NCBI GenBank assembly: GCA_002898375.1
Contig: BEIN01000002.1
Location: 1 to 64,000, forward strand
Direction: 5' to 3'
From: a bacterium HR37
GTDB lineage: Bacteria > Desulfobacterota_D > UBA1144 > Nemesobacterales > CSP1-2
Length of the DNA stretch: 64,000 nucleotides
Below, piece after piece: positions 1 to 64,000 of the stretch. Within the stretch, counting starts at the first letter, position 1. Every line of letters starts with the position of its first letter. The translations under genes were made by a program, and so were the position numbers. Below the pieces are notes generated by a model. It was not told the DNA's origin and searched no databases. It worked only from the letters and a program-made list of their open reading frames with translations.

Positions 1-499
1 TTTGTGGAAAAGGGTAGAGAACAACAGGTATTATCCTTCCCTCATTGGGGCTTATATACACCTCATTTAGCCAGTACCCAGACTTTTTCCTCTCCATAGG
101 GTCTGAACCATCTCTTACTTTCTCTATTGCATCCATCTTCACTGCCCAGGGCTTTACCAACTCTGAGATGTCTCCATAGATCCTTAGCTTTTGCCCTTTA
201 TTACTATCTTTGCCCCTTATAAGGCTTGAGAGCCTTTGTATGTGAGCCCCAAGAAGTTTATCGTATGACAACTTGGGATGATGCACAAACCTCAATACCC
301 TCATCTCTTTTGCCCCTATAGAGCCTCCATCAATCCTTCTTGCTACATCTGAGGCATAAACAGAGCCAGACACCAAGAGTCCAGATAACAACTGGGGGAA
401 CAAATCCCTCTGAGTACCTGGAAGGACTTGCAAATAGTGGACTGAGCTATCCTTGATTATTCGGGAAATTTTGTGGATAATTCTCTTGGGTATTCTCAT
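1..499 (-). CDS. Transposase, DDE type, IS4-like (N-terminal 166 residues only)
   Basis: The reading frame opens at ATG 499-497 and is still open at base 1, so only about 166 residues are visible. It has a perfect AAGGAGG ribosome site at 513-507, seven bases before the ATG. The N-terminal ~90 residues look like the usual helical DNA-binding part. The segment YGDISELVKPWAVKMD, about residue 108, followed by EKVRDGS and later SGYWLNEVYISP, resembles the first catalytic Asp region of IS4-type transposases; the Asp of YGD would be the first of the DDE triad. The other two catalytic residues lie beyond the window. The frame has no internal stops, so it may be intact. Product family is inferred from motif memory, not a search. 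Confidence 0.7.
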   Translation of the reverse strand, partial: MRIPKRIIHKISRIIKDSSVHYLQVLPGTQRDLFPQLLSGLLVSGSVYASDVARRIDGGSIGAKEMRVLRFVHHPKLSYDKLLGAHIQRLSSLIRGKDSNKGQKLRIYGDISELVKPWAVKMDAIEKVRDGSDPMERKKSGYWLNEVYISPNEGRIIPVVLYPFPQ

Positions 500-502
500 C
501 TA

Positions 503-554
503 AAGACCTCCTTGTGTTTATTTCCCTAATAATATTAAACACTAAGGAGGTCTT
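503..554. repeat. Long inverted repeat enclosing the transposase ribosome site
   Basis: Left arm 503-519 and right arm 537-554 pair over 17 bases with one bulged base, around a 17-base loop. The left arm contains the complement of the transposase Shine-Dalgarno (507-513), so any transcript that enters the element from outside (from higher coordinates) would fold the ribosome site into a stem. A transcript started inside the loop would not. No U-run follows on the minus strand, which argues against a simple terminator for that direction. Confidence 0.7.
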
Positions 555-672
555 CTTTTATACCCCTCTATTTACCTCAACTGTTAATCTCCAGTAATTA
601 TATCACACTTTATTTCGCTGTAGGTTGTGTGTTATACTTAAACTAGGGGGATTTAAAAGGGGTTGGTAATGA

Positions 673-2205
673 ATGGGTGTCGTTTACGGAGATATAAGGA
701 GACAACTGCTTCTTGAAGATGGGAAAGAGTACTTCGGGAGTGGGGCAGTTGTAATCCTTAAATCACTTCTTGAAAGCGGTATATCTTATTTTGCAAGCTA
801 TCCTGGCTCACCTATTGCAACGCTTACAAGTTTAGTCGATAGGGTAAAGGATACAGTACTTAAGCAGCTTGGTGTTTATGCTGAGGAGTCTACAAACGAG
901 GCTTCAGCGGCTTCTGCCCTCAGAGCATCCATAAGCAACCCTGTAAGGGGTGCTGTTGCCTTTAAGGTTGTCGGTTTTAACGTTGCTTCCGATGTTATAG
1001 CCCATGTTGCTTCATCTGGTGTTATGGGTGGAGCACTCATACTTGTAGGAGAGGATTACGGGTGCAATAACACTATAGTTGCGGAAAAGACCCTTCCATA
1101 TGCTTATAAGTCTGCTCTACCCCTGCTTGATCCGGGGGCATCTCTTCAGCACCTCTGTGATTTGATACACGACGGGTTTTCCCTTTCGGAGTATGCGGGA
1201 ACTCCTGTAATTGTTCTTGTAAGAAGCAGGGTTGGGTACATGTCCCAGGTAGTAAAAGCCAGAAGCAACAAGAGACCAGAGGTTATAGAGATAAGGGAAG
1301 AGATTATGGAGAAGCTTCCCTTTCCACCTTACACCCAGCTTCAGGAAAGAGAAAAGTATAATCTTAGGCTCCCAAGAGCAGTTGAGTTTTTGGAGGAAGC
1401 TTGCATAAACAGGGTGTATGATTACCCATCGAGTAGTAATCTGGGAATTATAACCCATGGGATAATTACGAGCATGGTTCAAAGGGCTTTTAATGCTATT
1501 GGAAAGCAGTGTCCGATCTACTCTATGCACTGTCTGTATCCTGTTAGTGAAAGGGAGATTTTGGAGTTTTTAACTGGGAAGGAAAGGGTGCTTGTAATCG
1601 AAGAGGGTATGCCAAATCTTTTAGAAAAGGAAATAAGGGCTATAGCGCAATCAAAGGGGATTAAAACAGAGATCCTAGGAAAGGGGATCGTTCCGGAGTC
1701 AGGAGAGGTTACATATGAAACGGTTTTAGAGGCGCTATCAAGGTTTTTTAACGTTCCCGTTGATATGGGGAAGGAGATCAAGGAGGTTGAGTTGCCAGAG
1801 AGAAAACCTACCTTTTGTACCGGCTGTCCTGAAAGACCCATATTTTCTGCTATAAAGATATTTAAACGACAAAACCCAGGAGTTAAGCTCCTTTTTAGCA
1901 ACGACATAGGTTGTTATGCCCTAGGCGGGCTTCCTCCGTTTAACTTTAAAGGATCCGTAACGGGTATGGGAACAGGAATGGCAAGCTCAAGTGTCCTATC
2001 AAGGGTTGGAAGTAGGAAAGAGAGGGTAATTTCCTTTATGGGTGATGGGACATTCTGGCACAGTGGGCTTACAACAAGCGTTGCAAATGCTCTTAGGAAT
2101 AACCAAGATGCTGTTCTGATCTTATTCTACAACTATCATACGGCCATGACGGGTCATCAAAGTAACCTTTCCACACCCAGATTTAAAGATGAGTTAAGGG
2201 GCTGA
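673..2205 (+). CDS. iorA: Indolepyruvate:ferredoxin oxidoreductase alpha subunit, N-terminal part (pyruvate-type and TPP domains)
   Basis: Catalytic part of an enzyme that oxidatively decarboxylates aryl pyruvates (from Trp, Phe, Tyr) to aryl-acetyl-CoA with reduced ferredoxin. The 510 residues contain an N-terminal PYR-like domain (YPGSP at 43-47, YAEESTNEA near 69-77), the CTGC motif at 382-385, and a TPP-binding domain with GDGTF at 457 and a downstream NYHTAMTGHQ at 487. The TGHQ sequence and the DUF6537-like beta partner downstream match the proteobacterial form, which normally is one chain of about 700 residues; here the chain stops after 510 and the iron-sulfur part follows as a separate gene. 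A weak TATACT -10 box lies at 633-638. First gene of an operon running to 5725 or 7149. Confidence 0.85.
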   Translation: MGVVYGDIRRQLLLEDGKEYFGSGAVVILKSLLESGISYFASYPGSPIATLTSLVDRVKDTVLKQLGVYAEESTNEASAASALRASISNPVRGAVAFKVVGFNVASDVIAHVASSGVMGGALILVGEDYGCNNTIVAEKTLPYAYKSALPLLDPGASLQHLCDLIHDGFSLSEYAGTPVIVLVRSRVGYMSQVVKARSNKRPEVIEIREEIMEKLPFPPYTQLQEREKYNLRLPRAVEFLEEACINRVYDYPSSSNLGIITHGIITSMVQRAFNAIGKQCPIYSMHCLYPVSEREILEFLTGKERVLVIEEGMPNLLEKEIRAIAQSKGIKTEILGKGIVPESGEVTYETVLEALSRFFNVPVDMGKEIKEVELPERKPTFCTGCPERPIFSAIKIFKRQNPGVKLLFSNDIGCYALGGLPPFNFKGSVTGMGTGMASSSVLSRVGSRKERVISFMGDGTFWHSGLTTSVANALRNNQDAVLILFYNYHTAMTGHQSNLSTPRFKDELRG

Positions 2206-2213
2206 GGTGCGTT

Positions 2214-2768
2214 ATGGAAAAAGGGCCTTATCCCTTTTTAAAGAAGCTGTATTTGAAACCTAAAGGGGATATTAAAAGGGCTTTAGAGGGTATGGGTGTA
2301 AGGTGGATTAGGGTTGTTAATCCCTACGATGTTGAGAATTCAATTAGGGTAATAGGAGAGGCCTATAACTCCGAATACAGTGGGCTTAAGGTAATTATTT
2401 CCGATGCTGAGTGTGCTCTTGAGGCGGGAAGAAAGATAAGGCAAATAAGGGCTAAAGCCATTGAAAGGGGTAAGAGGTGGGTTGAGAGAAAGCTTGGTGT
2501 TGATGAGGATATCTGTACAGGTGACCATTCCTGCATATCATACAATGGCTGTCCCTCCCTTACGGTAAGAAACAACCCAAATCCTCTTAAGGATGATAAG
2601 ATTGCCTGGATTGACTATTCGTGTATAGGATGCGGACTCTGCAGCGAGATTGCGCACGTTGCAAGGCTTTGTCCTTCTTTCTATCAGGTGGATAGGGTTG
2701 TTAATCCCTCTTTTTGGGAGAGGCTTGTGTTTAGGGTAAGAACATTCATTATAGAGAGGCTTTTATGA
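2214..2768 (+). CDS. Indolepyruvate:ferredoxin oxidoreductase alpha subunit, C-terminal iron-sulfur part
   Basis: Carries the rest of IorA: a short TPP-domain tail (residues ~18-70, with GMGVRWIRVVNPYDVE) and a ferredoxin-like region with CTGDHSC (C101, C107), NGCPS (C113) and CIGCGLC plus CPSF (C137, C140, C143, C153), which would hold two 4Fe-4S clusters that pass electrons from the TPP site to ferredoxin. It begins eight bases after the stop of the preceding gene, in another frame, with GAGGTG at 2204-2209 as ribosome site. So either IorA is truly made as two polypeptides or a frameshift has split it. The 3' end overlaps the next gene by four bases (ATGA). Confidence 0.8.
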   Translation: MEKGPYPFLKKLYLKPKGDIKRALEGMGVRWIRVVNPYDVENSIRVIGEAYNSEYSGLKVIISDAECALEAGRKIRQIRAKAIERGKRWVERKLGVDEDICTGDHSCISYNGCPSLTVRNNPNPLKDDKIAWIDYSCIGCGLCSEIAHVARLCPSFYQVDRVVNPSFWERLVFRVRTFIIERLL

Positions 2769-4177
2769 AGTTACTTATAGCCTCTGTAGGTGGTTTAGGA
2801 ATAGGGGTATTTGTTGAGTGGCTATCTGTTGCTGCTATTCTAGAGGGGATGAACCCAAGTGTTTTAAATCTTCCTGGTGTAAGCCAGCGTGCTGGACGTA
2901 CCTTATCGTATATGGAGATATCAAAGGATGAAACTACTTTTTCACCTTTTCCTGAGAAAGGGAGGGTTGACCTTATAATCTCTCAGGAGTTTTTAGAGCT
3001 TATAAGGTTGATTAAAGAAGGATATGCGGGAAAAAACAGCAGGGTTTTAGGTACAACTTACAGATACTATACAACTCACGAGAAATTGTCCCTGAGAAAG
3101 GACCCATACACGTATGAGAACTTTAAAAAACTGATAGAGGAAAACTCAAAAGAGCACATAGTGGTTGATATCTATGAAATGGGAATTTCTGATTTTAGTA
3201 ATGCCCATCTTTTGGGACTCTTATATTCCTCGGGGTATTTACCTTTCATAAAACGGGAAAGCTACGAGGAAGCAATAAGAAGGGTGGGTATAGAGGTTGA
3301 GAGAAACCTAAAGGATTTTGCGTTAGGCTGTGAGCTCCTGGGTAGGAGTGGGGAAAGAAAATGCCTGATTAACGAAAATGAAGAGGTGCTTTCTGAGTTA
3401 CCTGAAGGCAGGATAAGAGAGTCTATAAGAAAAGCAGGCTCTTTATTTGGCAGAGATGTAGAGACAGTGATTAAAAGGGCAGTGACGCAGTTAATACGGT
3501 ATCAAGATGTAGGGTATGCAGAGCTTTATATAAACCGTCTAAACTCTATACTTGATTGCATTCCGGATGCAGATAGGGAAACAGATATTGGTAAAGAGTT
3601 TGTAAGGGAGTTTGCAAAAACCTTGGCGGTAAGGATGATGTATGAAGATATAATAAGGGTGGCTGAGCTTAAGGTAAGCAGGGAACGGTTTAAAAGGATA
3701 AAGAGACTCTATAGAATTGGGGAGGATGACGTTTACTGGATAAAGGACTTCTTTAGACCTGACCTCTATGAGATTTACGGAATTCTTCCCGGATCTCTCG
3801 GGAAGGTTTTTGAAAGGATGTTTTCAGGCTTTGGGTTATCTATAAAGGTGGAGGTGTTTACAAATCACGTATCTGGTTTTCTTATCCTTAAGGCAATTTC
3901 AAAACTGAAGTTTTTAAGAAGGCTTTCTTTAAGATACGAAAGGGAAAACTCTCTCATTGAGGCTTATATAGAGCACGTAAGACGTGCCCTATCATACGGT
4001 TTAGATATTGCGGTTCTTGCTGCAAGGGGTGGAGCGATTGTAAGGGGATATGGTGATGTTAGAAGGGATACAATTGAAAGTTGGAAAAGGTTTTCTAAAT
4101 TGACAAACCCACAGGCTATGTCTTCTTTTTTAAACGAGTTTTTCGCAGAGAGTAGGTTTTTAACCCAGACTTCTTGA
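2765..4177 (+). CDS. iorB: Indolepyruvate oxidoreductase beta subunit, long form with DUF6537-like C-terminus
   Basis: Gamma-type 2-oxoacid:ferredoxin oxidoreductase subunit, partner of the two preceding genes. The first ~190 residues form the POR-gamma fold (MKLLIASVGGLGIG at the start, GVSQRAGRTLSY near 36-47). The remaining ~280 residues match the DUF6537-like extension found on the proteobacterial-type IorB, giving 470 residues instead of ~200 for the archaeal subunit. No Cys-cluster is visible in the extension. ATGA overlap with the preceding stop indicates translational coupling, and the spacing to the thiolase (54 bases) suggests co-transcription. Confidence 0.8.
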   Translation: MKLLIASVGGLGIGVFVEWLSVAAILEGMNPSVLNLPGVSQRAGRTLSYMEISKDETTFSPFPEKGRVDLIISQEFLELIRLIKEGYAGKNSRVLGTTYRYYTTHEKLSLRKDPYTYENFKKLIEENSKEHIVVDIYEMGISDFSNAHLLGLLYSSGYLPFIKRESYEEAIRRVGIEVERNLKDFALGCELLGRSGERKCLINENEEVLSELPEGRIRESIRKAGSLFGRDVETVIKRAVTQLIRYQDVGYAELYINRLNSILDCIPDADRETDIGKEFVREFAKTLAVRMMYEDIIRVAELKVSRERFKRIKRLYRIGEDDVYWIKDFFRPDLYEIYGILPGSLGKVFERMFSGFGLSIKVEVFTNHVSGFLILKAISKLKFLRRLSLRYERENSLIEAYIEHVRRALSYGLDIAVLAARGGAIVRGYGDVRRDTIESWKRFSKLTNPQAMSSFLNEFFAESRFLTQTS

Positions 4178-4231
4178 ATATCCTGGAGTTTAAGTGTTTA
4201 ATTTTTGTATATACCCAGAGGGAGTAGAGTT

Positions 4232-5398
4232 ATGAAAAGGGTTTCTGTAATCGGGGTAGGAAAAACCAAGTACGGTGTTTTAAAGGATAAAACACTTTTA
4301 GACCTTGCAGTGGAAGCTGCAAGTAAAGCCATTGAAGATGCAGGAATTACGCCTGAAGGAGTGGATGCCTTCTATCTTGCAAACTACGGTGGGAGTGATT
4401 TCGTAAATCAGAGCCATCTTGCCCCCTATGTGGGGGCTGCTTTGGGACTTAGGCGTGGTGTTCCATGCATTCACATAGAGAATGCATGTGCTTCCGGGGG
4501 CTCTGCTGTGAGGGAAGGGATCATTGCCATAATGTCTGGAACTGCAACAAGGGTTTTGGTTGTAGGTGTGGAAAAGATGAATACGGTTCCAACCCCAAAG
4601 GTTACCGAGTTTCTTGCAAAGGCCGGGGACTGGGAAAACGAGGTAAGGGTCGGCTATACGTTTCCCAGTGCTTTTGCAATGGTTGCAAGAAGACACATGC
4701 ATGAGTACGGAACCAGAAGGGAGCATCTGGCTGCGGTGGCTGTTAAGAATCACAGCAACGGGCTTAAGAATCCCTATGCACATATGCGTAAATCTTTGAC
4801 CATGGAAGAGGTTTTAGGTGACGAGAGGGTGGTTGCAGATCCTCTTCGCCTTTATGATTGCTCACTTATAACGGATGGTGCATCTGCAGTTGTCTTATGC
4901 GATAAGAACTCTGTAAGAGAGAACCTTAAAAAGACTGTTGATGTGTTGGGGTTTGCTCAGACAAACGATACATTTGCACTTTATCAAAAGGATAACCTAA
5001 CGAGATTTGATGCCACTGTAGAGGCTGCAAGGCTTGCTTTTAAAATGGCAGGGATAAAGCCTCAAGATGTTGATGTTGTTGAGGTTCATGATTGCTTTAC
5101 AATTGCAGAGATAGTTGCCATTGAGGATCTTGGTTTTGTTCCAAAAGGAGAAGGCGGGCCTGCTACTCTGGATGGTCTTACATCGATTGGGGGAAAGTTT
5201 GCCGTAAATCCAAGTGGTGGACTAAAGTCTAAGGGGCATCCAGTTGGAGCAACAGGGGTTGATCAGATAGTTGAGGTAGTGCTTCAGCTTCGTGGTGAAG
5301 CTGGTGAAAGACAGGTAAGGGGAGCTGAAATTGGTCTAACCCATAACATCGGAGGCTCTGGAGCTACCTGTGTAGTTCATATCCTTTCACGGGGATAG
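4232..5398 (+). CDS. Thiolase family protein (SCP-x/archaeal type acetyl-CoA acetyltransferase)
   Basis: Condenses or cleaves acyl-CoAs through a Cys nucleophile. NACASGG places the active Cys at residue 86; the later VHDCFTIAE, KSKGHPVGATG (His) and the C-terminal NIGGSGAT segment complete the thiolase core. The last motif lacks the usual second Cys (CGG), as in the SCP-x-like subgroup that works with a DUF35 protein, which follows directly. Start chosen at ATG 4232, seven bases after AGAGGGAG (4217-4224); a TTG at 4205 has no ribosome site. Length 388 is normal. The pairing suggests a thiolase-DUF35 complex handling acyl-CoA made by the oxidoreductase genes upstream; the substrate is not fixed by sequence. 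Confidence 0.85.
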   Translation: MKRVSVIGVGKTKYGVLKDKTLLDLAVEAASKAIEDAGITPEGVDAFYLANYGGSDFVNQSHLAPYVGAALGLRRGVPCIHIENACASGGSAVREGIIAIMSGTATRVLVVGVEKMNTVPTPKVTEFLAKAGDWENEVRVGYTFPSAFAMVARRHMHEYGTRREHLAAVAVKNHSNGLKNPYAHMRKSLTMEEVLGDERVVADPLRLYDCSLITDGASAVVLCDKNSVRENLKKTVDVLGFAQTNDTFALYQKDNLTRFDATVEAARLAFKMAGIKPQDVDVVEVHDCFTIAEIVAIEDLGFVPKGEGGPATLDGLTSIGGKFAVNPSGGLKSKGHPVGATGVDQIVEVVLQLRGEAGERQVRGAEIGLTHNIGGSGATCVVHILSRG

Positions 5399-5401
5399 GT
5401 C

Positions 5402-5725
5402 ATGAAGGTATCTGTTCTAAAATGCCCTTCTTGTGGAAGGTTTCAAAGTCCTCCTGCTTTCTTTTGCAGGTTGTGTGGAGCAAGTGGGTTGGAGAAAACC
5501 TGTGTTGATGGGGAAGGCACTATATATTCCTATTCCACAGTCTATGTTCCACTTTCAGCTCTTGAAGATAAGGCTCCCTACACTATAGTAATTGTAGAGC
5601 TTAAAGTTGGGTGTAAGGTGACCGGGAGGATAGTTGTTGAGGATCCCTCAAAGCTTTCAATAGGGACCTCCGTTAAGCTTGTTGATATCAAAGATGGCGT
5701 CTATTTTTTTGATTTTGCAGATTAA
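5402..5725 (+). CDS. DUF35 zinc-ribbon/OB-fold protein, thiolase partner
   Basis: A 107-residue protein with a rubredoxin-like zinc ribbon (C8, C11, C22, C25) and an OB-fold from about residue 32 to the end. Proteins of this family bind beside thiolases or thiolase-like enzymes and are thought to shuttle CoA intermediates; in archaea the DUF35 protein bridges acetoacetyl-CoA thiolase and HMG-CoA synthase. It starts three bases after the thiolase stop, with GGGG at 5391-5394 as ribosome site, so the two are surely co-translated. No HMG-CoA synthase is present in this window. Confidence 0.85.
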   Translation: MKVSVLKCPSCGRFQSPPAFFCRLCGASGLEKTCVDGEGTIYSYSTVYVPLSALEDKAPYTIVIVELKVGCKVTGRIVVEDPSKLSIGTSVKLVDIKDGVYFFDFAD

Positions 5726-5751
5726 GGAACCAATCTCTTTGAGGTAAGGTC

Positions 5752-7149
5752 ATGGAGGAGAATACGGAACCAGAGATGAAAAAACAACCTAGCTTTGGAT
5801 GGGTTACCGAAGATAATATGGCTCTTCTTACAGACCTATATGAGCTCACAATGGCAGCAAGTTATCTAAAGAGTAGAAGAAACGAGCTGTCCACCTTTGA
5901 GCTCTTTGTACGGCACCTTCCACCCAATCGTTCGTTTCTTGTAAGTGCTGGACTTGAACAGATCATTCTTTTTCTCGAAAGAATGCGCTTTACCGAGGAT
6001 TCCATTGGCTACCTTAGGAGTTTGGGGTTGTTTGAGGAGGATTTTTTCGACTACCTTAGGAAGTTTCGATTTAGTGGGACAGTGTATGCAATTCCTGAGG
6101 GAGAGGTTTATTTTCCCGGGGAGCCGGTGATTGTGGTAACTGCTCCCAGAATAGAGGCTCAGATAGTTGAGACCTTTCTTTTAAACACATTTAACTACGA
6201 GTCTCTTGTGGCCTCAAAGGCTGCACGTGTTGTTATTGCTGCAGAAGGAAGGGGGGTTATAGACTTTTCCCCAAGAAGAGACCATGGGACAGATGCTGCT
6301 ATGAAAGCAGCCAGGTCATCTTTTATAGCTGGTTGTGTTGGGACATCAAATGTGCTTGCTGGAAAGGAGTTTGGGATCCCGGTGTACGGTACGATGGCCC
6401 ATTCTTATGTTATGTCATTTGAAACGGAGCTTGAAGCTTTTAGGGAGTTTGTAAAGGCCTTTCCTGATAACTCCGTACTTCTTATCGACACTTACGATGT
6501 GATAGAGGGTGCAAGAAACGCAATTACCGTGGCAAAGGAGATGGAAAGGAGTGGAAAGAGGCTAAAAGGAGTGCGAATAGATTCAGGTGATCTTGCGGAG
6601 CTTTCACGCAGGGTAAGAAAGATGCTTGATGACTCGGGTCTTAGCTATGTTATGATAATGGCAAGTGGAGACCTTAATGAGTATCGTATCAGGGAGTTGG
6701 TATTAAATGGAATTGAGGCAAACTTTTTTGGGGTTGGAACTGAGATGGGAACCTCTAAAGATGCTCCTGCTCTTGGTGGTGTTTATAAGCTTGTAGAGGA
6801 CAACCTTGGACCCAGAATGAAGTTCTCCGAGGGGAAGGTAACCCTTCCTGGAAGGAAATCTCTTTTTAGGCTTGTAAATTCGAAGGGAAAATTCGAAAAG
6901 GACCTGATAGCTGCAGAGGGGGAAAAGCCGGGTTCCGGGGACTGGTATCCGATTATGGTAAAGGTAATGGAGGATGGGAATGTGGTCTACGATTTCCCTT
7001 CGCTTGCCAAGATAAGGGAAAGATGCGCTGAAAGCGTTGGAAGGCTTCCTGATGAACTTAAGGAAATAGAAAAGGTTCATGGATATAAGGTTGAGATAAG
7101 CTCGGGATTAAAAAGAAACATGGAAAGACTTGGCTACAGATTTGGCTAG
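5752..7149 (+). CDS. pncB: Nicotinate phosphoribosyltransferase
   Basis: NAD salvage (Preiss-Handler) enzyme: nicotinate + PRPP + ATP to nicotinate mononucleotide. [14 protein letters not shown] at 26-39 is the family N-terminus; DFSPRRDHG at 171-179 and [11 protein letters not shown] with the phosphorylated His at 217 form the active site; RIDSGDL follows in the PRPP-binding barrel. 465 residues is usual for the bacterial PncB/PncB2 type. The first ~20 residues form a charged leader before the conserved core. Ribosome site GAGGTAAGG lies just before the ATG. It sits 26 bases after the DUF35 gene and may share its transcript, though no functional tie is evident. Confidence 0.92.
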
Positions 7150-7239
7150 GTAGGGGAGATCCCCTGTTGTTGAAACTTTGTTGTAGGTGCTTTAGATTTT
7201 AACAATAACAAAAAACATCTGCTGGGAAGGAGTTTTTAA

Positions 7240-8862
7240 ATGATTCTTGATATGCTAAGAAAAGGACACGGCTGGTTTACAAGGGGGGTTCTTATAGTTC
7301 TTGCTCTTACCTTTGTTCTCGGTTTCGGTTTTAGCCTAAGCCACTTTGGTGTTACAGGTGGTGTATCTCAGGGCACTGCTGCTGAGGTGAATGGAGAGAA
7401 AATCACCCTTGGAGAGTTCTACAGGTTTAGGGACAGTTTGTACAGGCAGATAAGACAAGAGCAGGGGGAGGTTCCTGAGAGCATGGTTAACTTTATTAAT
7501 CTAACTGCTCTAAATCAGTTAATCGAGCTTAAACTGCTATCTCAAAAGGCCAGAGAACTTGGTTTTAGGGTTACTGATGACGAACTCAGTGAGGCTATAA
7601 AATCAAATCCTGCCTTTCAAATAGATGGGCAGTTTATAGGTGCTGAGGGGTATAAGAGGCTTGTTGAGCAGTTCTTTAATCAAAGCGTAAGTGAGTTTGA
7701 AAGGGCGTACAGAGAGGAACTACTTGCACAGAAATTGCTTGGTTTCATATACGAAACAGCAAAGGTTACTGATGAGGAGCTTCTAAATATCTACAGGATG
7801 AAAAACGAAAAGGTTAATCTCTACTTTGTAACCTTTTCTCCAGAGGATTTTTTCGCTTCTTTTTCCCCCACAGAGAAAGAATTAAAAGATTATTATGAGA
7901 AGCACAGAGAGGAGTTTAAAACCCCGGAGGTTAGAAGGATTCGTTATATTGTGGTTACCGATAAGGATTTTGAGGACAGGGTAACTGTATCTGAAGAGGA
8001 GCTAAAGGCTTATTACGATACGTATACGGATGAGTTTAGGGATAAAGATAGTGGAAAACAAAAGCCATTCTCTGAGGTAAGGGATGAGATTCTTGAAAGC
8101 ATAAAGAAGCAAAGGGCAAACTCTTTAAAGAGTGGATTTCTAAGCAAGCTGGAAGAGGAGATAAACAGTGAATCCATCGAGAACATAGCAAAGGAGAGCA
8201 ATGCCGGGAATCCAAATGAAGTTGAGTTGTTCTCGGGTAAAGCTGCCCCTCAGGATATACCAGAACGGGTTGTTAAAATGGCTTTCTCTTTAAAGCAGGG
8301 TCAGAGGGCTTTTACCAAGCTAAATGATAGTATATGGGTAATAGAGGTTTCAGAGGTTATACCTTCTAAAGAGAAGGGTTTTAATGAGGCAAAAGACGAG
8401 ATCTTTGAGCGTGTTAAACTCGATAGGGCAAGGGAGGCTGCAAGGTTAAAGGCTGAGGAGATCCTGAGGAAGATAAAAGAAGAGGGGAAAGGCTTTAAAG
8501 AGGCCCTAACCTCACTTGGATTCAGGGTTGAAGAAACCGGTTACTTCTCACGCCTTGAGAGGGTTCCCAAGATTGGAATTGATGAGCTAAAGCTAGATGC
8601 CTTCTACTTGGATGAAAAAAACCCGGTGGCTTCCAAAGTTTATAGCGATCAGAACCGATTTTATGTTGTTGCCCTTAAGGATAAAAAGGAGATAGATATT
8701 AAGGAATTTGAGAAACAAAAGGCTGAGCTTCGGGAAAAAGAGCTTTCCAGGCTTAGAAGGGTTATCTATATCAACTGGATAAATGAATTGAGAAAGGAGG
8801 CAAAGATTGTTCCAAACGAAAACCTGTTTTTACCTTATTCGGGATACGGGCAAAGGGGTTAA
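7240..8862 (+). CDS. PpiD/SurA-like membrane-anchored periplasmic chaperone
   Basis: A 540-residue protein with one N-terminal membrane helix (about 16-36) and a SurA-N-like helical region (VNGEKITLGEFYRFRDSLYR, about 49-68, through ~170) followed by parvulin/foldase-like and coiled segments to the C-terminus. The layout is that of PpiD or PrsA-type foldases that meet newly exported proteins at the Sec exit. The PPIC motif is weak: I do not see the usual parvulin active-site block near 225-330, so it may be a chaperone without isomerase activity. AAGGAG at 7227-7232 is the ribosome site. The location upstream of smc and secA, five bases before the J-domain gene, fits a protein-export role. 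Confidence 0.75.
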   Translation: MILDMLRKGHGWFTRGVLIVLALTFVLGFGFSLSHFGVTGGVSQGTAAEVNGEKITLGEFYRFRDSLYRQIRQEQGEVPESMVNFINLTALNQLIELKLLSQKARELGFRVTDDELSEAIKSNPAFQIDGQFIGAEGYKRLVEQFFNQSVSEFERAYREELLAQKLLGFIYETAKVTDEELLNIYRMKNEKVNLYFVTFSPEDFFASFSPTEKELKDYYEKHREEFKTPEVRRIRYIVVTDKDFEDRVTVSEEELKAYYDTYTDEFRDKDSGKQKPFSEVRDEILESIKKQRANSLKSGFLSKLEEEINSESIENIAKESNAGNPNEVELFSGKAAPQDIPERVVKMAFSLKQGQRAFTKLNDSIWVIEVSEVIPSKEKGFNEAKDEIFERVKLDRAREAARLKAEEILRKIKEEGKGFKEALTSLGFRVEETGYFSRLERVPKIGIDELKLDAFYLDEKNPVASKVYSDQNRFYVVALKDKKEIDIKEFEKQKAELREKELSRLRRVIYINWINELRKEAKIVPNENLFLPYSGYGQRG

Positions 8863-8867
8863 CGTTT

Positions 8868-10868
8868 ATGCATAAAAAACGGGTTTTAATAATAGGGGCA
8901 AATAAAGATTGCTGTTTTACGATAAGGAGTTTTTTAGAATCACAGGGAATAAAAGATGTTTCAGTACTTGGCTATGCAGAGGGTATGGACAGGCTCTTTT
9001 ATGAAAAACCCGATATCACGGTGCTTGAGGCAGCCTATACCCATCAGAATAGACTTGTTCACTCAATTGTAAGGAGGCTGGAGAGTTCTGGTGAGTTTAA
9101 GTTGTTTGAGGTAAAGGGCGATGGTGTAAGCATAGGTGATAAGAAAAGAGTCGTTTTCTTTATTAAAGACCCATCTCAGGTAGGTGAGCTCCTGGAGCTG
9201 CTAAAAGGCTTTATGATAAATGGGGAGGATATAGGGGGAAAGGAAGAAGATGGCTTTGAAGAAACAGGCACACTCAATAAGATTTCCTATCCTTATCTTA
9301 TCCTGCACATATATCACAACAGAAAAACGGGCATTTTGAGAATAGATTCCGGTTCCCAGCTTACCATATATCTTGCAGAAGGTATTCCTATTTTTGCTGA
9401 GGGAGGAGAGATAGAGACTGCTCTTGGAAGACTGTTGCTTGAGAGTGGCAGGATAAGTGAGCTGGATTATGAGAGGTTAACAGATATTCTGGCACGTGGG
9501 GGTAAAAAGGCTGGAGAGATCTTGTTAGAATTGGGTCTGGTTTCTCCTCACGAACTCAGTATGTTTTTAGAGCTTCAGGTAAAGGAGAAGCTCATAAGAG
9601 GGTTTAAGTACACCCGTGGTAAGTACAGTTTTAAACCCCAAACTGCCTTTGGAGATAACATAGTTCGCTATGAAATAAATCCGTTTTACATAGTGTATGA
9701 GGGAATAAATCGTTTTTTGAATGTGACTTATCTAAAAAAGCTCTTTTTCGATAGCTACCCCAGTTCCCGTATAAGATTAAACACTGGTCTTAAAGAGGAT
9801 GTGGACCTACTTGCTATCGGGACAAAGAAACGCAGGTTTTTCGAGGGTCTAAAAGAGGGGATGACTGTAAAGGATGTGGTAAATGCCAGTAAACTGAGAG
9901 AGGATGAAGCTCTTAAGATCCTTTACTTTCTTTTCATGCTGGGTTTTGTTGAGATAGAAGGTCCCTCTCCAGATAGGATCCGGGAAGCTTTATACAGGCA
10001 AAAAGAGGGTTCAGAAAGGGATTTAAATGGGCTTGATCATGAGGTAACCAAAGAGCAAAAGAGAGCTTCAAGGATTGAAGCCACGGAAAGCTCTTTGCAG
10101 GTAGGTGGTAAAAATAGCGAGCCTTCGGATCAGAAGAAGGAGGATGTGGCAAAAATTATCCTTGATTTTTACTCCTCTATGGAGAGCAAAAATTACTATG
10201 AGATTCTGGGCGTTCCAAAGGAGGCAGGTAAGGAGGAAATAAAGGATGCTTACTTTAGGCTTGCAAGGAGGTTCCATCCGGATGCGAATCCCGGTCTAAA
10301 GGGTGAGCTTAAGGATAAATGTGAGGAGGTATTTGCAAGGATAACCCTTGCTTATCAAACCCTGTCTAACGATAAGGAGAGGGAGTTATACGATTCTCAA
10401 GGGGAGTTATTCAGGCTGAAGGAGCAAAGTGTGTATATATGTGAGGCTGAATTTGCCTACAAGGAGGCAGAGGTTTTTCTTAAGCAGAGAAGATACCGGG
10501 AGGCTGAAGAGAAACTTAAGCAGGCGGTTAATCTAAATCCTGAGGAACCTGTATACGTTGCTACCCTTGCGTGGATTAACTTTGTTATGGCATCGGATAA
10601 AAACAGTGTTATAGATAGGGTGAGACAGGAGCTTGAAAGGGCCGTTGAACAGAACCCAAAATCTGCAAAGATACACTACTACCTTGGGCATGTCTATAAA
10701 CACCTAAATGATACCAAAAAAGCGGAGAAGAGTTTTGCTGAAGCGGTAAAGTGTGACCCAGATTTTATAGAGGCAAAAAGGGAGCTTCGGTTGATTGAGA
10801 GGCGTAGAGCTGAAGAACTTTCAAAAAAAACTGGGAAGAGGTTCTGGTCGATCTTTTTTAAAAAATGA
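8868..10868 (+). CDS. PATAN (DUF4388)-J-domain-TPR protein
   Basis: A 666-residue multi-domain protein. Residues 1-125 resemble a degenerate receiver fold (KRVLIIGANKD, no clear phospho-Asp pocket). Residues ~142-265 match DUF4388/PATAN (YHNRKTGILRI, then a LLLESGRI-type repeat). A J domain spans about 440-505 with YYEILGVP and the HPD tripeptide near 470, so it could stimulate an Hsp70. At least two TPR-like repeats fill 525-650 (REAEEKLKQAVNLNPEEP; KSAKIHYYLGHVYKH). No membrane segment. This architecture is known mainly from deltaproteobacterial-type genomes and probably links signalling to chaperone function. It follows the PpiD-like gene by five bases. Confidence 0.8.
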   Translation: MHKKRVLIIGANKDCCFTIRSFLESQGIKDVSVLGYAEGMDRLFYEKPDITVLEAAYTHQNRLVHSIVRRLESSGEFKLFEVKGDGVSIGDKKRVVFFIKDPSQVGELLELLKGFMINGEDIGGKEEDGFEETGTLNKISYPYLILHIYHNRKTGILRIDSGSQLTIYLAEGIPIFAEGGEIETALGRLLLESGRISELDYERLTDILARGGKKAGEILLELGLVSPHELSMFLELQVKEKLIRGFKYTRGKYSFKPQTAFGDNIVRYEINPFYIVYEGINRFLNVTYLKKLFFDSYPSSRIRLNTGLKEDVDLLAIGTKKRRFFEGLKEGMTVKDVVNASKLREDEALKILYFLFMLGFVEIEGPSPDRIREALYRQKEGSERDLNGLDHEVTKEQKRASRIEATESSLQVGGKNSEPSDQKKEDVAKIILDFYSSMESKNYYEILGVPKEAGKEEIKDAYFRLARRFHPDANPGLKGELKDKCEEVFARITLAYQTLSNDKERELYDSQGELFRLKEQSVYICEAEFAYKEAEVFLKQRRYREAEEKLKQAVNLNPEEPVYVATLAWINFVMASDKNSVIDRVRQELERAVEQNPKSAKIHYYLGHVYKHLNDTKKAEKSFAEAVKCDPDFIEAKRELRLIERRRAEELSKKTGKRFWSIFFKK

Positions 10869-10974
10869 TCTAATATACTATATATAGTAGCAATAAATAG
10901 ATATGATACATCAAATTGTAGTAGTTTTTCTTTACAATGTTTTTGCTTTATGATAACCTTAGCTTCATTTAAGG

Positions 10975-13900
10975 ATGAGGATCAAGTCTTTAGAGCTTAG
11001 AGGTTTTAAATCCTTCTATGAACAAACCACTATTGAATTTCACCATTCAATAAGCGCAATAGTTGGCCCAAACGGTTGCGGAAAATCCAATATACTTGAT
11101 GCTATATGCTGGGTTCTTGGTGAGCAGAATCCAAGACGCTTAAGGGCCGGTGATATGGTTGATCTGATATCAAACGGAGGGGAGTTATTAAAACCTCTGG
11201 GTATGGCAGAGGTATCTCTTGTTATAACGGATTTTCCGGGACAGGGGTTTAATGAAGTAGCAATAAAGAGAAGGCTTTTTCGTTCAGGTGAAAGTGAATA
11301 CTATATAAACGGTGTTCCCTGTAGGTTAAAGGATATTACAGAGCTTTTTCTGGATACGGGTATAGGGGCAAGGTCATACTCCATAATTAGTCAGGGAAGG
11401 GTAGAGCACATAATTACGGCCAAACCGGAAGAAAGAAGGTTGTTTATAGAAGAGGTTGCAGGGATTGTAAAGTACAAAACCAGACGGCGTGAAACAGAAA
11501 GCAAGATAGAGTCGACAAAGGAGAACCTAAAGCGTGTAAGAGACCTTGCCTTAGAGGTAAGACGTCAGATGCAGGCTCTTGGCAAACAGGCACGTGATGC
11601 AGAGGAGTTTAGGTTTCTTTCGGAGAGGGCAAGGAATCTTGAGGCAATTATTGCTGGCTCCAAGTTGCGCAAGCTTAGAGATAAGGAATCTATCTTAAAG
11701 GAGGAAAGAGCGGGAGTTGAGTCTTTGCTAAACAGTCTGGAAATGGAAGCAGAAAGCAAGGAAAATGCCTTAAACGAGCTCCGCTCATCACTCCAGGGGT
11801 TGCAAAGGGAGATTGAGGGGCTTGAGGGTCTTATATACGAGACAAAATCTAAACTTCAGACCAAAGAATCGCTTATTAACCTTGTTCAGAAAGAATCAGC
11901 GAGTGTAGATGAGTTTATAGATAAGCTTGAAAAAGAGATAGATTTACTAAAGGAGGAGGAAAGAAAGATAGAAGGTCTTATAGCTTCCAGGAGGAAAAGT
12001 TTAGAGGCAACAAGAGAGGAGCTGATTGCAAAGGAATCAAGGCTTATGGAGCTTGAGGGTGTCCTTTCTGGGCTTAAGAGGGATTTCCTTGAAGGTAAAA
12101 ACCAGCTTGAAACCATAAGGAAGAGGCTGCTGGATATTCTAGACAGGTATAGTTCTTTAAAAGGTGTTGTTTTTGGCTATGAAAAGGAGTTGGCTGAGCT
12201 TAAATCGAGAAGGGAAAGGCTGGAGAAAGAGCTTAAAGAGGTATTTGAAGAAAAAACCGGTATCTCATCGAGAATAACCGATATTGAGCGTGCTTTAAAG
12301 CAGATAGAGGACAAAAAGGTTATCCTAAGTGGTGAAAGGATTAAATTGGAAGAGGATCTTCTCTTGCTTAATAAAAGGCAGGAGCTGCTTTTAGAGAAGA
12401 GTAGCTTCATTGGTGAGCGCCTTAAGGAAGTTCGCTCAAGACTCGATGTCCTTCAGCAAATTCAACTAAACTATGAGTGGCTTCCAGAGGAGATCAGGAA
12501 ATTTATACTTGAAAGGAAAGGAAACGGGGTTCTTGGAATTATTGCAGACTTCATATCTGTTCAGGAAGGGTATGAAAGGGCTGTTGAATCGGCAATCGGT
12601 GAGAGGTTAAACTGGGTTGTTGTAGATGGGAAAGAGGAAGCTTTAGAAGCACTAGAGTATCTGAAGCGGTACTCAACGGGAAAAGGGACTTTTATTTCCT
12701 TGGATTTGAAAACTGGGTCCAGCCTTACACAAAATGGCATCGGTGCTTTACCGCTTTCCAAGGTGGTAAGGGTTGAAGGCATAGACGGTAGCGTAGTAGA
12801 GAACATGCTAGAGGGTATATATGTGGTTTCATCCCTTGGGGAGGCACTGAGGTTGTGGGAAAGTGTAGAGCCCCGGGCATCTTTCGTTACACCGGATGGC
12901 GATTTTCTTCACTCTACAGGGGCAATTTCCGGTGGCTTTGCAAGAGAGGGCTTTTTTGAAAGAAAAAAAGAGATTGAGAGGCTTTTGCTAGAGGCATCTG
13001 AGCTTGAAAGGGAGCTTTCTGGTCTTTCCACGGAAATAGAGTCAAATAGAGGGGATGCTAAATCGCTGGAGGAAAAAATAGGGGCTGTTAAAGAAGAGCT
13101 GAGGAACCTGGAGATAAGAGAAGCCGAAATGAAAAAGGATGTTTTTAACCTGCGTGATAATCTTTCAAGGGCAAGCAGGAGATTTGAGGTGGTTGACCTA
13201 GAGCTAAATGAGATCGCATCTGAGATGGAGGACAGAAGGTCTAGGCTCCTGGAATTGTCTGAGGAGATGAAACAGCTCCAAGATGAGAGGTCTTTTCTCG
13301 AGGAAAGGTTTAAGCTGCTAGAGGGTGAGATTCAAAGGGTTCAGCATGGATTGGAGGAGAAAGAAACCGAGATTTCAAGCCTTAGGGTTGATATAGCTGC
13401 CCTTAGGGAAAAGGAGAGAGGGATTTTAGAGGATATAGGTGAGCTTGAAAACAGAAAGAGGGATATAACAAGGAAAATAGAGACTGAAACCAAGGAGATC
13501 AGGGAGAAAAAGGAGGGGAAGTTAAAGCTTTTAGAAACTGGTAAGGAAACAAGAAGGGAGGTTGAAACCCTGCTTGCCGAACTGAGAAGTATGGAAGAGA
13601 AGCTGGTATTAAAAAAGCAAGAGAAAGACCGGATTTTGGATGAGTTGGGAAAACTTGAGGAATACAGGGAAGAGCTAAAAAGAAAGGCTTTTTCTCTAAG
13701 GGAAAAATTAAACTCCGTTGATCTTGATTTAAATAGCATGGTAATTGAGATAGAACATATAAGGGAGTCAATATCCAGAATTGGGGTTGGAGAAGAGAAT
13801 GCAGTTACTGCTGTTTTAAGCGACCTGGAACTTGAGGAGAAAGAAAGAGAGTTTAGGGAGTTACAGGAGAAAATTGAGGGTTTTGGTCCCGTAAACCTCC

Positions 13901-14481
13901 TTGCTCCTGAGGAGTACAAGGTACTTGAAGAAAGAGCCAGATTCCTTGATGAGCAGATAGAGGATTTAACAAAGGCAATTTCATCCTTAAAAAGGGCTAT
14001 AAACAGGATTGATAGGGAATCGGAAAAAAGGTTTATGGAGACATTTGAGGATCTAAACAGGAAGTTTGGAGAGATCTTTGGCAGGTTGTTTAAAGGTGGG
14101 GAAGCAAGGCTTGCTCTTACAGACCCAGATGATGTTCTTCAAACGGGTGTTGAGGTTATGGTAAAGCCCGGTGGTAAGAGGTTTCAATCTCTTAGCTTGC
14201 TTTCAGGAGGTGAGAAGGCGTTATCTGCTATTGCCCTTGTGCTATCTGCAGGCTTTGTAAAAAATACCCCCTTTTTCTTCTTTGATGAGGTGGATGCACC
14301 TTTGGATGATATAAACACTGCGCGTTTTGTTGATCTTCTAAGGGAGATTGCAAAGAAGTCTCAGGTTATAGTTATTACCCATAATAAAAAGACGATGCAG
14401 GCAGTGGACTCCCTAATAGGGATAACCTCTGAGAAGCCCGGTGTATCCAAGGTTGTCTCAGTTGAACTTAAAGAATTATAA
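10975..14481 (+). CDS. smc: Chromosome segregation protein SMC
   Basis: Condensin-type ATPase that compacts and segregates the chromosome as a dimer with ScpA/ScpB. Walker A GPNGCGKSN at 31-39; long coiled coil ~165-500; hinge ~505-660 (GNGVLGIIADFI); second coiled coil to ~1000; ABC signature LLSGGEKAL near 1077; Walker B FFFFDEVDAPLDD near 1100; H-loop VIVITHNKKTM near 1136. Length 1168 is standard. The start has only AAGG two bases before it, so initiation may not use a normal Shine-Dalgarno. The 106-base AT-rich gap before it contains no other gene. Confidence 0.97.
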   Translation: MRIKSLELRGFKSFYEQTTIEFHHSISAIVGPNGCGKSNILDAICWVLGEQNPRRLRAGDMVDLISNGGELLKPLGMAEVSLVITDFPGQGFNEVAIKRRLFRSGESEYYINGVPCRLKDITELFLDTGIGARSYSIISQGRVEHIITAKPEERRLFIEEVAGIVKYKTRRRETESKIESTKENLKRVRDLALEVRRQMQALGKQARDAEEFRFLSERARNLEAIIAGSKLRKLRDKESILKEERAGVESLLNSLEMEAESKENALNELRSSLQGLQREIEGLEGLIYETKSKLQTKESLINLVQKESASVDEFIDKLEKEIDLLKEEERKIEGLIASRRKSLEATREELIAKESRLMELEGVLSGLKRDFLEGKNQLETIRKRLLDILDRYSSLKGVVFGYEKELAELKSRRERLEKELKEVFEEKTGISSRITDIERALKQIEDKKVILSGERIKLEEDLLLLNKRQELLLEKSSFIGERLKEVRSRLDVLQQIQLNYEWLPEEIRKFILERKGNGVLGIIADFISVQEGYERAVESAIGERLNWVVVDGKEEALEALEYLKRYSTGKGTFISLDLKTGSSLTQNGIGALPLSKVVRVEGIDGSVVENMLEGIYVVSSLGEALRLWESVEPRASFVTPDGDFLHSTGAISGGFAREGFFERKKEIERLLLEASELERELSGLSTEIESNRGDAKSLEEKIGAVKEELRNLEIREAEMKKDVFNLRDNLSRASRRFEVVDLELNEIASEMEDRRSRLLELSEEMKQLQDERSFLEERFKLLEGEIQRVQHGLEEKETEISSLRVDIAALREKERGILEDIGELENRKRDITRKIETETKEIREKKEGKLKLLETGKETRREVETLLAELRSMEEKLVLKKQEKDRILDELGKLEEYREELKRKAFSLREKLNSVDLDLNSMVIEIEHIRESISRIGVGEENAVTAVLSDLELEEKEREFRELQEKIEGFGPVNLLAPEEYKVLEERARFLDEQIEDLTKAISSLKRAINRIDRESEKRFMETFEDLNRKFGEIFGRLFKGGEARLALTDPDDVLQTGVEVMVKPGGKRFQSLSLLSGGEKALSAIALVLSAGFVKNTPFFFFDEVDAPLDDINTARFVDLLREIAKKSQVIVITHNKKTMQAVDSLIGITSEKPGVSKVVSVELKEL

Positions 14482-14509
14482 CCTTATCTTATATAATAGT
14501 GGGCTTTTC

Positions 14510-14538
14510 TTGTTATATAGATAGTTTCAGCTTATAAT
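14510..14538 (+). promoter_or_regulatory. Sigma70-type promoter for secA
   Basis: TTGTTA at 14510-14515 and a perfect TATAAT at 14533-14538, separated by 17 bases, in the gap between smc and secA. A start site near 14545 would give a leader of about 40 bases. No SecM-like leader peptide gene is visible. Confidence 0.7.
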
Positions 14539-14584
14539 TTTTAAGTTTTTAAACTGGGGTATCAAAATGGAGGTTTGCTAGGAT

Positions 14585-17437
14585 ATGTTTTCCTATATTA
14601 TAAAGAAGATTATAGGTACACAGAATGAAAGAGAAATTAGAAGGCTCCGTTCTGTGGTTGCTCGTATAAACGAACTTGAGAAGGAGCTTGTTGAGCTTCC
14701 AACACATGAGTTAAGGGCAAAAACTGAGTATTTTAAAGAGATAATAAAAAGCAAGGTAAATGGCTACGAGGAATTGGAGGAGGATGAGTACTTTAAAAGG
14801 CTTGAAGATGTCTTATGGGAGATCCTTCCGGAAGCCTTTGCCGTTGTAAGGGAAGTATCAAGACGAACCCTGGGTATGCGTCATTTTGATGTTCAGCTTA
14901 TAGGTGGTATTGTCCTCCATCAAGGAAAGATAGCCGAGATGAAAACCGGAGAGGGAAAGACCCTGGTTGCTGCTCTTCCGCTCTATCTTAACGGTATAGC
15001 TGGTCATGGAGCACATCTTGTTACCGTAAATGATTATCTGGCAAGAAGAGATGCTATATGGATGGGACCCATATACAAGCTGCTGGGTCTTAAGGTAGGG
15101 GTTATCAATCACGAGGCTTCTTATCTGGTTGAATGGGAGGATCCAAAGAGGGCAGAGTATGCAATGGAAAACAATCTGAGTGTCTGGCCCAATGAGTTTT
15201 TGGGTCTAGATATTCCTCCTGAGAGAAACCTTGAGGCACTCGCCGCATTTAAAACCAGGCTTGTTGAGTGTTCAAGAAAGGAAGCCTATCTTGCGGATAT
15301 AACTTATGGAACAAATAACGAGTTTGGGTTCGATTATCTAAGGGACAATATGAGGTTTTCCCTTGAGGACTACGTTCAGAGGGAGCATAACTATGCAATA
15401 GTGGACGAGGTGGATAGCATTCTCATAGACGAGGCAAGAACACCACTAATTATATCTGGTCCATCAGAGGATTCTACAAAGCTCTACTATGAGATTGATG
15501 GTATAGCGAGAAAGCTTAAAAGAGATATAGACTTTACCGTTGATGAAAAGACTCGTCAGGTAACCCTTACCGAGGATGGGGCAACAAAGGTGGAGAGGAT
15601 GCTTGGGATAAACAACATATATGATCCATCCAACCTCGAACTACTTCACCATGTCATTCAGGCACTTCGTGCCCATAGCCTTTTCCAGCGGGATGTTGAT
15701 TACGTGGTAAAGGACGGAAAGGTGATAATTGTAGATGAGTTTACGGGAAGGCTTATGCCTGGAAGAAGGTGGAGTGATGGACTTCATCAGGCAATTGAAG
15801 CAAAAGAGGGCGTGGAGATAGAGAGTGAGAATCAAACGCTTGCCACAATCACCATACAAAACTACTTCAGGATGTACAGAAAACTTGCTGGTATGACCGG
15901 AACCGCTGACACGGAGGCCTTTGAGTTTAAGAAGATTTATAATCTGGATGTGGTTGTAATTCCAACCCATAAACCGATGATAAGGATTGACTACAATGAC
16001 TGTGTTTACAAAACGGAGAGGGAAAAGTTTAACGCTGTTGTAGAGGAAATAAGGAAACTTCATGAGATTGGAAGACCGGTTCTGGTTGGAACTACCTCTA
16101 TAGAGAAGTCTGAAAAGCTAAGTAAAATGCTTGATAAACTTAGGCTTCCCCATCAGGTCTTAAATGCTAAACACCATGAAAAAGAGGCAGAGATTGTAGC
16201 CCAGGCTGGTAGACTGGGAGCCATTACCATAGCTACAAACATGGCGGGTCGTGGAACGGATATCCTGCTTGGGGGAAACCCTGAGTTTCTTGCAAGGGAT
16301 ATCCTGCGCAGAAAATACAAGGTTGAGCCCGATGCAGCCACTCCACAGCAGTTTGAAGAGGCTATGCTTGAGGCTAAAGCTATTTGTGAGAATGAGAAGA
16401 AGAAGGTAATTGAGCTTGGAGGACTCCACATAATAGGTACAGAAAGACACGAGTCAAGAAGGATTGATAATCAGCTAAGGGGAAGGGCTGGTAGGCAGGG
16501 TGATCCTGGTTCTTCTCGTTTTTATGTGTCCCTTGAGGATGACCTTATGAGGATATTTGCCTCTGACAGGATCTCTAAGGTTATGGATAAGCTTGGGTGG
16601 AAAGAAGGTGAGCCTATAGAGGCAAAGTTAATTACAAAGTCTATTGAAAACGCTCAGAAGCGTGTTGAGGCTAGAAACTTTGATATAAGAAAACATCTGC
16701 TTGAGTATGATGATGTTTTAAACACCCAAAGAGAGGTTGTTTATACAAAGAGAAAGGAGATCCTTGCAGGGGATAATCTAAAAGAGAGCCTCTTTGAGAT
16801 GGTGGATGAGCTTCTGGAGGAGATTGTTTCAACCTTCGTTCCTGAAAAACACAAATCAGATAACTTTGACCTAAACGGTTTAAGTGATTCTATATACAGG
16901 CTCTTTAACATACATCTAAGCCCTTCAGAGCTTCCTTTAAATGGAGTGGACAGGGAACGAATTGTTGAGTTCCTCAGGGAAAAGGTAAGAAGTGCATATG
17001 AGGAAAAGGAAAGGGAAATAGGGGCAGAAACAATGAGGCAGATTGAGAAGTTTATAATGCTTCAAACGCTTGATTACCTTTGGAAAGACCATCTATTAAG
17101 CATGGACCACCTAAGGGAAGGGATAGGTCTTAGGGGGTACGGCCAGAAAGACCCACTTTACGAATACAAGAAAGAAGGGTTTGAGATGTTCTCAGAGATG
17201 ATGGAGAGATTCAATCAGGAGGTTTGCGAGAAGCTCTTTAGGGTAAGACCTGTAAGCGATGTGGATGTAGAGCGTCTTGAAAGGAGAAGAAGAATCGAGC
17301 AGCAACGTATGGTTTTAAGCAGAGGGGAGGGAGAGGAAAGAAAAAGACCTGTAAGACGTGAAGCAAAGATTGGAAGAAACGATCCGTGTCCCTGTGGAAG
17401 CGGTAAGAAATACAAGAAGTGTTGTGGTAGGCATTAA
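14585..17437 (+). CDS. secA: Protein translocase motor SecA
   Basis: ATPase that pushes preproteins through SecYEG. Walker A MKTGEGKT near 118-125, [19 protein letters not shown] (DEAD-like) near 273, GMTGTAD near 437, [12 protein letters not shown] near 636, and a C-terminal zinc-binding [13 protein letters not shown] near 931-943 that contacts SecB or ribosomes. 950 residues is within the family range. GGAGG at 14570-14574 precedes the ATG by ten bases. The stop codon overlaps the ribosome site of the MoxR gene that follows, so the two are coupled. Confidence 0.97.
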
Positions 17438-17447
17438 GGAGGAGTTT

Positions 17448-18389
17448 TTGAATTTATCAGAGGTAAGGAAAAAGATAAAGGCTCTAGAAGAGAACATACA
17501 GGGTATTATAAAAGGAAAACCAAAGGTTATAAGAAATGCCCTTGCTGCTCTTCTTTCTCGTGGTCACATCTTAATTGAAGATGTGCCCGGTGTTGGCAAG
17601 ACCACACTTGCCCAGGCTATTGCAAAGTCAACGGAGCTTTCTTTCAAGAGGATACAGTTTACAAGTGATCTTCTTCCATCTGATATTCTGGGTGTTTCTG
17701 TTTTTGACCAAAAGACTGGAGAGTTTGTCTTTAAGCCAGGTCCTATCTTTGCAAATGTAGTTCTTGCGGATGAGATAAACAGGGCAACACCTAAAACACA
17801 AAGTGCATTGCTTGAGGCAATGAGTGAATCTAGGGTTACTGTTGATGGGGTAAACAATGAACTTCCAAGGCCCTTCATGGTAATAGCCACTCAAAATCCC
17901 TTTGAGTATAGGGGAACGTTTCCTCTTCCAGAAAACCAGCTTGATAGGTTCTCTATGAGAATAAGCATAGGTTATCCGGATTATCAAAGTGAAAAGCAGA
18001 TACTCTCGGATGTAAATGCTTCAACTTCTCTGGAGAGGGTAACAGCAATAGTGACCAAACAGGAGATTTTAACACTTCAGATGATGGTTGAGAGGGTACA
18101 TATTGATGAATCCCTTCTGGATTACATTCTTGCAATAGTTAGAGCAACTAGAGATTCTAGTGTATTTGAACTTGGGGTGAGCCCAAGAGGGGCTATAGCA
18201 CTTAAAAGGGCAGCTCAGGCCCATGCTCTTATTGAGGGCAGGGACTTTTGCATTCCTGATGATATAAAGGAGATGGCTATTCCTGTTCTAGCTCACAGGG
18301 TAGTTGCAAAATCGGAGCTTTCTTTAGGGAAACTAAAGGAAGATGATATATTAAGAGAGGTTATCGAAAAGATAAAGGTTCCGGTATAG
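17448..18389 (+). CDS. MoxR-family AAA ATPase
   Basis: AAA+ chaperone of the MoxR type, usually working on metal-enzyme or envelope-complex assembly with a von Willebrand (DUF58) partner. Walker A EDVPGVGKTTLAQ, Walker B VVLADEINRATPKTQ and sensor ATQNPFEYRGTFPLPENQ are intact. I choose the TTG at 17448 because a perfect AAGGAGG (17436-17442) lies five bases before it and the earlier in-frame starts lie inside secA; this gives 313 residues, the family norm. No DUF58 or transglutaminase partner follows, only a small membrane protein, so the substrate is unknown. Confidence 0.88.
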   Translation: MNLSEVRKKIKALEENIQGIIKGKPKVIRNALAALLSRGHILIEDVPGVGKTTLAQAIAKSTELSFKRIQFTSDLLPSDILGVSVFDQKTGEFVFKPGPIFANVVLADEINRATPKTQSALLEAMSESRVTVDGVNNELPRPFMVIATQNPFEYRGTFPLPENQLDRFSMRISIGYPDYQSEKQILSDVNASTSLERVTAIVTKQEILTLQMMVERVHIDESLLDYILAIVRATRDSSVFELGVSPRGAIALKRAAQAHALIEGRDFCIPDDIKEMAIPVLAHRVVAKSELSLGKLKEDDILREVIEKIKVPV

Positions 18390-18409
18390 AATAAAATATG
18401 GGGCTTATA

Positions 18410-18688
18410 ATGAATAAAAAACAAAAGATATATTTTTACAAGGGAAACATCCCTGTTTACTTCCTGCTTATCGTCTTTATTGTTGGTATAGTTGCATTTT
18501 TCTTTCTTGCTCTTTTAGGTCTTCTGGTTGGTACCTTTGTTGGGATAATTGCTGTCCTTTACCTGGTTTTTAAGGCTGCTATACCATTTAAGAAGAAGAG
18601 CGTTTTTAATAGAAACGAGTATGAAAGGGAAAAGCGGGTTGTAGTTTTAGATGAAGGGGATTATGAAGTCATAGATAAAGACGGTTAA
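18410..18688 (+). CDS. Small membrane protein, unknown function
   Basis: About 92 residues, starting preferably at ATG 18410 (GGGG at 18400-18403 is six bases before it; an ATG at 18398 has no ribosome site). One long or two tightly packed hydrophobic segments cover residues ~12-55 (VYFLLIVFIVGIVAFFFLAL, then LLVGTFVGIIAVLYLVF), followed by a basic-acidic cytoplasmic tail. I do not recognise the family. It is 20 bases downstream of the MoxR gene and probably in the same operon, so it might anchor or report to that ATPase. Its stop lies five bases from the stop of the convergent pterin dehydratase gene. Confidence 0.6.
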   Translation: MNKKQKIYFYKGNIPVYFLLIVFIVGIVAFFFLALLGLLVGTFVGIIAVLYLVFKAAIPFKKKSVFNRNEYEREKRVVVLDEGDYEVIDKDG

Positions 18689-18693
18689 CATAC

Positions 18694-18972
18694 CTAGCTT
18701 AGCTTGTCTATTTCTCTTGCCAGATTTATATCCTTTTCTGTTATACCTCCTTCACTGTGGGTAGAGAGTGATAGAGTAACCTTGTTGTAACGTATAAGTA
18801 TGTCTGGGTGGTGATTTGCCTTCTCTGCCAGTATGGCAACTTTGTTTACAAAGGCGACAGCATCTATAAAATCTTTAAAGTTGTATAACTTTGAAATTTC
18901 TTTTCCCTTTAACTCCCATCCTTTAAGCTCTTTGATCTTCTCTCTGATCTCGTTTTCGGATAAAAGAGGCAT
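18694..18972 (-). CDS. Pterin-4a-carbinolamine dehydratase
   Basis: Dehydrates the pterin carbinolamine made by aromatic amino-acid hydroxylases, or acts in a related pterin (including molybdopterin) context. The 92-residue chain has the family signature EKANHHPDILI with H54, H55, P56, D57 and the later LSTHSEGGITEKD with H72. AAGGAGG lies just before its ATG at 18972. It is divergent from folK across 43 bases, which joins two pterin-related genes; no aromatic hydroxylase is present in this window, so the real substrate is open. Confidence 0.88.
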   Translation of the reverse strand: MPLLSENEIREKIKELKGWELKGKEISKLYNFKDFIDAVAFVNKVAILAEKANHHPDILIRYNKVTLSLSTHSEGGITEKDINLAREIDKLS

Positions 18973-18997
18973 GGTTTTTCCTCCTTGGTAGCTCTTT

Positions 18998-19008
18998 TAT
19001 AATATAAT
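18998..19008 (+). promoter_or_regulatory. Overlapping -10 boxes immediately before folK
   Basis: TATAATATAAT holds two overlapping TATAAT boxes (18998-19003, 19003-19008), only 7 to 12 bases before the folK ATG at 19016. The start site would fall at or next to the ATG, so the message would be leaderless. The -35 region is poor. The same AT-rich tract reads TATTATA on the minus strand and may serve the pterin dehydratase gene. Confidence 0.5.
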
Positions 19009-19015
19009 ATATTGT

Positions 19016-19543
19016 ATGTCAGTTGTATTTATTTCAATAGGGTCAAACCTGGGCAATAGAGTGCAAAACTGTTTAAATGCTATTGAGGAAATTTGTTCCT
19101 TTTCTAAACTCTCTGCAGTGTCTTCAGCGTATGAAACTGAGCCTGTAGGGGTTAATGATCAACCTTGGTTTGTAAACTGTGTGGTTAAAATAGAAACGGC
19201 CCTTTCTCCTCTCTCTCTTTTAAAACAACTTCAGGATACAGAGCAAAAGCTTGGTAGAAGATGTAAGGGTACTTTAGAGCCAAGAACAATAGATCTTGAT
19301 ATAGTTTTCTATGATAACCTGGTTTTTAAAACCCAGGAACTTGTTATTCCTCATCCAAGGGCACATAAGAGGCGTTTCGTTTTGGAACCTATGTGTGAAA
19401 TTGAACCTGATTTTCTTCATCCTGTTATTGGACTCTCCATTAGGGAATTACTTAACCAACTGGTTGACTCTGGAAAGGTTATAAGGATAGGAAGGTTATC
19501 AACAACTTATCCACAGAAAATCACAACTTATTCACAGACTTAA
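19016..19543 (+). CDS. folK: 2-amino-4-hydroxy-6-hydroxymethyldihydropteridine pyrophosphokinase
   Basis: Transfers pyrophosphate from ATP to the hydroxymethyl-dihydropterin in folate synthesis. VFISIGSNLGNR at 4-15, the RTIDLDIVFYD block (~94-104) with catalytic Asp pair, and LVIPHPRAHKRRFVLEP (~112-128) are diagnostic. 175 residues, slightly long: the conserved fold ends near residue 160 and the last ~14 residues (LSTTYPQKITTYSQT) are encoded by the DnaA-box array that begins at 19496. No Shine-Dalgarno precedes the ATG; twin -10 boxes lie directly upstream, so the mRNA may be leaderless. Confidence 0.93.
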   Translation: MSVVFISIGSNLGNRVQNCLNAIEEICSFSKLSAVSSAYETEPVGVNDQPWFVNCVVKIETALSPLSLLKQLQDTEQKLGRRCKGTLEPRTIDLDIVFYDNLVFKTQELVIPHPRAHKRRFVLEPMCEIEPDFLHPVIGLSIRELLNQLVDSGKVIRIGRLSTTYPQKITTYSQT

Positions 19544-19670
19544 ACACCGTTTTTCCATAGTTTTTATTGGGCACTATTATTAGTATTTATCTAGTGTTGT
19601 ATAACATGTTTGAGATTTTATCTTAAGAAATGTGGAAAATACAGTGATAGATAATAAAAAGTTATCAACA
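19496..19670. other. DnaA-box cluster with AT-rich tract: candidate replication origin (oriC) or DnaA-binding locus
   Basis: Six DnaA-like 9-mers in 175 bases: TTATCAACA 19496-19504, TTATCCACA 19507-19515 (perfect consensus), TTATTCACA 19528-19536 (perfect TTATNCACA), TTTTCCATA 19551-19559 (one off), TTTTCCACA on the minus strand 19639-19631, TTATCAACA 19662-19670. The two perfect boxes lie 21 bases apart in the same direction. The 14-mer GTTATCAACAACTT occurs twice (19495, 19661). The middle, 19537-19630, is AT-rich and non-coding past 19543, and contains TACTAATAATAG on the minus strand (19585-19574), reminiscent of DnaA-trio repeats. dnaA itself is not nearby. The gene strands flanking it do not diverge from it, which weakens the oriC reading. 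Confidence 0.6.
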
Positions 19671-19697
19671 ACTTTGCTTGGTAACCCTTAATAACAG

Positions 19698-20939
19698 TTA
19701 AGGGTGGGTTTCCCAGAGGGGGTTGAAGACAAGACCCGAGAGCAGCTTTGGATAAAAATAGGTTGTTTTATGTGGCATTTTTTCCCCAGCCATTGCCACC
19801 TCAAACACATCTGGCGCACTTATAGGGGCAAGAACAATTCCAAGTTTATATTGTCCACTTTTTACAAGGGATACAACCTCTTCGATGGATTTTGTATAGA
19901 GTATCTCGGATTCTTCCTCGCTAATTATCTTACCGAACACAAGTGTGTGAAGAAGCATAACACCCAGGTTTTTATATCTAAACGGAAGCGGTTCTTTTAC
20001 GGAAAATTTAAACACAGAGTCTGAATTTCCGGTAATGAGAGCAAATTCTTGAGGTTTAAGGTTTAAGGTACCGTATTCACAAAGAGGTATTTTTTCCACC
20101 TTAAAGCTTTCTGTTAGCCTTTTTAGAAGCTCATTTATATCAATACGAAGCCTCTTAACAACACGGTGTGTAGGCTTTATGATAAGTCCTTCTCCTTCAG
20201 CCCTTGAAAGATACATCATAACGTATTCATAGGGGTTTTCTTCGGAAACCAAATTGGATTCCTTTCTCCTTAGGTTTCTGTACTCAAGGGCAGTCTCGTA
20301 TCTGTGATGGCCATCGGCTATTAAAAGCTTTTTGCTTTTCATGTAGTTTTTAATCCACTCTATTATGGACTTGTCCGAAACGCTCCAGAGTTTGTTTTTT
20401 ACCCCTTCGCTGTTAGATAAATCAGCTATTGGTTTTTCAGAGGAAATTGCCTCATCAACTGTTCTCTCAAGTATTCCTTCGGGATCAGAGTAGACTGCAA
20501 AAACGGGGCTCAGATTTGCCCTGCAGGCTAAAATAAGCTTTAGCCTGTCTTGCTTGTGCTTCGGAAAGGTCTTTTCATGTGGAAGAATGTTCTGGGTTGA
20601 GAAGTCTTCAAGCTTTACCCTTGCAATAAAACCCTTTCGGATAACCTTTTTCCCCCCTTCTTCAAATTCCTGATAATAGGGGTATATGCAGGGTGTGGTA
20701 TCTTGAATCAGGACTTTTTCTTCTATCCATTCTTTAAATGTTTTCCCTGCTTCGCTGTATCTGCTTTCATCCTCTCCTTTAGGCAGTATAAGCCTAACAA
20801 CGTTATAAATGCTCCTTTCGTAGAGCTCAATTTGTTCCTTTGGGCTTATAACGTCATAGGGAGGAGCAACGACACTTTCTAGAGAACTTACCTTCTTGGG
20901 GTTATAACGAATTCCCCTGAATGCATCTACAGTTACCAT
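19698..20939 (-). CDS. DUF1015 family protein
   Basis: Conserved 413-residue protein of unknown function (PF06245). The N-terminus FRGIRYNPKKV then VVAPPYDVIS (27-36), with NVVRLILPKG and LLIADGHHRYETALEYR (~210-226) are family hallmarks; the DGHHRYE block suggests a catalytic or nucleotide site. No signal peptide or membrane helix. In many genomes it neighbours serine or phosphoserine genes, but not here. Its ATG overlaps the stop of the Sua5-type gene by one base (TAATG), so it depends on translation of that gene, and both share one minus-strand transcript. Confidence 0.85.
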   Translation of the reverse strand: MVTVDAFRGIRYNPKKVSSLESVVAPPYDVISPKEQIELYERSIYNVVRLILPKGEDESRYSEAGKTFKEWIEEKVLIQDTTPCIYPYYQEFEEGGKKVIRKGFIARVKLEDFSTQNILPHEKTFPKHKQDRLKLILACRANLSPVFAVYSDPEGILERTVDEAISSEKPIADLSNSEGVKNKLWSVSDKSIIEWIKNYMKSKKLLIADGHHRYETALEYRNLRRKESNLVSEENPYEYVMMYLSRAEGEGLIIKPTHRVVKRLRIDINELLKRLTESFKVEKIPLCEYGTLNLKPQEFALITGNSDSVFKFSVKEPLPFRYKNLGVMLLHTLVFGKIISEEESEILYTKSIEEVVSLVKSGQYKLGIVLAPISAPDVFEVAMAGEKMPHKTTYFYPKLLSGLVFNPLWETHP

Positions 20940-21553
20940 TAAAGAAGCTCCTCTAACTCTTCTTTCTTAATGTCTCCTTCTCTTAGGATTTGGGGAGGGT
21001 CGGTGGTTAGATCCACAATGGTGGAACCCTTTGACGGTGGAATATTACCTGAATCAACGATAAGGTCAACCTTTTCATTAAATGTCTCAAGTATTTGATT
21101 AAACTCAAGCAGGTTCCTATCTCCACTGATATTTGCACTTGTTGAGGTTATTGGAAAATCTATAAAGTTAAACAGGTTCATTACAAAAGGGTGCCTTGAT
21201 ATCCTGACGGCTATTTTTTTGCTCCCTGCTGAGATTAATTTAGGAAATTCTTTCCTTTCCCTTAATACAATGGTAAGTGGTCCCGGAAGGAACCTTTCTA
21301 TAAGAATAGAGGCTTTCTTATTAACTTCAACGTACTCAGCAAGCATCTCTTTATCCTTTACCAGAACGGGTATTGGTTTCCCATAAGGTCTTCCCTTTAC
21401 GTTAAAGACCCTCTCAACAGAGGCATCATCTAAAGCAGTTGTTCCTATCCCATAGAGGGTTTCAGTTGGATAAACTATAATGCCGCCTTTTTTTAGTACG
21501 GATGCTGCTTTTTTTACGGAATCAATCTCGTTCCCTTTTACTATCTCTGTCAG
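20939..21553 (-). CDS. Sua5/TsaC/YwlC-type threonylcarbamoyl-AMP synthase with non-canonical start
   Basis: Makes threonylcarbamoyl-AMP for the t6A37 tRNA modification. The chain has GGIIVYPTETLYGIG, the KGRPYGKPIPV (KxR..K) motif and TSTSANISG. The first ATG (21346) lies after the first two motifs and cannot be the true start. Upstream, the frame stays open to a stop at 21577-21575 but has no ATG, GTG or TTG. CTG 21553 follows AAAAGGGG (21571-21564) by ten bases; ATT 21526 is the other option. The promoter TTGAAA-17-TAAATT lies at 21608-21580. I annotate from CTG: 204 residues, the normal length. A sequencing error is possible but would still need an upstream start. Confidence 0.85.
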   Translation of the reverse strand: MTEIVKGNEIDSVKKAASVLKKGGIIVYPTETLYGIGTTALDDASVERVFNVKGRPYGKPIPVLVKDKEMLAEYVEVNKKASILIERFLPGPLTIVLRERKEFPKLISAGSKKIAVRISRHPFVMNLFNFIDFPITSTSANISGDRNLLEFNQILETFNEKVDLIVDSGNIPPSKGSTIVDLTTDPPQILREGDIKKEELEELL

Positions 21554-21579
21554 TGTAAATACACCCCTTTTGTCTTATT

Positions 21580-21608
21580 AATTTAAAGTTTTTTAGAAGA
21601 TGTTTCAA
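21580..21608 (-). promoter_or_regulatory. Sigma70-type promoter for the Sua5-DUF1015 operon
   Basis: Minus-strand TTGAAA (21608-21603) and TAAATT (21585-21580) with a 17-base spacer. The start site would fall near 21573, just before the AAAAGGGG ribosome site, so transcription begins too late for any start further upstream. Confidence 0.55.
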
Positions 21609-21694
21609 GTTAAATTCTTTGCCTTCAAGTTGCTTTTTCACATCTTTATATTATCCTTGTTAGCTACATAGCTCTGTTTTTTGGTGAGATGATA

Positions 21695-22297
21695 ATGAAG
21701 AAGATAAAGGTCCAAAAAAAGGGTAAACAACCTATCAGGAAAAAGGGTGACGATATGGGAGAGCCTCTGGAAGACTCTTCGGAGAAAGACCAAATCACGG
21801 TTACGGTTATGATTGAAATACCAAAAGGAAGCAGGAACAAGTACGAATACGATAAAGAAAAGAAGATGCTTAAGTTTGATAGAATGCTCTTTTCTGCAGT
21901 TCACTATCCAAGTGACTATGGTTTTATTTTAAACACATTGGCTAAGGATGGAGACCCACTTGATGCTTTGGTGCTGGTCTGGGAACCAACCTTTCCAGGT
22001 TGCATCATAGAGGCAAGACCAGTTGGGCTTTTTAAGATGTGGGATGAAAAGGGACCGGATGAAAAGATCCTATGCGTTCCACTATATGACCCGCTTTGGA
22101 ATCACATAGAACGACTCTCGGATGTTCCTCCTCATCTGTTAAAGGAGATAGAGCATTTCTTCTCGGTATACAAGGAGCTTGAGAAGAAAAAGACAGGTGT
22201 AGAGGGTTGGGAGGATAAAGAATCCGCTATAGAGATTATAAAGGAGTCACAGCAGAGGTATTTAAAGATCGAACTAGGTTTGGAGCTTGAGTATTAA
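21695..22297 (+). CDS. ppa: Inorganic pyrophosphatase (class I)
   Basis: Hydrolyses pyrophosphate to drive biosynthetic reactions. YPSDYGFILNTLAKDGDPLDALV includes the class I signature DGDPLD with metal-binding Asps; EIPKGSRNKYEYD near 35-47 is the other conserved block. 200 residues; a basic ~25-residue N-terminal leader precedes the core, longer than the usual ~175-residue enzyme. ATG 21695 is favoured over 21689 because GGTGAG (21683-21688) sits six bases before it. It converges with the amidohydrolase gene, five bases away. Confidence 0.93.
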   Translation: MKKIKVQKKGKQPIRKKGDDMGEPLEDSSEKDQITVTVMIEIPKGSRNKYEYDKEKKMLKFDRMLFSAVHYPSDYGFILNTLAKDGDPLDALVLVWEPTFPGCIIEARPVGLFKMWDEKGPDEKILCVPLYDPLWNHIERLSDVPPHLLKEIEHFFSVYKELEKKKTGVEGWEDKESAIEIIKESQQRYLKIELGLELEY

Positions 22298-22302
22298 TCG
22301 TC

Positions 22303-23421
22303 TTAAGGGTTTGCTTTTTTCTTCCACCCCCCATAGTAGTAGATTGCTTTTTCCCTACCAAGGATCTTAGAGGCATACTCTATCCCAACTTCCGGATCAA
22401 ACGGCATCATATCTGAACCAAATACCATATCTACACCCAATTCATCTAGCATCTTAATGGGATTTAGCTTACTAGCCCTTTCTTTACCCAGTGCTTTTAG
22501 ATAAGTTTGCATAAAAACAGGATTAAAGTTGGGCTGAATACACAGGATGAGCCCGAGTTCTTTAACTCTCTGGGCTTGGAGGTAGTCTATCATTTCTGCG
22601 TGCTCTATTCTGTGTCCTTTAAACCTTATATTTGCTTTCTCAAAAGCGCTTAGTGCAACCTCAATAGCCTTATCCCCTATGGCGTGGAGCGATATCTTAA
22701 GACCCTTTTTTTCAAGTTCTCTTATCATTGATATTAGCTCTTCTTCTTGCTTAAGAAGAAGGCCTTTTGATGGTTTATCCAAATAGGGTTCTTTTAAACA
22801 TGCTGTTCTTGCTCCTATGGAACCATCTACAAAGGTCTTTACCCATCCCAGTTTTATAAGCTCGTCTTCACCGTGTATTTCAAATAGCTCAAGAACCTTC
22901 TTGTAATCCCTGTAGTATGGCATAAGGACTGCTTTTAGCTTAAGCTTGCCGTTTTCCCTGAGCTTAAAGTAGGCTTCAGCGGTTTTTAAGTCCACAAAAT
23001 CGTGAACTTCAACAATGCCCTTTGAAATTGCTTCCTCCTGAGCTCTTAAGAGGGCCTTCTCTGTGTCTTTTGATTTAAAAAAAGAGGCTGCATTCCAGAG
23101 CTCTTCTTCGTAAAGGTAACCCTTTTCAGGCTCAAATTTAGCCGAGGGTTTTATTCTTATTTCCTCTATTGCTTTCTCGTTTACTACCCCCATATGGGCA
23201 TCTACCCTTATAAGAAGAACGGGGAAGGGAAATCGGTCAATATCTTTTTTTGTTATGGCCTCTCCGATCTTCTCTTCACTCCATCCCCAGGCTACAACCG
23301 GTTTCGTTTCCCCGGTATTTTCTATTAGCTCTATGATCTCTCTTTTTGTTGTAGCTTTTTCAATGGGTATGTTCTTAAGTAGAAATAGCTCTAGGTGGGT
23401 ATGTGCATCTACTATCTCCAT
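22303..23421 (-). CDS. Compact amidohydrolase (YtcJ/amidohydrolase-3 type)
   Basis: Metal-dependent hydrolase: DAHTHLE at 5-11 (metal His pair), VKTFVDGSIGART near 211-223, LHAIGDKA, RIEHAEM and GSDMMPF (metal Asp). These are the motifs of the YtcJ-type amidohydrolases that act on N-acyl or cyclic amides. At 372 residues it is much shorter than the usual ~530: the N-terminal beta-sandwich strands are missing (the HxH motif is at the very start) and the C-terminal return strands too. Motifs are complete, so it is probably a functional reduced form. No Shine-Dalgarno is seen; TAGATT lies ~10 bases before the ATG on the minus strand. Confidence 0.75.
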   Translation of the reverse strand: MEIVDAHTHLELFLLKNIPIEKATTKREIIELIENTGETKPVVAWGWSEEKIGEAITKKDIDRFPFPVLLIRVDAHMGVVNEKAIEEIRIKPSAKFEPEKGYLYEEELWNAASFFKSKDTEKALLRAQEEAISKGIVEVHDFVDLKTAEAYFKLRENGKLKLKAVLMPYYRDYKKVLELFEIHGEDELIKLGWVKTFVDGSIGARTACLKEPYLDKPSKGLLLKQEEELISMIRELEKKGLKISLHAIGDKAIEVALSAFEKANIRFKGHRIEHAEMIDYLQAQRVKELGLILCIQPNFNPVFMQTYLKALGKERASKLNPIKMLDELGVDMVFGSDMMPFDPEVGIEYASKILGREKAIYYYGGWKKKANP

Positions 23422-23447
23422 ATATGTAAAAAATCTAACATATATTG

Positions 23448-23477
23448 TTGAGACACTCCATGCATGGATGATATAAT
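23448..23477 (+). promoter_or_regulatory. Sigma70-type promoter for the glc operon with palindrome in the spacer
   Basis: TTGAGA 23448-23453 and TATAAT 23472-23477, 18-base spacer. A 12-base perfect palindrome TCCATGCATGGA (23457-23468) lies between the boxes, a position where a repressor would block polymerase. Palindromes of this size occur by chance every few kilobases, so the operator reading is tentative. Confidence 0.6.
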
Positions 23478-23533
23478 GAAATCGTTTTGGTATCCTTGTT
23501 TATATTCCGATTAAGAGTTCTGAGGATATATAT

Positions 23534-24997
23534 GTGGATAACTGGAAGAGCAGATTTAAACACAAACTAGTTGAGATACTTGGTCCAGAAGGGGTTATAT
23601 CCTCTCCGGATGAGCTTGTAGCTTATGAATGTGATGGGCTTACAAGCTACAGGGTAAAACCTCTTTTTGTGGTTCTTCCCAGATCTGCTATAGAGGTTTC
23701 AGAGGTAGTTAAGCTATGCAGTGCTGAAAACGTCCCTTTTGTCCCAAGAGGCGCAGGAACCGGTCTTTCAGGGGGGGCGCTACCCGTTGAAGATGGGGTT
23801 TTAATATCTCTTTCGCGTATGAATCGCATCCTTGAGGTTGATATTGTAAATCAACGGGTTGTTGTTGAACCCGGTGTTGTAAACATCTGGGTTACAAATG
23901 CTGTAAGTAACAGGGGATACTACTACGCACCAGACCCTTCGAGTCAGATAGTCTGTACAATAGGGGGAAATGTTGCAGAGAACTCAGGAGGCGTTCACTG
24001 CTTGAAATACGGTGTTACAGTAAATCACGTTCTTGGGCTTGAGGTTGTTCTTCCAGATGGGGAGATTATTGAATTTGGCGGAAAAACCCTCGATACTCCT
24101 GGTTACGACATTACCGGTATTTTTGTAGGTTCTGAAGGGCTTTTAGGGATTGTAACAAAGGTTATTTTAAGGATTGTAAGGAGGCCTGAGGTTGTTAGAA
24201 CCATCCTTGCAGCTTTTGATAGAATTGAACATGCAGGGGCTGCGGTATCCGGTATTACGGCAAGGGGTATAATACCTGCTGGTATGGAGATTATGGACCG
24301 TTTAAGCATCTTGGCGGTGGAAAAGGCTGTTCAGCCAAGATACCCAACCGATGCTGGGGCGATAATCCTTGTTGAGCTAGATGGTCCTTCTGCCGAGGTT
24401 GAAGCTCACGTTTGTGTTGTTACGGAGGTGCTAAGGGAAAACGGGGCAACTGAAATAAGGGTTGCAAGGGATGAGAGTGAAAGGGAGCTATTCTGGAAAG
24501 GAAGGAAAAGTGCCTTTGCGGCTATGGGACGTATAAGCCCTGACTACTATGTGCAGGACGGGGTTATTCCCCGAACCAAACTGGCAGAGGTTCTACGTGA
24601 GATTGAAAGGTTAGCTCAGAGGTATGGACTTAAAGTGGCAAACGTTTTTCATGCAGGTGATGGAAATCTTCATCCTTTAATTCTCTATGATTCCTCTAAG
24701 GAAGGAGAATTCGAGAGGGTAGAGGAACTGGCAGGGGAAATCTTAAGGGTTTGTGTTGAGGCAGGTGGAAGCATAACGGGTGAACACGGTGTTGGGTACG
24801 ATAAGAAAAGATTCATGCCCCTTATGTTTACTGAAAGCGACCTTGATACCATGTATCTTATCAAGTGTGCTTTTGATCCAAAAGGGCTGTGTAATCCTGG
24901 GAAGGTTTTTCCCACCCCTCGTTCATGCGTGGAGGCGGGGGCAACCTCTTATAAGGAGCACCCCGTTGAGAAAATGGGTCTTGGGAAAAGATTCTGA
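23534..24997 (+). CDS. glcD: Glycolate oxidase GlcD-type subunit (FAD-linked)
   Basis: FAD-containing dehydrogenase for a 2-hydroxyacid such as glycolate or D-lactate. FAD_binding_4 domain with PRGAGTGLSGGALP near 73-86, DPSSQIVCTIGGNVAENSGG near 136-155, GYDITGIFVGSEGLLGIVT near 192-210; C-terminal FAD-oxidase C domain with HAGDGNLHP and GSITGEHGVG (His residues of the active site). 487 residues, GTG start at 23534, with TGAGGA (23521-23526) seven bases before. First gene of glcD-glcE-DUF3891-glcF. The exact substrate cannot be read from sequence. Confidence 0.93.
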   Translation: MDNWKSRFKHKLVEILGPEGVISSPDELVAYECDGLTSYRVKPLFVVLPRSAIEVSEVVKLCSAENVPFVPRGAGTGLSGGALPVEDGVLISLSRMNRILEVDIVNQRVVVEPGVVNIWVTNAVSNRGYYYAPDPSSQIVCTIGGNVAENSGGVHCLKYGVTVNHVLGLEVVLPDGEIIEFGGKTLDTPGYDITGIFVGSEGLLGIVTKVILRIVRRPEVVRTILAAFDRIEHAGAAVSGITARGIIPAGMEIMDRLSILAVEKAVQPRYPTDAGAIILVELDGPSAEVEAHVCVVTEVLRENGATEIRVARDESERELFWKGRKSAFAAMGRISPDYYVQDGVIPRTKLAEVLREIERLAQRYGLKVANVFHAGDGNLHPLILYDSSKEGEFERVEELAGEILRVCVEAGGSITGEHGVGYDKKRFMPLMFTESDLDTMYLIKCAFDPKGLCNPGKVFPTPRSCVEAGATSYKEHPVEKMGLGKRF

Positions 24998-25018
24998 TGT
25001 CCTCTGGATACTTTCAAA

Positions 25019-26359
25019 ATGAGGGCTGAATTAAGAGAGATTATAGAAGTGGTAGGAGAAGATTTTGCTTTAAGCTCAGTTGATGAGCTTAAGAGATTCA
25101 GTGTTGATGGGAAAACCCCCCGTTTGGTCGTTTTCCCCCGCTCTGTTGAGGAGATCTCTGAAATTTTGAAGATTGCTTTTAGGAGTTCCACTGCTATAAC
25201 ACCGTGGGGAGGGGGAACCAAAATAGGGCTTGGAAGAATCCCTGATAGGGTTGATGTTGTGATTTGTACCACAAATATAAACAGCGTTTCTGAATACGAG
25301 GCGGCTGATCTGGTATGTACTACCCAGTGTGGTATCCAATTGAGAAAGCTACAGGAAATCCTGAGGGTAAAAAGGCAGTTTTTGGCTGTTGATCCTCCCC
25401 ACCTTGAGGCAGGAGCTACAATTGGTGGCATTATAGTCACAAACGACAGCGGTCCAAGAAGACAGAGGTTTGGTGCCCTGAAGGAACTCCTTCTGGGAAT
25501 TAAGGTAGTTAGAGCAGATGGAAAGGTAGTAAAGGGGGGTGCTAAAGTGGTTAAAAACGTTGCAGGTTACGATATTCCAAAACTATACGTTGGCTCTCTG
25601 GGTACTTTGGGAATAGTAGTTGAAGCTACTTTTAGGCTGTATCCAATTGCTGAGTTTTCTCAAACCTGTATTATCAGTTCCCCGGATATAGATGCACTTG
25701 AAAAAAACGTCTTTGCAGTTTTAAACTCTACTGTTGTTCCCACCTGTTTAGAGTTGGTAAGTCCCCCTCTGTTAGACAGGGTGTCTGGGCATCTGGGTTT
25801 TGATATACCTAAAAAAGGGTACGCCCTTTGTGTAAGGGTTGAGAGTGTCCAAAGGGCTGTAAGAGACCAAATCTCCAGAATATGCGATATGTGTGGAGGG
25901 TCAAATGCTAAGATAACATTGATTGAAGGTGGACTGGAAGAGAAGTTATGGGATTGTCTTATTAATTTTCCCTGGAAGTTTTTAAAAGATGGTAGGCTGG
26001 TCTGTAAGGCAAGTATCCTTCCCGGGAGTATTAAATGGTTTTTAAGGGGATTAGAGCAAATCTCTTCGAGCTTGCACCTCGATGCATATGTGCTTGGAAG
26101 GGCTGGTAGTGGAGTCCTTACGGTTTCTCTGGAATCTAAGGAAGACGACTCTTCTTTGGTAGATGCTGTGTCTTTACTTCGAAAGGAGATAAGAGTTATT
26201 GGGGGTAACCTGACTGTTTGGGACTGCCCTCTTTCGATGAAGTCCAAGATTGATGTGTGGGATGACATTGGGGAATCTATTAGGATTATGAAAAGAATAA
26301 AGAGGCTACTTGATCCAAGAGCTATTTTAAATCCCGGAAGGTTTGTAGGGGGTATATAG
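25019..26359 (+). CDS. glcE: Glycolate oxidase GlcE-type subunit (FAD-binding)
   Basis: Second flavin-binding subunit of the glycolate oxidase complex. FAD_binding_4 features: TPWGGGTKIGLG, GATIGGIIVTNDSGPRRQRFG and VVKNVAGYDIPKLYVGSLGTLG. 446 residues, longer than the E. coli GlcE (~350). C-terminal ALNPGRF is typical. It starts 21 bases after glcD without a clear Shine-Dalgarno. A long antisense open frame over its second half is a composition shadow. Confidence 0.85.
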   Translation: MRAELREIIEVVGEDFALSSVDELKRFSVDGKTPRLVVFPRSVEEISEILKIAFRSSTAITPWGGGTKIGLGRIPDRVDVVICTTNINSVSEYEAADLVCTTQCGIQLRKLQEILRVKRQFLAVDPPHLEAGATIGGIIVTNDSGPRRQRFGALKELLLGIKVVRADGKVVKGGAKVVKNVAGYDIPKLYVGSLGTLGIVVEATFRLYPIAEFSQTCIISSPDIDALEKNVFAVLNSTVVPTCLELVSPPLLDRVSGHLGFDIPKKGYALCVRVESVQRAVRDQISRICDMCGGSNAKITLIEGGLEEKLWDCLINFPWKFLKDGRLVCKASILPGSIKWFLRGLEQISSSLHLDAYVLGRAGSGVLTVSLESKEDDSSLVDAVSLLRKEIRVIGGNLTVWDCPLSMKSKIDVWDDIGESIRIMKRIKRLLDPRAILNPGRFVGGI

Positions 26360-26425
26360 ATTTCTTGAAAGAGAAAGTTAATCAAGTTAGCCTATTCTTT
26401 AAAAAATCCAGAAGAGTAAGGGTTT

Positions 26426-27199
26426 ATGATACGGAGAGAAGAGAGAGAGGGATGGATCCTTATAAACCAGAATGACCATGCAAGGCTTGCAGGTAATATA
26501 ATGTCGTACTGGGGAAACGAAGAGTTTTCAAAACCTGATCCGTATGAAGAGGTTATATTTGCTATATCAGAACACGACAACGGCTGGAAGGAGTGGGATG
26601 CACTACCCAAGGTAAACCCTTCAAACAGGTATCCCATGAATTTTTTGGAGATGGATTCTGTGGAGCAGTACTGTATCTGGAGGCGTTGTTTTAAAAGATA
26701 CTCTACTGCTCACCCTTATGCCTCGGCACTTATTGCCCTGCATTTTGGAAAACTAAACGAAAAGAGCCTGAACAAGGGGAGGGGAAGTTCTATAGCCCAG
26801 TCTTGTTATATGGAAATCATAGGGTTCGTTTCCGAGATGTTACATATTAACCTCTCTACGCTTGATACCAAGCGCTTACCCGAAGATATAAGGGTGAATC
26901 TAAGACTCGTTCAGATAGGGGATATTATATCCCTTGCTCTTTGTCATGGATGGTTTTCTCTGGATATCCCAAATGTTCCGCTCGATTACAACGGTAGATC
27001 TGTGACCCTAAGCCTGAGATCAACGGATGGGATTAACTACGTTGTGCGTCCCTACCCATTTTTCAAGCCGTTTATGAGGCATTCTGTAATTGGGCGCAGA
27101 TTAAACCAGAAAAGGTTCACAGGGGATGAAGAGTTAAGGGAAAAGCTAAGAGAATCTGTACCCAATGTTCTTACTTTCTCTATAATGGAGGAGATGTGA
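26426..27199 (+). CDS. DUF3891 family protein
   Basis: 257 residues, predicted soluble. The N-terminus GWILINQNDHARLAGNIM and AISEHDNGWKEWDALP are hallmarks of DUF3891 (PF13030), whose His/Asp residues (DHA at 17-19, EHDNGW near 50) look like a metal- or hydrolase-type site; it resembles HD-like folds only loosely. No function is known to me. It lies between glcE and glcF and overlaps glcF by four bases (GTGA), so it is translated with the glycolate oxidase subunits and may serve the same substrate pathway. Confidence 0.75.
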   Translation: MIRREEREGWILINQNDHARLAGNIMSYWGNEEFSKPDPYEEVIFAISEHDNGWKEWDALPKVNPSNRYPMNFLEMDSVEQYCIWRRCFKRYSTAHPYASALIALHFGKLNEKSLNKGRGSSIAQSCYMEIIGFVSEMLHINLSTLDTKRLPEDIRVNLRLVQIGDIISLALCHGWFSLDIPNVPLDYNGRSVTLSLRSTDGINYVVRPYPFFKPFMRHSVIGRRLNQKRFTGDEELREKLRESVPNVLTFSIMEEM

Positions 27200-28503
27200 G
27201 AGAATCTCCTATGGTATTTAAAGCATTTGACGACTTGGATAAACCTGACATGGAAATAATAAGGGATTGTGTCCACTGCGGTTTTTGCCTTACATCTTGT
27301 CCAACATACCTCCAAACGGGTAATGAGCTTGACTCTCCCAGGGGAAGGATATACCTTATGAGGTCTGCTATCGAGGGTAAGATCCCAATGGGAGAAGCCT
27401 TTGTAAAACATATGGATCTCTGCCTTGGTTGCCTTGGGTGTGAGACCGCTTGTCCATCTGGTGTTCTCTATGGAAGATTGATAGAGTCTGTAAGAGCTCA
27501 GATTGAGCGCAGATACAGGAGGCCATTTCTGGAAAGGCTTTACCGCTCTGTTTTATTTAAGGTTTTCCCCTATCCTAGAAGACTAGGGTTTTTACTTCCT
27601 CTACTGTATCTCTATCAGGCTACCGGGATTAGGAAACTCGTTCAGTCATCTGGGATTCTTGGGTTCTCTAAAAGGCTTTTACACATGGAGGGTATGTTAC
27701 CCAGTGTTGAGTCTCCTTTCCTTTCTTCTAACCTACCGGAGAGGATAGAGCCCCGGGGGAGAAGGCAGTTTAAGGTTGCACTGCTTACGGGGTGTATTCA
27801 AAGCGTTTTTTTTCATAAAACGAATTTGGCAACTGTTAGGGTTTTAGTCCAGAATGGGTGCGAGGTTTTTATTCCTAGGGATCAGGTATGTTGTGGTGCT
27901 CTCTCTCTTCATTCAGGTCGGCTTAGTGAAGCAAGAGAGTTTGCTCGTCTAAATATCAGGGTTTTTGAAAGGGAAGAGGTCGATGCGATAGTGGTTAACT
28001 CAGCCGGATGTGGTTCGGCCATGAAGGAATATGGTGAGATACTAAGAGGGGATAGAGGTTATTATGAACGTGGAGTTAGATTCAGCAAAAAGGTAAAGGA
28101 TATTTCTGAGTTCCTTGCTGAGGTGGGTCTTCAGGGCAATCTGGGGGAACTTAGATTAAGGGTTACGTATCAGGATGCGTGTCATATAGCACATGCTCAG
28201 CGGATAAAAGAGCAACCAAGAAAACTCATAAGACAGATTCCTGGAATTGAGTTTGTTGAGCTTGGTGAATCCGATATCTGCTGTGGAAGTGCAGGAATAT
28301 ACAATCTAGTGGAGCCTGATATGTCTGAGAAGTTACTTGAGCGCAAGATCTTTAATCTAAGGAGAATAAAACCCCAAGTGCTTGTCTCAGGGAATCCTGG
28401 ATGCCTTCTCCAGATAGGTATGGGAATTAGAAAAAACGGGCTTGGTATTAAAACACTCCATCTGGTTGAATTGCTTGATTTAGCCTATAGAAACCGTAGT
28501 TGA
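27196..28503 (+). CDS. glcF: Glycolate oxidase iron-sulfur subunit GlcF
   Basis: Electron-transfer subunit of the complex. Two 4Fe-4S motifs near the N-terminus (C25, C28, C31, C35 and C76, C79, C82, C86) and two CCG domains (DQVCCGALSLHSG; ESDICCGSAGIYN), as in heterodisulfide-reductase-like subunits. 435 residues. GTG 27196 overlaps the DUF3891 stop, but its GGAGGAG is only two bases away; ATG 27211 is the alternative, removing five residues. Electrons probably go to a membrane quinone or a soluble carrier. Confidence 0.92.
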   Translation: MRESPMVFKAFDDLDKPDMEIIRDCVHCGFCLTSCPTYLQTGNELDSPRGRIYLMRSAIEGKIPMGEAFVKHMDLCLGCLGCETACPSGVLYGRLIESVRAQIERRYRRPFLERLYRSVLFKVFPYPRRLGFLLPLLYLYQATGIRKLVQSSGILGFSKRLLHMEGMLPSVESPFLSSNLPERIEPRGRRQFKVALLTGCIQSVFFHKTNLATVRVLVQNGCEVFIPRDQVCCGALSLHSGRLSEAREFARLNIRVFEREEVDAIVVNSAGCGSAMKEYGEILRGDRGYYERGVRFSKKVKDISEFLAEVGLQGNLGELRLRVTYQDACHIAHAQRIKEQPRKLIRQIPGIEFVELGESDICCGSAGIYNLVEPDMSEKLLERKIFNLRRIKPQVLVSGNPGCLLQIGMGIRKNGLGIKTLHLVELLDLAYRNRS

Positions 28504-28548
28504 GTGAATCCAGTAGCAGTTTTTCTCATCAAAATCGAAAAGCGTTTA

Positions 28549-28575
28549 TTGACTCTTAATCGTTTTTGTTATAAT
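28549..28575 (+). promoter_or_regulatory. Candidate promoter for the OB-fold gene
   Basis: TTGACT 28549-28554 and TATAAT 28570-28575, both near consensus but with a short 15-base spacer. The predicted leader to ATG 28617 contains AGGAGA at 28604-28609. No intrinsic terminator is evident between glcF and this point. Confidence 0.5.
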
Positions 28576-28616
28576 TATAAAACCGCTTAATAATTATAAG
28601 ACCAGGAGAGTTGGAA

Positions 28617-28991
28617 ATGAGCAAACGGTTTTTTCTTTCGTTGGTGGGGGTTTTTTTTATGCAGTTTCTGGTTTTTGCCTATGCTGGAGATTTGAGTGAA
28701 TCAATAAGGGAAATTATTGAGAATCCAATTTACTATGACGGTAAGGATGTTGTAGTTGAGGGTGAGGTTGAAAAGATAAAGTTTACAGAATCCTATGATG
28801 GAGACCCCTATACCCTTTTTAAACTCTATGATGATGAGAACAACTCTGTGGGTGTTTACTTTAAAGGTCGTCTCTCCATAACGGAGGGGGATAAAGTAAA
28901 GGTCTTTGGAGAATTCAAAAAAGAGAAAAGATATGCAATCTTTAAATTTAGAAACGTAATAAAGGCAAAACGTGTTGAGGATATAGGTTAG
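28617..28991 (+). CDS. Secreted OB-fold protein, unknown function
   Basis: 124 residues from ATG 28617 (AGGAGA seven bases before it; the TTG at 28611 is less likely). Signal peptide with a hydrophobic core (FFLSLVGVFFMQFLVFAYA) ending near residue 23. The mature ~100 residues, with GKDVVVEGEVEKIKF and GDKVKVFGEFKKEKRY, look like a single OB-fold beta barrel of the kind seen in periplasmic CcmE-like or nucleic-acid-binding-like families; it lacks a CcmE heme His motif. Located before the AsmA-like gene, but that gene has its own -10 box, so a shared operon is uncertain. Confidence 0.65.
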   Translation: MSKRFFLSLVGVFFMQFLVFAYAGDLSESIREIIENPIYYDGKDVVVEGEVEKIKFTESYDGDPYTLFKLYDDENNSVGVYFKGRLSITEGDKVKVFGEFKKEKRYAIFKFRNVIKAKRVEDIG

Positions 28992-29028
28992 GGTTTGCCT
29001 TAATGTTTTAAACAACCCCGCTTCCTGT

Positions 29029-29055
29029 TTGGCATTTCTATATTCTGCATATAAT
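29029..29055 (+). promoter_or_regulatory. Promoter immediately before the AsmA-like gene
   Basis: TTGGCA 29029-29034 and a perfect TATAAT 29050-29055, spacer 15. The ATG at 29064 lies nine bases past the -10 box, so the transcript would start within two or three bases of the ATG. No Shine-Dalgarno lies in between. Confidence 0.5.
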
Positions 29056-29063
29056 ATTCCTTT

Positions 29064-32000
29064 ATGCCTTTTCCAAAATTAAAGTTTAAGCCCGTATTTT
29101 ATATACTGCTGGGTTTTGTCTTTATACTTTTACTGTCCCTATTTTTTTTGTTAGTAGAGGTTCTAGTTCCCAAACAAATATCCAGATACATACAGCAGAT
29201 CTCAAAGGATAGGGGATATGGTATTCGAATTAAGGATATAGAATTCGATTTGCTCTCCGGGATTAAGGGAAGTGGTTTAGAGGTTTCCGAAACGGTGGAT
29301 CTTCTCAACCCGGTACTAACCGTTAGGAAACTGGTTCTTGAGCCTGAGATCTTTTCTTCCCTAGTTAACTGGAAGATAAGTGTGCGGGAAATAGTAATTG
29401 ATGAGCCGACTTTTACACTAAGCAGAGATACACTGAGGATCTTAACAAGGCTTATGGGAAGAGAAGGGGGTAAACGGAAAGGGAAGGAAGCGTTTAACCT
29501 CCCAGTTGTTGTTAAGTATGTAGAGGTAAACAATGCCCGGGTTGAATTTATTCCTGGAGTTTTTCTTGTCTTTAGAAAGATAAGGTTTGAGTTTGTAGAC
29601 GCGGAGAAAGAAGAGGAAAGAGAGCTAAGGGTTTTGGGTTCTGTCAGTTTGAAGAATGCAGAGTTTAAGTTTAAAGGGGTGGTTAAACCTTTTTTAGATA
29701 GTCCGGTTGGTAGTTTTCAGGTTAGCTCAACTGGGTTAGAGCTAAAAGGTTTTAATTCCATATTCGGAAACCATCTGGGATTGGTTCTTTCATCGGAGCT
29801 TGATTTTGAGGTATTAGATGGAATTAAGCTAAGCGGGAAGCTCTTTTTCTCACCTTTAGGTGTAGCCGGTAATATGGAGCGGTTACCAGAGGGATATCTA
29901 AACTATAGCGTTAAGTATACTGGATTGGATGATAGCATCTATTTAGACCGTATCTATGTTGATATTGGAAAATCTTTTGCCCTTGAGCTTACCGGACGTG
30001 TGGAAAACGTTACAACAGATCGCAGTTTTGATATAACGGGAAGGATAAATAGTATAGATATGGGGAGCCTTTCAAGCTTTGTTTTTGGTTCCACCTCTTC
30101 TATAAAGCTCTATGGCGGTATTAAGGATGGTGACATTGAGATTAAAGGCTCTCTTTCTCAGAGGGATTTAAACGCAAGTGGAAATATTGCCTTTGGAGAC
30201 ATAGGTGTTAGAGAAGGTGTTTACAGTCTAGAAGTGGAGGAACCAAGAGCCAGTATCTATTTAAAAAGTGATTTTAAAGGACTTTCAGCTTACACAGAGC
30301 TTCGTTCACAGGGTGTATTGGTAAACTCAGGTGAGCTTAGGCTTAAGGATGCTGAGATTGTTTCAGAGGTTAGAACAGATTTTGGTTCTGATACCAGAGT
30401 GGATGTATTATCACTGAAAGGATACCTTGGTGGGGGGACTGTTTCGGGAAAAGCACAGTTTAGGGCTTTAAACGGCAGGAGATTTTTAAAAGTGCTTCTT
30501 ACCGGGAAGGGTATGGGTATTGGTGAACTCTTTAGGGGTTTTTATCCGGTGCCCATCATATATGGGAGTGTAGAGAGTGTAAATCTCATGGTTATAAGTG
30601 AGGAGATGAAGAGGTTTAGAGCTGAGGTTTCTTTTGATATAAGAGAAGCTGGTTTGGAATCTAATGATAGCAAAAAGAGAATTAAAATAGGCCGATTAAG
30701 GTCTCAAAAGCCAGTAGAGGTTGTTTTGATACCCCATCCAAATTCTACCGGCTCTGATGGGAATGGAAGCAAAAAGGATACTCTTAGGGTTAATCTTACC
30801 GGAAAGGATGTGTACTATGAGTCTATTTCCTTTGGTGAACTGCTTTCTATAAAGAAGGGAAGTATTGCAGACGCATTGTTTAAAAAGGAAGAGGATAGTT
30901 GGAGGCTTAGCCTTTACTTGGGTGGTTCTAGGTTGCTTTTTGCAAATGGAATGGTAAGTGTAGAGGAATTTAAATCAAGGTTAGCAGGTAAGCATGGAGA
31001 CTATGGAGTTGAGATCACAGGTAACTGGAACAGTAAAGGTGGAGTCCTAGGGGGTCTTTTGCTCTCCTATTCCTCTGGAACTTTTTATATAGACAGTAAC
31101 CTTATAAGGCTCGGGAATGTTAAAGCGCGTTTGGAAGAACTTGGGGAGGTACGGGTAGGCAATATAGAAGTTGCTTTTAAAGACAACGGTAAAGGAATTT
31201 ACGCCTTGGAGTTTGCAAATGGTAACTTCTATGGATTTAAAAGGGTAGGATTTTTTGATGTAAGGGGAAGGGGGGATGTCTTTTTTATTGATGGGGAAGT
31301 CTCTTTAGGTAGCAGGCTTTTTGTTGGCAGGTTAGAAGTTGGCAATCAAACCCTAAGAAGTGTGGATCTTGGTGTTGCTCTATCCAGGGGAAAGGAATTA
31401 AAGATTAAATTGATTTCGGCGGGGTTTCTCGATGGAAACGTAAGCGGTGAGGTAACTATAGATGGTTTTTCAAGTGTTTTTTTAAGTATTGGCTTTGAGA
31501 AGATTTTTATCCCCATAGGTTTAGGCGGAAAACAAGTGTATTTAAAAAGGCTTGGTTTTGAGTTTACAGGGAATCTAAAGGATGGCTCTTTTATGCCACA
31601 GGGTAGGGGAAGTGTTTTTGTAAGTGGGATGGGTATTTTGGGGATAGATGGTTTCTCTGTAGACGGTTATGCGGATTTGAAAACTTCAGGTGAAACCGTT
31701 TTTATAAGAAACGGGTTTGTAGAAGATGGAGTGGGTAACAGAGTTAATCTGTCTGTTTTATTTAGAAGAGAAGATGAAAAAAAGGGAGGAGGTGTACTAA
31801 AAATAGATATATTCAGGACTCCTCTAGCAGGGCTAAAGGATATGTTTTACCCTCTCTTACCTATATTTCTTAGAGAAGCTAGCTTAACAGGGAAGATGGA
31901 GGCGAATCTGGAACTCTCTGGATTCTTGGGGCCTAGAAGTTCAATAAGTGGCAGGGTTCTAGTGGATAACGCCTCTTTTCGGGTTCCTTTTCATGGGGCC

Positions 32001-32786
32001 TTTCTATCACTTGAAGGTATAGATGGGATCTTGCATGTAGAAGACAAAGTAACCCAGATAACTGCTATACCCAATCTGGTAAGTGGAAATGGAGTTGATA
32101 AAAAGGCATTTAATGTTATTACTGAGAACCGCAAGCAGAACAGGATGGGAAAAGATACTATAAGAGTAAAGGAACTTAAGTACGGATTTCTAAGTGTTGA
32201 GGATATATGTGGTGAGATTGGGCTCAGTCAAGGTGGGCTTAGCATAAGAAACCTAAAGGCCAAACTTTACAAAGGGTATATGTTTGGTAACAGTTCAATA
32301 CATTTTGAAGACGGCAGATACAGTATCATGGCTCTCTTTAAAGAGGTCAGCCTTAAAAACATAACGGATAGCATTCCTTCTCTAAAGGACTATATAACTG
32401 GAAGGGTAAACGGCTTTTTGTGGTTAAACGGTAGGGGGAGGGAACTTGGAGCTATAAATAGCCTTTTTTATTTTTGGTCTGTAAAATCTAAGGATGAGGA
32501 GAGAAAAATAGGAAAAGCACTGCTAAAACAGCTTGGTGTCAGGGAAAAGATTTTCCTTAGGTCTTTTCGTAAATACGACAGAGGTGAGCTTTACGGTTAC
32601 GTAAGGGAAGGGAAAATAACGTTTAAGAAGCTAGATATATCACATAGTATATTGGGTATAAGGGATCTATCTATCAAGGTGGATGAGAAAAAGAACTCTA
32701 TATCCGTTCCACATTTCCTTTCAGTAATAAGGGAAACTGCAAGAAGAGCTGTTAAGGGGGAGCTTAGATTTGAGTTTAAAAAATGA
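29064..32786 (+). CDS. AsmA/YdbH-like large intermembrane protein
   Basis: A 1240-residue protein with one N-terminal membrane helix (~10-33) and a very long beta-rich periplasmic region with the repeating amphipathic strands typical of AsmA/TamB/YhdP/YdbH proteins, which bridge inner and outer membranes and are thought to move phospholipids along a hydrophobic groove. The start (ISRYIQQISKDRGYGIRIKD then KDIEFDLLSGIKGSGLEV) fits the AsmA N-domain. A C-terminal AsmA-like block is near residues 960-1110 (ISGRVLVDNASFRVPFHGAF). The gene before a DUF1318 protein matches the ydbH-ynbE-ydbL order of E. coli. No Shine-Dalgarno; see the preceding -10 box. Confidence 0.75.
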   Translation: MPFPKLKFKPVFYILLGFVFILLLSLFFLLVEVLVPKQISRYIQQISKDRGYGIRIKDIEFDLLSGIKGSGLEVSETVDLLNPVLTVRKLVLEPEIFSSLVNWKISVREIVIDEPTFTLSRDTLRILTRLMGREGGKRKGKEAFNLPVVVKYVEVNNARVEFIPGVFLVFRKIRFEFVDAEKEEERELRVLGSVSLKNAEFKFKGVVKPFLDSPVGSFQVSSTGLELKGFNSIFGNHLGLVLSSELDFEVLDGIKLSGKLFFSPLGVAGNMERLPEGYLNYSVKYTGLDDSIYLDRIYVDIGKSFALELTGRVENVTTDRSFDITGRINSIDMGSLSSFVFGSTSSIKLYGGIKDGDIEIKGSLSQRDLNASGNIAFGDIGVREGVYSLEVEEPRASIYLKSDFKGLSAYTELRSQGVLVNSGELRLKDAEIVSEVRTDFGSDTRVDVLSLKGYLGGGTVSGKAQFRALNGRRFLKVLLTGKGMGIGELFRGFYPVPIIYGSVESVNLMVISEEMKRFRAEVSFDIREAGLESNDSKKRIKIGRLRSQKPVEVVLIPHPNSTGSDGNGSKKDTLRVNLTGKDVYYESISFGELLSIKKGSIADALFKKEEDSWRLSLYLGGSRLLFANGMVSVEEFKSRLAGKHGDYGVEITGNWNSKGGVLGGLLLSYSSGTFYIDSNLIRLGNVKARLEELGEVRVGNIEVAFKDNGKGIYALEFANGNFYGFKRVGFFDVRGRGDVFFIDGEVSLGSRLFVGRLEVGNQTLRSVDLGVALSRGKELKIKLISAGFLDGNVSGEVTIDGFSSVFLSIGFEKIFIPIGLGGKQVYLKRLGFEFTGNLKDGSFMPQGRGSVFVSGMGILGIDGFSVDGYADLKTSGETVFIRNGFVEDGVGNRVNLSVLFRREDEKKGGGVLKIDIFRTPLAGLKDMFYPLLPIFLREASLTGKMEANLELSGFLGPRSSISGRVLVDNASFRVPFHGAFLSLEGIDGILHVEDKVTQITAIPNLVSGNGVDKKAFNVITENRKQNRMGKDTIRVKELKYGFLSVEDICGEIGLSQGGLSIRNLKAKLYKGYMFGNSSIHFEDGRYSIMALFKEVSLKNITDSIPSLKDYITGRVNGFLWLNGRGRELGAINSLFYFWSVKSKDEERKIGKALLKQLGVREKIFLRSFRKYDRGELYGYVREGKITFKKLDISHSILGIRDLSIKVDEKKNSISVPHFLSVIRETARRAVKGELRFEFKK

Positions 32787-32817
32787 GGAGAAAGAACAGA
32801 GTTTAAGGAGAAATAAT

Positions 32818-33510
32818 ATGAGAAGAGTAGATACGTTTTTGTTTTTTTTACTATCTGGTTTGCTTATGTCCTGTGCTATTGTAACGGTTAATGTTTACTT
32901 TCCTGCAGAAGAGGTAAAGGAAGCCTATAAGAGTCTGGAAGAGGAGTTTGTAAAACCCCCAGAGGTCAAGGAATCCCCTTCATCTAGGAAGAGCTCTAAG
33001 GAAGTTGATAAGAGGATAGGGAAGCACAGGAAGTATCCCCAAGAGCCACAACTTGGTTCAAAAAGGATTATAACCCTAAAGAGGCATCTGGTTGTTGATA
33101 TTTATACCGTTTCTTGGGCTCAGGATAACATTGCAAGAAGGATAACAGATGAGATAAGGAGTATGCCTGAGGTGGTTGAGGCATTTCGCCGTAGGGGGCA
33201 GAGAGTGGGTATTATAAACAAAATGGCTTCTCAGGGTAAGGTTGGAGAGGGGAATAATGGGCTTTTGGTTGTAAGAGGGAACCTTACAAGGGAAGAGCTT
33301 GAGGCTTTCAGTGCCGAGAACTCTGATCGACAGATCATAGTAAGGGGTATGGCAAAGGCAATTTTAAAGATTAACAACCTTGATATAACCCAGGAGAATA
33401 TAAGCAGGGTTCTTCCACAGGCCGCAGAGCAGTTTGCTGCTGTTAGAAGGGAAGAGGCAAAACCTGGTTGGTGGGTTCAGCTTCCCGATGGTAGATGGGT
33501 ACGTAAGTGA
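32818..33510 (+). CDS. YdbL-like (DUF1318) lipoprotein
   Basis: 230 residues from ATG 32818, seven bases after AAGGAG (32805-32810). The N-terminus has a lipobox: a hydrophobic run ending LLSGLLMSC with the lipidated Cys near residue 19, then AIVTVNVYFPAEE. The C-terminal ~100 residues (INKMASQGKVGEGNNGLLVV, then a beta pair, and PGWWVQLPDGRWVRK) are DUF1318. E. coli uses separate YnbE (lipoprotein) and YdbL (DUF1318); here one chain has both a lipid anchor with a beta strand and the YdbL domain. Its gene overlaps nothing but follows the YdbH-like gene by 31 bases. Mature protein likely sits at the outer membrane. Confidence 0.8.
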   Translation: MRRVDTFLFFLLSGLLMSCAIVTVNVYFPAEEVKEAYKSLEEEFVKPPEVKESPSSRKSSKEVDKRIGKHRKYPQEPQLGSKRIITLKRHLVVDIYTVSWAQDNIARRITDEIRSMPEVVEAFRRRGQRVGIINKMASQGKVGEGNNGLLVVRGNLTREELEAFSAENSDRQIIVRGMAKAILKINNLDITQENISRVLPQAAEQFAAVRREEAKPGWWVQLPDGRWVRK

Positions 33511-33519
33511 GTCTAAACT

Positions 33520-34953
33520 CTAGTTAAGAAGCTTAACGATGAACTTTAGAACACGGTTAATCACCCATGAAGACTCAAACTTTCTTTGAAAGAATAGATT
33601 GGTTGTTTGTCTTATACCCAGTGAAAGGGTTGGGTAAACATGTACAGTAGATGATATATCCTTTACGGTTAGACCTTTCTTTATGGCAAGAGCTAGTTCA
33701 CCTATTATCTCTCCAGCATGTGGCCCTATTATATGAGCCCCTATTATATTTCCCCTCCATCCTGTGGTTATAATCTTTATAAATCCCTTATCCTCAACTT
33801 CTGTTAGGGCTCTGTCAACTTTGTTGAAATGGTGCTTGTACACCTCGTACTTAATGCCTTTTTCCCTTGCCTCCATCTCGGTTATCCCCACATGGGCAAC
33901 CTCAGGGTCTGTAAATATTGTCCACGGAACAACTGAGTAGTCTACCTTGGTTGGAATTTTAAGTATTGCATTTCTTACAACTACACCCGCCTGATACTCT
34001 GCCATATGGGTAAAGAGAAACGGGCCCACAACATCTCCGCATGCCCATATGTTCTTTGAGGTGGTTTGAAGCCTTTCGTTTACCACTATTCCCTTCTTGT
34101 TGTACTGAACCCCAGCTGCTTCGAGGTTTAGCCCTTCAACATTGGGTGTACGTCCTGTGGCAACAAGTATCTCGTCTGTTTTTAATATAACTTCTTTTCC
34201 GTTTTTCTCAGCAACTATTACCTTTTTCCCGTTCTCACGAAAAACATGCTTTGCTTTCGTACCTGTAAGAAACTCTATTCCTTCATCTAAAAGGTGCTTT
34301 TCCAGGGTTTTTGAGATGTCTTCATCCTCAATGGGAAGAACCCGCTCCATCATCTCTACTACCGTAACCCTGGAGCCAAACCGTGAAAACACCTGGGATA
34401 ATTCCATTCCTATAGGGCCTGCACCTATTACAACAAGAGATTCAGGTAGTGTTTTAAGGTGAAATACCTCAACATGCGATAAAAAACCGGTTTCTTTAAG
34501 CCCGGGTATGGGTGGGGTAAGTGATCTTGATCCGGTAGATATAATAAATCTTTTGCTTTTTATTGTCTTTCCGTTTACCTCTAGTTCCTCCCTTGATAAG
34601 AAGGCTGGCTGCCCGAATATAACATCAACCCCCATCTCCCTGAATCTATCCGGACTGTCATGCTTTCCTACTTTACGTATAACACTCCAGACATGCTCAA
34701 TTACTTTGGAGAAGTCAAAAGAGAGTGGAATTTCGTTTAACCCAAATTCCCTTGCCCTTCGTATAAGCGAGGCTACTTTTGCAGAGTGAATAATGGTTTT
34801 GCTTGGAATACATCCATAATAAAGACAATCACCCCCTAGTTTTTCCCTCTCTATTAGCGCGGTTCTAAGACCGAGCTTGGCTGAGGCTGTGGCAACACTA
34901 AGTCCTGCCGCCCCTCCCCCTATTACGACAGTATCGTAGTTGTAATTATCCAT
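33520..34953 (-). CDS. Pyridine nucleotide-disulfide oxidoreductase (dihydrolipoamide dehydrogenase/mercuric reductase-like)
   Basis: FAD flavoprotein with a redox disulfide: GGGAAGLSVATASAKLG FAD fingerprint at 11-27, GGDCLYYGCIPSKT (Cys pair) near 40-53, NAD motif VVIGAGPIGMELSQ near 173, GDVVGPFLFTH near 310, and the C-terminal HVYPTLSLG catalytic His. 477 residues. The GGDCLYYGC form occurs in lipoamide dehydrogenase, mercuric reductase-like and cyanobacterial-type relatives; no merA metal-binding head is present. The substrate is not determined. It is convergent with the YdbL-like gene (nine bases), and has no 2-oxoacid dehydrogenase gene beside it. Confidence 0.8.
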   Translation of the reverse strand: MDNYNYDTVVIGGGAAGLSVATASAKLGLRTALIEREKLGGDCLYYGCIPSKTIIHSAKVASLIRRAREFGLNEIPLSFDFSKVIEHVWSVIRKVGKHDSPDRFREMGVDVIFGQPAFLSREELEVNGKTIKSKRFIISTGSRSLTPPIPGLKETGFLSHVEVFHLKTLPESLVVIGAGPIGMELSQVFSRFGSRVTVVEMMERVLPIEDEDISKTLEKHLLDEGIEFLTGTKAKHVFRENGKKVIVAEKNGKEVILKTDEILVATGRTPNVEGLNLEAAGVQYNKKGIVVNERLQTTSKNIWACGDVVGPFLFTHMAEYQAGVVVRNAILKIPTKVDYSVVPWTIFTDPEVAHVGITEMEAREKGIKYEVYKHHFNKVDRALTEVEDKGFIKIITTGWRGNIIGAHIIGPHAGEIIGELALAIKKGLTVKDISSTVHVYPTLSLGIRQTTNLFFQRKFESSWVINRVLKFIVKLLN

Positions 34954-35053
34954 TCCTTTCCCCCTGGCTGGCTTTTTTATAAATTGATGATTTGATTTAG
35001 AGGGAGATTCAGATATCGTTGTAAAAATTAATTTCTCTAACTTGCTTCCTTGT

Positions 35054-36427
35054 TTATAAAGATTTTGCCAAACTGGCTTTTACCTGGTTAAGGCTCTTTT
35101 CTATAAGGGAGCGTATCTCATCTAGCCTTTCTTTACTTTCTGCCTCAAACCTTAGGACTAGGGCAGGTTGGGTGTTAGATGCCCTTATTAAACCCCATCC
35201 ATCTGGAAACTCAATCCTTACACCGTCTATGTCAATAACCTCATACTCTTTCTTAAGCATTTCCCTGACTCCTTCAACGACCTTAAACTTTATATCGTCT
35301 GGACACTCCACTCTTATTTCAGGTGTTGCAAATGCAGGTGGAACTCCCTCCAGTAGTTCTGAAACCTTCTTGCCTGTTTTAGAGATAATCTCTAGCAACC
35401 TAAGTCCCGCATAGAGTGCGTCGTCATATCCAAAGTACCTGTCAGCAAAGAAGATGTGTCCGCTCATCTCACCTGCAAGAACCGCTTTTTCCTTTTTCAT
35501 CTTGTCCTTTATAAGGGAGTGGCCGGTTTTCCACATGATAGGTACCCCACCGTGCTTCTCTATATCCTTAAACAGCCTGCCTGAGCATTTTACATCCCCT
35601 ATTATCTTTGCTCCGGGGATCTGACTGAGTATATGCCTTGCAAATATAAGAACAAGCATATCTCCCCATATTATGTTGCCGTTTTCATCAACCACACCTA
35701 TTCTGTCTCCATCTCCATCAAAACCTATTCCCACCTGTAACTCTCTTTTCCTGACAACTTCTATAAGGTCTTTTAGGTTTTCCTCTACAGTTGGGTCTGG
35801 ATGATGGTTTGGGAATGTCCCATCAGGGGTAACATAGAGCTCAACCACCTCACATTCAAACTCCTTAAGTATCCTGGGAGCTACTATGCCAACCATACCG
35901 TTTCCACAGTCTATACCTACTTTGACGCCTGGTTTTATATCTAGGTTATTTCGCAGAAACTGTAGGTAATCTTCTGTTACGGAGCGAACCTCATATGAGC
36001 CTTCTCCAATGGCAAAATCCCCGAGTTCTGCGATTTTCCTTATATTCTGGATCTCTTCACCAAAAAGGGTTTCTTTCCCCACACATAGCTTTAGACCGTT
36101 GTACTCAGCAGGGTTGTGGCTTGCTGTAACCATAACCCCTCCGTCTACATCCAGATTAAAGAGTGAGAAGTAAAGTATGGGTGTTGAAACCATACCTATA
36201 TCAACAACATCCACTCCGGTAGAGTTAATCCCGCGCGTTATGGCTTTGGCAAAAGCAGGTGAACTTGGTCTGCAGTCTCTTCCAAGAGTTACCCTCTTTT
36301 TCCCCTGCTTTCTTATGTATGTGCCATACGCCTTTCCTATAGTCTCTACAACTTCTTCTGTCAGGTCTTTCTCCACTATCCCTCTTATGTCGTACTCTCT
36401 GAAGATCTGTGGATTAATATGTGGCAT
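35054..36427 (-). CDS. Phosphomannomutase/phosphoglucomutase
   Basis: Interconverts hexose 1- and 6-phosphates for nucleotide-sugar and surface-polysaccharide supply. FREYDIRG at 9-16, active serine loop VTASHNPAEYNG with Ser 103, metal loop GFDGDGDRIG near 240, sugar loop GEMSGHIFF near 320 and the phosphate-binding RASNTQPALVLRFEA near 424. 457 residues is standard for the AlgC/ManB type. GGAGAGAGGAT precedes the ATG. Divergent from trpE over 120 bases. Confidence 0.92.
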   Translation of the reverse strand: MPHINPQIFREYDIRGIVEKDLTEEVVETIGKAYGTYIRKQGKKRVTLGRDCRPSSPAFAKAITRGINSTGVDVVDIGMVSTPILYFSLFNLDVDGGVMVTASHNPAEYNGLKLCVGKETLFGEEIQNIRKIAELGDFAIGEGSYEVRSVTEDYLQFLRNNLDIKPGVKVGIDCGNGMVGIVAPRILKEFECEVVELYVTPDGTFPNHHPDPTVEENLKDLIEVVRKRELQVGIGFDGDGDRIGVVDENGNIIWGDMLVLIFARHILSQIPGAKIIGDVKCSGRLFKDIEKHGGVPIMWKTGHSLIKDKMKKEKAVLAGEMSGHIFFADRYFGYDDALYAGLRLLEIISKTGKKVSELLEGVPPAFATPEIRVECPDDIKFKVVEGVREMLKKEYEVIDIDGVRIEFPDGWGLIRASNTQPALVLRFEAESKERLDEIRSLIEKSLNQVKASLAKSL

Positions 36428-36510
36428 CTTTATCCTCTCTCCTCTTCTTTGTCTTTAAGTTTGTGTTCCTATTAATAATACCTTTCTAGGATGTTTAAAA
36501 AAAGTCTTTC

Positions 36511-36538
36511 TTGACTTTATTATGTGGGCTTTTATCAT
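36511..36538 (+). promoter_or_regulatory. Sigma70-type promoter for trpEG
   Basis: TTGACT 36511-36516, 16-base spacer, TATCAT 36533-36538. The trpE ATG at 36548 is nine bases past the -10 box, so the leader would be only a few bases. There is no room for a trp leader peptide or attenuator. Confidence 0.6.
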
Positions 36539-36547
36539 TTCTCTTAG

Positions 36548-38041
36548 ATGGTTTATCCTTCTTTCTCCGAATTTAAAGAGATGCTAAAACGGGGTAACTT
36601 GGTACCTGTGTGTAGGGAAATACTTGCGGATTTCGACACACCGGTATCAGCTTTAAAAAAGATTGAAAATGGGGATTATGCATTCCTTCTTGAAAGTGTT
36701 GAAGGTGGTGAGAAGTGGGGAAGATACAGCTTTATAGGAACTGCACCCTCTATAGTGTTTAGGTCAAAGGGAACCTATATCGAAATCATAGAGAACGGTA
36801 GGGTAGAGAAACTAGAGGGAAATCCTCTAGATGCTTTAAGGAGCCTGCTTTTAAGATATCATCCCGTGGTTTTTGAAGGGCTTCCCAGATTCTATGGCGG
36901 AGCCGTTGGCTACTTTGGGTACGATATAGTAAGGTTCATTGAGGACCTACCTGAGATTGGAAAAGATGATCTGGGGCTCTGGGATTGTGTGTTTATGATA
37001 ACCGACACAGTTCTTGTGTTTGATAACGTAAGCCATAAGATAAAGGTTATATCAAATGCCTATGTGCCTAATCCTAAGTATGCAGAGAAGGCCTATAACG
37101 ATGCTGTGGCAAGGATAGAGTCTCTAGTGGAGAGATTAAGAACCCCTGTATCCCTCTACAGTGGTAGTAAAACCGGATTCAAGGAAAAGGTTGAAGAGAT
37201 AGACGTTTCTGAATTTAAGTCGAACTTTAAACCCGAAGACTTTATAAGGGCAGTCGAAAGAACAAAAGAGTATATCAGGGCTGGTGACATTATTCAGGCA
37301 GTTATATCACAGAGATGGAATATAAAGCTTGATGTGTCTCCTTTTGACCTTTACCGAGCCCTTAGGGTTTTAAACCCTTCCCCTTATATGTTTTACTTAA
37401 AGATGGAGGAGCAGTTCCTTGTGGGTTCCTCTCCGGAGGTTATGGTAAGGGTTGAAGGGGATAAAATAGAGACCCGCCCCATTGCCGGAACAAGGCCTAG
37501 GGGAAAAGATGAAAGAGAGGATCTCGAACTTCAAAGGGAACTACTTTCAGACCCCAAAGAGAGGGCAGAGCACATAATGCTTGTTGACCTTGCCAGAAAC
37601 GATCTGGGTAGGGTTGCAGAGATTGGAACTGTTAACGTAGATGAGCTTATGACCGTAGAGAGGTATTCACATGTCATGCATATAGTGTCAAATGTTGTTG
37701 CAAAGCTTGCTAAAGGAAAGGATGCATTTGATGTTATAAGGGCAACCTTTCCTGCAGGAACCCTTTCAGGGGCTCCCAAGGTAAGGGCTATGGAGATAAT
37801 AGAGGAGATGGAGCCAACGAGGAGAGGGGCTTATGGAGGAGCCGTTGGTTACTTTAGCTTCTCTGGTAATATGGATACGTGTATTACAATTAGAACTTAT
37901 GTGATAAGGGGGGAGGAAGCCTTTATTCAAGCAGGTGCTGGTATTGTTGCGGATTCAGACCCTGAAAGGGAGTACAATGAGACGGTAAACAAGGTAAAGG
38001 CTCTTGTAAAGGCCATAAAGGTAGCAAGAACAGGGCTTTAA
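36548..38041 (+). CDS. trpE: Anthranilate synthase component I
   Basis: Makes anthranilate from chorismate, first step of tryptophan synthesis. N-terminal [19 protein letters not shown] and the [14 protein letters not shown] block; chorismate-binding C-domain with [39 protein letters not shown] and [18 protein letters not shown]. 497 residues. No Shine-Dalgarno is present at ATG 36548; see promoter entry. One base separates it from trpG. The rest of the trp pathway is not in the window. Confidence 0.95.
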
Positions 38042-38042
38042 T

Positions 38043-38636
38043 ATGATACTGGTTATAGATAACTACGACTCCTTTACCTATAATCTCGTCCATTACCTTG
38101 GAGAGATGGGAGAGGAGATTCAGGTTTTCAGGAATGATAAAATCACCTTAGAAGAGATTGGAAGGATGTCCCCAGAGATGATAGTTATATCTCCGGGACC
38201 GTGCACACCTAAGGAGGCTGGAATATCTGTAGAGGTCATAAGAGAGTTTGGGGGGAAGATACCCATTTTGGGGGTTTGCCTTGGGCATCAATCCATAGGC
38301 TATGCTTTCGGAGGAAAGATTGTAAGGGCAAAGAGATTGCTTCATGGTAAAACCTCTTTAATTTATCACGATGGGAAAGGTATATACAGTGGCTTACCCA
38401 ATCCTTTTGAGGCCACAAGATATCATTCTTTGGTGGTTGATAGGGATTCTCTTCCCCGTGAGCTTGAGGTTACGGCCTGGACAGATGAGAATGAGATAAT
38501 GGGAATAAGGCACAGAGAATACCCCATAGAAGGTGTTCAATTCCATCCGGAATCTATCCTTACCAGGCACGGTAAGGATCTACTTAAAAACTTTTTAAGG
38601 ATTTCCAGGGAATATAACGAGCATAATAAAAGGTAG
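38043..38636 (+). CDS. trpG: Anthranilate/aminodeoxychorismate synthase glutaminase
   Basis: Class I glutamine amidotransferase that hands ammonia to TrpE, and often also to Pab[17 protein letters not shown] at 4-19, nucleophile GVCLGHQ with Cys 79, and [11 protein letters not shown] with the catalytic His-Glu. 197 residues, full length. It starts one base after the trpE stop. Since folK also lies in the window, dual use for folate is possible but not shown. Confidence 0.95.
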
Positions 38637-38675
38637 GTGGTTATTTTTTTGGCATGGTTTTACCATTTATTTGTC

Positions 38676-38705
38676 TTGCATTTATCGTGTGGAATTTGTT
38701 AAAAT
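38676..38705 (+). promoter_or_regulatory. Candidate promoter for the acyl-CoA ligase gene
   Basis: TTGCAT 38676-38681 and TAAAAT 38700-38705, spacer 18. The leader to 38769 contains an inverted repeat (ATTATTTT 38719-38726 with AAAATAAT 38737-38744) and a GGGAGG ribosome site at 38753-38758. Confidence 0.45.
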
Positions 38706-38768
38706 AAGTTAAAGAGACATTATTTTCTAAGATTCTAAAATAATAAATTAAAGGGAGGCGAGACAATT

Positions 38769-40496
38769 ATGCGTTTGTTATTTAGACCCAGAGACCCAAA
38801 GTATGTTGGTGAGGGAACTTTACCTTTTGGTACATTTGATGATACAAAAAAGTGGTTACCTATAACAAGGTACTTAGAGAAAGGGGCGGAGATGTTCCCT
38901 GACAAGACGATGTTTCGTGTTGCTGACAGAGATGGAAACATTACTGGAAGCTATACCTATAAGGAAACAAACGAGTGGGCAAACAGAGTGGCAAATGGTC
39001 TTATAAAACACGTAGGTGTTAAAAAGGGAGATAAGGTGGGTATGTACATGCTTAACTGTGCTGAGTATGTGATATCCATCATAGGTATTCATAAGTCTGG
39101 AGGGGTTCAGGTTCCCATAAACAAGGATGAAAAAGGAGAGCGTCTAGCCTATATAATTAACCACTCTGATATGGTGGCTTTGATAATAGACCAGGACAGC
39201 ATTCCTTTTGTAAGGGACGTAGCCGATAATCTAGAGAAATTAAAGTTTGTTTTTGTTACCGGAGATCCCAAGGACGTTCCGGACAGCATAGGAAAGATAA
39301 AGGCATTGCCCTTTACCATGTTTAACGATTTCTCCTCCGAAAACCCTGGTGTTGATGTGACGATTGCTGATGTTGAGAGATGTATGTTTACATCCGGAAC
39401 AACTGGAATGCCAAAGGGGGTTGTAAGAGACCATGGCGGTGTGATAATGACCGTTAGAAGCTACCTTCAGCAGCAGGGTGTAAGGAGCGGGGATGTGCTT
39501 ATGAGTGTTCTTTCTCTTGGGCATGCAAACGCACAGGTTATGTGCCTTTTCAGCGCAATGGGAGCGGGGGCTACCGCTGTATTTTATCCCAGGTTTTCTG
39601 CCTCCAGTTTCTGGAAGTGGGCAGCCGAATGTGGTGCTACGGTGGCAAACATGCTGGGCGCGGTAGCAGAGTATCTATGGGCAGCTCCCCCAAGTGAGTG
39701 GGACAGGAAGCATAAGATAAGGATAATGCTTGGGTCTCCTGCCCCTAAGAACTTAGAAGAATTCCAAGAGAGGTTTGGTGTTAGGGTAATAGATGGTTAT
39801 GGTTCCACAGAGATGGGAATGGTGCTCTGGAAAGACCCTGAAGACCACCGACCTGGATCATCTGGCTATCCTATGGAGGGCTACTATGTGGAGCTTAGGG
39901 ATCCACAGGATACAACAAAGATTGTAAGAACATTTTGGGATCCCTACGAGAACCCAACTCCACCTGATGAGGCAAAGGGATTGCTTTTTATAAAGCCCTT
40001 GATCCCTCATACCACACTTAACGAGTATTTTAAGGACCCAAGGCGCACAAGGGAAGCCTTTGATGATGAAGGGTTCTTTAACTCTGATGATATCTTTGCA
40101 CGTGGTGTTGATGGAAGATTCTACTTTGTTGGTAGGCACTCAAGGATAAGGGTTTCTGGAGAAAATGTTGATCCCATTGCAGTGCAGGATATAGCAATGA
40201 GGTATCCCGGAATCCAGGAAGCTATAGCGGTTGGGGTAAGGCTCCCAAATGTCTCTGATGATGAGATAAAGCTGTGTATAACCTTAAAACCAGATGCAAA
40301 GTTTGATCCGGTTGAGTTCTGCAAGTGGATGGCTGAGATTGCTCCTGTTTTCATGGTACCAAGATTTATAGAGATATACCCCGAAGGATTTCCGGTAACC
40401 GCTACGCAGAAGATAAAGATGGCCGAACTAAAAGAGATTACGGATAATACCTGGGATCGCATTAAAGTGGGTCTTAAGTTTAGCGCAAGAAAATAG
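38769..40496 (+). CDS. Acyl-CoA synthetase (AMP-forming)
   Basis: ANL-superfamily ligase that activates a carboxylic acid to its CoA ester through an acyl-AMP. P-loop TSGTTGMPKGVVRDHGG near residues 207-223; GYGSTEMGMV near 345; FNSDDIFARGVDGRFYFVGR near 438; C-terminal catalytic TATQKIKMAEL with the acyl-transfer Lys. 575 residues. It resembles the crotonobetaine/carnitine-CoA ligase and long-chain groups; the substrate cannot be assigned. GGGAGG lies ten bases before the ATG. It could feed the thiolase upstream, but the two are 33 kb apart. Confidence 0.88.
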   Translation: MRLLFRPRDPKYVGEGTLPFGTFDDTKKWLPITRYLEKGAEMFPDKTMFRVADRDGNITGSYTYKETNEWANRVANGLIKHVGVKKGDKVGMYMLNCAEYVISIIGIHKSGGVQVPINKDEKGERLAYIINHSDMVALIIDQDSIPFVRDVADNLEKLKFVFVTGDPKDVPDSIGKIKALPFTMFNDFSSENPGVDVTIADVERCMFTSGTTGMPKGVVRDHGGVIMTVRSYLQQQGVRSGDVLMSVLSLGHANAQVMCLFSAMGAGATAVFYPRFSASSFWKWAAECGATVANMLGAVAEYLWAAPPSEWDRKHKIRIMLGSPAPKNLEEFQERFGVRVIDGYGSTEMGMVLWKDPEDHRPGSSGYPMEGYYVELRDPQDTTKIVRTFWDPYENPTPPDEAKGLLFIKPLIPHTTLNEYFKDPRRTREAFDDEGFFNSDDIFARGVDGRFYFVGRHSRIRVSGENVDPIAVQDIAMRYPGIQEAIAVGVRLPNVSDDEIKLCITLKPDAKFDPVEFCKWMAEIAPVFMVPRFIEIYPEGFPVTATQKIKMAELKEITDNTWDRIKVGLKFSARK

Positions 40497-40571
40497 CCGC
40501 TACTTTAAACCTGTGTGCAATTAAGTGTTGATTTACCCTATTGTAGGGAGAAAAGGGGGAGTGTGATTATA

Positions 40572-43352
40572 ATGAGCATTGAGCTAACCACTGGGCGTTC
40601 TGTGGAGGACGCAGAAGACAGGGATAAGCCCTTAAGAAAGGATGTACGCTACCTTGGGAATCTTCTCGGTGAGACTCTTATAGAGCAGGAAGGAAAAAGG
40701 ATCTTTGATATAGTGGAGAAGATAAGGTTTCTTACCAAGGAGATGCGAAGAAACTACGTTCGGGATCTAAAGGAAGAGCTTGTATCTACCATACGGGGTT
40801 TGAATCATGAGGAGTTATACAATGTGACACGAGCTTTTACCATGTACTTTAAGCTTGTAAATATTGCTGAGCAGAACCATCAGATAAGGCTTTGGAGAGA
40901 GCAAAAACGCACGGCGGTTGTGTTTGAAGAGGGTTCCATTGAGCACATGTTTAGAGAGCTTGAGGGTATGGGAGTGGATTTTGAAAGGTTTGTAGAGCTT
41001 CTAAACAGGATGTCAATAGAGCTTGTTCTTACCGCCCATCCTACCGAGGTGAACCGTCACATAGTGCTTGAGAAGTTCCGTCACATTGCAATTCTATTGA
41101 AAGAATTGGAAAACCCCTTTCTTATCCCTGATGAAAGAGACAAGATAGAGAGGGAGATAAGGGCTGAGATAGTTAGTTTGTGGCAGACTGAAGAGGTTCC
41201 CCCTTATAAAATTACCCCAATCGATGAGGCTAGAAACGTTCTCTACTATTTTAAGGAAACGATTTTTGATGCCATCTTGAGTATATACGAGGAGATAGAA
41301 GAACAGGTAAAGAGGCACTATAAGGTTAGTTCGTTTAAGATCCCCAACTTCTTAAGATTTGGTTCGTGGGTTGGTGGAGATAGGGATGGTAATCCTTTTG
41401 TAACACACAGGGTAACCTACGAAGTGCTTAAAATGCAAAAAAAACTGGCACTTGAGAGATATGTTGATGAGATAAAGCAGATAAAGCGTCAGTTGAGTTC
41501 CTCTGCAAAGATAGTTCCCGTGATTCCAGAGCTTATTGAATCTATAAAGAGAGATAAGGAGCTTGTACCCGGTGATATAGATATAAAGAATCCTCTGGAG
41601 TTTTACCGGATAAAGCTAGAGTACGTACATAAAAAGCTCTTAAATACCATAGCTGCAACGGAGGGTAGAAAGAACGGGTACTACTATCTGAGTAGAGACG
41701 AGCTTTTGGAAGACCTCTATCTTATTGATAGAAGCCTTCGAAGCAACAAAGGGGAGCGCCTTGCCAACTCAGGTCTTAGGAGGCTTATACGTCTTGTGGA
41801 GCTCTTTGGCTTTCACCTAGCAAAGCTGGATATAAGACAGCACAGTTCCCTTCACTTTGGAGCTATTTCGGAGGTAACGGAAAAACTGGGCATTGTTAAC
41901 TACAGGGAATTGAGTGAGAAAGAAAGGACAAGATGGTTGTCCAAAGAGATTGCCAATCCTCGTCCTCTTATCCCTGACTGGATTAAGCTTTCTGATGAGA
42001 CCAGAGAGGTTATAGAAACCCTTAGATGGGTAAAACGCTCGTTGGATGAGATAAGTCCTGAGGCTGTTGATACCTATATAGTGAGTATGACCCACAGTGC
42101 AAGCGATATACTTGAGGTACTCCTTCTCGCAAAGGAGGTGGGCCTGTACTTAGAAGATGAAGGCAGGATAGTTAGTAAGCTAAATATAGTACCCCTATTT
42201 GAAACGATTGAGGATTTCAGACGTGCTCCGGAGATAATGGAGAGTCTGTATTTAAATCCGGTTTACAGAAGGCACCTGGAGGCAAGGGGAAACTTATCTG
42301 AAATAATGATAGGTTATTCGGACAGTGGAAAGGATGGAGGACTACTCTGTGCAAGCTGGGAAAGCTATAAAGCCCAAAGGGCATTAAAAAGCGTTGCAGA
42401 CAGGTTTGGAATAAGACAGAAACTCTTTCACGGGAGAGGTGGAACGGTAAGCAGAGGAGGGGGGCCAACGAATCAGGCTATACTTGCTAGACCTCCTGGT
42501 ACTGTTGAGGGGCTTATAAAGATAACTGAGCAAGGTGAGGTTATCTACAACAACTATTCTTTGCCCGAGATTGCAGAGCATAACTTTGAGCTCATCACCT
42601 CTGCAGTTGTCCTTACAAGCCTTAGGGATCAGGAGATAAAACCTGAGTGGGAAGAGGTTATGGAGGAGGTCTCTGAAAATGCAAGGAAGATATGGAGAGA
42701 GCTTGTGTATGAGGATCCGGACTTTTACACGTACTTTAGGCAGGCAACCCCTATTTCCATGATTGAGCAGATGCACATAGGCTCACGCCCTGCAAAAAGA
42801 AAACAGAGCAACAGAATAGAGGATTTAAGGGCAATTCCCTGGGTTTTTAGCTGGACACAGAATCGCCATCTTCTTCCGGGTATATATTCTGTTGGTTCTG
42901 CTCTTGATGCCTTTCTCAGGAAGAATCCTGATAGGAATCTTGGTTTGCTCCGTGATATGTACAGAAATTGGATGTTCTTTAGGTCTTTTATAGACAATGT
43001 TCAGATGACGTTGGCTAAAGCCGATATGTGGATTGCTCTTGAATACTCATTTCTTGTAAAGCCCAGAGAGACGGGCAGGAGAATTTTCGAGAAGATAAGA
43101 AATGAGTACAGGCTAACCGAAGAGATTGTTCTTAAAATTACAGAGCAAAAAAGAATCCTTGATAATAATCCGTTTCTCCAGAGGTCTATTGAGCTTAGAA
43201 ATCCGTATGTCGATTCCCTAAGCTACATTCAGGTTGCTTTGTTACGAAGACTAAACAAAGGGGATTTTCGTCCGGATGAGGAATCAAAGCTTATAGATAA
43301 TCTTAAACTGAGCATAAACGGCATTGCTGCAGCCATGAAAAACACAGGATAG
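40572..43352 (+). CDS. ppc: Phosphoenolpyruvate carboxylase
   Basis: Carboxylates PEP to oxaloacetate to refill the TCA cycle or fix bicarbonate. LVLTAHPTEVNRH (active His), GGDRDGNPFVT, GYSDSGKDGGLLCASWE, FHGRGGTVSRGGGPT and KITEQGEVI motifs are all intact; the C-terminal end ...GIAAAMKNTG matches the TG-terminus of bacterial enzymes. From ATG 40572 (GGGGGAG 40555-40561 ten bases before) it has 926 residues. In-frame upstream starts at 40515 and 40563 are less well placed. No regulatory N-terminal serine context was looked for, as bacterial enzymes use allostery. Confidence 0.95.
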   Translation: MSIELTTGRSVEDAEDRDKPLRKDVRYLGNLLGETLIEQEGKRIFDIVEKIRFLTKEMRRNYVRDLKEELVSTIRGLNHEELYNVTRAFTMYFKLVNIAEQNHQIRLWREQKRTAVVFEEGSIEHMFRELEGMGVDFERFVELLNRMSIELVLTAHPTEVNRHIVLEKFRHIAILLKELENPFLIPDERDKIEREIRAEIVSLWQTEEVPPYKITPIDEARNVLYYFKETIFDAILSIYEEIEEQVKRHYKVSSFKIPNFLRFGSWVGGDRDGNPFVTHRVTYEVLKMQKKLALERYVDEIKQIKRQLSSSAKIVPVIPELIESIKRDKELVPGDIDIKNPLEFYRIKLEYVHKKLLNTIAATEGRKNGYYYLSRDELLEDLYLIDRSLRSNKGERLANSGLRRLIRLVELFGFHLAKLDIRQHSSLHFGAISEVTEKLGIVNYRELSEKERTRWLSKEIANPRPLIPDWIKLSDETREVIETLRWVKRSLDEISPEAVDTYIVSMTHSASDILEVLLLAKEVGLYLEDEGRIVSKLNIVPLFETIEDFRRAPEIMESLYLNPVYRRHLEARGNLSEIMIGYSDSGKDGGLLCASWESYKAQRALKSVADRFGIRQKLFHGRGGTVSRGGGPTNQAILARPPGTVEGLIKITEQGEVIYNNYSLPEIAEHNFELITSAVVLTSLRDQEIKPEWEEVMEEVSENARKIWRELVYEDPDFYTYFRQATPISMIEQMHIGSRPAKRKQSNRIEDLRAIPWVFSWTQNRHLLPGIYSVGSALDAFLRKNPDRNLGLLRDMYRNWMFFRSFIDNVQMTLAKADMWIALEYSFLVKPRETGRRIFEKIRNEYRLTEEIVLKITEQKRILDNNPFLQRSIELRNPYVDSLSYIQVALLRRLNKGDFRPDEESKLIDNLKLSINGIAAAMKNTG

Positions 43353-43374
43353 CTTTTTATTTTGTTGGTTTCTG

Positions 43375-43854
43375 ATGACAAGCTCACTTGATGAGATGTT
43401 TATGAATTTTGCCATTGGTGAAGCGCTAAAGGCCGCAGACAAGGGAGAGGTTCCTGTAGGAGCTGTACTTGTAGGGGAGGATGAAAAGATCATATCGAGT
43501 GCTCATAATCTTTGTGAATCTCTTTGTGATCCCACAGCTCACGCAGAGATACTTGCGATAAGGGAGGCTGGGAGGAAGCTGGGAAACTGGAGGCTTACTG
43601 GAACGGTTCTTTACGTTACGCTTGAGCCATGTGTTATGTGTATGGGAGCAGTAGTGCTCTCAAGGATAAAAAGGGTTGTGTTTGGAACACCGGATCCAAA
43701 ATCCGGTGCCTTGGTGTCTGTCTACACAATTGGATTGGATAAAAAGCTAAATCACACCGTTGAGGTTAGGAGTGGAGTTCTACAGGATAGGTGTTCCAGC
43801 TTGCTTAGGGACTTCTTTAAGAGAATACGTGAGAAAAGCTCTAACGTGGTTTAA
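43375..43854 (+). CDS. tadA: tRNA-specific adenosine deaminase TadA
   Basis: Converts A34 to inosine in tRNA-Arg(ACG). Zinc site HAE (H56, E58) and PCVMC (C86, C89), with DKGEVPVGAVLV at 23-34. 159 residues. It starts 22 bases after ppc without a strong ribosome site; ATG 43399 is a possible later start. Its last 14 bases overlap the 3' end of the convergent zinc-ribbon gene. Confidence 0.93.
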   Translation: MTSSLDEMFMNFAIGEALKAADKGEVPVGAVLVGEDEKIISSAHNLCESLCDPTAHAEILAIREAGRKLGNWRLTGTVLYVTLEPCVMCMGAVVLSRIKRVVFGTPDPKSGALVSVYTIGLDKKLNHTVEVRSGVLQDRCSSLLRDFFKRIREKSSNVV

Positions 43855-44155
43855 AGAGCTCAATAATTTCCCTTACTATGCTTTTTTCTTCCGGCCCTGC
43901 AAGCTTTTCAAGTTCTCCGTTATCTAACCATACTCCTCTACACGCGCTACACTTATCGATTTTTATCCCTCGAAAGATGACCTCATTTAGCTCACCACCG
44001 CACTTGGGGCATTTCATATAGCATATTCCTTTTATGTTTTTCCTCTGCTCTTCAAGTATTTCCTGTCTAAGCTTTTCTTTAAGACGTTTTATCTTCTCTG
44101 CATCTTCTCTTGCAAAGTATTCATCTTCGGTTTTTGGTGGTTTATCTGGACTCAT
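43841..44155 (-). CDS. Small zinc-ribbon (TFIIB-type) protein
   Basis: 104 residues from ATG 44155, six bases after GGGGAGG. An acidic-basic coiled N-terminus (DEYFAREDAEKIKRLKEKLR) is followed by a zinc ribbon CPKCGGELNEV and CSACRGVWLDNGELEKL, the zf-TFIIB form found in small bacterial proteins. It may bind protein or nucleic acid; no enzyme residues are seen. Function unknown. The upstream in-frame ATG at 44188 lacks a ribosome site. It is transcribed opposite to tadA. Confidence 0.8.
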   Translation of the reverse strand: MSPDKPPKTEDEYFAREDAEKIKRLKEKLRQEILEEQRKNIKGICYMKCPKCGGELNEVIFRGIKIDKCSACRGVWLDNGELEKLAGPEEKSIVREIIELFKPR

Positions 44156-44248
44156 TGCATACCTCCCCTTGTATAATAAAATAGGCAACTGATACCCGGG
44201 TAAAAGGCATCTGCATTTAAGGGAGTTTTTGGTGATATCTGGTTTTTA

Positions 44249-44929
44249 CTAGGCCTCTTTTTGCTTATTGACTCCCTTATTTTTGCTTCCGCCTGTTGGT
44301 ATTATTGTAATCCTTTTTTCGTTACCCTCACTCTTTGTTTCCAGTCTCAATCCGTTTTCCTTTTTTAGTGTCATGTAGGCTATTCTCCTTTCAAAAGGGG
44401 ACATCGGTTCAAGGGTAACAGGTTTTCCGGATCTACGTGCCTTCTCCGCGGCCTCTTTAACCATCCTTGCTATTGCTTCTTCTCTTCTCTTTTTATAACC
44501 GGCTATATCTATTGACACTCTTTTTTCTTTACCATCTCTGCAAACTCTTCCTGCAATCTTTCCTACAATGAATTCCATTGCCTTAAGTGTCTCACCCTGC
44601 TTCCCTATTAAAAGACCCTTATCCTCACTGGTTCTTACTTCAAGTTTTATCCTATCGCTTGTTTCTTTTAGATTGACTGAGTAATCAGAAATAAAAAATC
44701 CAAGGATTATTTCTAAAACCCTTTTGGCTCTAAGTCCTTTTTCACTTACATCATCCCTTTTTACCTTTGCTCGAATCCTTGCATTCTTACTGCCTATGCC
44801 CAAAACACCTTTTGAGCCTTCTTCTAGTACCTCTACTTCTATCTCGTCTCTTGCTAGTCCCAGTTCCTCGCACAGGCTTATAATAGCCTCAGACACTGTT
44901 TTTCCTTCTTTTTCTATCACTATTGACAT
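44249..44929 (-). CDS. jag: Jag/KhpB-type RNA-binding protein
   Basis: Last gene of the rpmH operon. Jag_N domain ~1-52, KH domain ~75-140 with the GKQG loop in GLLIGKQGETLKAMEF, then an R3H-like domain (SPFERRIAYMTLKKENG). The R3H signature Arg-x3-His is here RRIAY, with Tyr in the His place, so RNA binding by this domain may be altered. 226 residues. AAGGAGG precedes the ATG. The start lies inside the last codons of yidC (41-base overlap). Homologs bind small RNAs and affect cell division. Confidence 0.88.
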   Translation of the reverse strand: MSIVIEKEGKTVSEAIISLCEELGLARDEIEVEVLEEGSKGVLGIGSKNARIRAKVKRDDVSEKGLRAKRVLEIILGFFISDYSVNLKETSDRIKLEVRTSEDKGLLIGKQGETLKAMEFIVGKIAGRVCRDGKEKRVSIDIAGYKKRREEAIARMVKEAAEKARRSGKPVTLEPMSPFERRIAYMTLKKENGLRLETKSEGNEKRITIIPTGGSKNKGVNKQKEA

Positions 44930-46592
44930 CTTTGCTTCCTCCTTTAAGTGCCATGAAACGACGGTTTACATAGAGTTGTTGAATTATAGAAAGAATGTTA
45001 CTCACAGTCCAATACAGTATCAACCCTGAGGGTAAACCCCAGAACATAACGGTGAAGATCAATGGCATAAACTCCATTATCTTCATCTGCATGTTGTCGG
45101 TGCCGGGAGCAGTGGTTGGGGTCATTTTCTGGGAGATATACCATGATGCACCCATAGCTAGGGGAAGGATCCTAAATGGAATCCCTATACCAGGTATATC
45201 AAAGAGGTCCTCCGGAGCAGAAAGATCTTTTATCCATAGGAACGAGCTGTGTCTAAGCTCTATTGAGTACAGTAGAACGTCGTATAGAGCAATGAAAATC
45301 GGAAGTTGTACAAGAAGGGGAAGACATCCACCAAGGGTACTTAGTGGATTTATTCCGTGGCTTGTATAGAGTTTCATAATCTCTGCATTTTGCTTTGCTT
45401 TATCGTCCTTATATTTTTCTTTTATGGCATCAATCTTGGGTTTTAGCTCCTGCATCTTTGCTTGCATTTCCTTCATAGAAGCCATGCTCTTTAAGGTAAG
45501 TGGAAGGAAAGCTAGCCTTATTATGATTGTTATGGCGATTATGGCAATACCGTAGTTATTAAATACCCCATCTAGGAGTTTAAGAAGCCAGAGAACAGGT
45601 CTGGCAAGGGGCCCTACCCATCCATAATTAATCATCTTTTCTAAACCGCGTCCAATCGAATGCAGGATTTCGTAATCAAGTGGACCCAGGTAGAGGTTTG
45701 ATTTTAGGAAAAGTATGCCCTGAGGGGGTATTACATCGGGTTGATACCCAAACTCGGCTTTTGCAAAGCCTTCCCTGGTGGAACCTCTAAAGTAGAGCTG
45801 TGTCTCTCCCCCGATTTCCGGAAGAAAGGTATATGTAAAGTATTTGTCGGAAAAACCAAACCAGTTTATTGTGCCTTTAAGTAAAAGGGGTTCCTGTGGG
45901 ATCTTGTCAATGCGCTCTATGCTGTCTGAAACCATAGCGATAAAATCCTTGTTGTTCTTCCCTCTGCCGTTATGCTGGATTTTGCCATATGACTCTATAA
46001 ACAGGGTTTCTTTTAAAGGGTTTTCGGTCGGGTTCCTTATTTCAAAAGTGTGTTTTATAAGGTAGCTGGAAGAGTCTATCTCGTATATCCTTCTTACCTC
46101 TACTCCCTCTGTTGATTTCCAGAAGAGAACTATCTTGGCTTTTCCATCCTTGACCTCAATCTCTTTTTCCCCTTCAAAATTGAAGGGAATTGGATTTGGA
46201 ACTTCAACACCATCTAGCTTAAGCTTGGTGTTAAATACAGGTGGGGAGTTTTCTATCAGGTTAACGGGTGGGGAGTTTTCATCCGGGGTCTCCCTGTATT
46301 TTAATAACTTCCACTCTGATATTCTTCCTCCAAGGGTGTCTATAGCTCCCCAATAAAGAGGGGTTTTTATCGTTATCAGCTCTCCTTTAGATAGTAAGCT
46401 AACCTCTTCGCTAAGGGGTTCCCTTTCCTCTAGCGTTTTGGATGGAGATTCTACCTCTCTGGAAATTGTTTCTTTTGCCCTTTGCTCAGGTGGTTTTTTT
46501 GTTGTTTTTGGAGCAAAAAAATACGTATACGTAATTATTATTAAAAGGGATAAAACAAAAAATAGAATGTAGTTAAGTCGTGTGCGATCCAT
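44889..46592 (-). CDS. yidC: Membrane protein insertase YidC
   Basis: Inserts membrane proteins alone or with SecYEG. N-terminal helix ~8-27, large P1 periplasmic domain ~50-330 (Gram-negative type), then five conserved helices; ITIIIRLAFLPL carries the hydrophilic-groove Arg, and the coiled QAKMQELKPKIDAIKEKYKDD loop follows. PLSTLGGCLPLLVQLPIFIALYD is intact. 567 residues. It begins 18 bases after yidD with a GAGGGG ribosome site. Confidence 0.95.
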   Translation of the reverse strand: MDRTRLNYILFFVLSLLIIITYTYFFAPKTTKKPPEQRAKETISREVESPSKTLEEREPLSEEVSLLSKGELITIKTPLYWGAIDTLGGRISEWKLLKYRETPDENSPPVNLIENSPPVFNTKLKLDGVEVPNPIPFNFEGEKEIEVKDGKAKIVLFWKSTEGVEVRRIYEIDSSSYLIKHTFEIRNPTENPLKETLFIESYGKIQHNGRGKNNKDFIAMVSDSIERIDKIPQEPLLLKGTINWFGFSDKYFTYTFLPEIGGETQLYFRGSTREGFAKAEFGYQPDVIPPQGILFLKSNLYLGPLDYEILHSIGRGLEKMINYGWVGPLARPVLWLLKLLDGVFNNYGIAIIAITIIIRLAFLPLTLKSMASMKEMQAKMQELKPKIDAIKEKYKDDKAKQNAEIMKLYTSHGINPLSTLGGCLPLLVQLPIFIALYDVLLYSIELRHSSFLWIKDLSAPEDLFDIPGIGIPFRILPLAMGASWYISQKMTPTTAPGTDNMQMKIMEFMPLIFTVMFWGLPSGLILYWTVSNILSIIQQLYVNRRFMALKGGSKDVNSDRKRRKNSV

Positions 46593-46610
46593 TGTGTTTC
46601 CCCTCTCCTC

Positions 46611-46835
46611 TTATCTAACCGGGTCGTAGCCTCCTGTGTTTAACGGATGGCATCTTATCAATCGTTTTAGTGCAAGCAACAGGCCTCGTAAAACCCCATG
46701 CGTTTGCATTGCCTCAATTGCATATTGTGAGCAACTGGGATAGAATCGACAAGAAGGTGGAAGGATAGGGGAGAGTAAGTACTTATAAACTTTTATTAAT
46801 AGCGATAATAAAAAAACAGGAAAATTCCTCTTCAT
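46611..46835 (-). CDS. yidD: Membrane protein insertion efficiency factor YidD
   Basis: Small (74 residues) amphipathic inner-membrane-associated protein that helps YidC insertion. The family core [23 protein letters not shown] near 20-42 (Cys pair), then [21 protein letters not shown] and GGYDPV are conserved. Its ATG overlaps the rnpA stop by four bases (ATGA). Confidence 0.93.
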
Positions 46836-47185
46836 GACAGTTTTTTCTCAGCAAATCCCAGTATCTCTTCCTCAGCGTTTTTGTACGTTAGACCCTTACA
46901 GTTTTTTTTTGCTATAATTACAACATCAAAGGAATCAAAGGATGCTTTGTTCTTTCTAAAGACCTCTCTTACTATCCTTTTAATCCGGTTTCTTCCTACT
47001 GCATTTAAGGAGGTTTTCTTGCCTACAATTACGCCTATCCGTGGAAAGCCAAGGTTATTGGGCGAATAGAGAACGTTAAAATGAGGTGTCCGGATCCTTG
47101 TTCCTTTTTCAAAAACCTCTTTGAACTCGGAGTTTCTGCGGATTCTTACATCTTTGGAAAAACTGGAATCTGAAGGAAATGTCAT
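46832..47185 (-). CDS. rnpA: Ribonuclease P protein component
   Basis: Protein cofactor of RNase [19 protein letters not shown] and the signature [13 protein letters not shown] (near 77-89 of the 117-residue form) are intact, followed by [13 protein letters not shown] start at ATG 47185 because it overlaps the rpmH stop by four bases and gives the normal length. The same frame is open back to a GTG at 47353, through the whole rpmH gene, as in Thermus where a long RnpA is made; but here the GTG lies upstream of the predicted transcription start, so the long form is unlikely. Confidence 0.9.
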
Positions 47186-47331
47186 TTTTTCCAACGCTGA
47201 ACTGTAAGGCGATACCTTCCCTTTGCCATTCTTCGTTTTAGAACCCGTCTTCCACCTTTTGTGCGCATCCTCTCTCTGAATCCGTGGGTTCTTAACATCC
47301 TTTTTTCGTGGGGTTGATAGGTTCGTTTCAT
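47182..47331 (-). CDS. rpmH: Ribosomal protein L34
   Basis: 49 residues: [18 protein letters not shown] at the start, [19 protein letters not shown] and a basic C-terminus ending QRWKK. The N-terminus and the GR(R)VLKRRRAKGR core are the L34 hallmark. It is the first gene of rpmH-rnpA-yidD-yidC-jag and overlaps rnpA at ATGA. No Shine-Dalgarno precedes the ATG; the -10 box lies twelve bases upstream, so a leaderless or very short-leader mRNA is expected. Confidence 0.95.
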
Positions 47332-47343
47332 CTTGAAAAGAAA

Positions 47344-47372
47344 AGTTTAACACGAAAAAAAATGGAGGTCAA
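47344..47372 (-). promoter_or_regulatory. Sigma70-type promoter for the rpmH operon
   Basis: Minus strand TTGACC (47372-47367), 17-base spacer with an eight-T tract, TAAACT (47349-47344). A start near 47337 gives a six-base leader to the rpmH ATG. dnaA, the usual divergent neighbour, is absent; DnaA boxes were looked for in 47354-47497 and not found. Confidence 0.55.
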
Positions 47373-47400
47373 GGATTAAGGACTGAATTTAGCTTGTATC

Positions 47401-47429
47401 TTGACAAAAGGTTCTAACTCGGTTTTAAT
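47401..47429 (+). promoter_or_regulatory. Sigma70-type promoter for the lytic transglycosylase gene
   Basis: Perfect TTGACA 47401-47406, 17-base spacer, TTTAAT 47424-47429. The leader up to 47498 contains inverted arms TTAAGGTTT (47432-47440) and AAACCTTAA (47469-47477). Confidence 0.6.
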
Positions 47430-47497
47430 GTTTAAGGTTTTAGGCTTACTCCAAACTTACCTTAATATAAACCTTAAGTTTATCTAAGAAAAATACC

Positions 47498-48208
47498 ATG
47501 TATAAGGACTTTAAAAACGTTTGCGATTTGCTATCAATTATAACTTTTGCTGTTCTAAAGGCCTTCTCTTTTTTGGCCTGCTTTGTTTTTCTTGTTGCCT
47601 TTATCTTGTTTGAGCTTAAATTTACCACCAGAGAGATAAATGTCTTTGAGCTTGCAAGCACAAAAGCAGTTTTTCAGGAGAAGGTAAACTCTGAGACCGG
47701 TTTGAGATACCTGACACCTAGAGGTGCTGAGATCTTTAGATTAATACTTAAGTTCTCCGATAGCATATCTCCTACTCAAGCATATGAGCTTGCCAGACTC
47801 ATTAGAGAGGAATGCGAAAATAGCGGGATAGATCCACTGCTTATACTTGCTCTGATACATGTTGAAAGTGGATTTAATCCTCAGGCTATATCCAGTAAGG
47901 GAGCTATAGGGTTGATGCAGGTTATGCCAAGAACTGCCAGATCCGTGGCTGATGAGATGGGAATCCCTATTAACGGAATAAAATCGTTGTATAATCCGGT
48001 TATAAATGTAAGGCTTGGTATCTATTATATCTCTCAATTGATAAGTCGCTTTGAGAGCATAGAAAAGGCTCTTATGGCTTACAATATGGGACCAAGCAGG
48101 TTTATCTCCGTAAAGGGAGCCGGTGAGGAAAAAAGTTCCTTTGTGAAAAAGGTCTTTTACTTTAAAAGTATCCTTGAGCGGGAAAAAACCTCGCTGGAAG
48201 AGATTTAA
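47498..48208 (+). CDS. Lytic transglycosylase (SLT domain), membrane anchored
   Basis: Cleaves the peptidoglycan MurNAc-GlcNAc bond with formation of the anhydro end. One hydrophobic helix ~12-38, then a linker with the SLT domain ~100-225: LALIHVESGFNPQA with catalytic Glu 123, GAIGLMQVMPRTA, and MAYNMGPSRF. 236 residues. The ATG lacks a clear ribosome site. It is divergent from the rpmH operon. Confidence 0.9.
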   Translation: MYKDFKNVCDLLSIITFAVLKAFSFLACFVFLVAFILFELKFTTREINVFELASTKAVFQEKVNSETGLRYLTPRGAEIFRLILKFSDSISPTQAYELARLIREECENSGIDPLLILALIHVESGFNPQAISSKGAIGLMQVMPRTARSVADEMGIPINGIKSLYNPVINVRLGIYYISQLISRFESIEKALMAYNMGPSRFISVKGAGEEKSSFVKKVFYFKSILEREKTSLEEI

Positions 48209-48228
48209 AGGGCTTCTTATCTGCATAT

Positions 48229-49128
48229 ATGAGGTTTGGAGTTTCTATACCCCACTTTGGAAGGTATGCTACATGGGAGGCTGTTGTTAAGATTGCAACC
48301 AGTGCTGAAGAGTTGGGTTTTGACTCCCTGTGGGTAAGTGATCATATAGTGATACCAACCTCTCATCATAAGGGATTCGGTGAGGAGTTTTTTGAGCCAT
48401 TAACCACTCTTGCCTATCTGGTTGGTTGTACTCAGCGTATAAAACTTGGAACAAGTGTTATTGTTCTTCCTTACAGGAACCCGTTTTTTCTGGCTAAAAT
48501 GGTTTCAACGCTTGATGTCCTAAGTGGAGGAAGAGTTATCCTGGGTGTTGGAACCGGATGGCTAAAGGATGAGTTTAGAGCCTTGAGCATACCCTATGGA
48601 AAAAAGGGAGCCATAAGTGAGGAATATATAGAGATACTAAAAACACTCTGGGTTGAGAAGATACCAAGCTTTAAGGGGAGGTATTTTGAGTTCTCTGGCC
48701 TTAGCTTCTATCCAAAGCCTCTTCAAAAACCCTATCCACCCATATGGTTTGGAGGAAACGATAAGAAAGCTATTGATAGGGCAGTCTTGCTAGCAAGTGG
48801 TTGGCATCCTGTGAGGCTAACGCCGGAGGAAGTAAAAAAAGCTATGGTTTATCTAAAAGAGAGGCTTAGAGTCTGTGGAAAGGAAAACTCTGATTTTACG
48901 GTTGCATTAAGAGCAAACATACAGATAGCTTCCGATAAAGTTATGGGAGCCGATAACAGGGATGTACTTCGCAACACAAAATCCAAAATAGTTAAGGGTA
49001 TAAGAAGATATAGGGAGGCAGGTGTATCCTATATGGTACTTCATATTCTGAGTGGTACACTTGAGAGGTTTATTAAAACCCTAAGGATACTCTCTGAGGA
49101 GATTATACCCCAGGTTGAGTTGGATTAG
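48229..49128 (+). CDS. LLM-class flavin/F420-dependent oxidoreductase
   Basis: TIM-barrel luciferase-like enzyme of 299 residues. MRFGVSIPHFGRYATWE, FDSLWVSDHIVIPT, VIVLPYRNPFFLAKMVSTLDVLSGGR and GVGTGWLKDEF are typical of the Rv-type F420/FMN groups. The substrate and even the cofactor (FMN or F420) cannot be told; no F420 biosynthesis genes are in the window. Starts 20 bases after the transglycosylase gene. The last 26 bases overlap the convergent patatin gene. Confidence 0.85.
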   Translation: MRFGVSIPHFGRYATWEAVVKIATSAEELGFDSLWVSDHIVIPTSHHKGFGEEFFEPLTTLAYLVGCTQRIKLGTSVIVLPYRNPFFLAKMVSTLDVLSGGRVILGVGTGWLKDEFRALSIPYGKKGAISEEYIEILKTLWVEKIPSFKGRYFEFSGLSFYPKPLQKPYPPIWFGGNDKKAIDRAVLLASGWHPVRLTPEEVKKAMVYLKERLRVCGKENSDFTVALRANIQIASDKVMGADNRDVLRNTKSKIVKGIRRYREAGVSYMVLHILSGTLERFIKTLRILSEEIIPQVELD

Positions 49129-49936
49129 CTTTAGCCTTTAGTTTGCTTTCTATATCCGGCAGTGCTTCCTTTGCAGCCTCTTCTCCTATTTTAATTGCCT
49201 GCTCTGCACGGTGAAAATCAAAGAACTTTATGCTGGATAAATCAGGTCTTATTAGAACGTCCGGGTGGTTTTCTTTTAACGTACTTTTTATCATGTATCT
49301 CTGTGTGGTTATTGATATTCTATAAACCATATCTAAAATATTTGGTATATATACATTTGATACCAGATTGTTGTATATGGAATCGGTTTCTTCCCTCTGT
49401 CCTATGAGATCAACGGCAACTGTAAAATCAGAACCCAGTAGATAAGCGGCTTTTACCGGAACCGGATCTAAAACTCCCCCATCTACAAGAACCCTACCAT
49501 CAACGGTGATCGGGGTAAATATTACAGGTATGGATATACTTGCACGTATAGCCTGAAAGATGTTGCCCGTTGTAATGGTAACTGCTTCTGAAGAGTTTAA
49601 ATCAACACATACAGCTCCAAACCTCTTGTTAAGTTCCTCTATATTCTCTACGTGTATAAATTCTTTTAGCTTTTTTAACAATCTTTTTCCACTAAAGAAT
49701 CCGTACTTTGGCCAGGTAGGACTTAGGAGAAAGAAGATGTCTCTTGAGTTGATTTTTTTTATGGCCTCTTCAAATCTTTTAATATCTCCTCCGGCATAGA
49801 CTCCTCCTATAAGGGCTCCTATACTCGTTCCGGTAACTATATCGAAATCTATTCCAGCTTTATGAAGGGTTTTTAGTATCCCTATATGAGCAAACCCTTT
49901 TGCTCCTCCAGCACCTAGTGCAATTCCGAGCTTCAT
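49103..49936 (-). CDS. Patatin-like phospholipase (RssA type)
   Basis: Serine acyl hydrolase of 277 residues. Oxyanion loop GAGGAKGFAHIG at 8-19, GTSIGA nucleophile with Ser 38, and the VDGGVLDPVP Asp motif near 150. Probably cytosolic, acting on phospholipids or acyl-lipids. It follows metX by 20 bases on the same strand and may share its transcript, but its role there is unknown. Confidence 0.88.
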   Translation of the reverse strand: MKLGIALGAGGAKGFAHIGILKTLHKAGIDFDIVTGTSIGALIGGVYAGGDIKRFEEAIKKINSRDIFFLLSPTWPKYGFFSGKRLLKKLKEFIHVENIEELNKRFGAVCVDLNSSEAVTITTGNIFQAIRASISIPVIFTPITVDGRVLVDGGVLDPVPVKAAYLLGSDFTVAVDLIGQREETDSIYNNLVSNVYIPNILDMVYRISITTQRYMIKSTLKENHPDVLIRPDLSSIKFFDFHRAEQAIKIGEEAAKEALPDIESKLKAKANPTQPGV

Positions 49937-49956
49937 TGTTTTAGGCAGGTAAACCC

Positions 49957-52472
<2,516 letters not shown>

Positions 52473-52483
52473 CTACTGTTATT

Positions 52484-52954
52484 TTAATAGGGTAGCCATC
52501 TCGGTCTCTTGGATGAGATAACACCGGTGTAGACCCCTACAAAGTTAAGTCCTCCAAAGAGCCTTGCGTGTTCTATCTTCATACAACGGTTCATTACCAC
52601 TTCAAGTCCTGCTTCTCTAGCCCTTTTTGCTGCCTCTTCATTTATTACTCCCAATTGCATCCATACCACCTTTGCTCCTATTTTAATTGCGTCCTCTACA
52701 ATTGGAGGAACATCCTCGGGTTTTCTGAATATATCTACTACATCTACTTTCTCAGGTATATCAATTAGGTTTGGATAGCATTTTTCCCCAAGTATCTCTT
52801 TATAAGATGGGTTAACCGGAATTATCTTATAACCGTGATCCTTCAGATACTTTGCAGCAAAGTAACTTGGGCGATACCAGTTTGCTGAGAGCCCAACTAC
52901 AGCTATTGTGTGGTTTTCTTTGAGGATACGTCTTAGTGTCTCAATGTCTTCCAT
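52484..52954 (-). CDS. CoA-binding protein (YccU-like)
   Basis: 156 residues with a Rossmann CoA-binding domain: NHTIAVVGLSANWYRPSYFA, IIPVNPSYKEILGEKCYPNL, VDVVDIFRKPEDVP and VVWMQLGVINEEAA. ATG 52954 follows GAGGAG by seven bases; a TTG start at 52969 is less likely. Proteins of this family are the stand-alone N-domain of succinyl-CoA/acyl-CoA ligases; the function is unknown. First gene of the metY-metX operon, 20 bases before metY, with its own promoter, so a link to sulfur assimilation is suggested. Confidence 0.85.
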   Translation of the reverse strand: MEDIETLRRILKENHTIAVVGLSANWYRPSYFAAKYLKDHGYKIIPVNPSYKEILGEKCYPNLIDIPEKVDVVDIFRKPEDVPPIVEDAIKIGAKVVWMQLGVINEEAAKRAREAGLEVVMNRCMKIEHARLFGGLNFVGVYTGVISSKRPRWLPY

Positions 52955-52988
52955 AAGATTGCTCCTCAAGGTGTTTTAAGTCTATATT

Positions 52989-53018
52989 ATCATAACAAAG
53001 GCAAACGAGTTTATACAA
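52989..53018 (-). promoter_or_regulatory. Promoter for the CoA-binding-metY-metX operon
   Basis: Minus strand TTGTAT (53018-53013) and TATGAT (52994-52989), spacer 18. The leader to ATG 52954 is ~35 bases, too short for an SAM riboswitch, and none is seen. Confidence 0.45.
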
Positions 53019-53022
53019 ATCC

Positions 53023-53700
53023 TTAAGACTGTACAGTTTCTTTCTTTACATACAAACTCTGTAAGTGACTTTCAGGTATTTGGACTTTGTTTGGATTGAG
53101 CCACTCGATTATTGCAGCATATCCCAAGCTTTCCCTATCAGAAGGCAGGTAGTTTGGAACAACTGCCAGAACATGAAATCCCTGCTTTAGTTGGAAAGAA
53201 AGGGTTGGGTCTTTAATGCTGCCTCTTATCACCTTGGAAACGTATTCTTTGGCATCTATTTTGTGAGCGTACCTGTGGTACCCGCTAAGCCTTGCACCTG
53301 CACATATGCGTGTAAGGTTTAAACGAATTGCCAGATTAAATCTTGCCTCGTATATCTTTTTACCGACCCCTCTACGCTGCATTGAAGGAGAGACCATAAC
53401 CTCTGCTCCGTAAAGTGTGTCACCTTCTGGATTGTGTGTTGAAAACATCCCATAGTCTGTGATCTCGTTCCAACTGGCATTTATACTGTAGTCTTTCCAT
53501 CTTATAATCAGGCTGGCTGCCATTCCCACTATGTGTCCGGATTTTAGATCAACCGCTACGAACTGTCCCTCTGGAAAGATCCTAATGTGGGACTGGAGGT
53601 GTTTTTCAGTCCACGGAGGGAAATCGGGATAAACCCTTTTTGACATTTCCAGTATCTCAGGGAAATCTCTGGAGGTGGTGTTACGTACTATGATGCTCAT
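53023..53700 (-). CDS. GNAT-family acetyltransferase
   Basis: 225 residues; EILEMSKRVYPDFPPWTEKHL at the start, EVMVSPSMQRRGVGKKIYEAR near 124-144 (acetyl-CoA pyrophosphate loop RRGVGKK) and HRYAHKIDAKEYV. It follows the nitrilase-like gene by ten bases. In several bacteria these two domains form one protein (GNAT then nitrilase); here they are two genes with the nitrilase first. The substrate is unknown. Confidence 0.85.
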   Translation of the reverse strand: MSIIVRNTTSRDFPEILEMSKRVYPDFPPWTEKHLQSHIRIFPEGQFVAVDLKSGHIVGMAASLIIRWKDYSINASWNEITDYGMFSTHNPEGDTLYGAEVMVSPSMQRRGVGKKIYEARFNLAIRLNLTRICAGARLSGYHRYAHKIDAKEYVSKVIRGSIKDPTLSFQLKQGFHVLAVVPNYLPSDRESLGYAAIIEWLNPNKVQIPESHLQSLYVKKETVQS

Positions 53701-53710
53701 AAAATGTGCC

Positions 53711-54592
53711 TTACAAGGTTTCTATTTGTGTTTGCTTTATGATTTCGGCAGTACGGCGGCTATCAAGAAGAGGTAAAACGGTCCCAAAGGACCTGCTTTC
53801 TTGAATGGTTTTTAGGTTTAATTCTCCAATTACCATCATCTCTATGTTGGGATTTCCTTCAGCAATGATACCATCCCTTGAGAATGGGAAATCGCTTGGG
53901 GTAAGGATTGAGGCCTGACCATAATTTAGATGAACAGCTGGTACCATCGGTAAGGAACCAACAGTGCATGACTGTATTACGTACATCTGGTTTTCTATAG
54001 CCCTTGCCTGTGCGCAGTATCGTACCCTAAGAAAACCCTGACGGTCGTCTGTACAACTGGGAACAACAAGTATATTTGCACCCTCATTTGCCATTACCCT
54101 TACTATTTCTGGGAACTCAACGTCATAGCATATTGCTATACCAACTCTTCCAAATTCGGTTTCAAATACCTTTATTTGAGATCGTGCTGATACCCTCCAC
54201 TCTTCAGATTCAAAACGTGTCATGTGAAGCTTGCCCTGAACCCCGAAGTTACCGGAAGGACTAAAGAAAAACGAGTCGTTATAAACTGTGTTTCTCTCCA
54301 TTACAGGTATTGTTCCCGCAACTATGTATATTCTGTTTTTACGGGCCAGGTTGCTCATCAGTTCTATAAAACGGGGAACCTGAGCAGCAAGGCTCCTTAT
54401 CTGTTCGTCTATTGGCCTTTTTATGTTGTTTAGTGTTAAAAGTTGGACGGTAAAGTATTCTGGAAACACAACAAGATGGCAATCGTAATCAGCAGCTGTT
54501 TCCACAAGTGCTTCTACCTGTTGGCTAAACTGTTCAAAGGTCTGTACCGGCCTTATGTAGTATTGAAGTGAGGCAACTCTTATTCGTTCCAT
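53711..54592 (-). CDS. Carbon-nitrogen hydrolase (nitrilase superfamily)
   Basis: 293 residues with the Glu-Lys-Cys triad: E45 in VVFPEYF, K121 in GKLHMTRFE, C155 in IAICYDVEFPE. It likely hydrolyses an amide or N-carbamoyl compound, as in the superfamily branches found fused to GNAT domains. No Shine-Dalgarno at its ATG; see promoter at 54605-54633. Divergent from lepA. Co-transcribed with the GNAT gene. Confidence 0.85.
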   Translation of the reverse strand: MERIRVASLQYYIRPVQTFEQFSQQVEALVETAADYDCHLVVFPEYFTVQLLTLNNIKRPIDEQIRSLAAQVPRFIELMSNLARKNRIYIVAGTIPVMERNTVYNDSFFFSPSGNFGVQGKLHMTRFESEEWRVSARSQIKVFETEFGRVGIAICYDVEFPEIVRVMANEGANILVVPSCTDDRQGFLRVRYCAQARAIENQMYVIQSCTVGSLPMVPAVHLNYGQASILTPSDFPFSRDGIIAEGNPNIEMMVIGELNLKTIQESRSFGTVLPLLDSRRTAEIIKQTQIETL

Positions 54593-54604
54593 ATAGTCTT
54601 ATTA

Positions 54605-54633
54605 ATTCTAACATCTGATCCCATTCAATCCAA
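54605..54633 (-). promoter_or_regulatory. Promoter for the nitrilase-GNAT operon
   Basis: Minus strand TTGGAT (54633-54628), 17-base spacer, TAGAAT (54610-54605). The ATG at 54592 lies 12 bases beyond the -10 box, so the leader would be about six bases. Confidence 0.45.
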
Positions 54634-54640
54634 ATTTGAT

Positions 54641-54668
54641 TTGATTACCCCTCTTTTTTCTATATAAT
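54641..54668 (+). promoter_or_regulatory. Sigma70-type promoter for lepA
   Basis: TTGATT 54641-54646 and TATAAT 54663-54668, spacer 16. It is divergent from and close to the nitrilase promoter. The leader of ~40 bases has no Shine-Dalgarno; a second TATATA box closer to the ATG is possible. Confidence 0.6.
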
Positions 54669-54715
54669 AATCCTTAAATTCATTATTCGGTTCTCTATAT
54701 ACCAAATAAGCTAAA

Positions 54716-56509
54716 ATGGAACCTAAATATATAAGGAACTTTTCTATCATAGCCCATGTAGACCATGGCAAATCTACCCTTGCTGACAGAATACTTGAGT
54801 TTACCGGTACTGTAAGTGAACGGGAGATGACGGAACAGTTTCTTGATCAGATGGAGATAGAAAGGGAGCGAGGTATAACCATTAAGGCTCAGGCTGTAAG
54901 GATAAACTACAGAGCAGATGACGGTAACACTTATGAGTTTAATTTAATTGATACCCCAGGACATGTGGACTTCAGCTATGAGGTATCAAGAAGCCTTACT
55001 GCGTGCGAGGGAGCACTTCTGGTTGTGGATGCCTCTCAGGGTGTAGAGGCACAGACTGTAGCACATGCCTACCTTGCAGCTGATCTCGGACTTGAACTGA
55101 TCCCGGTTATAAACAAAATCGATCTTCCCGCTGCAGACCCTGAAAGGGTTAAAAAGGAGATTGAGGATGTAATCGGGATAAGTGCAGAGGATGCTATTTT
55201 AGCGAGTGCAAAAGAGGGTATTGGAACAAAGGAGATCCTTGAAGCAATAGTAAAGAGGATTCCTCCACCTCGTGGGGACGTTGATGCTCCTCTTAAGGCC
55301 CTTATCTTTGACAGTTGGTTCGACTCGTATCAGGGTGTAATTATGCTTGTAAGGGTATTTGAGGGAAGAATAAGGGTTGGTATGAAAATCAAGCTTATGT
55401 CTACAGGTAGGGTTTATGAGGTAAAAAAGCTTGGTGTGTTTTCCCCAAGGGCAATCGAGATTGGAGAGATTTCAGCAGGTGAGGTTGGCTTTGTGAGTGC
55501 AGGTATAAAGGAGATAGCTGAAGCCAAAGTTGGGGATACGATAACGGATGCTCAAAACCCCACAGATGCTCCACTGCCGGGATTTCGTGTGATGAAACCC
55601 ATGGTGTTTAGCGGTCTCTACCCTATAGATTCTGGAGATTACGAGAGGTTAAGAGATGCTCTTGAGAAGCTTAGGTTAAATGATTCGGCTTTTCTCTATG
55701 AACCAGAAACCTCTATTGCTCTGGGTTTTGGGTTCCGCTGTGGATTCCTTGGGCTTCTTCACATGGATGTTGTAAGAGAAAGGTTAGAGAGAGAGTTTGA
55801 GCTTGAGCTTATATCAACTGCTCCAACGGTTGTCTACAGGGTTACAAATACAAGAGGAGAGACAGTACTTGTTGACAACCCAAGTAAGTTACCATCTTCT
55901 GAAAAGATAGAGAAGATAGAAGAACCTTTTGCGCTTGTAGTGATACATACTCCAAGCACTTATCTTGGAGCTATACTTGAGCTTTGTGAAAAGAGAAGAG
56001 GTATTCAGAGGAACCTCAAATATATAACCCAGGACAGGGTGATTCTGGAATACGAACTTCCACTGGCCGAGATCATGTTTGATTTTTTTGACAAGCTAAA
56101 GTCTGTGTCCCGTGGGTATGCTTCGATGGATTATGAAATTATCGGATACAGGGAATCCGACCTTGTAAAACTAGATATCCTTGTCAATGGTGAGCCAGTG
56201 GATGCGCTTTCGATAATAGTCCACAGAGAAAAAGCGTATGAAAGGGGTAGAGAGCTTGTGGAGAAACTAAGAAGCCTTATCCCAAGACAGCTTTTTGAGG
56301 TTGTACTTCAGGCTGCAATTGGAAACAGGGTAATAGCCCGTGAAACGGTAAAGCCCCTGAGAAAAGACGTTACAGCAAAGTGCTACGGGGGAGATGTAAC
56401 AAGAAAGAGAAAGCTCCTTGAGAAACAGAAGGAAGGCAAGAAGCGACTCAAACAGATAGGTAAGGTTGAGATACCTCAGGAGGCGTTTCTTGCTGTTCTT
56501 AAAACCTGA
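54716..56509 (+). CDS. lepA: Elongation factor 4 (LepA)
   Basis: Translational GTPase that back-translocates or assists ribosome assembly. G1 [10 protein letters not shown] near 13-22, G3 [16 protein letters not shown] near 78-93, G4 NKID near 132, and the LepA-specific C-terminal domain with [24 protein letters not shown]. 597 residues, full length. Convergent with the ALS-like gene (18 bases). Confidence 0.97.
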
Positions 56510-56527
56510 TTGCATCTATAAGTGAGG

Positions 56528-58219
56528 TCATTTTTTCTTCGGCATCATCATCTGTGTAAGTGCATAAGTTGCAGGGCTTATTGCTTCGGGGTCCGTCAGT
56601 ATATTTATAAGAGCTGGCACTCCTGAAGAAAAGGCCCTTTCCAGAGCACTGCGAATCTGGCTTGGCTCTGTTACCAGCTCTCCATATCCACCAAGTACCT
56701 TAACCACTTCGTGAAAAGGTATAAGTGGAAAATCCACCCCTAGGGTAGGCCTGTGCTTTCCATATGTTAGCCATAGTTGACGTTTTGTCATTCCCCAAGA
56801 GCGGTCGTTACATACAACAGCCACAAAGGGGATTTTATGTCTTATAGCGGTTTCAAACTCCATAAGGTTCATGCCGATAGCTCCATCTCCACTTATAAGG
56901 GCAACCTCCCTTTCTGGATAGGCAACCTTTGTGCCTATGGCAAAAGGCACTCCGACCCCCATACAACCTAAGGGTCCGCCTTTTACGTAATGCCCAGGCT
57001 TCCTTACTCGGTATGTGGTGTCGGTCCAGACCTGAGTATCTCCGCCATCGATTACAAGCATTCCGTTCTCACCAAGTATGCTCTCTACTTCTTTAATTAC
57101 TCTAAGTGGGTGTATAGGAACCCTATCCGAGTTTCGGATTTCCTCTGCCTTCTGCCATTCCTCCTCTCTCCATGTTTTTGCCTGGTTTAACCAGGTGGTA
57201 TAGTCAAGCTCTATAGAGTATTTTTCCATGTGATCGATTATCTGAGAAAGAACCTTGCCTATATCTCCCACTATACCTAGGTCTGCAGGTCTGTTTCTCC
57301 CTATCTCACCTGGATCAATATCTACCTGTATTATTTTTGCATCGGGGTTAAAGGTTCTTCCAAAACCTATGTATATGCTTAACCTGATCCCAAGAAGAAC
57401 TATTAAATCAGCCTCGGAGGTTATTTTCTTAAAGGCAACCGGAGCCGATGGGCTTGCAGCCCCAAAGCAAAATGGATGGTCATCTGAGATTATTCCTCTC
57501 CCAAAGTTTAATGTAAAGGTTGGGGCTTTTAGCTTCTCCACAAACTTTACAAGCTCTTTATCCGCTTCTGAGTACCAGGCACCGCTTCCAGCAATTATAA
57601 CAGGTCTGCGTGATGCCTTTAAAAGCTCTATAGCCTCAGCTATAGCCTCCTTTGCAGCCTCTACTTTGTATATGGGAAGTGAGGTGCTGTAGCGCTCTAC
57701 TTCTTCCTCCTCACAGCTTTCGTAAAGAACCTCATATGGCATTCCCAGGTAAACAGGGCCGGGCCTTCCAGAAACTGCTTTCTGGTAGGCCATAGATATG
57801 TATTCTGGAAGTCTCTTTGTGTCAAAAACTGTTCTTGCCCACTTTGTGATCGGTGTAACTATGGATTGTTGATCTATATCCTGAAGAGGAATCCTATCAG
57901 CCTCTTCTATTCCTGATTTTCCAGAAAGAAAGATGCAGGGAGAGTTTGAAAGATAAGCCCCTGCTATACCTGTAATTGCGTTTGTCAGTCCAGGGCCTGC
58001 GGTAACCAAACATACCCCTGGTTTTCTCTTTACCCTGCTGTATGCATCTGCAGCCATAGCTGCACCCTGCTCATGGTGGGTATCTATGATTCTTATCCCA
58101 AAGTCTACACAGGCATCATAAATCGGGTTTATATGTCCACCGCTAAGTGAGAAGATCTCATTTACACCCAGTTCCTTTAAGGTTTTTGCTACAAGCCATC
58201 CACCATGGACTTTAGCCAT
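56528..58219 (-). CDS. Acetolactate synthase-like TPP enzyme
   Basis: 563 residues with the three TPP domains: PYR domain with catalytic Glu 50 in DTHHEQGAAMAADAYSR, central domain, and PP domain with GDGAIGMNLMEFETAIRH and the NDRSWGMTKRQ end of the TPP motif. The FAD-binding middle resembles AHAS and oxalyl-CoA decarboxylase relatives. No small regulatory subunit or ilvC is nearby, so it is probably not the biosynthetic AHAS. The start has AAGGAGG six bases before. Its promoter is below. Confidence 0.8.
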   Translation of the reverse strand: MAKVHGGWLVAKTLKELGVNEIFSLSGGHINPIYDACVDFGIRIIDTHHEQGAAMAADAYSRVKRKPGVCLVTAGPGLTNAITGIAGAYLSNSPCIFLSGKSGIEEADRIPLQDIDQQSIVTPITKWARTVFDTKRLPEYISMAYQKAVSGRPGPVYLGMPYEVLYESCEEEEVERYSTSLPIYKVEAAKEAIAEAIELLKASRRPVIIAGSGAWYSEADKELVKFVEKLKAPTFTLNFGRGIISDDHPFCFGAASPSAPVAFKKITSEADLIVLLGIRLSIYIGFGRTFNPDAKIIQVDIDPGEIGRNRPADLGIVGDIGKVLSQIIDHMEKYSIELDYTTWLNQAKTWREEEWQKAEEIRNSDRVPIHPLRVIKEVESILGENGMLVIDGGDTQVWTDTTYRVRKPGHYVKGGPLGCMGVGVPFAIGTKVAYPEREVALISGDGAIGMNLMEFETAIRHKIPFVAVVCNDRSWGMTKRQLWLTYGKHRPTLGVDFPLIPFHEVVKVLGGYGELVTEPSQIRSALERAFSSGVPALINILTDPEAISPATYALTQMMMPKKK

Positions 58220-58254
58220 AGCATCCTCCTTGGGTTAGCCTAGATATCCAAAGT

Positions 58255-58283
58255 ATCTTACACCTGTTGGGTTTTTAAATCAA
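58255..58283 (-). promoter_or_regulatory. Promoter for the ALS-like gene
   Basis: Minus strand TTGATT (58283-58278), 17-base spacer, TAAGAT (58260-58255). It sits back to back with the promoter for the plus-strand small gene. Confidence 0.5.
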
Positions 58284-58297
58284 CTTTGATTTTGCTG

Positions 58298-58327
58298 TTG
58301 AAATATGGCGTATTTGGCTGTTAAAAT
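58298..58327 (+). promoter_or_regulatory. Promoter for the 119-residue gene
   Basis: TTGAAA 58298-58303, 18-base spacer, TAAAAT 58322-58327. Together with an AAAAGGAGG ribosome site it suggests a well-expressed small gene. Confidence 0.5.
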
Positions 58328-58351
58328 AACCTTCAAAAGGAGGTTTATACT

Positions 58352-58711
58352 ATGGAAGGTAAGGAACAGATAAGTGGAGTAATGGGGTCTGTGGTAAGTG
58401 CTTTTAACATGGGGGTTTCTGCACGCCAGCAAGCGGAGGGAAAGAGTGTGGTTGATGTGGCACATGAGCTAGGTCAGATAATATACTCTAACCTAACACG
58501 TATATATGGTTCTCAGCAAAAAGAGGAGTTAATACTTGCTAACACCGAGTATTTTCTTCAAATCGCTCTTCTTGGTTATATAATTCCGGGTATATGTGCT
58601 TACGATGAAGGGCTAAAAAACCGTCTTTTTGCTTTGATTGAGGCAAAACTTAACCAGGTTCAACAAAAGGATAAACCCCCTTCTACAGGTGGAAGAATAA
58701 TAACCCCATAG
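58352..58711 (+). CDS. Small protein of unknown function, helical
   Basis: 119 residues, mostly helical, no signal peptide. I do not recognise it. The N-terminal part (VVSAFNMGVSARQQAEGKSV) is followed by a charged segment and a moderately hydrophobic helix (FLQIALLGYIIPGICAYDE, ~68-86), then a polar Gln/Pro-rich tail. There is no Cys pair or nucleotide motif. The start is clear: AAAAGGAGG ends ten bases before ATG 58352. It stands alone between the ALS-like gene and the convergent gene at 58746. Confidence 0.65.
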   Translation: MEGKEQISGVMGSVVSAFNMGVSARQQAEGKSVVDVAHELGQIIYSNLTRIYGSQQKEELILANTEYFLQIALLGYIIPGICAYDEGLKNRLFALIEAKLNQVQQKDKPPSTGGRIITP

Positions 58712-58745
58712 GAGCTTAAGCAATAGAAGAACTACAGGTGTTTCT

Positions 58746-58973
58746 CTACGTATTGCTCTTTTTTACCATGAATTTTAGCATTAGGTGGAAAAACTGGTCG
58801 GTTAGTTCTGTGACAAGCTCTTCTACCTCACCTTGAATGATTTCGTTTGCTCGCTCTATAGCTTCAGCTCTGGCATTTTGTTTCTTTAGAAGCTCAACCG
58901 TTAGGTGTGAGAAGTCTTTGTAAAGACGGGATTCAAGTACGGTTTTTTTTATTTTTTCTTTTACCTCTGTCAT
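58746..58973 (-). CDS. Small coiled-coil protein of unknown function
   Basis: 75 residues, strongly charged and helical (KEKIKKTVLESRLYKDFSHL, ELVTELTDQFFHLMLKFMVK). No family recognised. It starts ten bases after the site-2 protease gene with AAAGGA as ribosome site, so it is likely co-translated and may be a partner or substrate of the protease. A shared stop region with the convergent 119-residue gene leaves 34 bases. Confidence 0.6.
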   Translation of the reverse strand: MTEVKEKIKKTVLESRLYKDFSHLTVELLKKQNARAEAIERANEIIQGEVEELVTELTDQFFHLMLKFMVKKSNT

Positions 58974-58983
58974 TTTTTTTCCT

Positions 58984-60102
58984 TTAAAGGTAATTTCTTC
59001 TTTCTCTTTGGGAGTTTTCTCTGGATGTTCCCAGAGCAGTTTGTATCATTAGAAACTCTCCAATATTATCCAGTGTTAAGAGACCTACTAAATACCCGTT
59101 GTTGTTTACCACAGGTAAAGTATGACAATCAGAGCTTTGTAAACGCATTAGGGCTGTCTCTAGCATCTCCGATGGTTCTACAACTTGGAAATCTTTTCTC
59201 ATAACCTCTCCTACGGTTGAGTTAAGTCCCTTCTTTGCAAGTGCTATAAGAAGGTCTGATCTTGTTAAGACTCCCACAACACGACCGTTTTCAACCACGG
59301 GGAAGTCCTGTTGAGAACCAGAGAGTATAAGCTCAACCGCTCGATTAAGTGTATCATCAGGTGAGAGGGTTTTAAAATCCGTAAGCATTGCACGACTTAA
59401 CGGTATTCCTCCGAGGGCTGATTTTATCTGCACTATGCTTGATTCATGTGCTGCTCCTATCCATACAAAGAGGGCTATAAAGAGCAAAAAAGGATTTGTA
59501 AAAAGACCAATAAAACCAAAAAGAAGGGCTATACCCTGTCCAAGGGTGGCTGCAATCTGCGTTGCTCTGGTATATTCCATGCGCATTGCAAGAAACGCAC
59601 GAAGGACTCGTCCTCCATCCATTGGAAATGCAGGAATCATATTAAAGAGCACTAAGAGTATGTTTACCATCATAAGCCGTTCAAGAAATGACCCTCTTAC
59701 TATGCTGGCATAGTTGGGGGTTCCTAACCCTTCCGTGAGTTTAAGCCAGGTAAATATTATTGCTGCAATCACTATATTTACAGCGGGTCCTGCAAGCGCT
59801 ACCCATAGTTCCTCTTTGGGGTCATCTGGCATTCGTTCAAGCCTTGCAACTCCTCCTATAGGAAGAAGTGTTATATCACGTGTTTTGATACCGTACTTCT
59901 TTGCCGTTAGTGCATGTCCAAACTCATGTAAAAGAACACAACCAAAGAGTGCCAGTATAAATAAAATTCCTACAAGCGTGGTTGTGATACTGTGCCCCTG
60001 CATCCAGTGAACAAGAACTATCCATCCTATCAGAAGTAGGAAGGTTGCGTGAATGTAAACTCCAATTCCTGCAAATTCTCCCAGCTTCCAAGACCATTTC
60101 AT
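58984..60102 (-). CDS. Site-2 protease (M50) with CBS pair
   Basis: Intramembrane zinc metalloprotease of 372 residues. HEFGH motif with H59, E60, H63, and the NMIPAFPMDGGR motif with Asp 162 as third ligand. About five to six membrane helices span 15-225. Two CBS domains follow (~235-290, ~300-355), likely sensing adenine nucleotides. The family releases membrane-bound factors or trims signal peptides. AGGAGG precedes the ATG. In operon with the 75-residue gene. Confidence 0.9.
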   Translation of the reverse strand: MKWSWKLGEFAGIGVYIHATFLLLIGWIVLVHWMQGHSITTTLVGILFILALFGCVLLHEFGHALTAKKYGIKTRDITLLPIGGVARLERMPDDPKEELWVALAGPAVNIVIAAIIFTWLKLTEGLGTPNYASIVRGSFLERLMMVNILLVLFNMIPAFPMDGGRVLRAFLAMRMEYTRATQIAATLGQGIALLFGFIGLFTNPFLLFIALFVWIGAAHESSIVQIKSALGGIPLSRAMLTDFKTLSPDDTLNRAVELILSGSQQDFPVVENGRVVGVLTRSDLLIALAKKGLNSTVGEVMRKDFQVVEPSEMLETALMRLQSSDCHTLPVVNNNGYLVGLLTLDNIGEFLMIQTALGTSRENSQRERRNYL

Positions 60103-60158
60103 AAAACTATCCTCCTATTCTAGTTTAATACTGGCTTTGGTTTAAGCAAGTTTACGTC

Positions 60159-60188
60159 TTGTAAATCTGGTGTAAGAAGTGATATTAT
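60159..60188 (+). promoter_or_regulatory. Promoter immediately before the nitrilase gene
   Basis: TTGTAA 60159-60164, 18-base spacer, TATTAT 60183-60188. The ATG at 60199 is eleven bases past the -10 box, giving a leader of about four bases and no room for a Shine-Dalgarno. Confidence 0.45.
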
Positions 60189-60198
60189 AAAACACTGT

Positions 60199-61344
60199 AT
60201 GGGTAAGAGAATATTAGGTGGTAGAGATAAGGTAAAAGTGGCTGTTGTTCAGGCCTCTCCTGTTTTTATGGACAAGGAAAAGACTATAGAGAAGGCCTGT
60301 AGATTGATAAAAGAGGCTGGAAGAAACAGGGCAGAGCTTATTGCCTTTTCTGAGGCATTCATACCAGGTTATCCGGCTTACTACACAGTGGGTTATGAAA
60401 CAAACCCGCATGTGTGGACCGATTATATGATTGCTCTACAGGATAACTCCGTTGTGATTCCAAGTGAGGATACAGAGCTTCTGGGTCAGGCTGCAAAGGA
60501 AGCCGGTGCCTATGTGGTTATGGGTTGTAATGAACTTGATGCTCGTGAGGGAAGTTGCACTGTATACAATACCCTTCTTTTTATAGGGAAAGATGGACGT
60601 GTTATGGGTAGACACAGAAAGCTTATGCCAACTTACACCGAGAGAATATACTGGGGAAAAGGTGATGGAAGCGATATAAGGGTATTTGATACCGACATTG
60701 GTAGAATTGGGGGACTTATATGCTGGGAGAATCATATGACCCTTGTAAGGGCTGCTATGATAAACAGGGGAGAGGAATTTCACATAGCTGTATGGCCTGG
60801 TAACTGGAAAAGAGGAGAAGAAAGGCTGCTGGATGCAGATACTAGCCCAGGAGGGGTGCTATGCAACCTTCAGTCTTTAATAAGGGTTCATGCCTTTGAA
60901 GCAGGTGCTTTTGTTCTTAGTGCATGTGGTTTTCTGACCCCAGAGGACTTCCCCCCAAGGTGGCACCATATAAGGGACAGTGACCACATGAACTATAGCT
61001 GGGCATCAGGTGGAAGTGCCATAGTTAATCCTGGAGGCAGGTATCTGGTTGAGCCAAACTTTGAAAAAGATGCCATCCTTTATGCTGAGTGCTATGCCAA
61101 TCAGATAAAGGCCGTAAAGGCTGTCTTTGATGCCCTGGGACACTACTCGCGCTGGGATGTCGTGCAATTACGTGTAAGAAGTGAGCCTTGGGTTCCAGAG
61201 CTTCCCATGGAAAGTAACTATAGACCTCTACTTAACTTACCTGTTCAGGAGTTAAGAATGATATCGGAGAAGTTTGAGATAGAGATGGAGAAGTTAGAGC
61301 TGATTTTAGAAGAGATTGAGAGAATCGTAGGTAGAACCAGATAG
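60199..61344 (+). CDS. Nitrilase (branch 1 type)
   Basis: 381 residues with E52 in AFSEAFIPGYP, K141 in HRKLMPTYTER and C175 in GGLICWENHM, the classic nitrilase/aliphatic nitrile hydrolase or cyanide-type signature; C-terminal SGGSAIVNPGGRYL is also in the family. The substrate may be an arylacetonitrile or a related nitrile; not determined. It may connect to the IorA/thiolase degradation chemistry, but only by analogy. No Shine-Dalgarno; see promoter. Confidence 0.88.
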   Translation: MGKRILGGRDKVKVAVVQASPVFMDKEKTIEKACRLIKEAGRNRAELIAFSEAFIPGYPAYYTVGYETNPHVWTDYMIALQDNSVVIPSEDTELLGQAAKEAGAYVVMGCNELDAREGSCTVYNTLLFIGKDGRVMGRHRKLMPTYTERIYWGKGDGSDIRVFDTDIGRIGGLICWENHMTLVRAAMINRGEEFHIAVWPGNWKRGEERLLDADTSPGGVLCNLQSLIRVHAFEAGAFVLSACGFLTPEDFPPRWHHIRDSDHMNYSWASGGSAIVNPGGRYLVEPNFEKDAILYAECYANQIKAVKAVFDALGHYSRWDVVQLRVRSEPWVPELPMESNYRPLLNLPVQELRMISEKFEIEMEKLELILEEIERIVGRTR

Positions 61345-61426
61345 CTTTTGCTCTCTAGGATTGGGCTGGATTTAGAGAATCCATGGTATTTTGGTTTTTC
61401 TGGTCTATCTAATGGAAGGTTTTTAA

Positions 61427-62419
61427 ATGAGGGTATTTGTAACAGGGGCAACAGGCTTTGTTGGTGGTCACCTTGTAAGGGTACTACTCCAAAAAGGTAT
61501 CTCTGTTAGGGCTCTTGTCAGGGACAGGAATAAAGCGGATCAACTGGAGAGTATGGGGGTTGAGACCGTTATGGGTGATACTACCGATAGAAGCTCTTTT
61601 AAAGGTGCTCTAAAGGGATGTGAGGTGGTTTATCATCTCGGGAACATTGCAAGCTGGTGGCTTCCTGATAAGGGACTTTACTACAGGGTTAACGTTGATG
61701 GGACGAAAAACGTTATGTTTGAGGCCTTAGAGGAGGGGGTTAGAAAGGTTATATATACGAGTAGCTTGGCTGCAATAAGACAGCCAAGAGGAGAGATTAC
61801 AACAGAGGAAACTAAGCATAAAGGGGATTTTGAAAGCCATTATGGAAGATCCAAATTCCTAGCCGAAAGAGAGATCCTTAGGATTTACAGGCAATACGGC
61901 CTTCCGGTTGTAATTCTAAATCCGGGTGTGGTTATAGGCCCGGGTGATCTTAAAACATTTGGTAGGACGGTTATAGATTTCCTAAATGGAAGGCTTAAGG
62001 CCATTCCTTGTAAAGACAGTGTGGTTCCAATAGTTTATATAGACGATACCGTAGAAGCCCATATAGCTGCTGTGGATAAGGGGAAAGTAGGGGAGAGGTA
62101 TATACTGGTTGGTGATAATATAAGAATAGGGGATCTGTTTAGGATGTTAAGCGAAATAACGGGGGTTGCTGTTCCCAGAAAAACGGTATCGGCAACCACT
62201 CTTAAACTCATTGCATACCTGCTGGAGACTGTTTCTTTCTTTACGGGGAAACCACCAAAACTGGCTGTGGATGGTGTGAGGGCTATGGAAATTGGAGCTG
62301 CAGGATGTAGCAAAAAGGCAAAAGAGGAGTTGGGTATAAGTTTTACCCCTGTTGAGGAGGCTTTAAGAAAAACGGTTGAATGGTATAGGTTAAATGGTTA
62401 TATAAATCGGTTTTCTTGA
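61427..62419 (+). CDS. NAD-dependent epimerase/dehydratase (HpnA-like)
   Basis: Extended short-chain dehydrogenase of 330 residues. GATGFVGGHLV at 7-17 (NAD loop), YTSSLAA (Ser 112/113) and YGRSK (Tyr 139, Lys 143). The sequence style (GNIASWWLPDKGLYYRVNV) is near the hopanoid-associated sugar epimerase HpnA and dihydroflavonol-reductase-like group; substrate unknown. GGAAGG precedes the ATG by seven bases. Confidence 0.85.
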   Translation: MRVFVTGATGFVGGHLVRVLLQKGISVRALVRDRNKADQLESMGVETVMGDTTDRSSFKGALKGCEVVYHLGNIASWWLPDKGLYYRVNVDGTKNVMFEALEEGVRKVIYTSSLAAIRQPRGEITTEETKHKGDFESHYGRSKFLAEREILRIYRQYGLPVVILNPGVVIGPGDLKTFGRTVIDFLNGRLKAIPCKDSVVPIVYIDDTVEAHIAAVDKGKVGERYILVGDNIRIGDLFRMLSEITGVAVPRKTVSATTLKLIAYLLETVSFFTGKPPKLAVDGVRAMEIGAAGCSKKAKEELGISFTPVEEALRKTVEWYRLNGYINRFS

Positions 62420-62463
62420 CTTTGGTAAATCGTTTGTAATCCTGATTAAAGGAGGTGAGATAG

Positions 62464-62727
62464 ATGGCAGAAGAACAGGATCTAAGACAGGACCTTAATA
62501 TGTTAAAAGAGGATATGGCAAAGCTTCGTTCGGACTTTGCCGAGTTTACCCAGAAGCTTTTAGAGATAGGCAGAGCTGAGGCAAAAGTTGCCAAGGAAAG
62601 ATTGCTTGAAAGGGGAAGAAGAACTGCTGAGAGTGTAGAGCAGAGAATAGAAGAGAGGCCCCTTATCAGCCTGCTTATAGCCTTTATAATTGGGCTTCTT
62701 CTCGGTAGGCTTTTAGACAGGAGGTAA
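62464..62727 (+). CDS. DUF883/YqjD-like small membrane-anchored protein
   Basis: 87 residues: a charged coiled coil (DLNMLKEDMAKLRSDFAEF) and a C-terminal membrane helix (PLISLLIAFIIGLLLGRLLD) ending in RR. This is the layout of YqjD/ElaB, which sit on the inner membrane and can bind ribosomes. TAAAGGAGG lies six bases before the ATG. Eleven bases before the next gene. Confidence 0.75.
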   Translation: MAEEQDLRQDLNMLKEDMAKLRSDFAEFTQKLLEIGRAEAKVAKERLLERGRRTAESVEQRIEERPLISLLIAFIIGLLLGRLLDRR

Positions 62728-62738
62728 AGGAGCGTATC

Positions 62739-63218
62739 TTGACAGAGTTTTTTGTTTCAGTGCTTAGGTTCCTTACAGGTAATTCGAGGTCTTTTCACTC
62801 TATTTTGGTGAGTTTGGTGCTTGTTGTAGTTGGTGTGGTTGTGGCCTGGATTTTAACACTGGTTGGATTGGGGCTAATAGTGTGGTCTCTTTACCTTTAT
62901 CTAACCGGTTTTTTTAATCCTCCGGTTGCAGCTCTGCTTACCGGTATCGTAACTCTGGTTGCTACAGTGTGTATTTTGTTTTGCTTGAGGTTTTTTAAGA
63001 TTAACAGAGAAAAACGGAGGAAAAGAGAGATCCTAAATCTTTTTTCCCGGTTAAAGCGCTATCCCCTGGAGGCCACTTTGCTTTCCTTAATAACCGGGCT
63101 GTTAATAGGTATATCTCCTGATATGCGAAGGGCCTTAGCAGATGGTATAACATGGTTTTTAAGACATAACTTGTTTGAGGAGGAAGATAGGGATCGCTCA
63201 AAAGAAAAAACCGATTAG
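62739..63218 (+). CDS. Membrane protein, YqjE-like
   Basis: 159 residues with two clear membrane helices (VLVVVGVVVAWILTLVGLGL near 28-47, and ALLTGIVTLVATVCILFCLR near 65-84) and a third hydrophobic stretch near 117-128. A basic cytosolic loop (REKRRKREILN) lies between. TTG start with AAGGAG (62728-62733) five bases before it. Position after a YqjD-like gene matches the yqjD-yqjE order, so I call it YqjE-like; sequence identity is not claimed. Convergent with the MidA gene (five bases). Confidence 0.7.
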   Translation: MTEFFVSVLRFLTGNSRSFHSILVSLVLVVVGVVVAWILTLVGLGLIVWSLYLYLTGFFNPPVAALLTGIVTLVATVCILFCLRFFKINREKRRKREILNLFSRLKRYPLEATLLSLITGLLIGISPDMRRALADGITWFLRHNLFEEEDRDRSKEKTD

Positions 63219-63223
63219 CGGCA

Positions 63224-64000
63224 TTAATCTGGTAACCTATCACCCGGTCTTTGAAAGCTTATTCTAAAGGGAGAAGAAGGATAGAAAGATCTTAATTTGT
63301 GTGTGAGGTTCTTCTCCTGTATAAGAACCTTAAATCTATCACCCATAAGCTCTGGTAAGAATAGATTCTTTATTGCCATTCGGCTTTTGTATGATGGTAT
63401 GTCCTCTAAAGAGTATCTCTCCACTATATCTAAGATTCCCCAATCGATTAGAAACTGGCCCTGGGTTAAATACCTTACCGTATTTAACCCACAGGATTTA
63501 CCTGCTCTAATTAGGTTAGTGAAATCCACATGGGCTGTTATATCTTGTTTTCCTATGTTAGCATACGGGTTTTCGTTAGCGGTGTGTTTGTGAAAACACA
63601 AGAAGGTGCCTTTCATTCTGCGCGGGTTGAAAAGTTCGGGGGCTAGAAAACCATAGTCTATTGTAAGAACCAGGCCTTTGGCAAGGATTTTTGCAACACT
63701 TTGAATCCATTCTCCAGCATAGAGGTTAATCTCTATCTCCTGCTCGTTTGCAAACTCGATATCATAGCTCTCTAGGTATTTCCTTAAGGCAGGAGTGCTT
63801 GGTTTACCAAGAACCTCTTTAAATTCCCCCTTATCAAGGGTAACAAATATCTCAAACATTTCTCCGTTTATGAATTTCACCCTGTGAAATGGAAAAGAGT
63901 CAACCAGCTCATTTGATATGAAGACACCGTTTATGCTTTCAGGATCAAGTGTGGAGAGGGAATCGATAAATTTTACCTTATGTATGTGTTCTTTTAAAAC
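63224..64000 (-). CDS. MidA/NDUFAF7-like SAM-dependent methyltransferase, C-terminal part
   Basis: The frame is open to the window end, so the N-terminal half is missing; about 258 residues are visible. SNELVDSFPFHRV near the visible N-terminus is the SNELLDALPVHRV-type motif of DUF185, and IAKILAKGLVLTIDYGFLA continues it. Homologs methylate an arginine in a complex I subunit or act on ubiquinone-linked assembly. A GTG at 63880 is internal, not the start. Confidence 0.8.
   Translation of the reverse strand, partial: VLKEHIHKVKFIDSLSTLDPESINGVFISNELVDSFPFHRVKFINGEMFEIFVTLDKGEFKEVLGKPSTPALRKYLESYDIEFANEQEIEINLYAGEWIQSVAKILAKGLVLTIDYGFLAPELFNPRRMKGTFLCFHKHTANENPYANIGKQDITAHVDFTNLIRAGKSCGLNTVRYLTQGQFLIDWGILDIVERYSLEDIPSYKSRMAIKNLFLPELMGDRFKVLIQEKNLTHKLRSFYPSSPFRISFQRPGDRLPD

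Follow-up and report, generated by a model that had tools for sequence, protein, structure and literature searches.

A CTG codon as the probable start of tsaC in bacterium HR37, and ATA start columns of hflX and rsfS conserved across its order

The minus strand of the window, by which we mean the whole stretch of 64,000 nucleotides that was analysed, carries a tsaC/sua5 gene for L-threonylcarbamoyladenylate synthase at positions 20939 to 21553. According to profile matches and alignment, its coding sequence of 204 amino acids runs from a CTG codon (21553-21551) to a TAA stop (20941-20939), inside a stop-to-stop frame of 211 residues (21574-20939, minus). As the initial annotation had pointed out, this frame has no standard start where one is needed: the earliest ATG lies at 21346, GTG and TTG are absent ahead of it, and the opening stretch of 76 codons that lacks all three extends beyond YPTETLYG, a conserved N-terminal motif that is in frame with the remainder of the gene. 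The PF01300 match covers residues 26-200 of the frame (E 3e-56, 190.2 bits against a cut-off of 25.1), and the score with TIGR00057 (208.7 bits) exceeds the curated cut-off of 123.2. Initiation at 21346 would remove YPTETLYG together with approximately the first 50 of the 178 PF01300 profile positions, that is, more than a quarter of the profile, which bears out the earlier remark that the conserved N-terminal motifs precede the first ATG. Gene callers limited to ATG, GTG and TTG would shorten tsaC by 69 codons.

The possibility of a pseudogene or a frameshift, the latter named in advance as an observation that would overturn the initial proposal, was discarded because the frame shows no interruption and is conserved from end to end, with an identity of 57-67% to members of the same family. 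A second TsaC acting as a backup was also ruled out, since a search of the whole 2.42-Mb assembly revealed tsaC as the only PF01300 gene. This is an ordinary single-copy tsaC, an essential tRNA-modification gene, and its product is predicted to synthesize threonylcarbamoyl-AMP.

Downstream of tsaC is a DUF1015 gene (19698 to 20939, minus), the ATG of which overlaps the tsaC stop codon in the sequence TAATG (20937-20941); from this overlap, the translation of both genes may be coupled. A DUF1015 gene also follows tsaC in genus g8. Immediately upstream of tsaC there is no co-directional gene, and an inorganic pyrophosphatase gene (21689 to 22297, plus) is transcribed divergently; in the g8 genomes, a groES-like gene occupies the divergent upstream position. 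The fitting promoter that had been described before the CTG did not hold up: the possible promoter TTGAAA-17-TAAATT (21580 to 21608, minus) is weak and at chance level, with one match found and 0.9 expected in shuffled sequences. A leader peptide overlapping the start was considered as well (GTG TAT TTA CAC TGA here, and an ATG mini-ORF in genome L002), but, judged by eye, it does not seem to be conserved.

To place the start codon, we compared the gene with 44 genomes of the same order, 37 of which gave a tsaC match and none of which belongs to the same genus. In the codon alignment, the column of the CTG (21551 to 21553, minus) is occupied by TTG in L002, L007 and L014, all three of the other family members with a match. 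The same column is TTG in six f3 genomes (L003, L006, L008, L011, L017 and L053) and in f6 genomes L020, L023-L030, L198, L199, L202 and L203. Each of these three family members has a stop codon in frame 2 to 6 codons upstream of the TTG, and no other canonical start would retain the conserved LTE N-terminus. The finding of TTG in exactly this column strongly supports the proposal that tsaC starts at CTG 21553, and most simply the CTG arose when the first T of an ancestral TTG start changed to C. Other lineages use ATG at a nearby position, two codons upstream of the column in genus g13 and three codons downstream in L200 and L201. The column itself reads TTA, also a leucine codon, in L009, L012, L200 and L201, where ATG serves as the start. 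CTG as a tsaC start was found in this genome only; the non-canonical codon is thus not conserved among the relatives, most of which have TTG and others ATG.

A ribosome-binding site had been attributed to the CTG, and it is located as described: the Shine-Dalgarno sequence AAAGGGGTG, with the core GGGGTG, spans 21562 to 21570 (minus) and ends 8 nt before the CTG. No other tsaC start in the order has so strong a site: its score is 15, compared with 0-13 at the likely tsaC starts of the relatives. Weak starts are reported to carry stronger Shine-Dalgarno sites as a tendency (PMC5622118), and the strength of this one fits a compensation for a weak start, although a single gene does not constitute proof. 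With respect to the TTG-start tsaC/sua5 genes of the order, the gene shares the start column, the LTE(I/V)IK N-terminus and the downstream DUF1015 gene (in g8, where this was checked), and differs from them in having C instead of T as the first base of the start codon and in its stronger Shine-Dalgarno sequence.

These observations are likely explained by an ordinary tsaC translated from CTG 21553. The family ancestor would have carried TTG at this position, and a single T-to-C change would have produced the CTG, which the initiator tRNA would read as a near-cognate codon with the aid of the strong AAAGGGGTG element. On this account the base at 21553 is presumably real and CTG would initiate in vivo; the probable consequence is a lower translation of tsaC, and perhaps also of the coupled DUF1015 gene, and any sensitivity of the start to IF3 would be a side effect of the codon.

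The fact that the CTG differs from the TTG of the family by only one T-to-C change also agrees with a wrong or strain-mixed base at 21553, the true codon being TTG as in the relatives. The assembly consists of 33 contigs with 97.6% completeness and 2.2% contamination, and the relatives compared include no other genome of the genus. However, substitution errors in a consensus are rare, the rest of the tsaC frame is intact, and the unusually strong Shine-Dalgarno sequence is what would be expected from adaptation to a weak start; we therefore regard an assembly error as unlikely. Initiation at a different codon seems very improbable. The ATT (21524 to 21526, minus) offered earlier as an alternative is preceded by AAAAGGG, but the score of this site (11) is lower than that at the CTG (15), and the LTE(I/V)IK segment between the CTG and the ATT is conserved at the protein level. 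Moreover, tsaC starts at this ATT in no relative, for which reason it was ruled out.

It is also quite unlikely that the codon serves a functional control, in which IF3, or the level of t6A, would set TsaC output through the non-canonical start. IF3 represses non-canonical starts in E. coli and Streptomyces (PMC5472188), a review connects t6A with the recognition of AUG in bacteria (PMC9654439), and genus g8 also seems to have lost the TTG or ATG start, with an ATA that is conserved, in frame and preceded by a G-rich Shine-Dalgarno sequence. Nevertheless, most of the order has TTG or ATG at tsaC, which argues against a conserved control, and since CTG is not an ANN codon, t6A would have no direct handle on this start. 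The feedback of t6A through a CTG or ATT start, as the initial annotation envisaged, therefore finds no support in the comparison: the CTG is not shared by relatives, the codon from which it derives was the canonical TTG, and some sister lineages switched to ATG. The simplest reading is that of a sporadic, tolerated rare start derived from TTG, possibly sensitive to IF3, with no sign that this sensitivity was selected.

The three g8 genomes merit separate mention. ATG and TTG are both missing around the tsaC start in all of them (L004, L005 and L010); L004 and L005 keep a GTG in this region, which lacks a Shine-Dalgarno sequence, and in L010 nothing canonical precedes the YPTETLYG motif. Common to the three is an in-frame ATA behind a G-rich Shine-Dalgarno sequence. 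It may be, then, that tsaC left the canonical start set twice in the order and by different codons, CTG here and ATA in g8.

To assess how exceptional the tsaC start is within its genome (G000), we scored the starts of 1,101 gene-like frames from one half of the genome (1.23 Mb). The estimated use of start codons in this half was 82% ATG, 11% TTG and 7% GTG. For evidence against any canonical start tsaC ranked fourth (+16.4 nats), with CTG as its best start. A clear lack of a canonical start was seen in only a handful of frames, including hflX (ATA), infC (ATA) and tsaC (CTG), and less strongly in rsfS. Hence, tsaC is not unique; it belongs to a set that comprises well under 1% of the genes. 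A scan of the genome contigs gave one distant match only, and no 16S gene was found in the assembly. When 455 reciprocal ortholog pairs between G000 and 1.2 Mb of genome G034 were compared, a stretch that does not include infC and rsfS, hflX was the only gene with a clearly conserved non-canonical start, one phosphoribosyltransferase pair being weak. For some high-ranking candidates a rare start is improbable; in G034, an RF2-like frame more plausibly reflects the frameshift known for RF2.

In G034, a phosphoribosyltransferase (hpt-like) frame (C1:900401-900958, minus) scores best from a CTG behind AAGGAGG. In G000, slightly better scores were obtained from ATA or ATT for an AEC-type transporter (C3:127152-128057, minus), a RidA-like frame (C5:40805-41284, minus) and a biotin synthase frame (C5:26277-27317, minus). 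The non-canonical start suggested for the transporter was dismissed, as G034 does not share it; for ridA and bioB, the 1.2 Mb of G034 compared gave no match.

The AUA starts lie outside the window, in hflX (G000:C5:86071, plus), where the ATA is found behind AAGGAGG, in rsfS (G000:C3:141869-142279, minus), and in infC (G000:C7:32476-32997, minus), where an in-frame ATA is preceded by a Shine-Dalgarno sequence. In the order-wide alignment, the start column is ATA in all 28 alignable loci of hflX and in all 30 of rsfS. These codons are located behind Shine-Dalgarno sequences of the GGAGG type, and the stretch from the preceding stop to the ATA mostly lacks a canonical start. For infC, a loosely matched pattern of an in-frame ATA behind a Shine-Dalgarno-like stretch was present in 30 of 30 loci, several of which have an in-frame ATG or GTG nearby as well. 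hflX keeps its ATA in another family of the class, the sister family f8 (12/12), and in both f5 genomes, where it is two codons upstream; rsfS, by contrast, mostly starts with ATG or GTG in f8. As a control, codon usage was measured in two genomes, in which ATA makes up 48-55% of the codons for isoleucine; the further isoleucine columns inspected in the hflX and rsfS alignments contain ATA alongside ATT, ATC or other residues. The start columns are invariant while those columns vary, which is the signature of start codons and not of conserved isoleucines. Given that these rare starts are conserved across the order, the ribosomes of this organism evidently use such starts. We found no report of AUA starts of hflX or rsfS in the literature searched.

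The infC gene, which encodes IF3, is known to start with AUU, AUC or AUA and to be autoregulated by IF3. The comparison with infC made initially was apt in a different sense: infC, hflX and rsfS do start with AUA here, but a feedback on tsaC itself is unsupported. Like infC, tsaC is linked to translation, starts outside AUG, GUG and UUG, and has a strong Shine-Dalgarno sequence, and the infC of the same genome begins with AUA. Unlike tsaC, whose CTG is confined to one genome, infC has non-canonical starts throughout the order, and there is no evident route for feedback from TsaC to the CTG. In S. aureus, the AUA start of infC has been mapped experimentally, and the expression from AUA or AUU starts of other genes was roughly between one tenth and one third of that from AUG (PMC13009471). 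The sigR gene of Streptomyces, with a GTC start, resembles tsaC in being a gene other than infC that has a non-canonical start; its repression by IF3 was shown experimentally (PMC5472188), whereas for tsaC an effect of IF3 is a possibility.

IF3 keeps ribosomal subunits apart, and HflX splits ribosomes. RsfS binds to uL14 and prevents the subunits from joining (PMC7125091). As judged from sequence, the set formed by hflX, rsfS and infC, and not tsaC, is the candidate for an IF3-linked control. Tentatively, and with more doubt than confidence, the AUA starts and strong Shine-Dalgarno sequences of IF3, HflX and RsfS across the order could constitute an IF3-sensed translational circuit that keeps the supply of free subunits in balance; tsaC would have drifted to its margin in two lineages, with CTG here and probably AUA in g8. 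By itself, the CTG of tsaC is a minor start-codon switch, and the AUA starts of hflX and rsfS that emerged from the background scan matter more: if IF3 represses all three genes, a single protein would modulate three subunit-separating factors.
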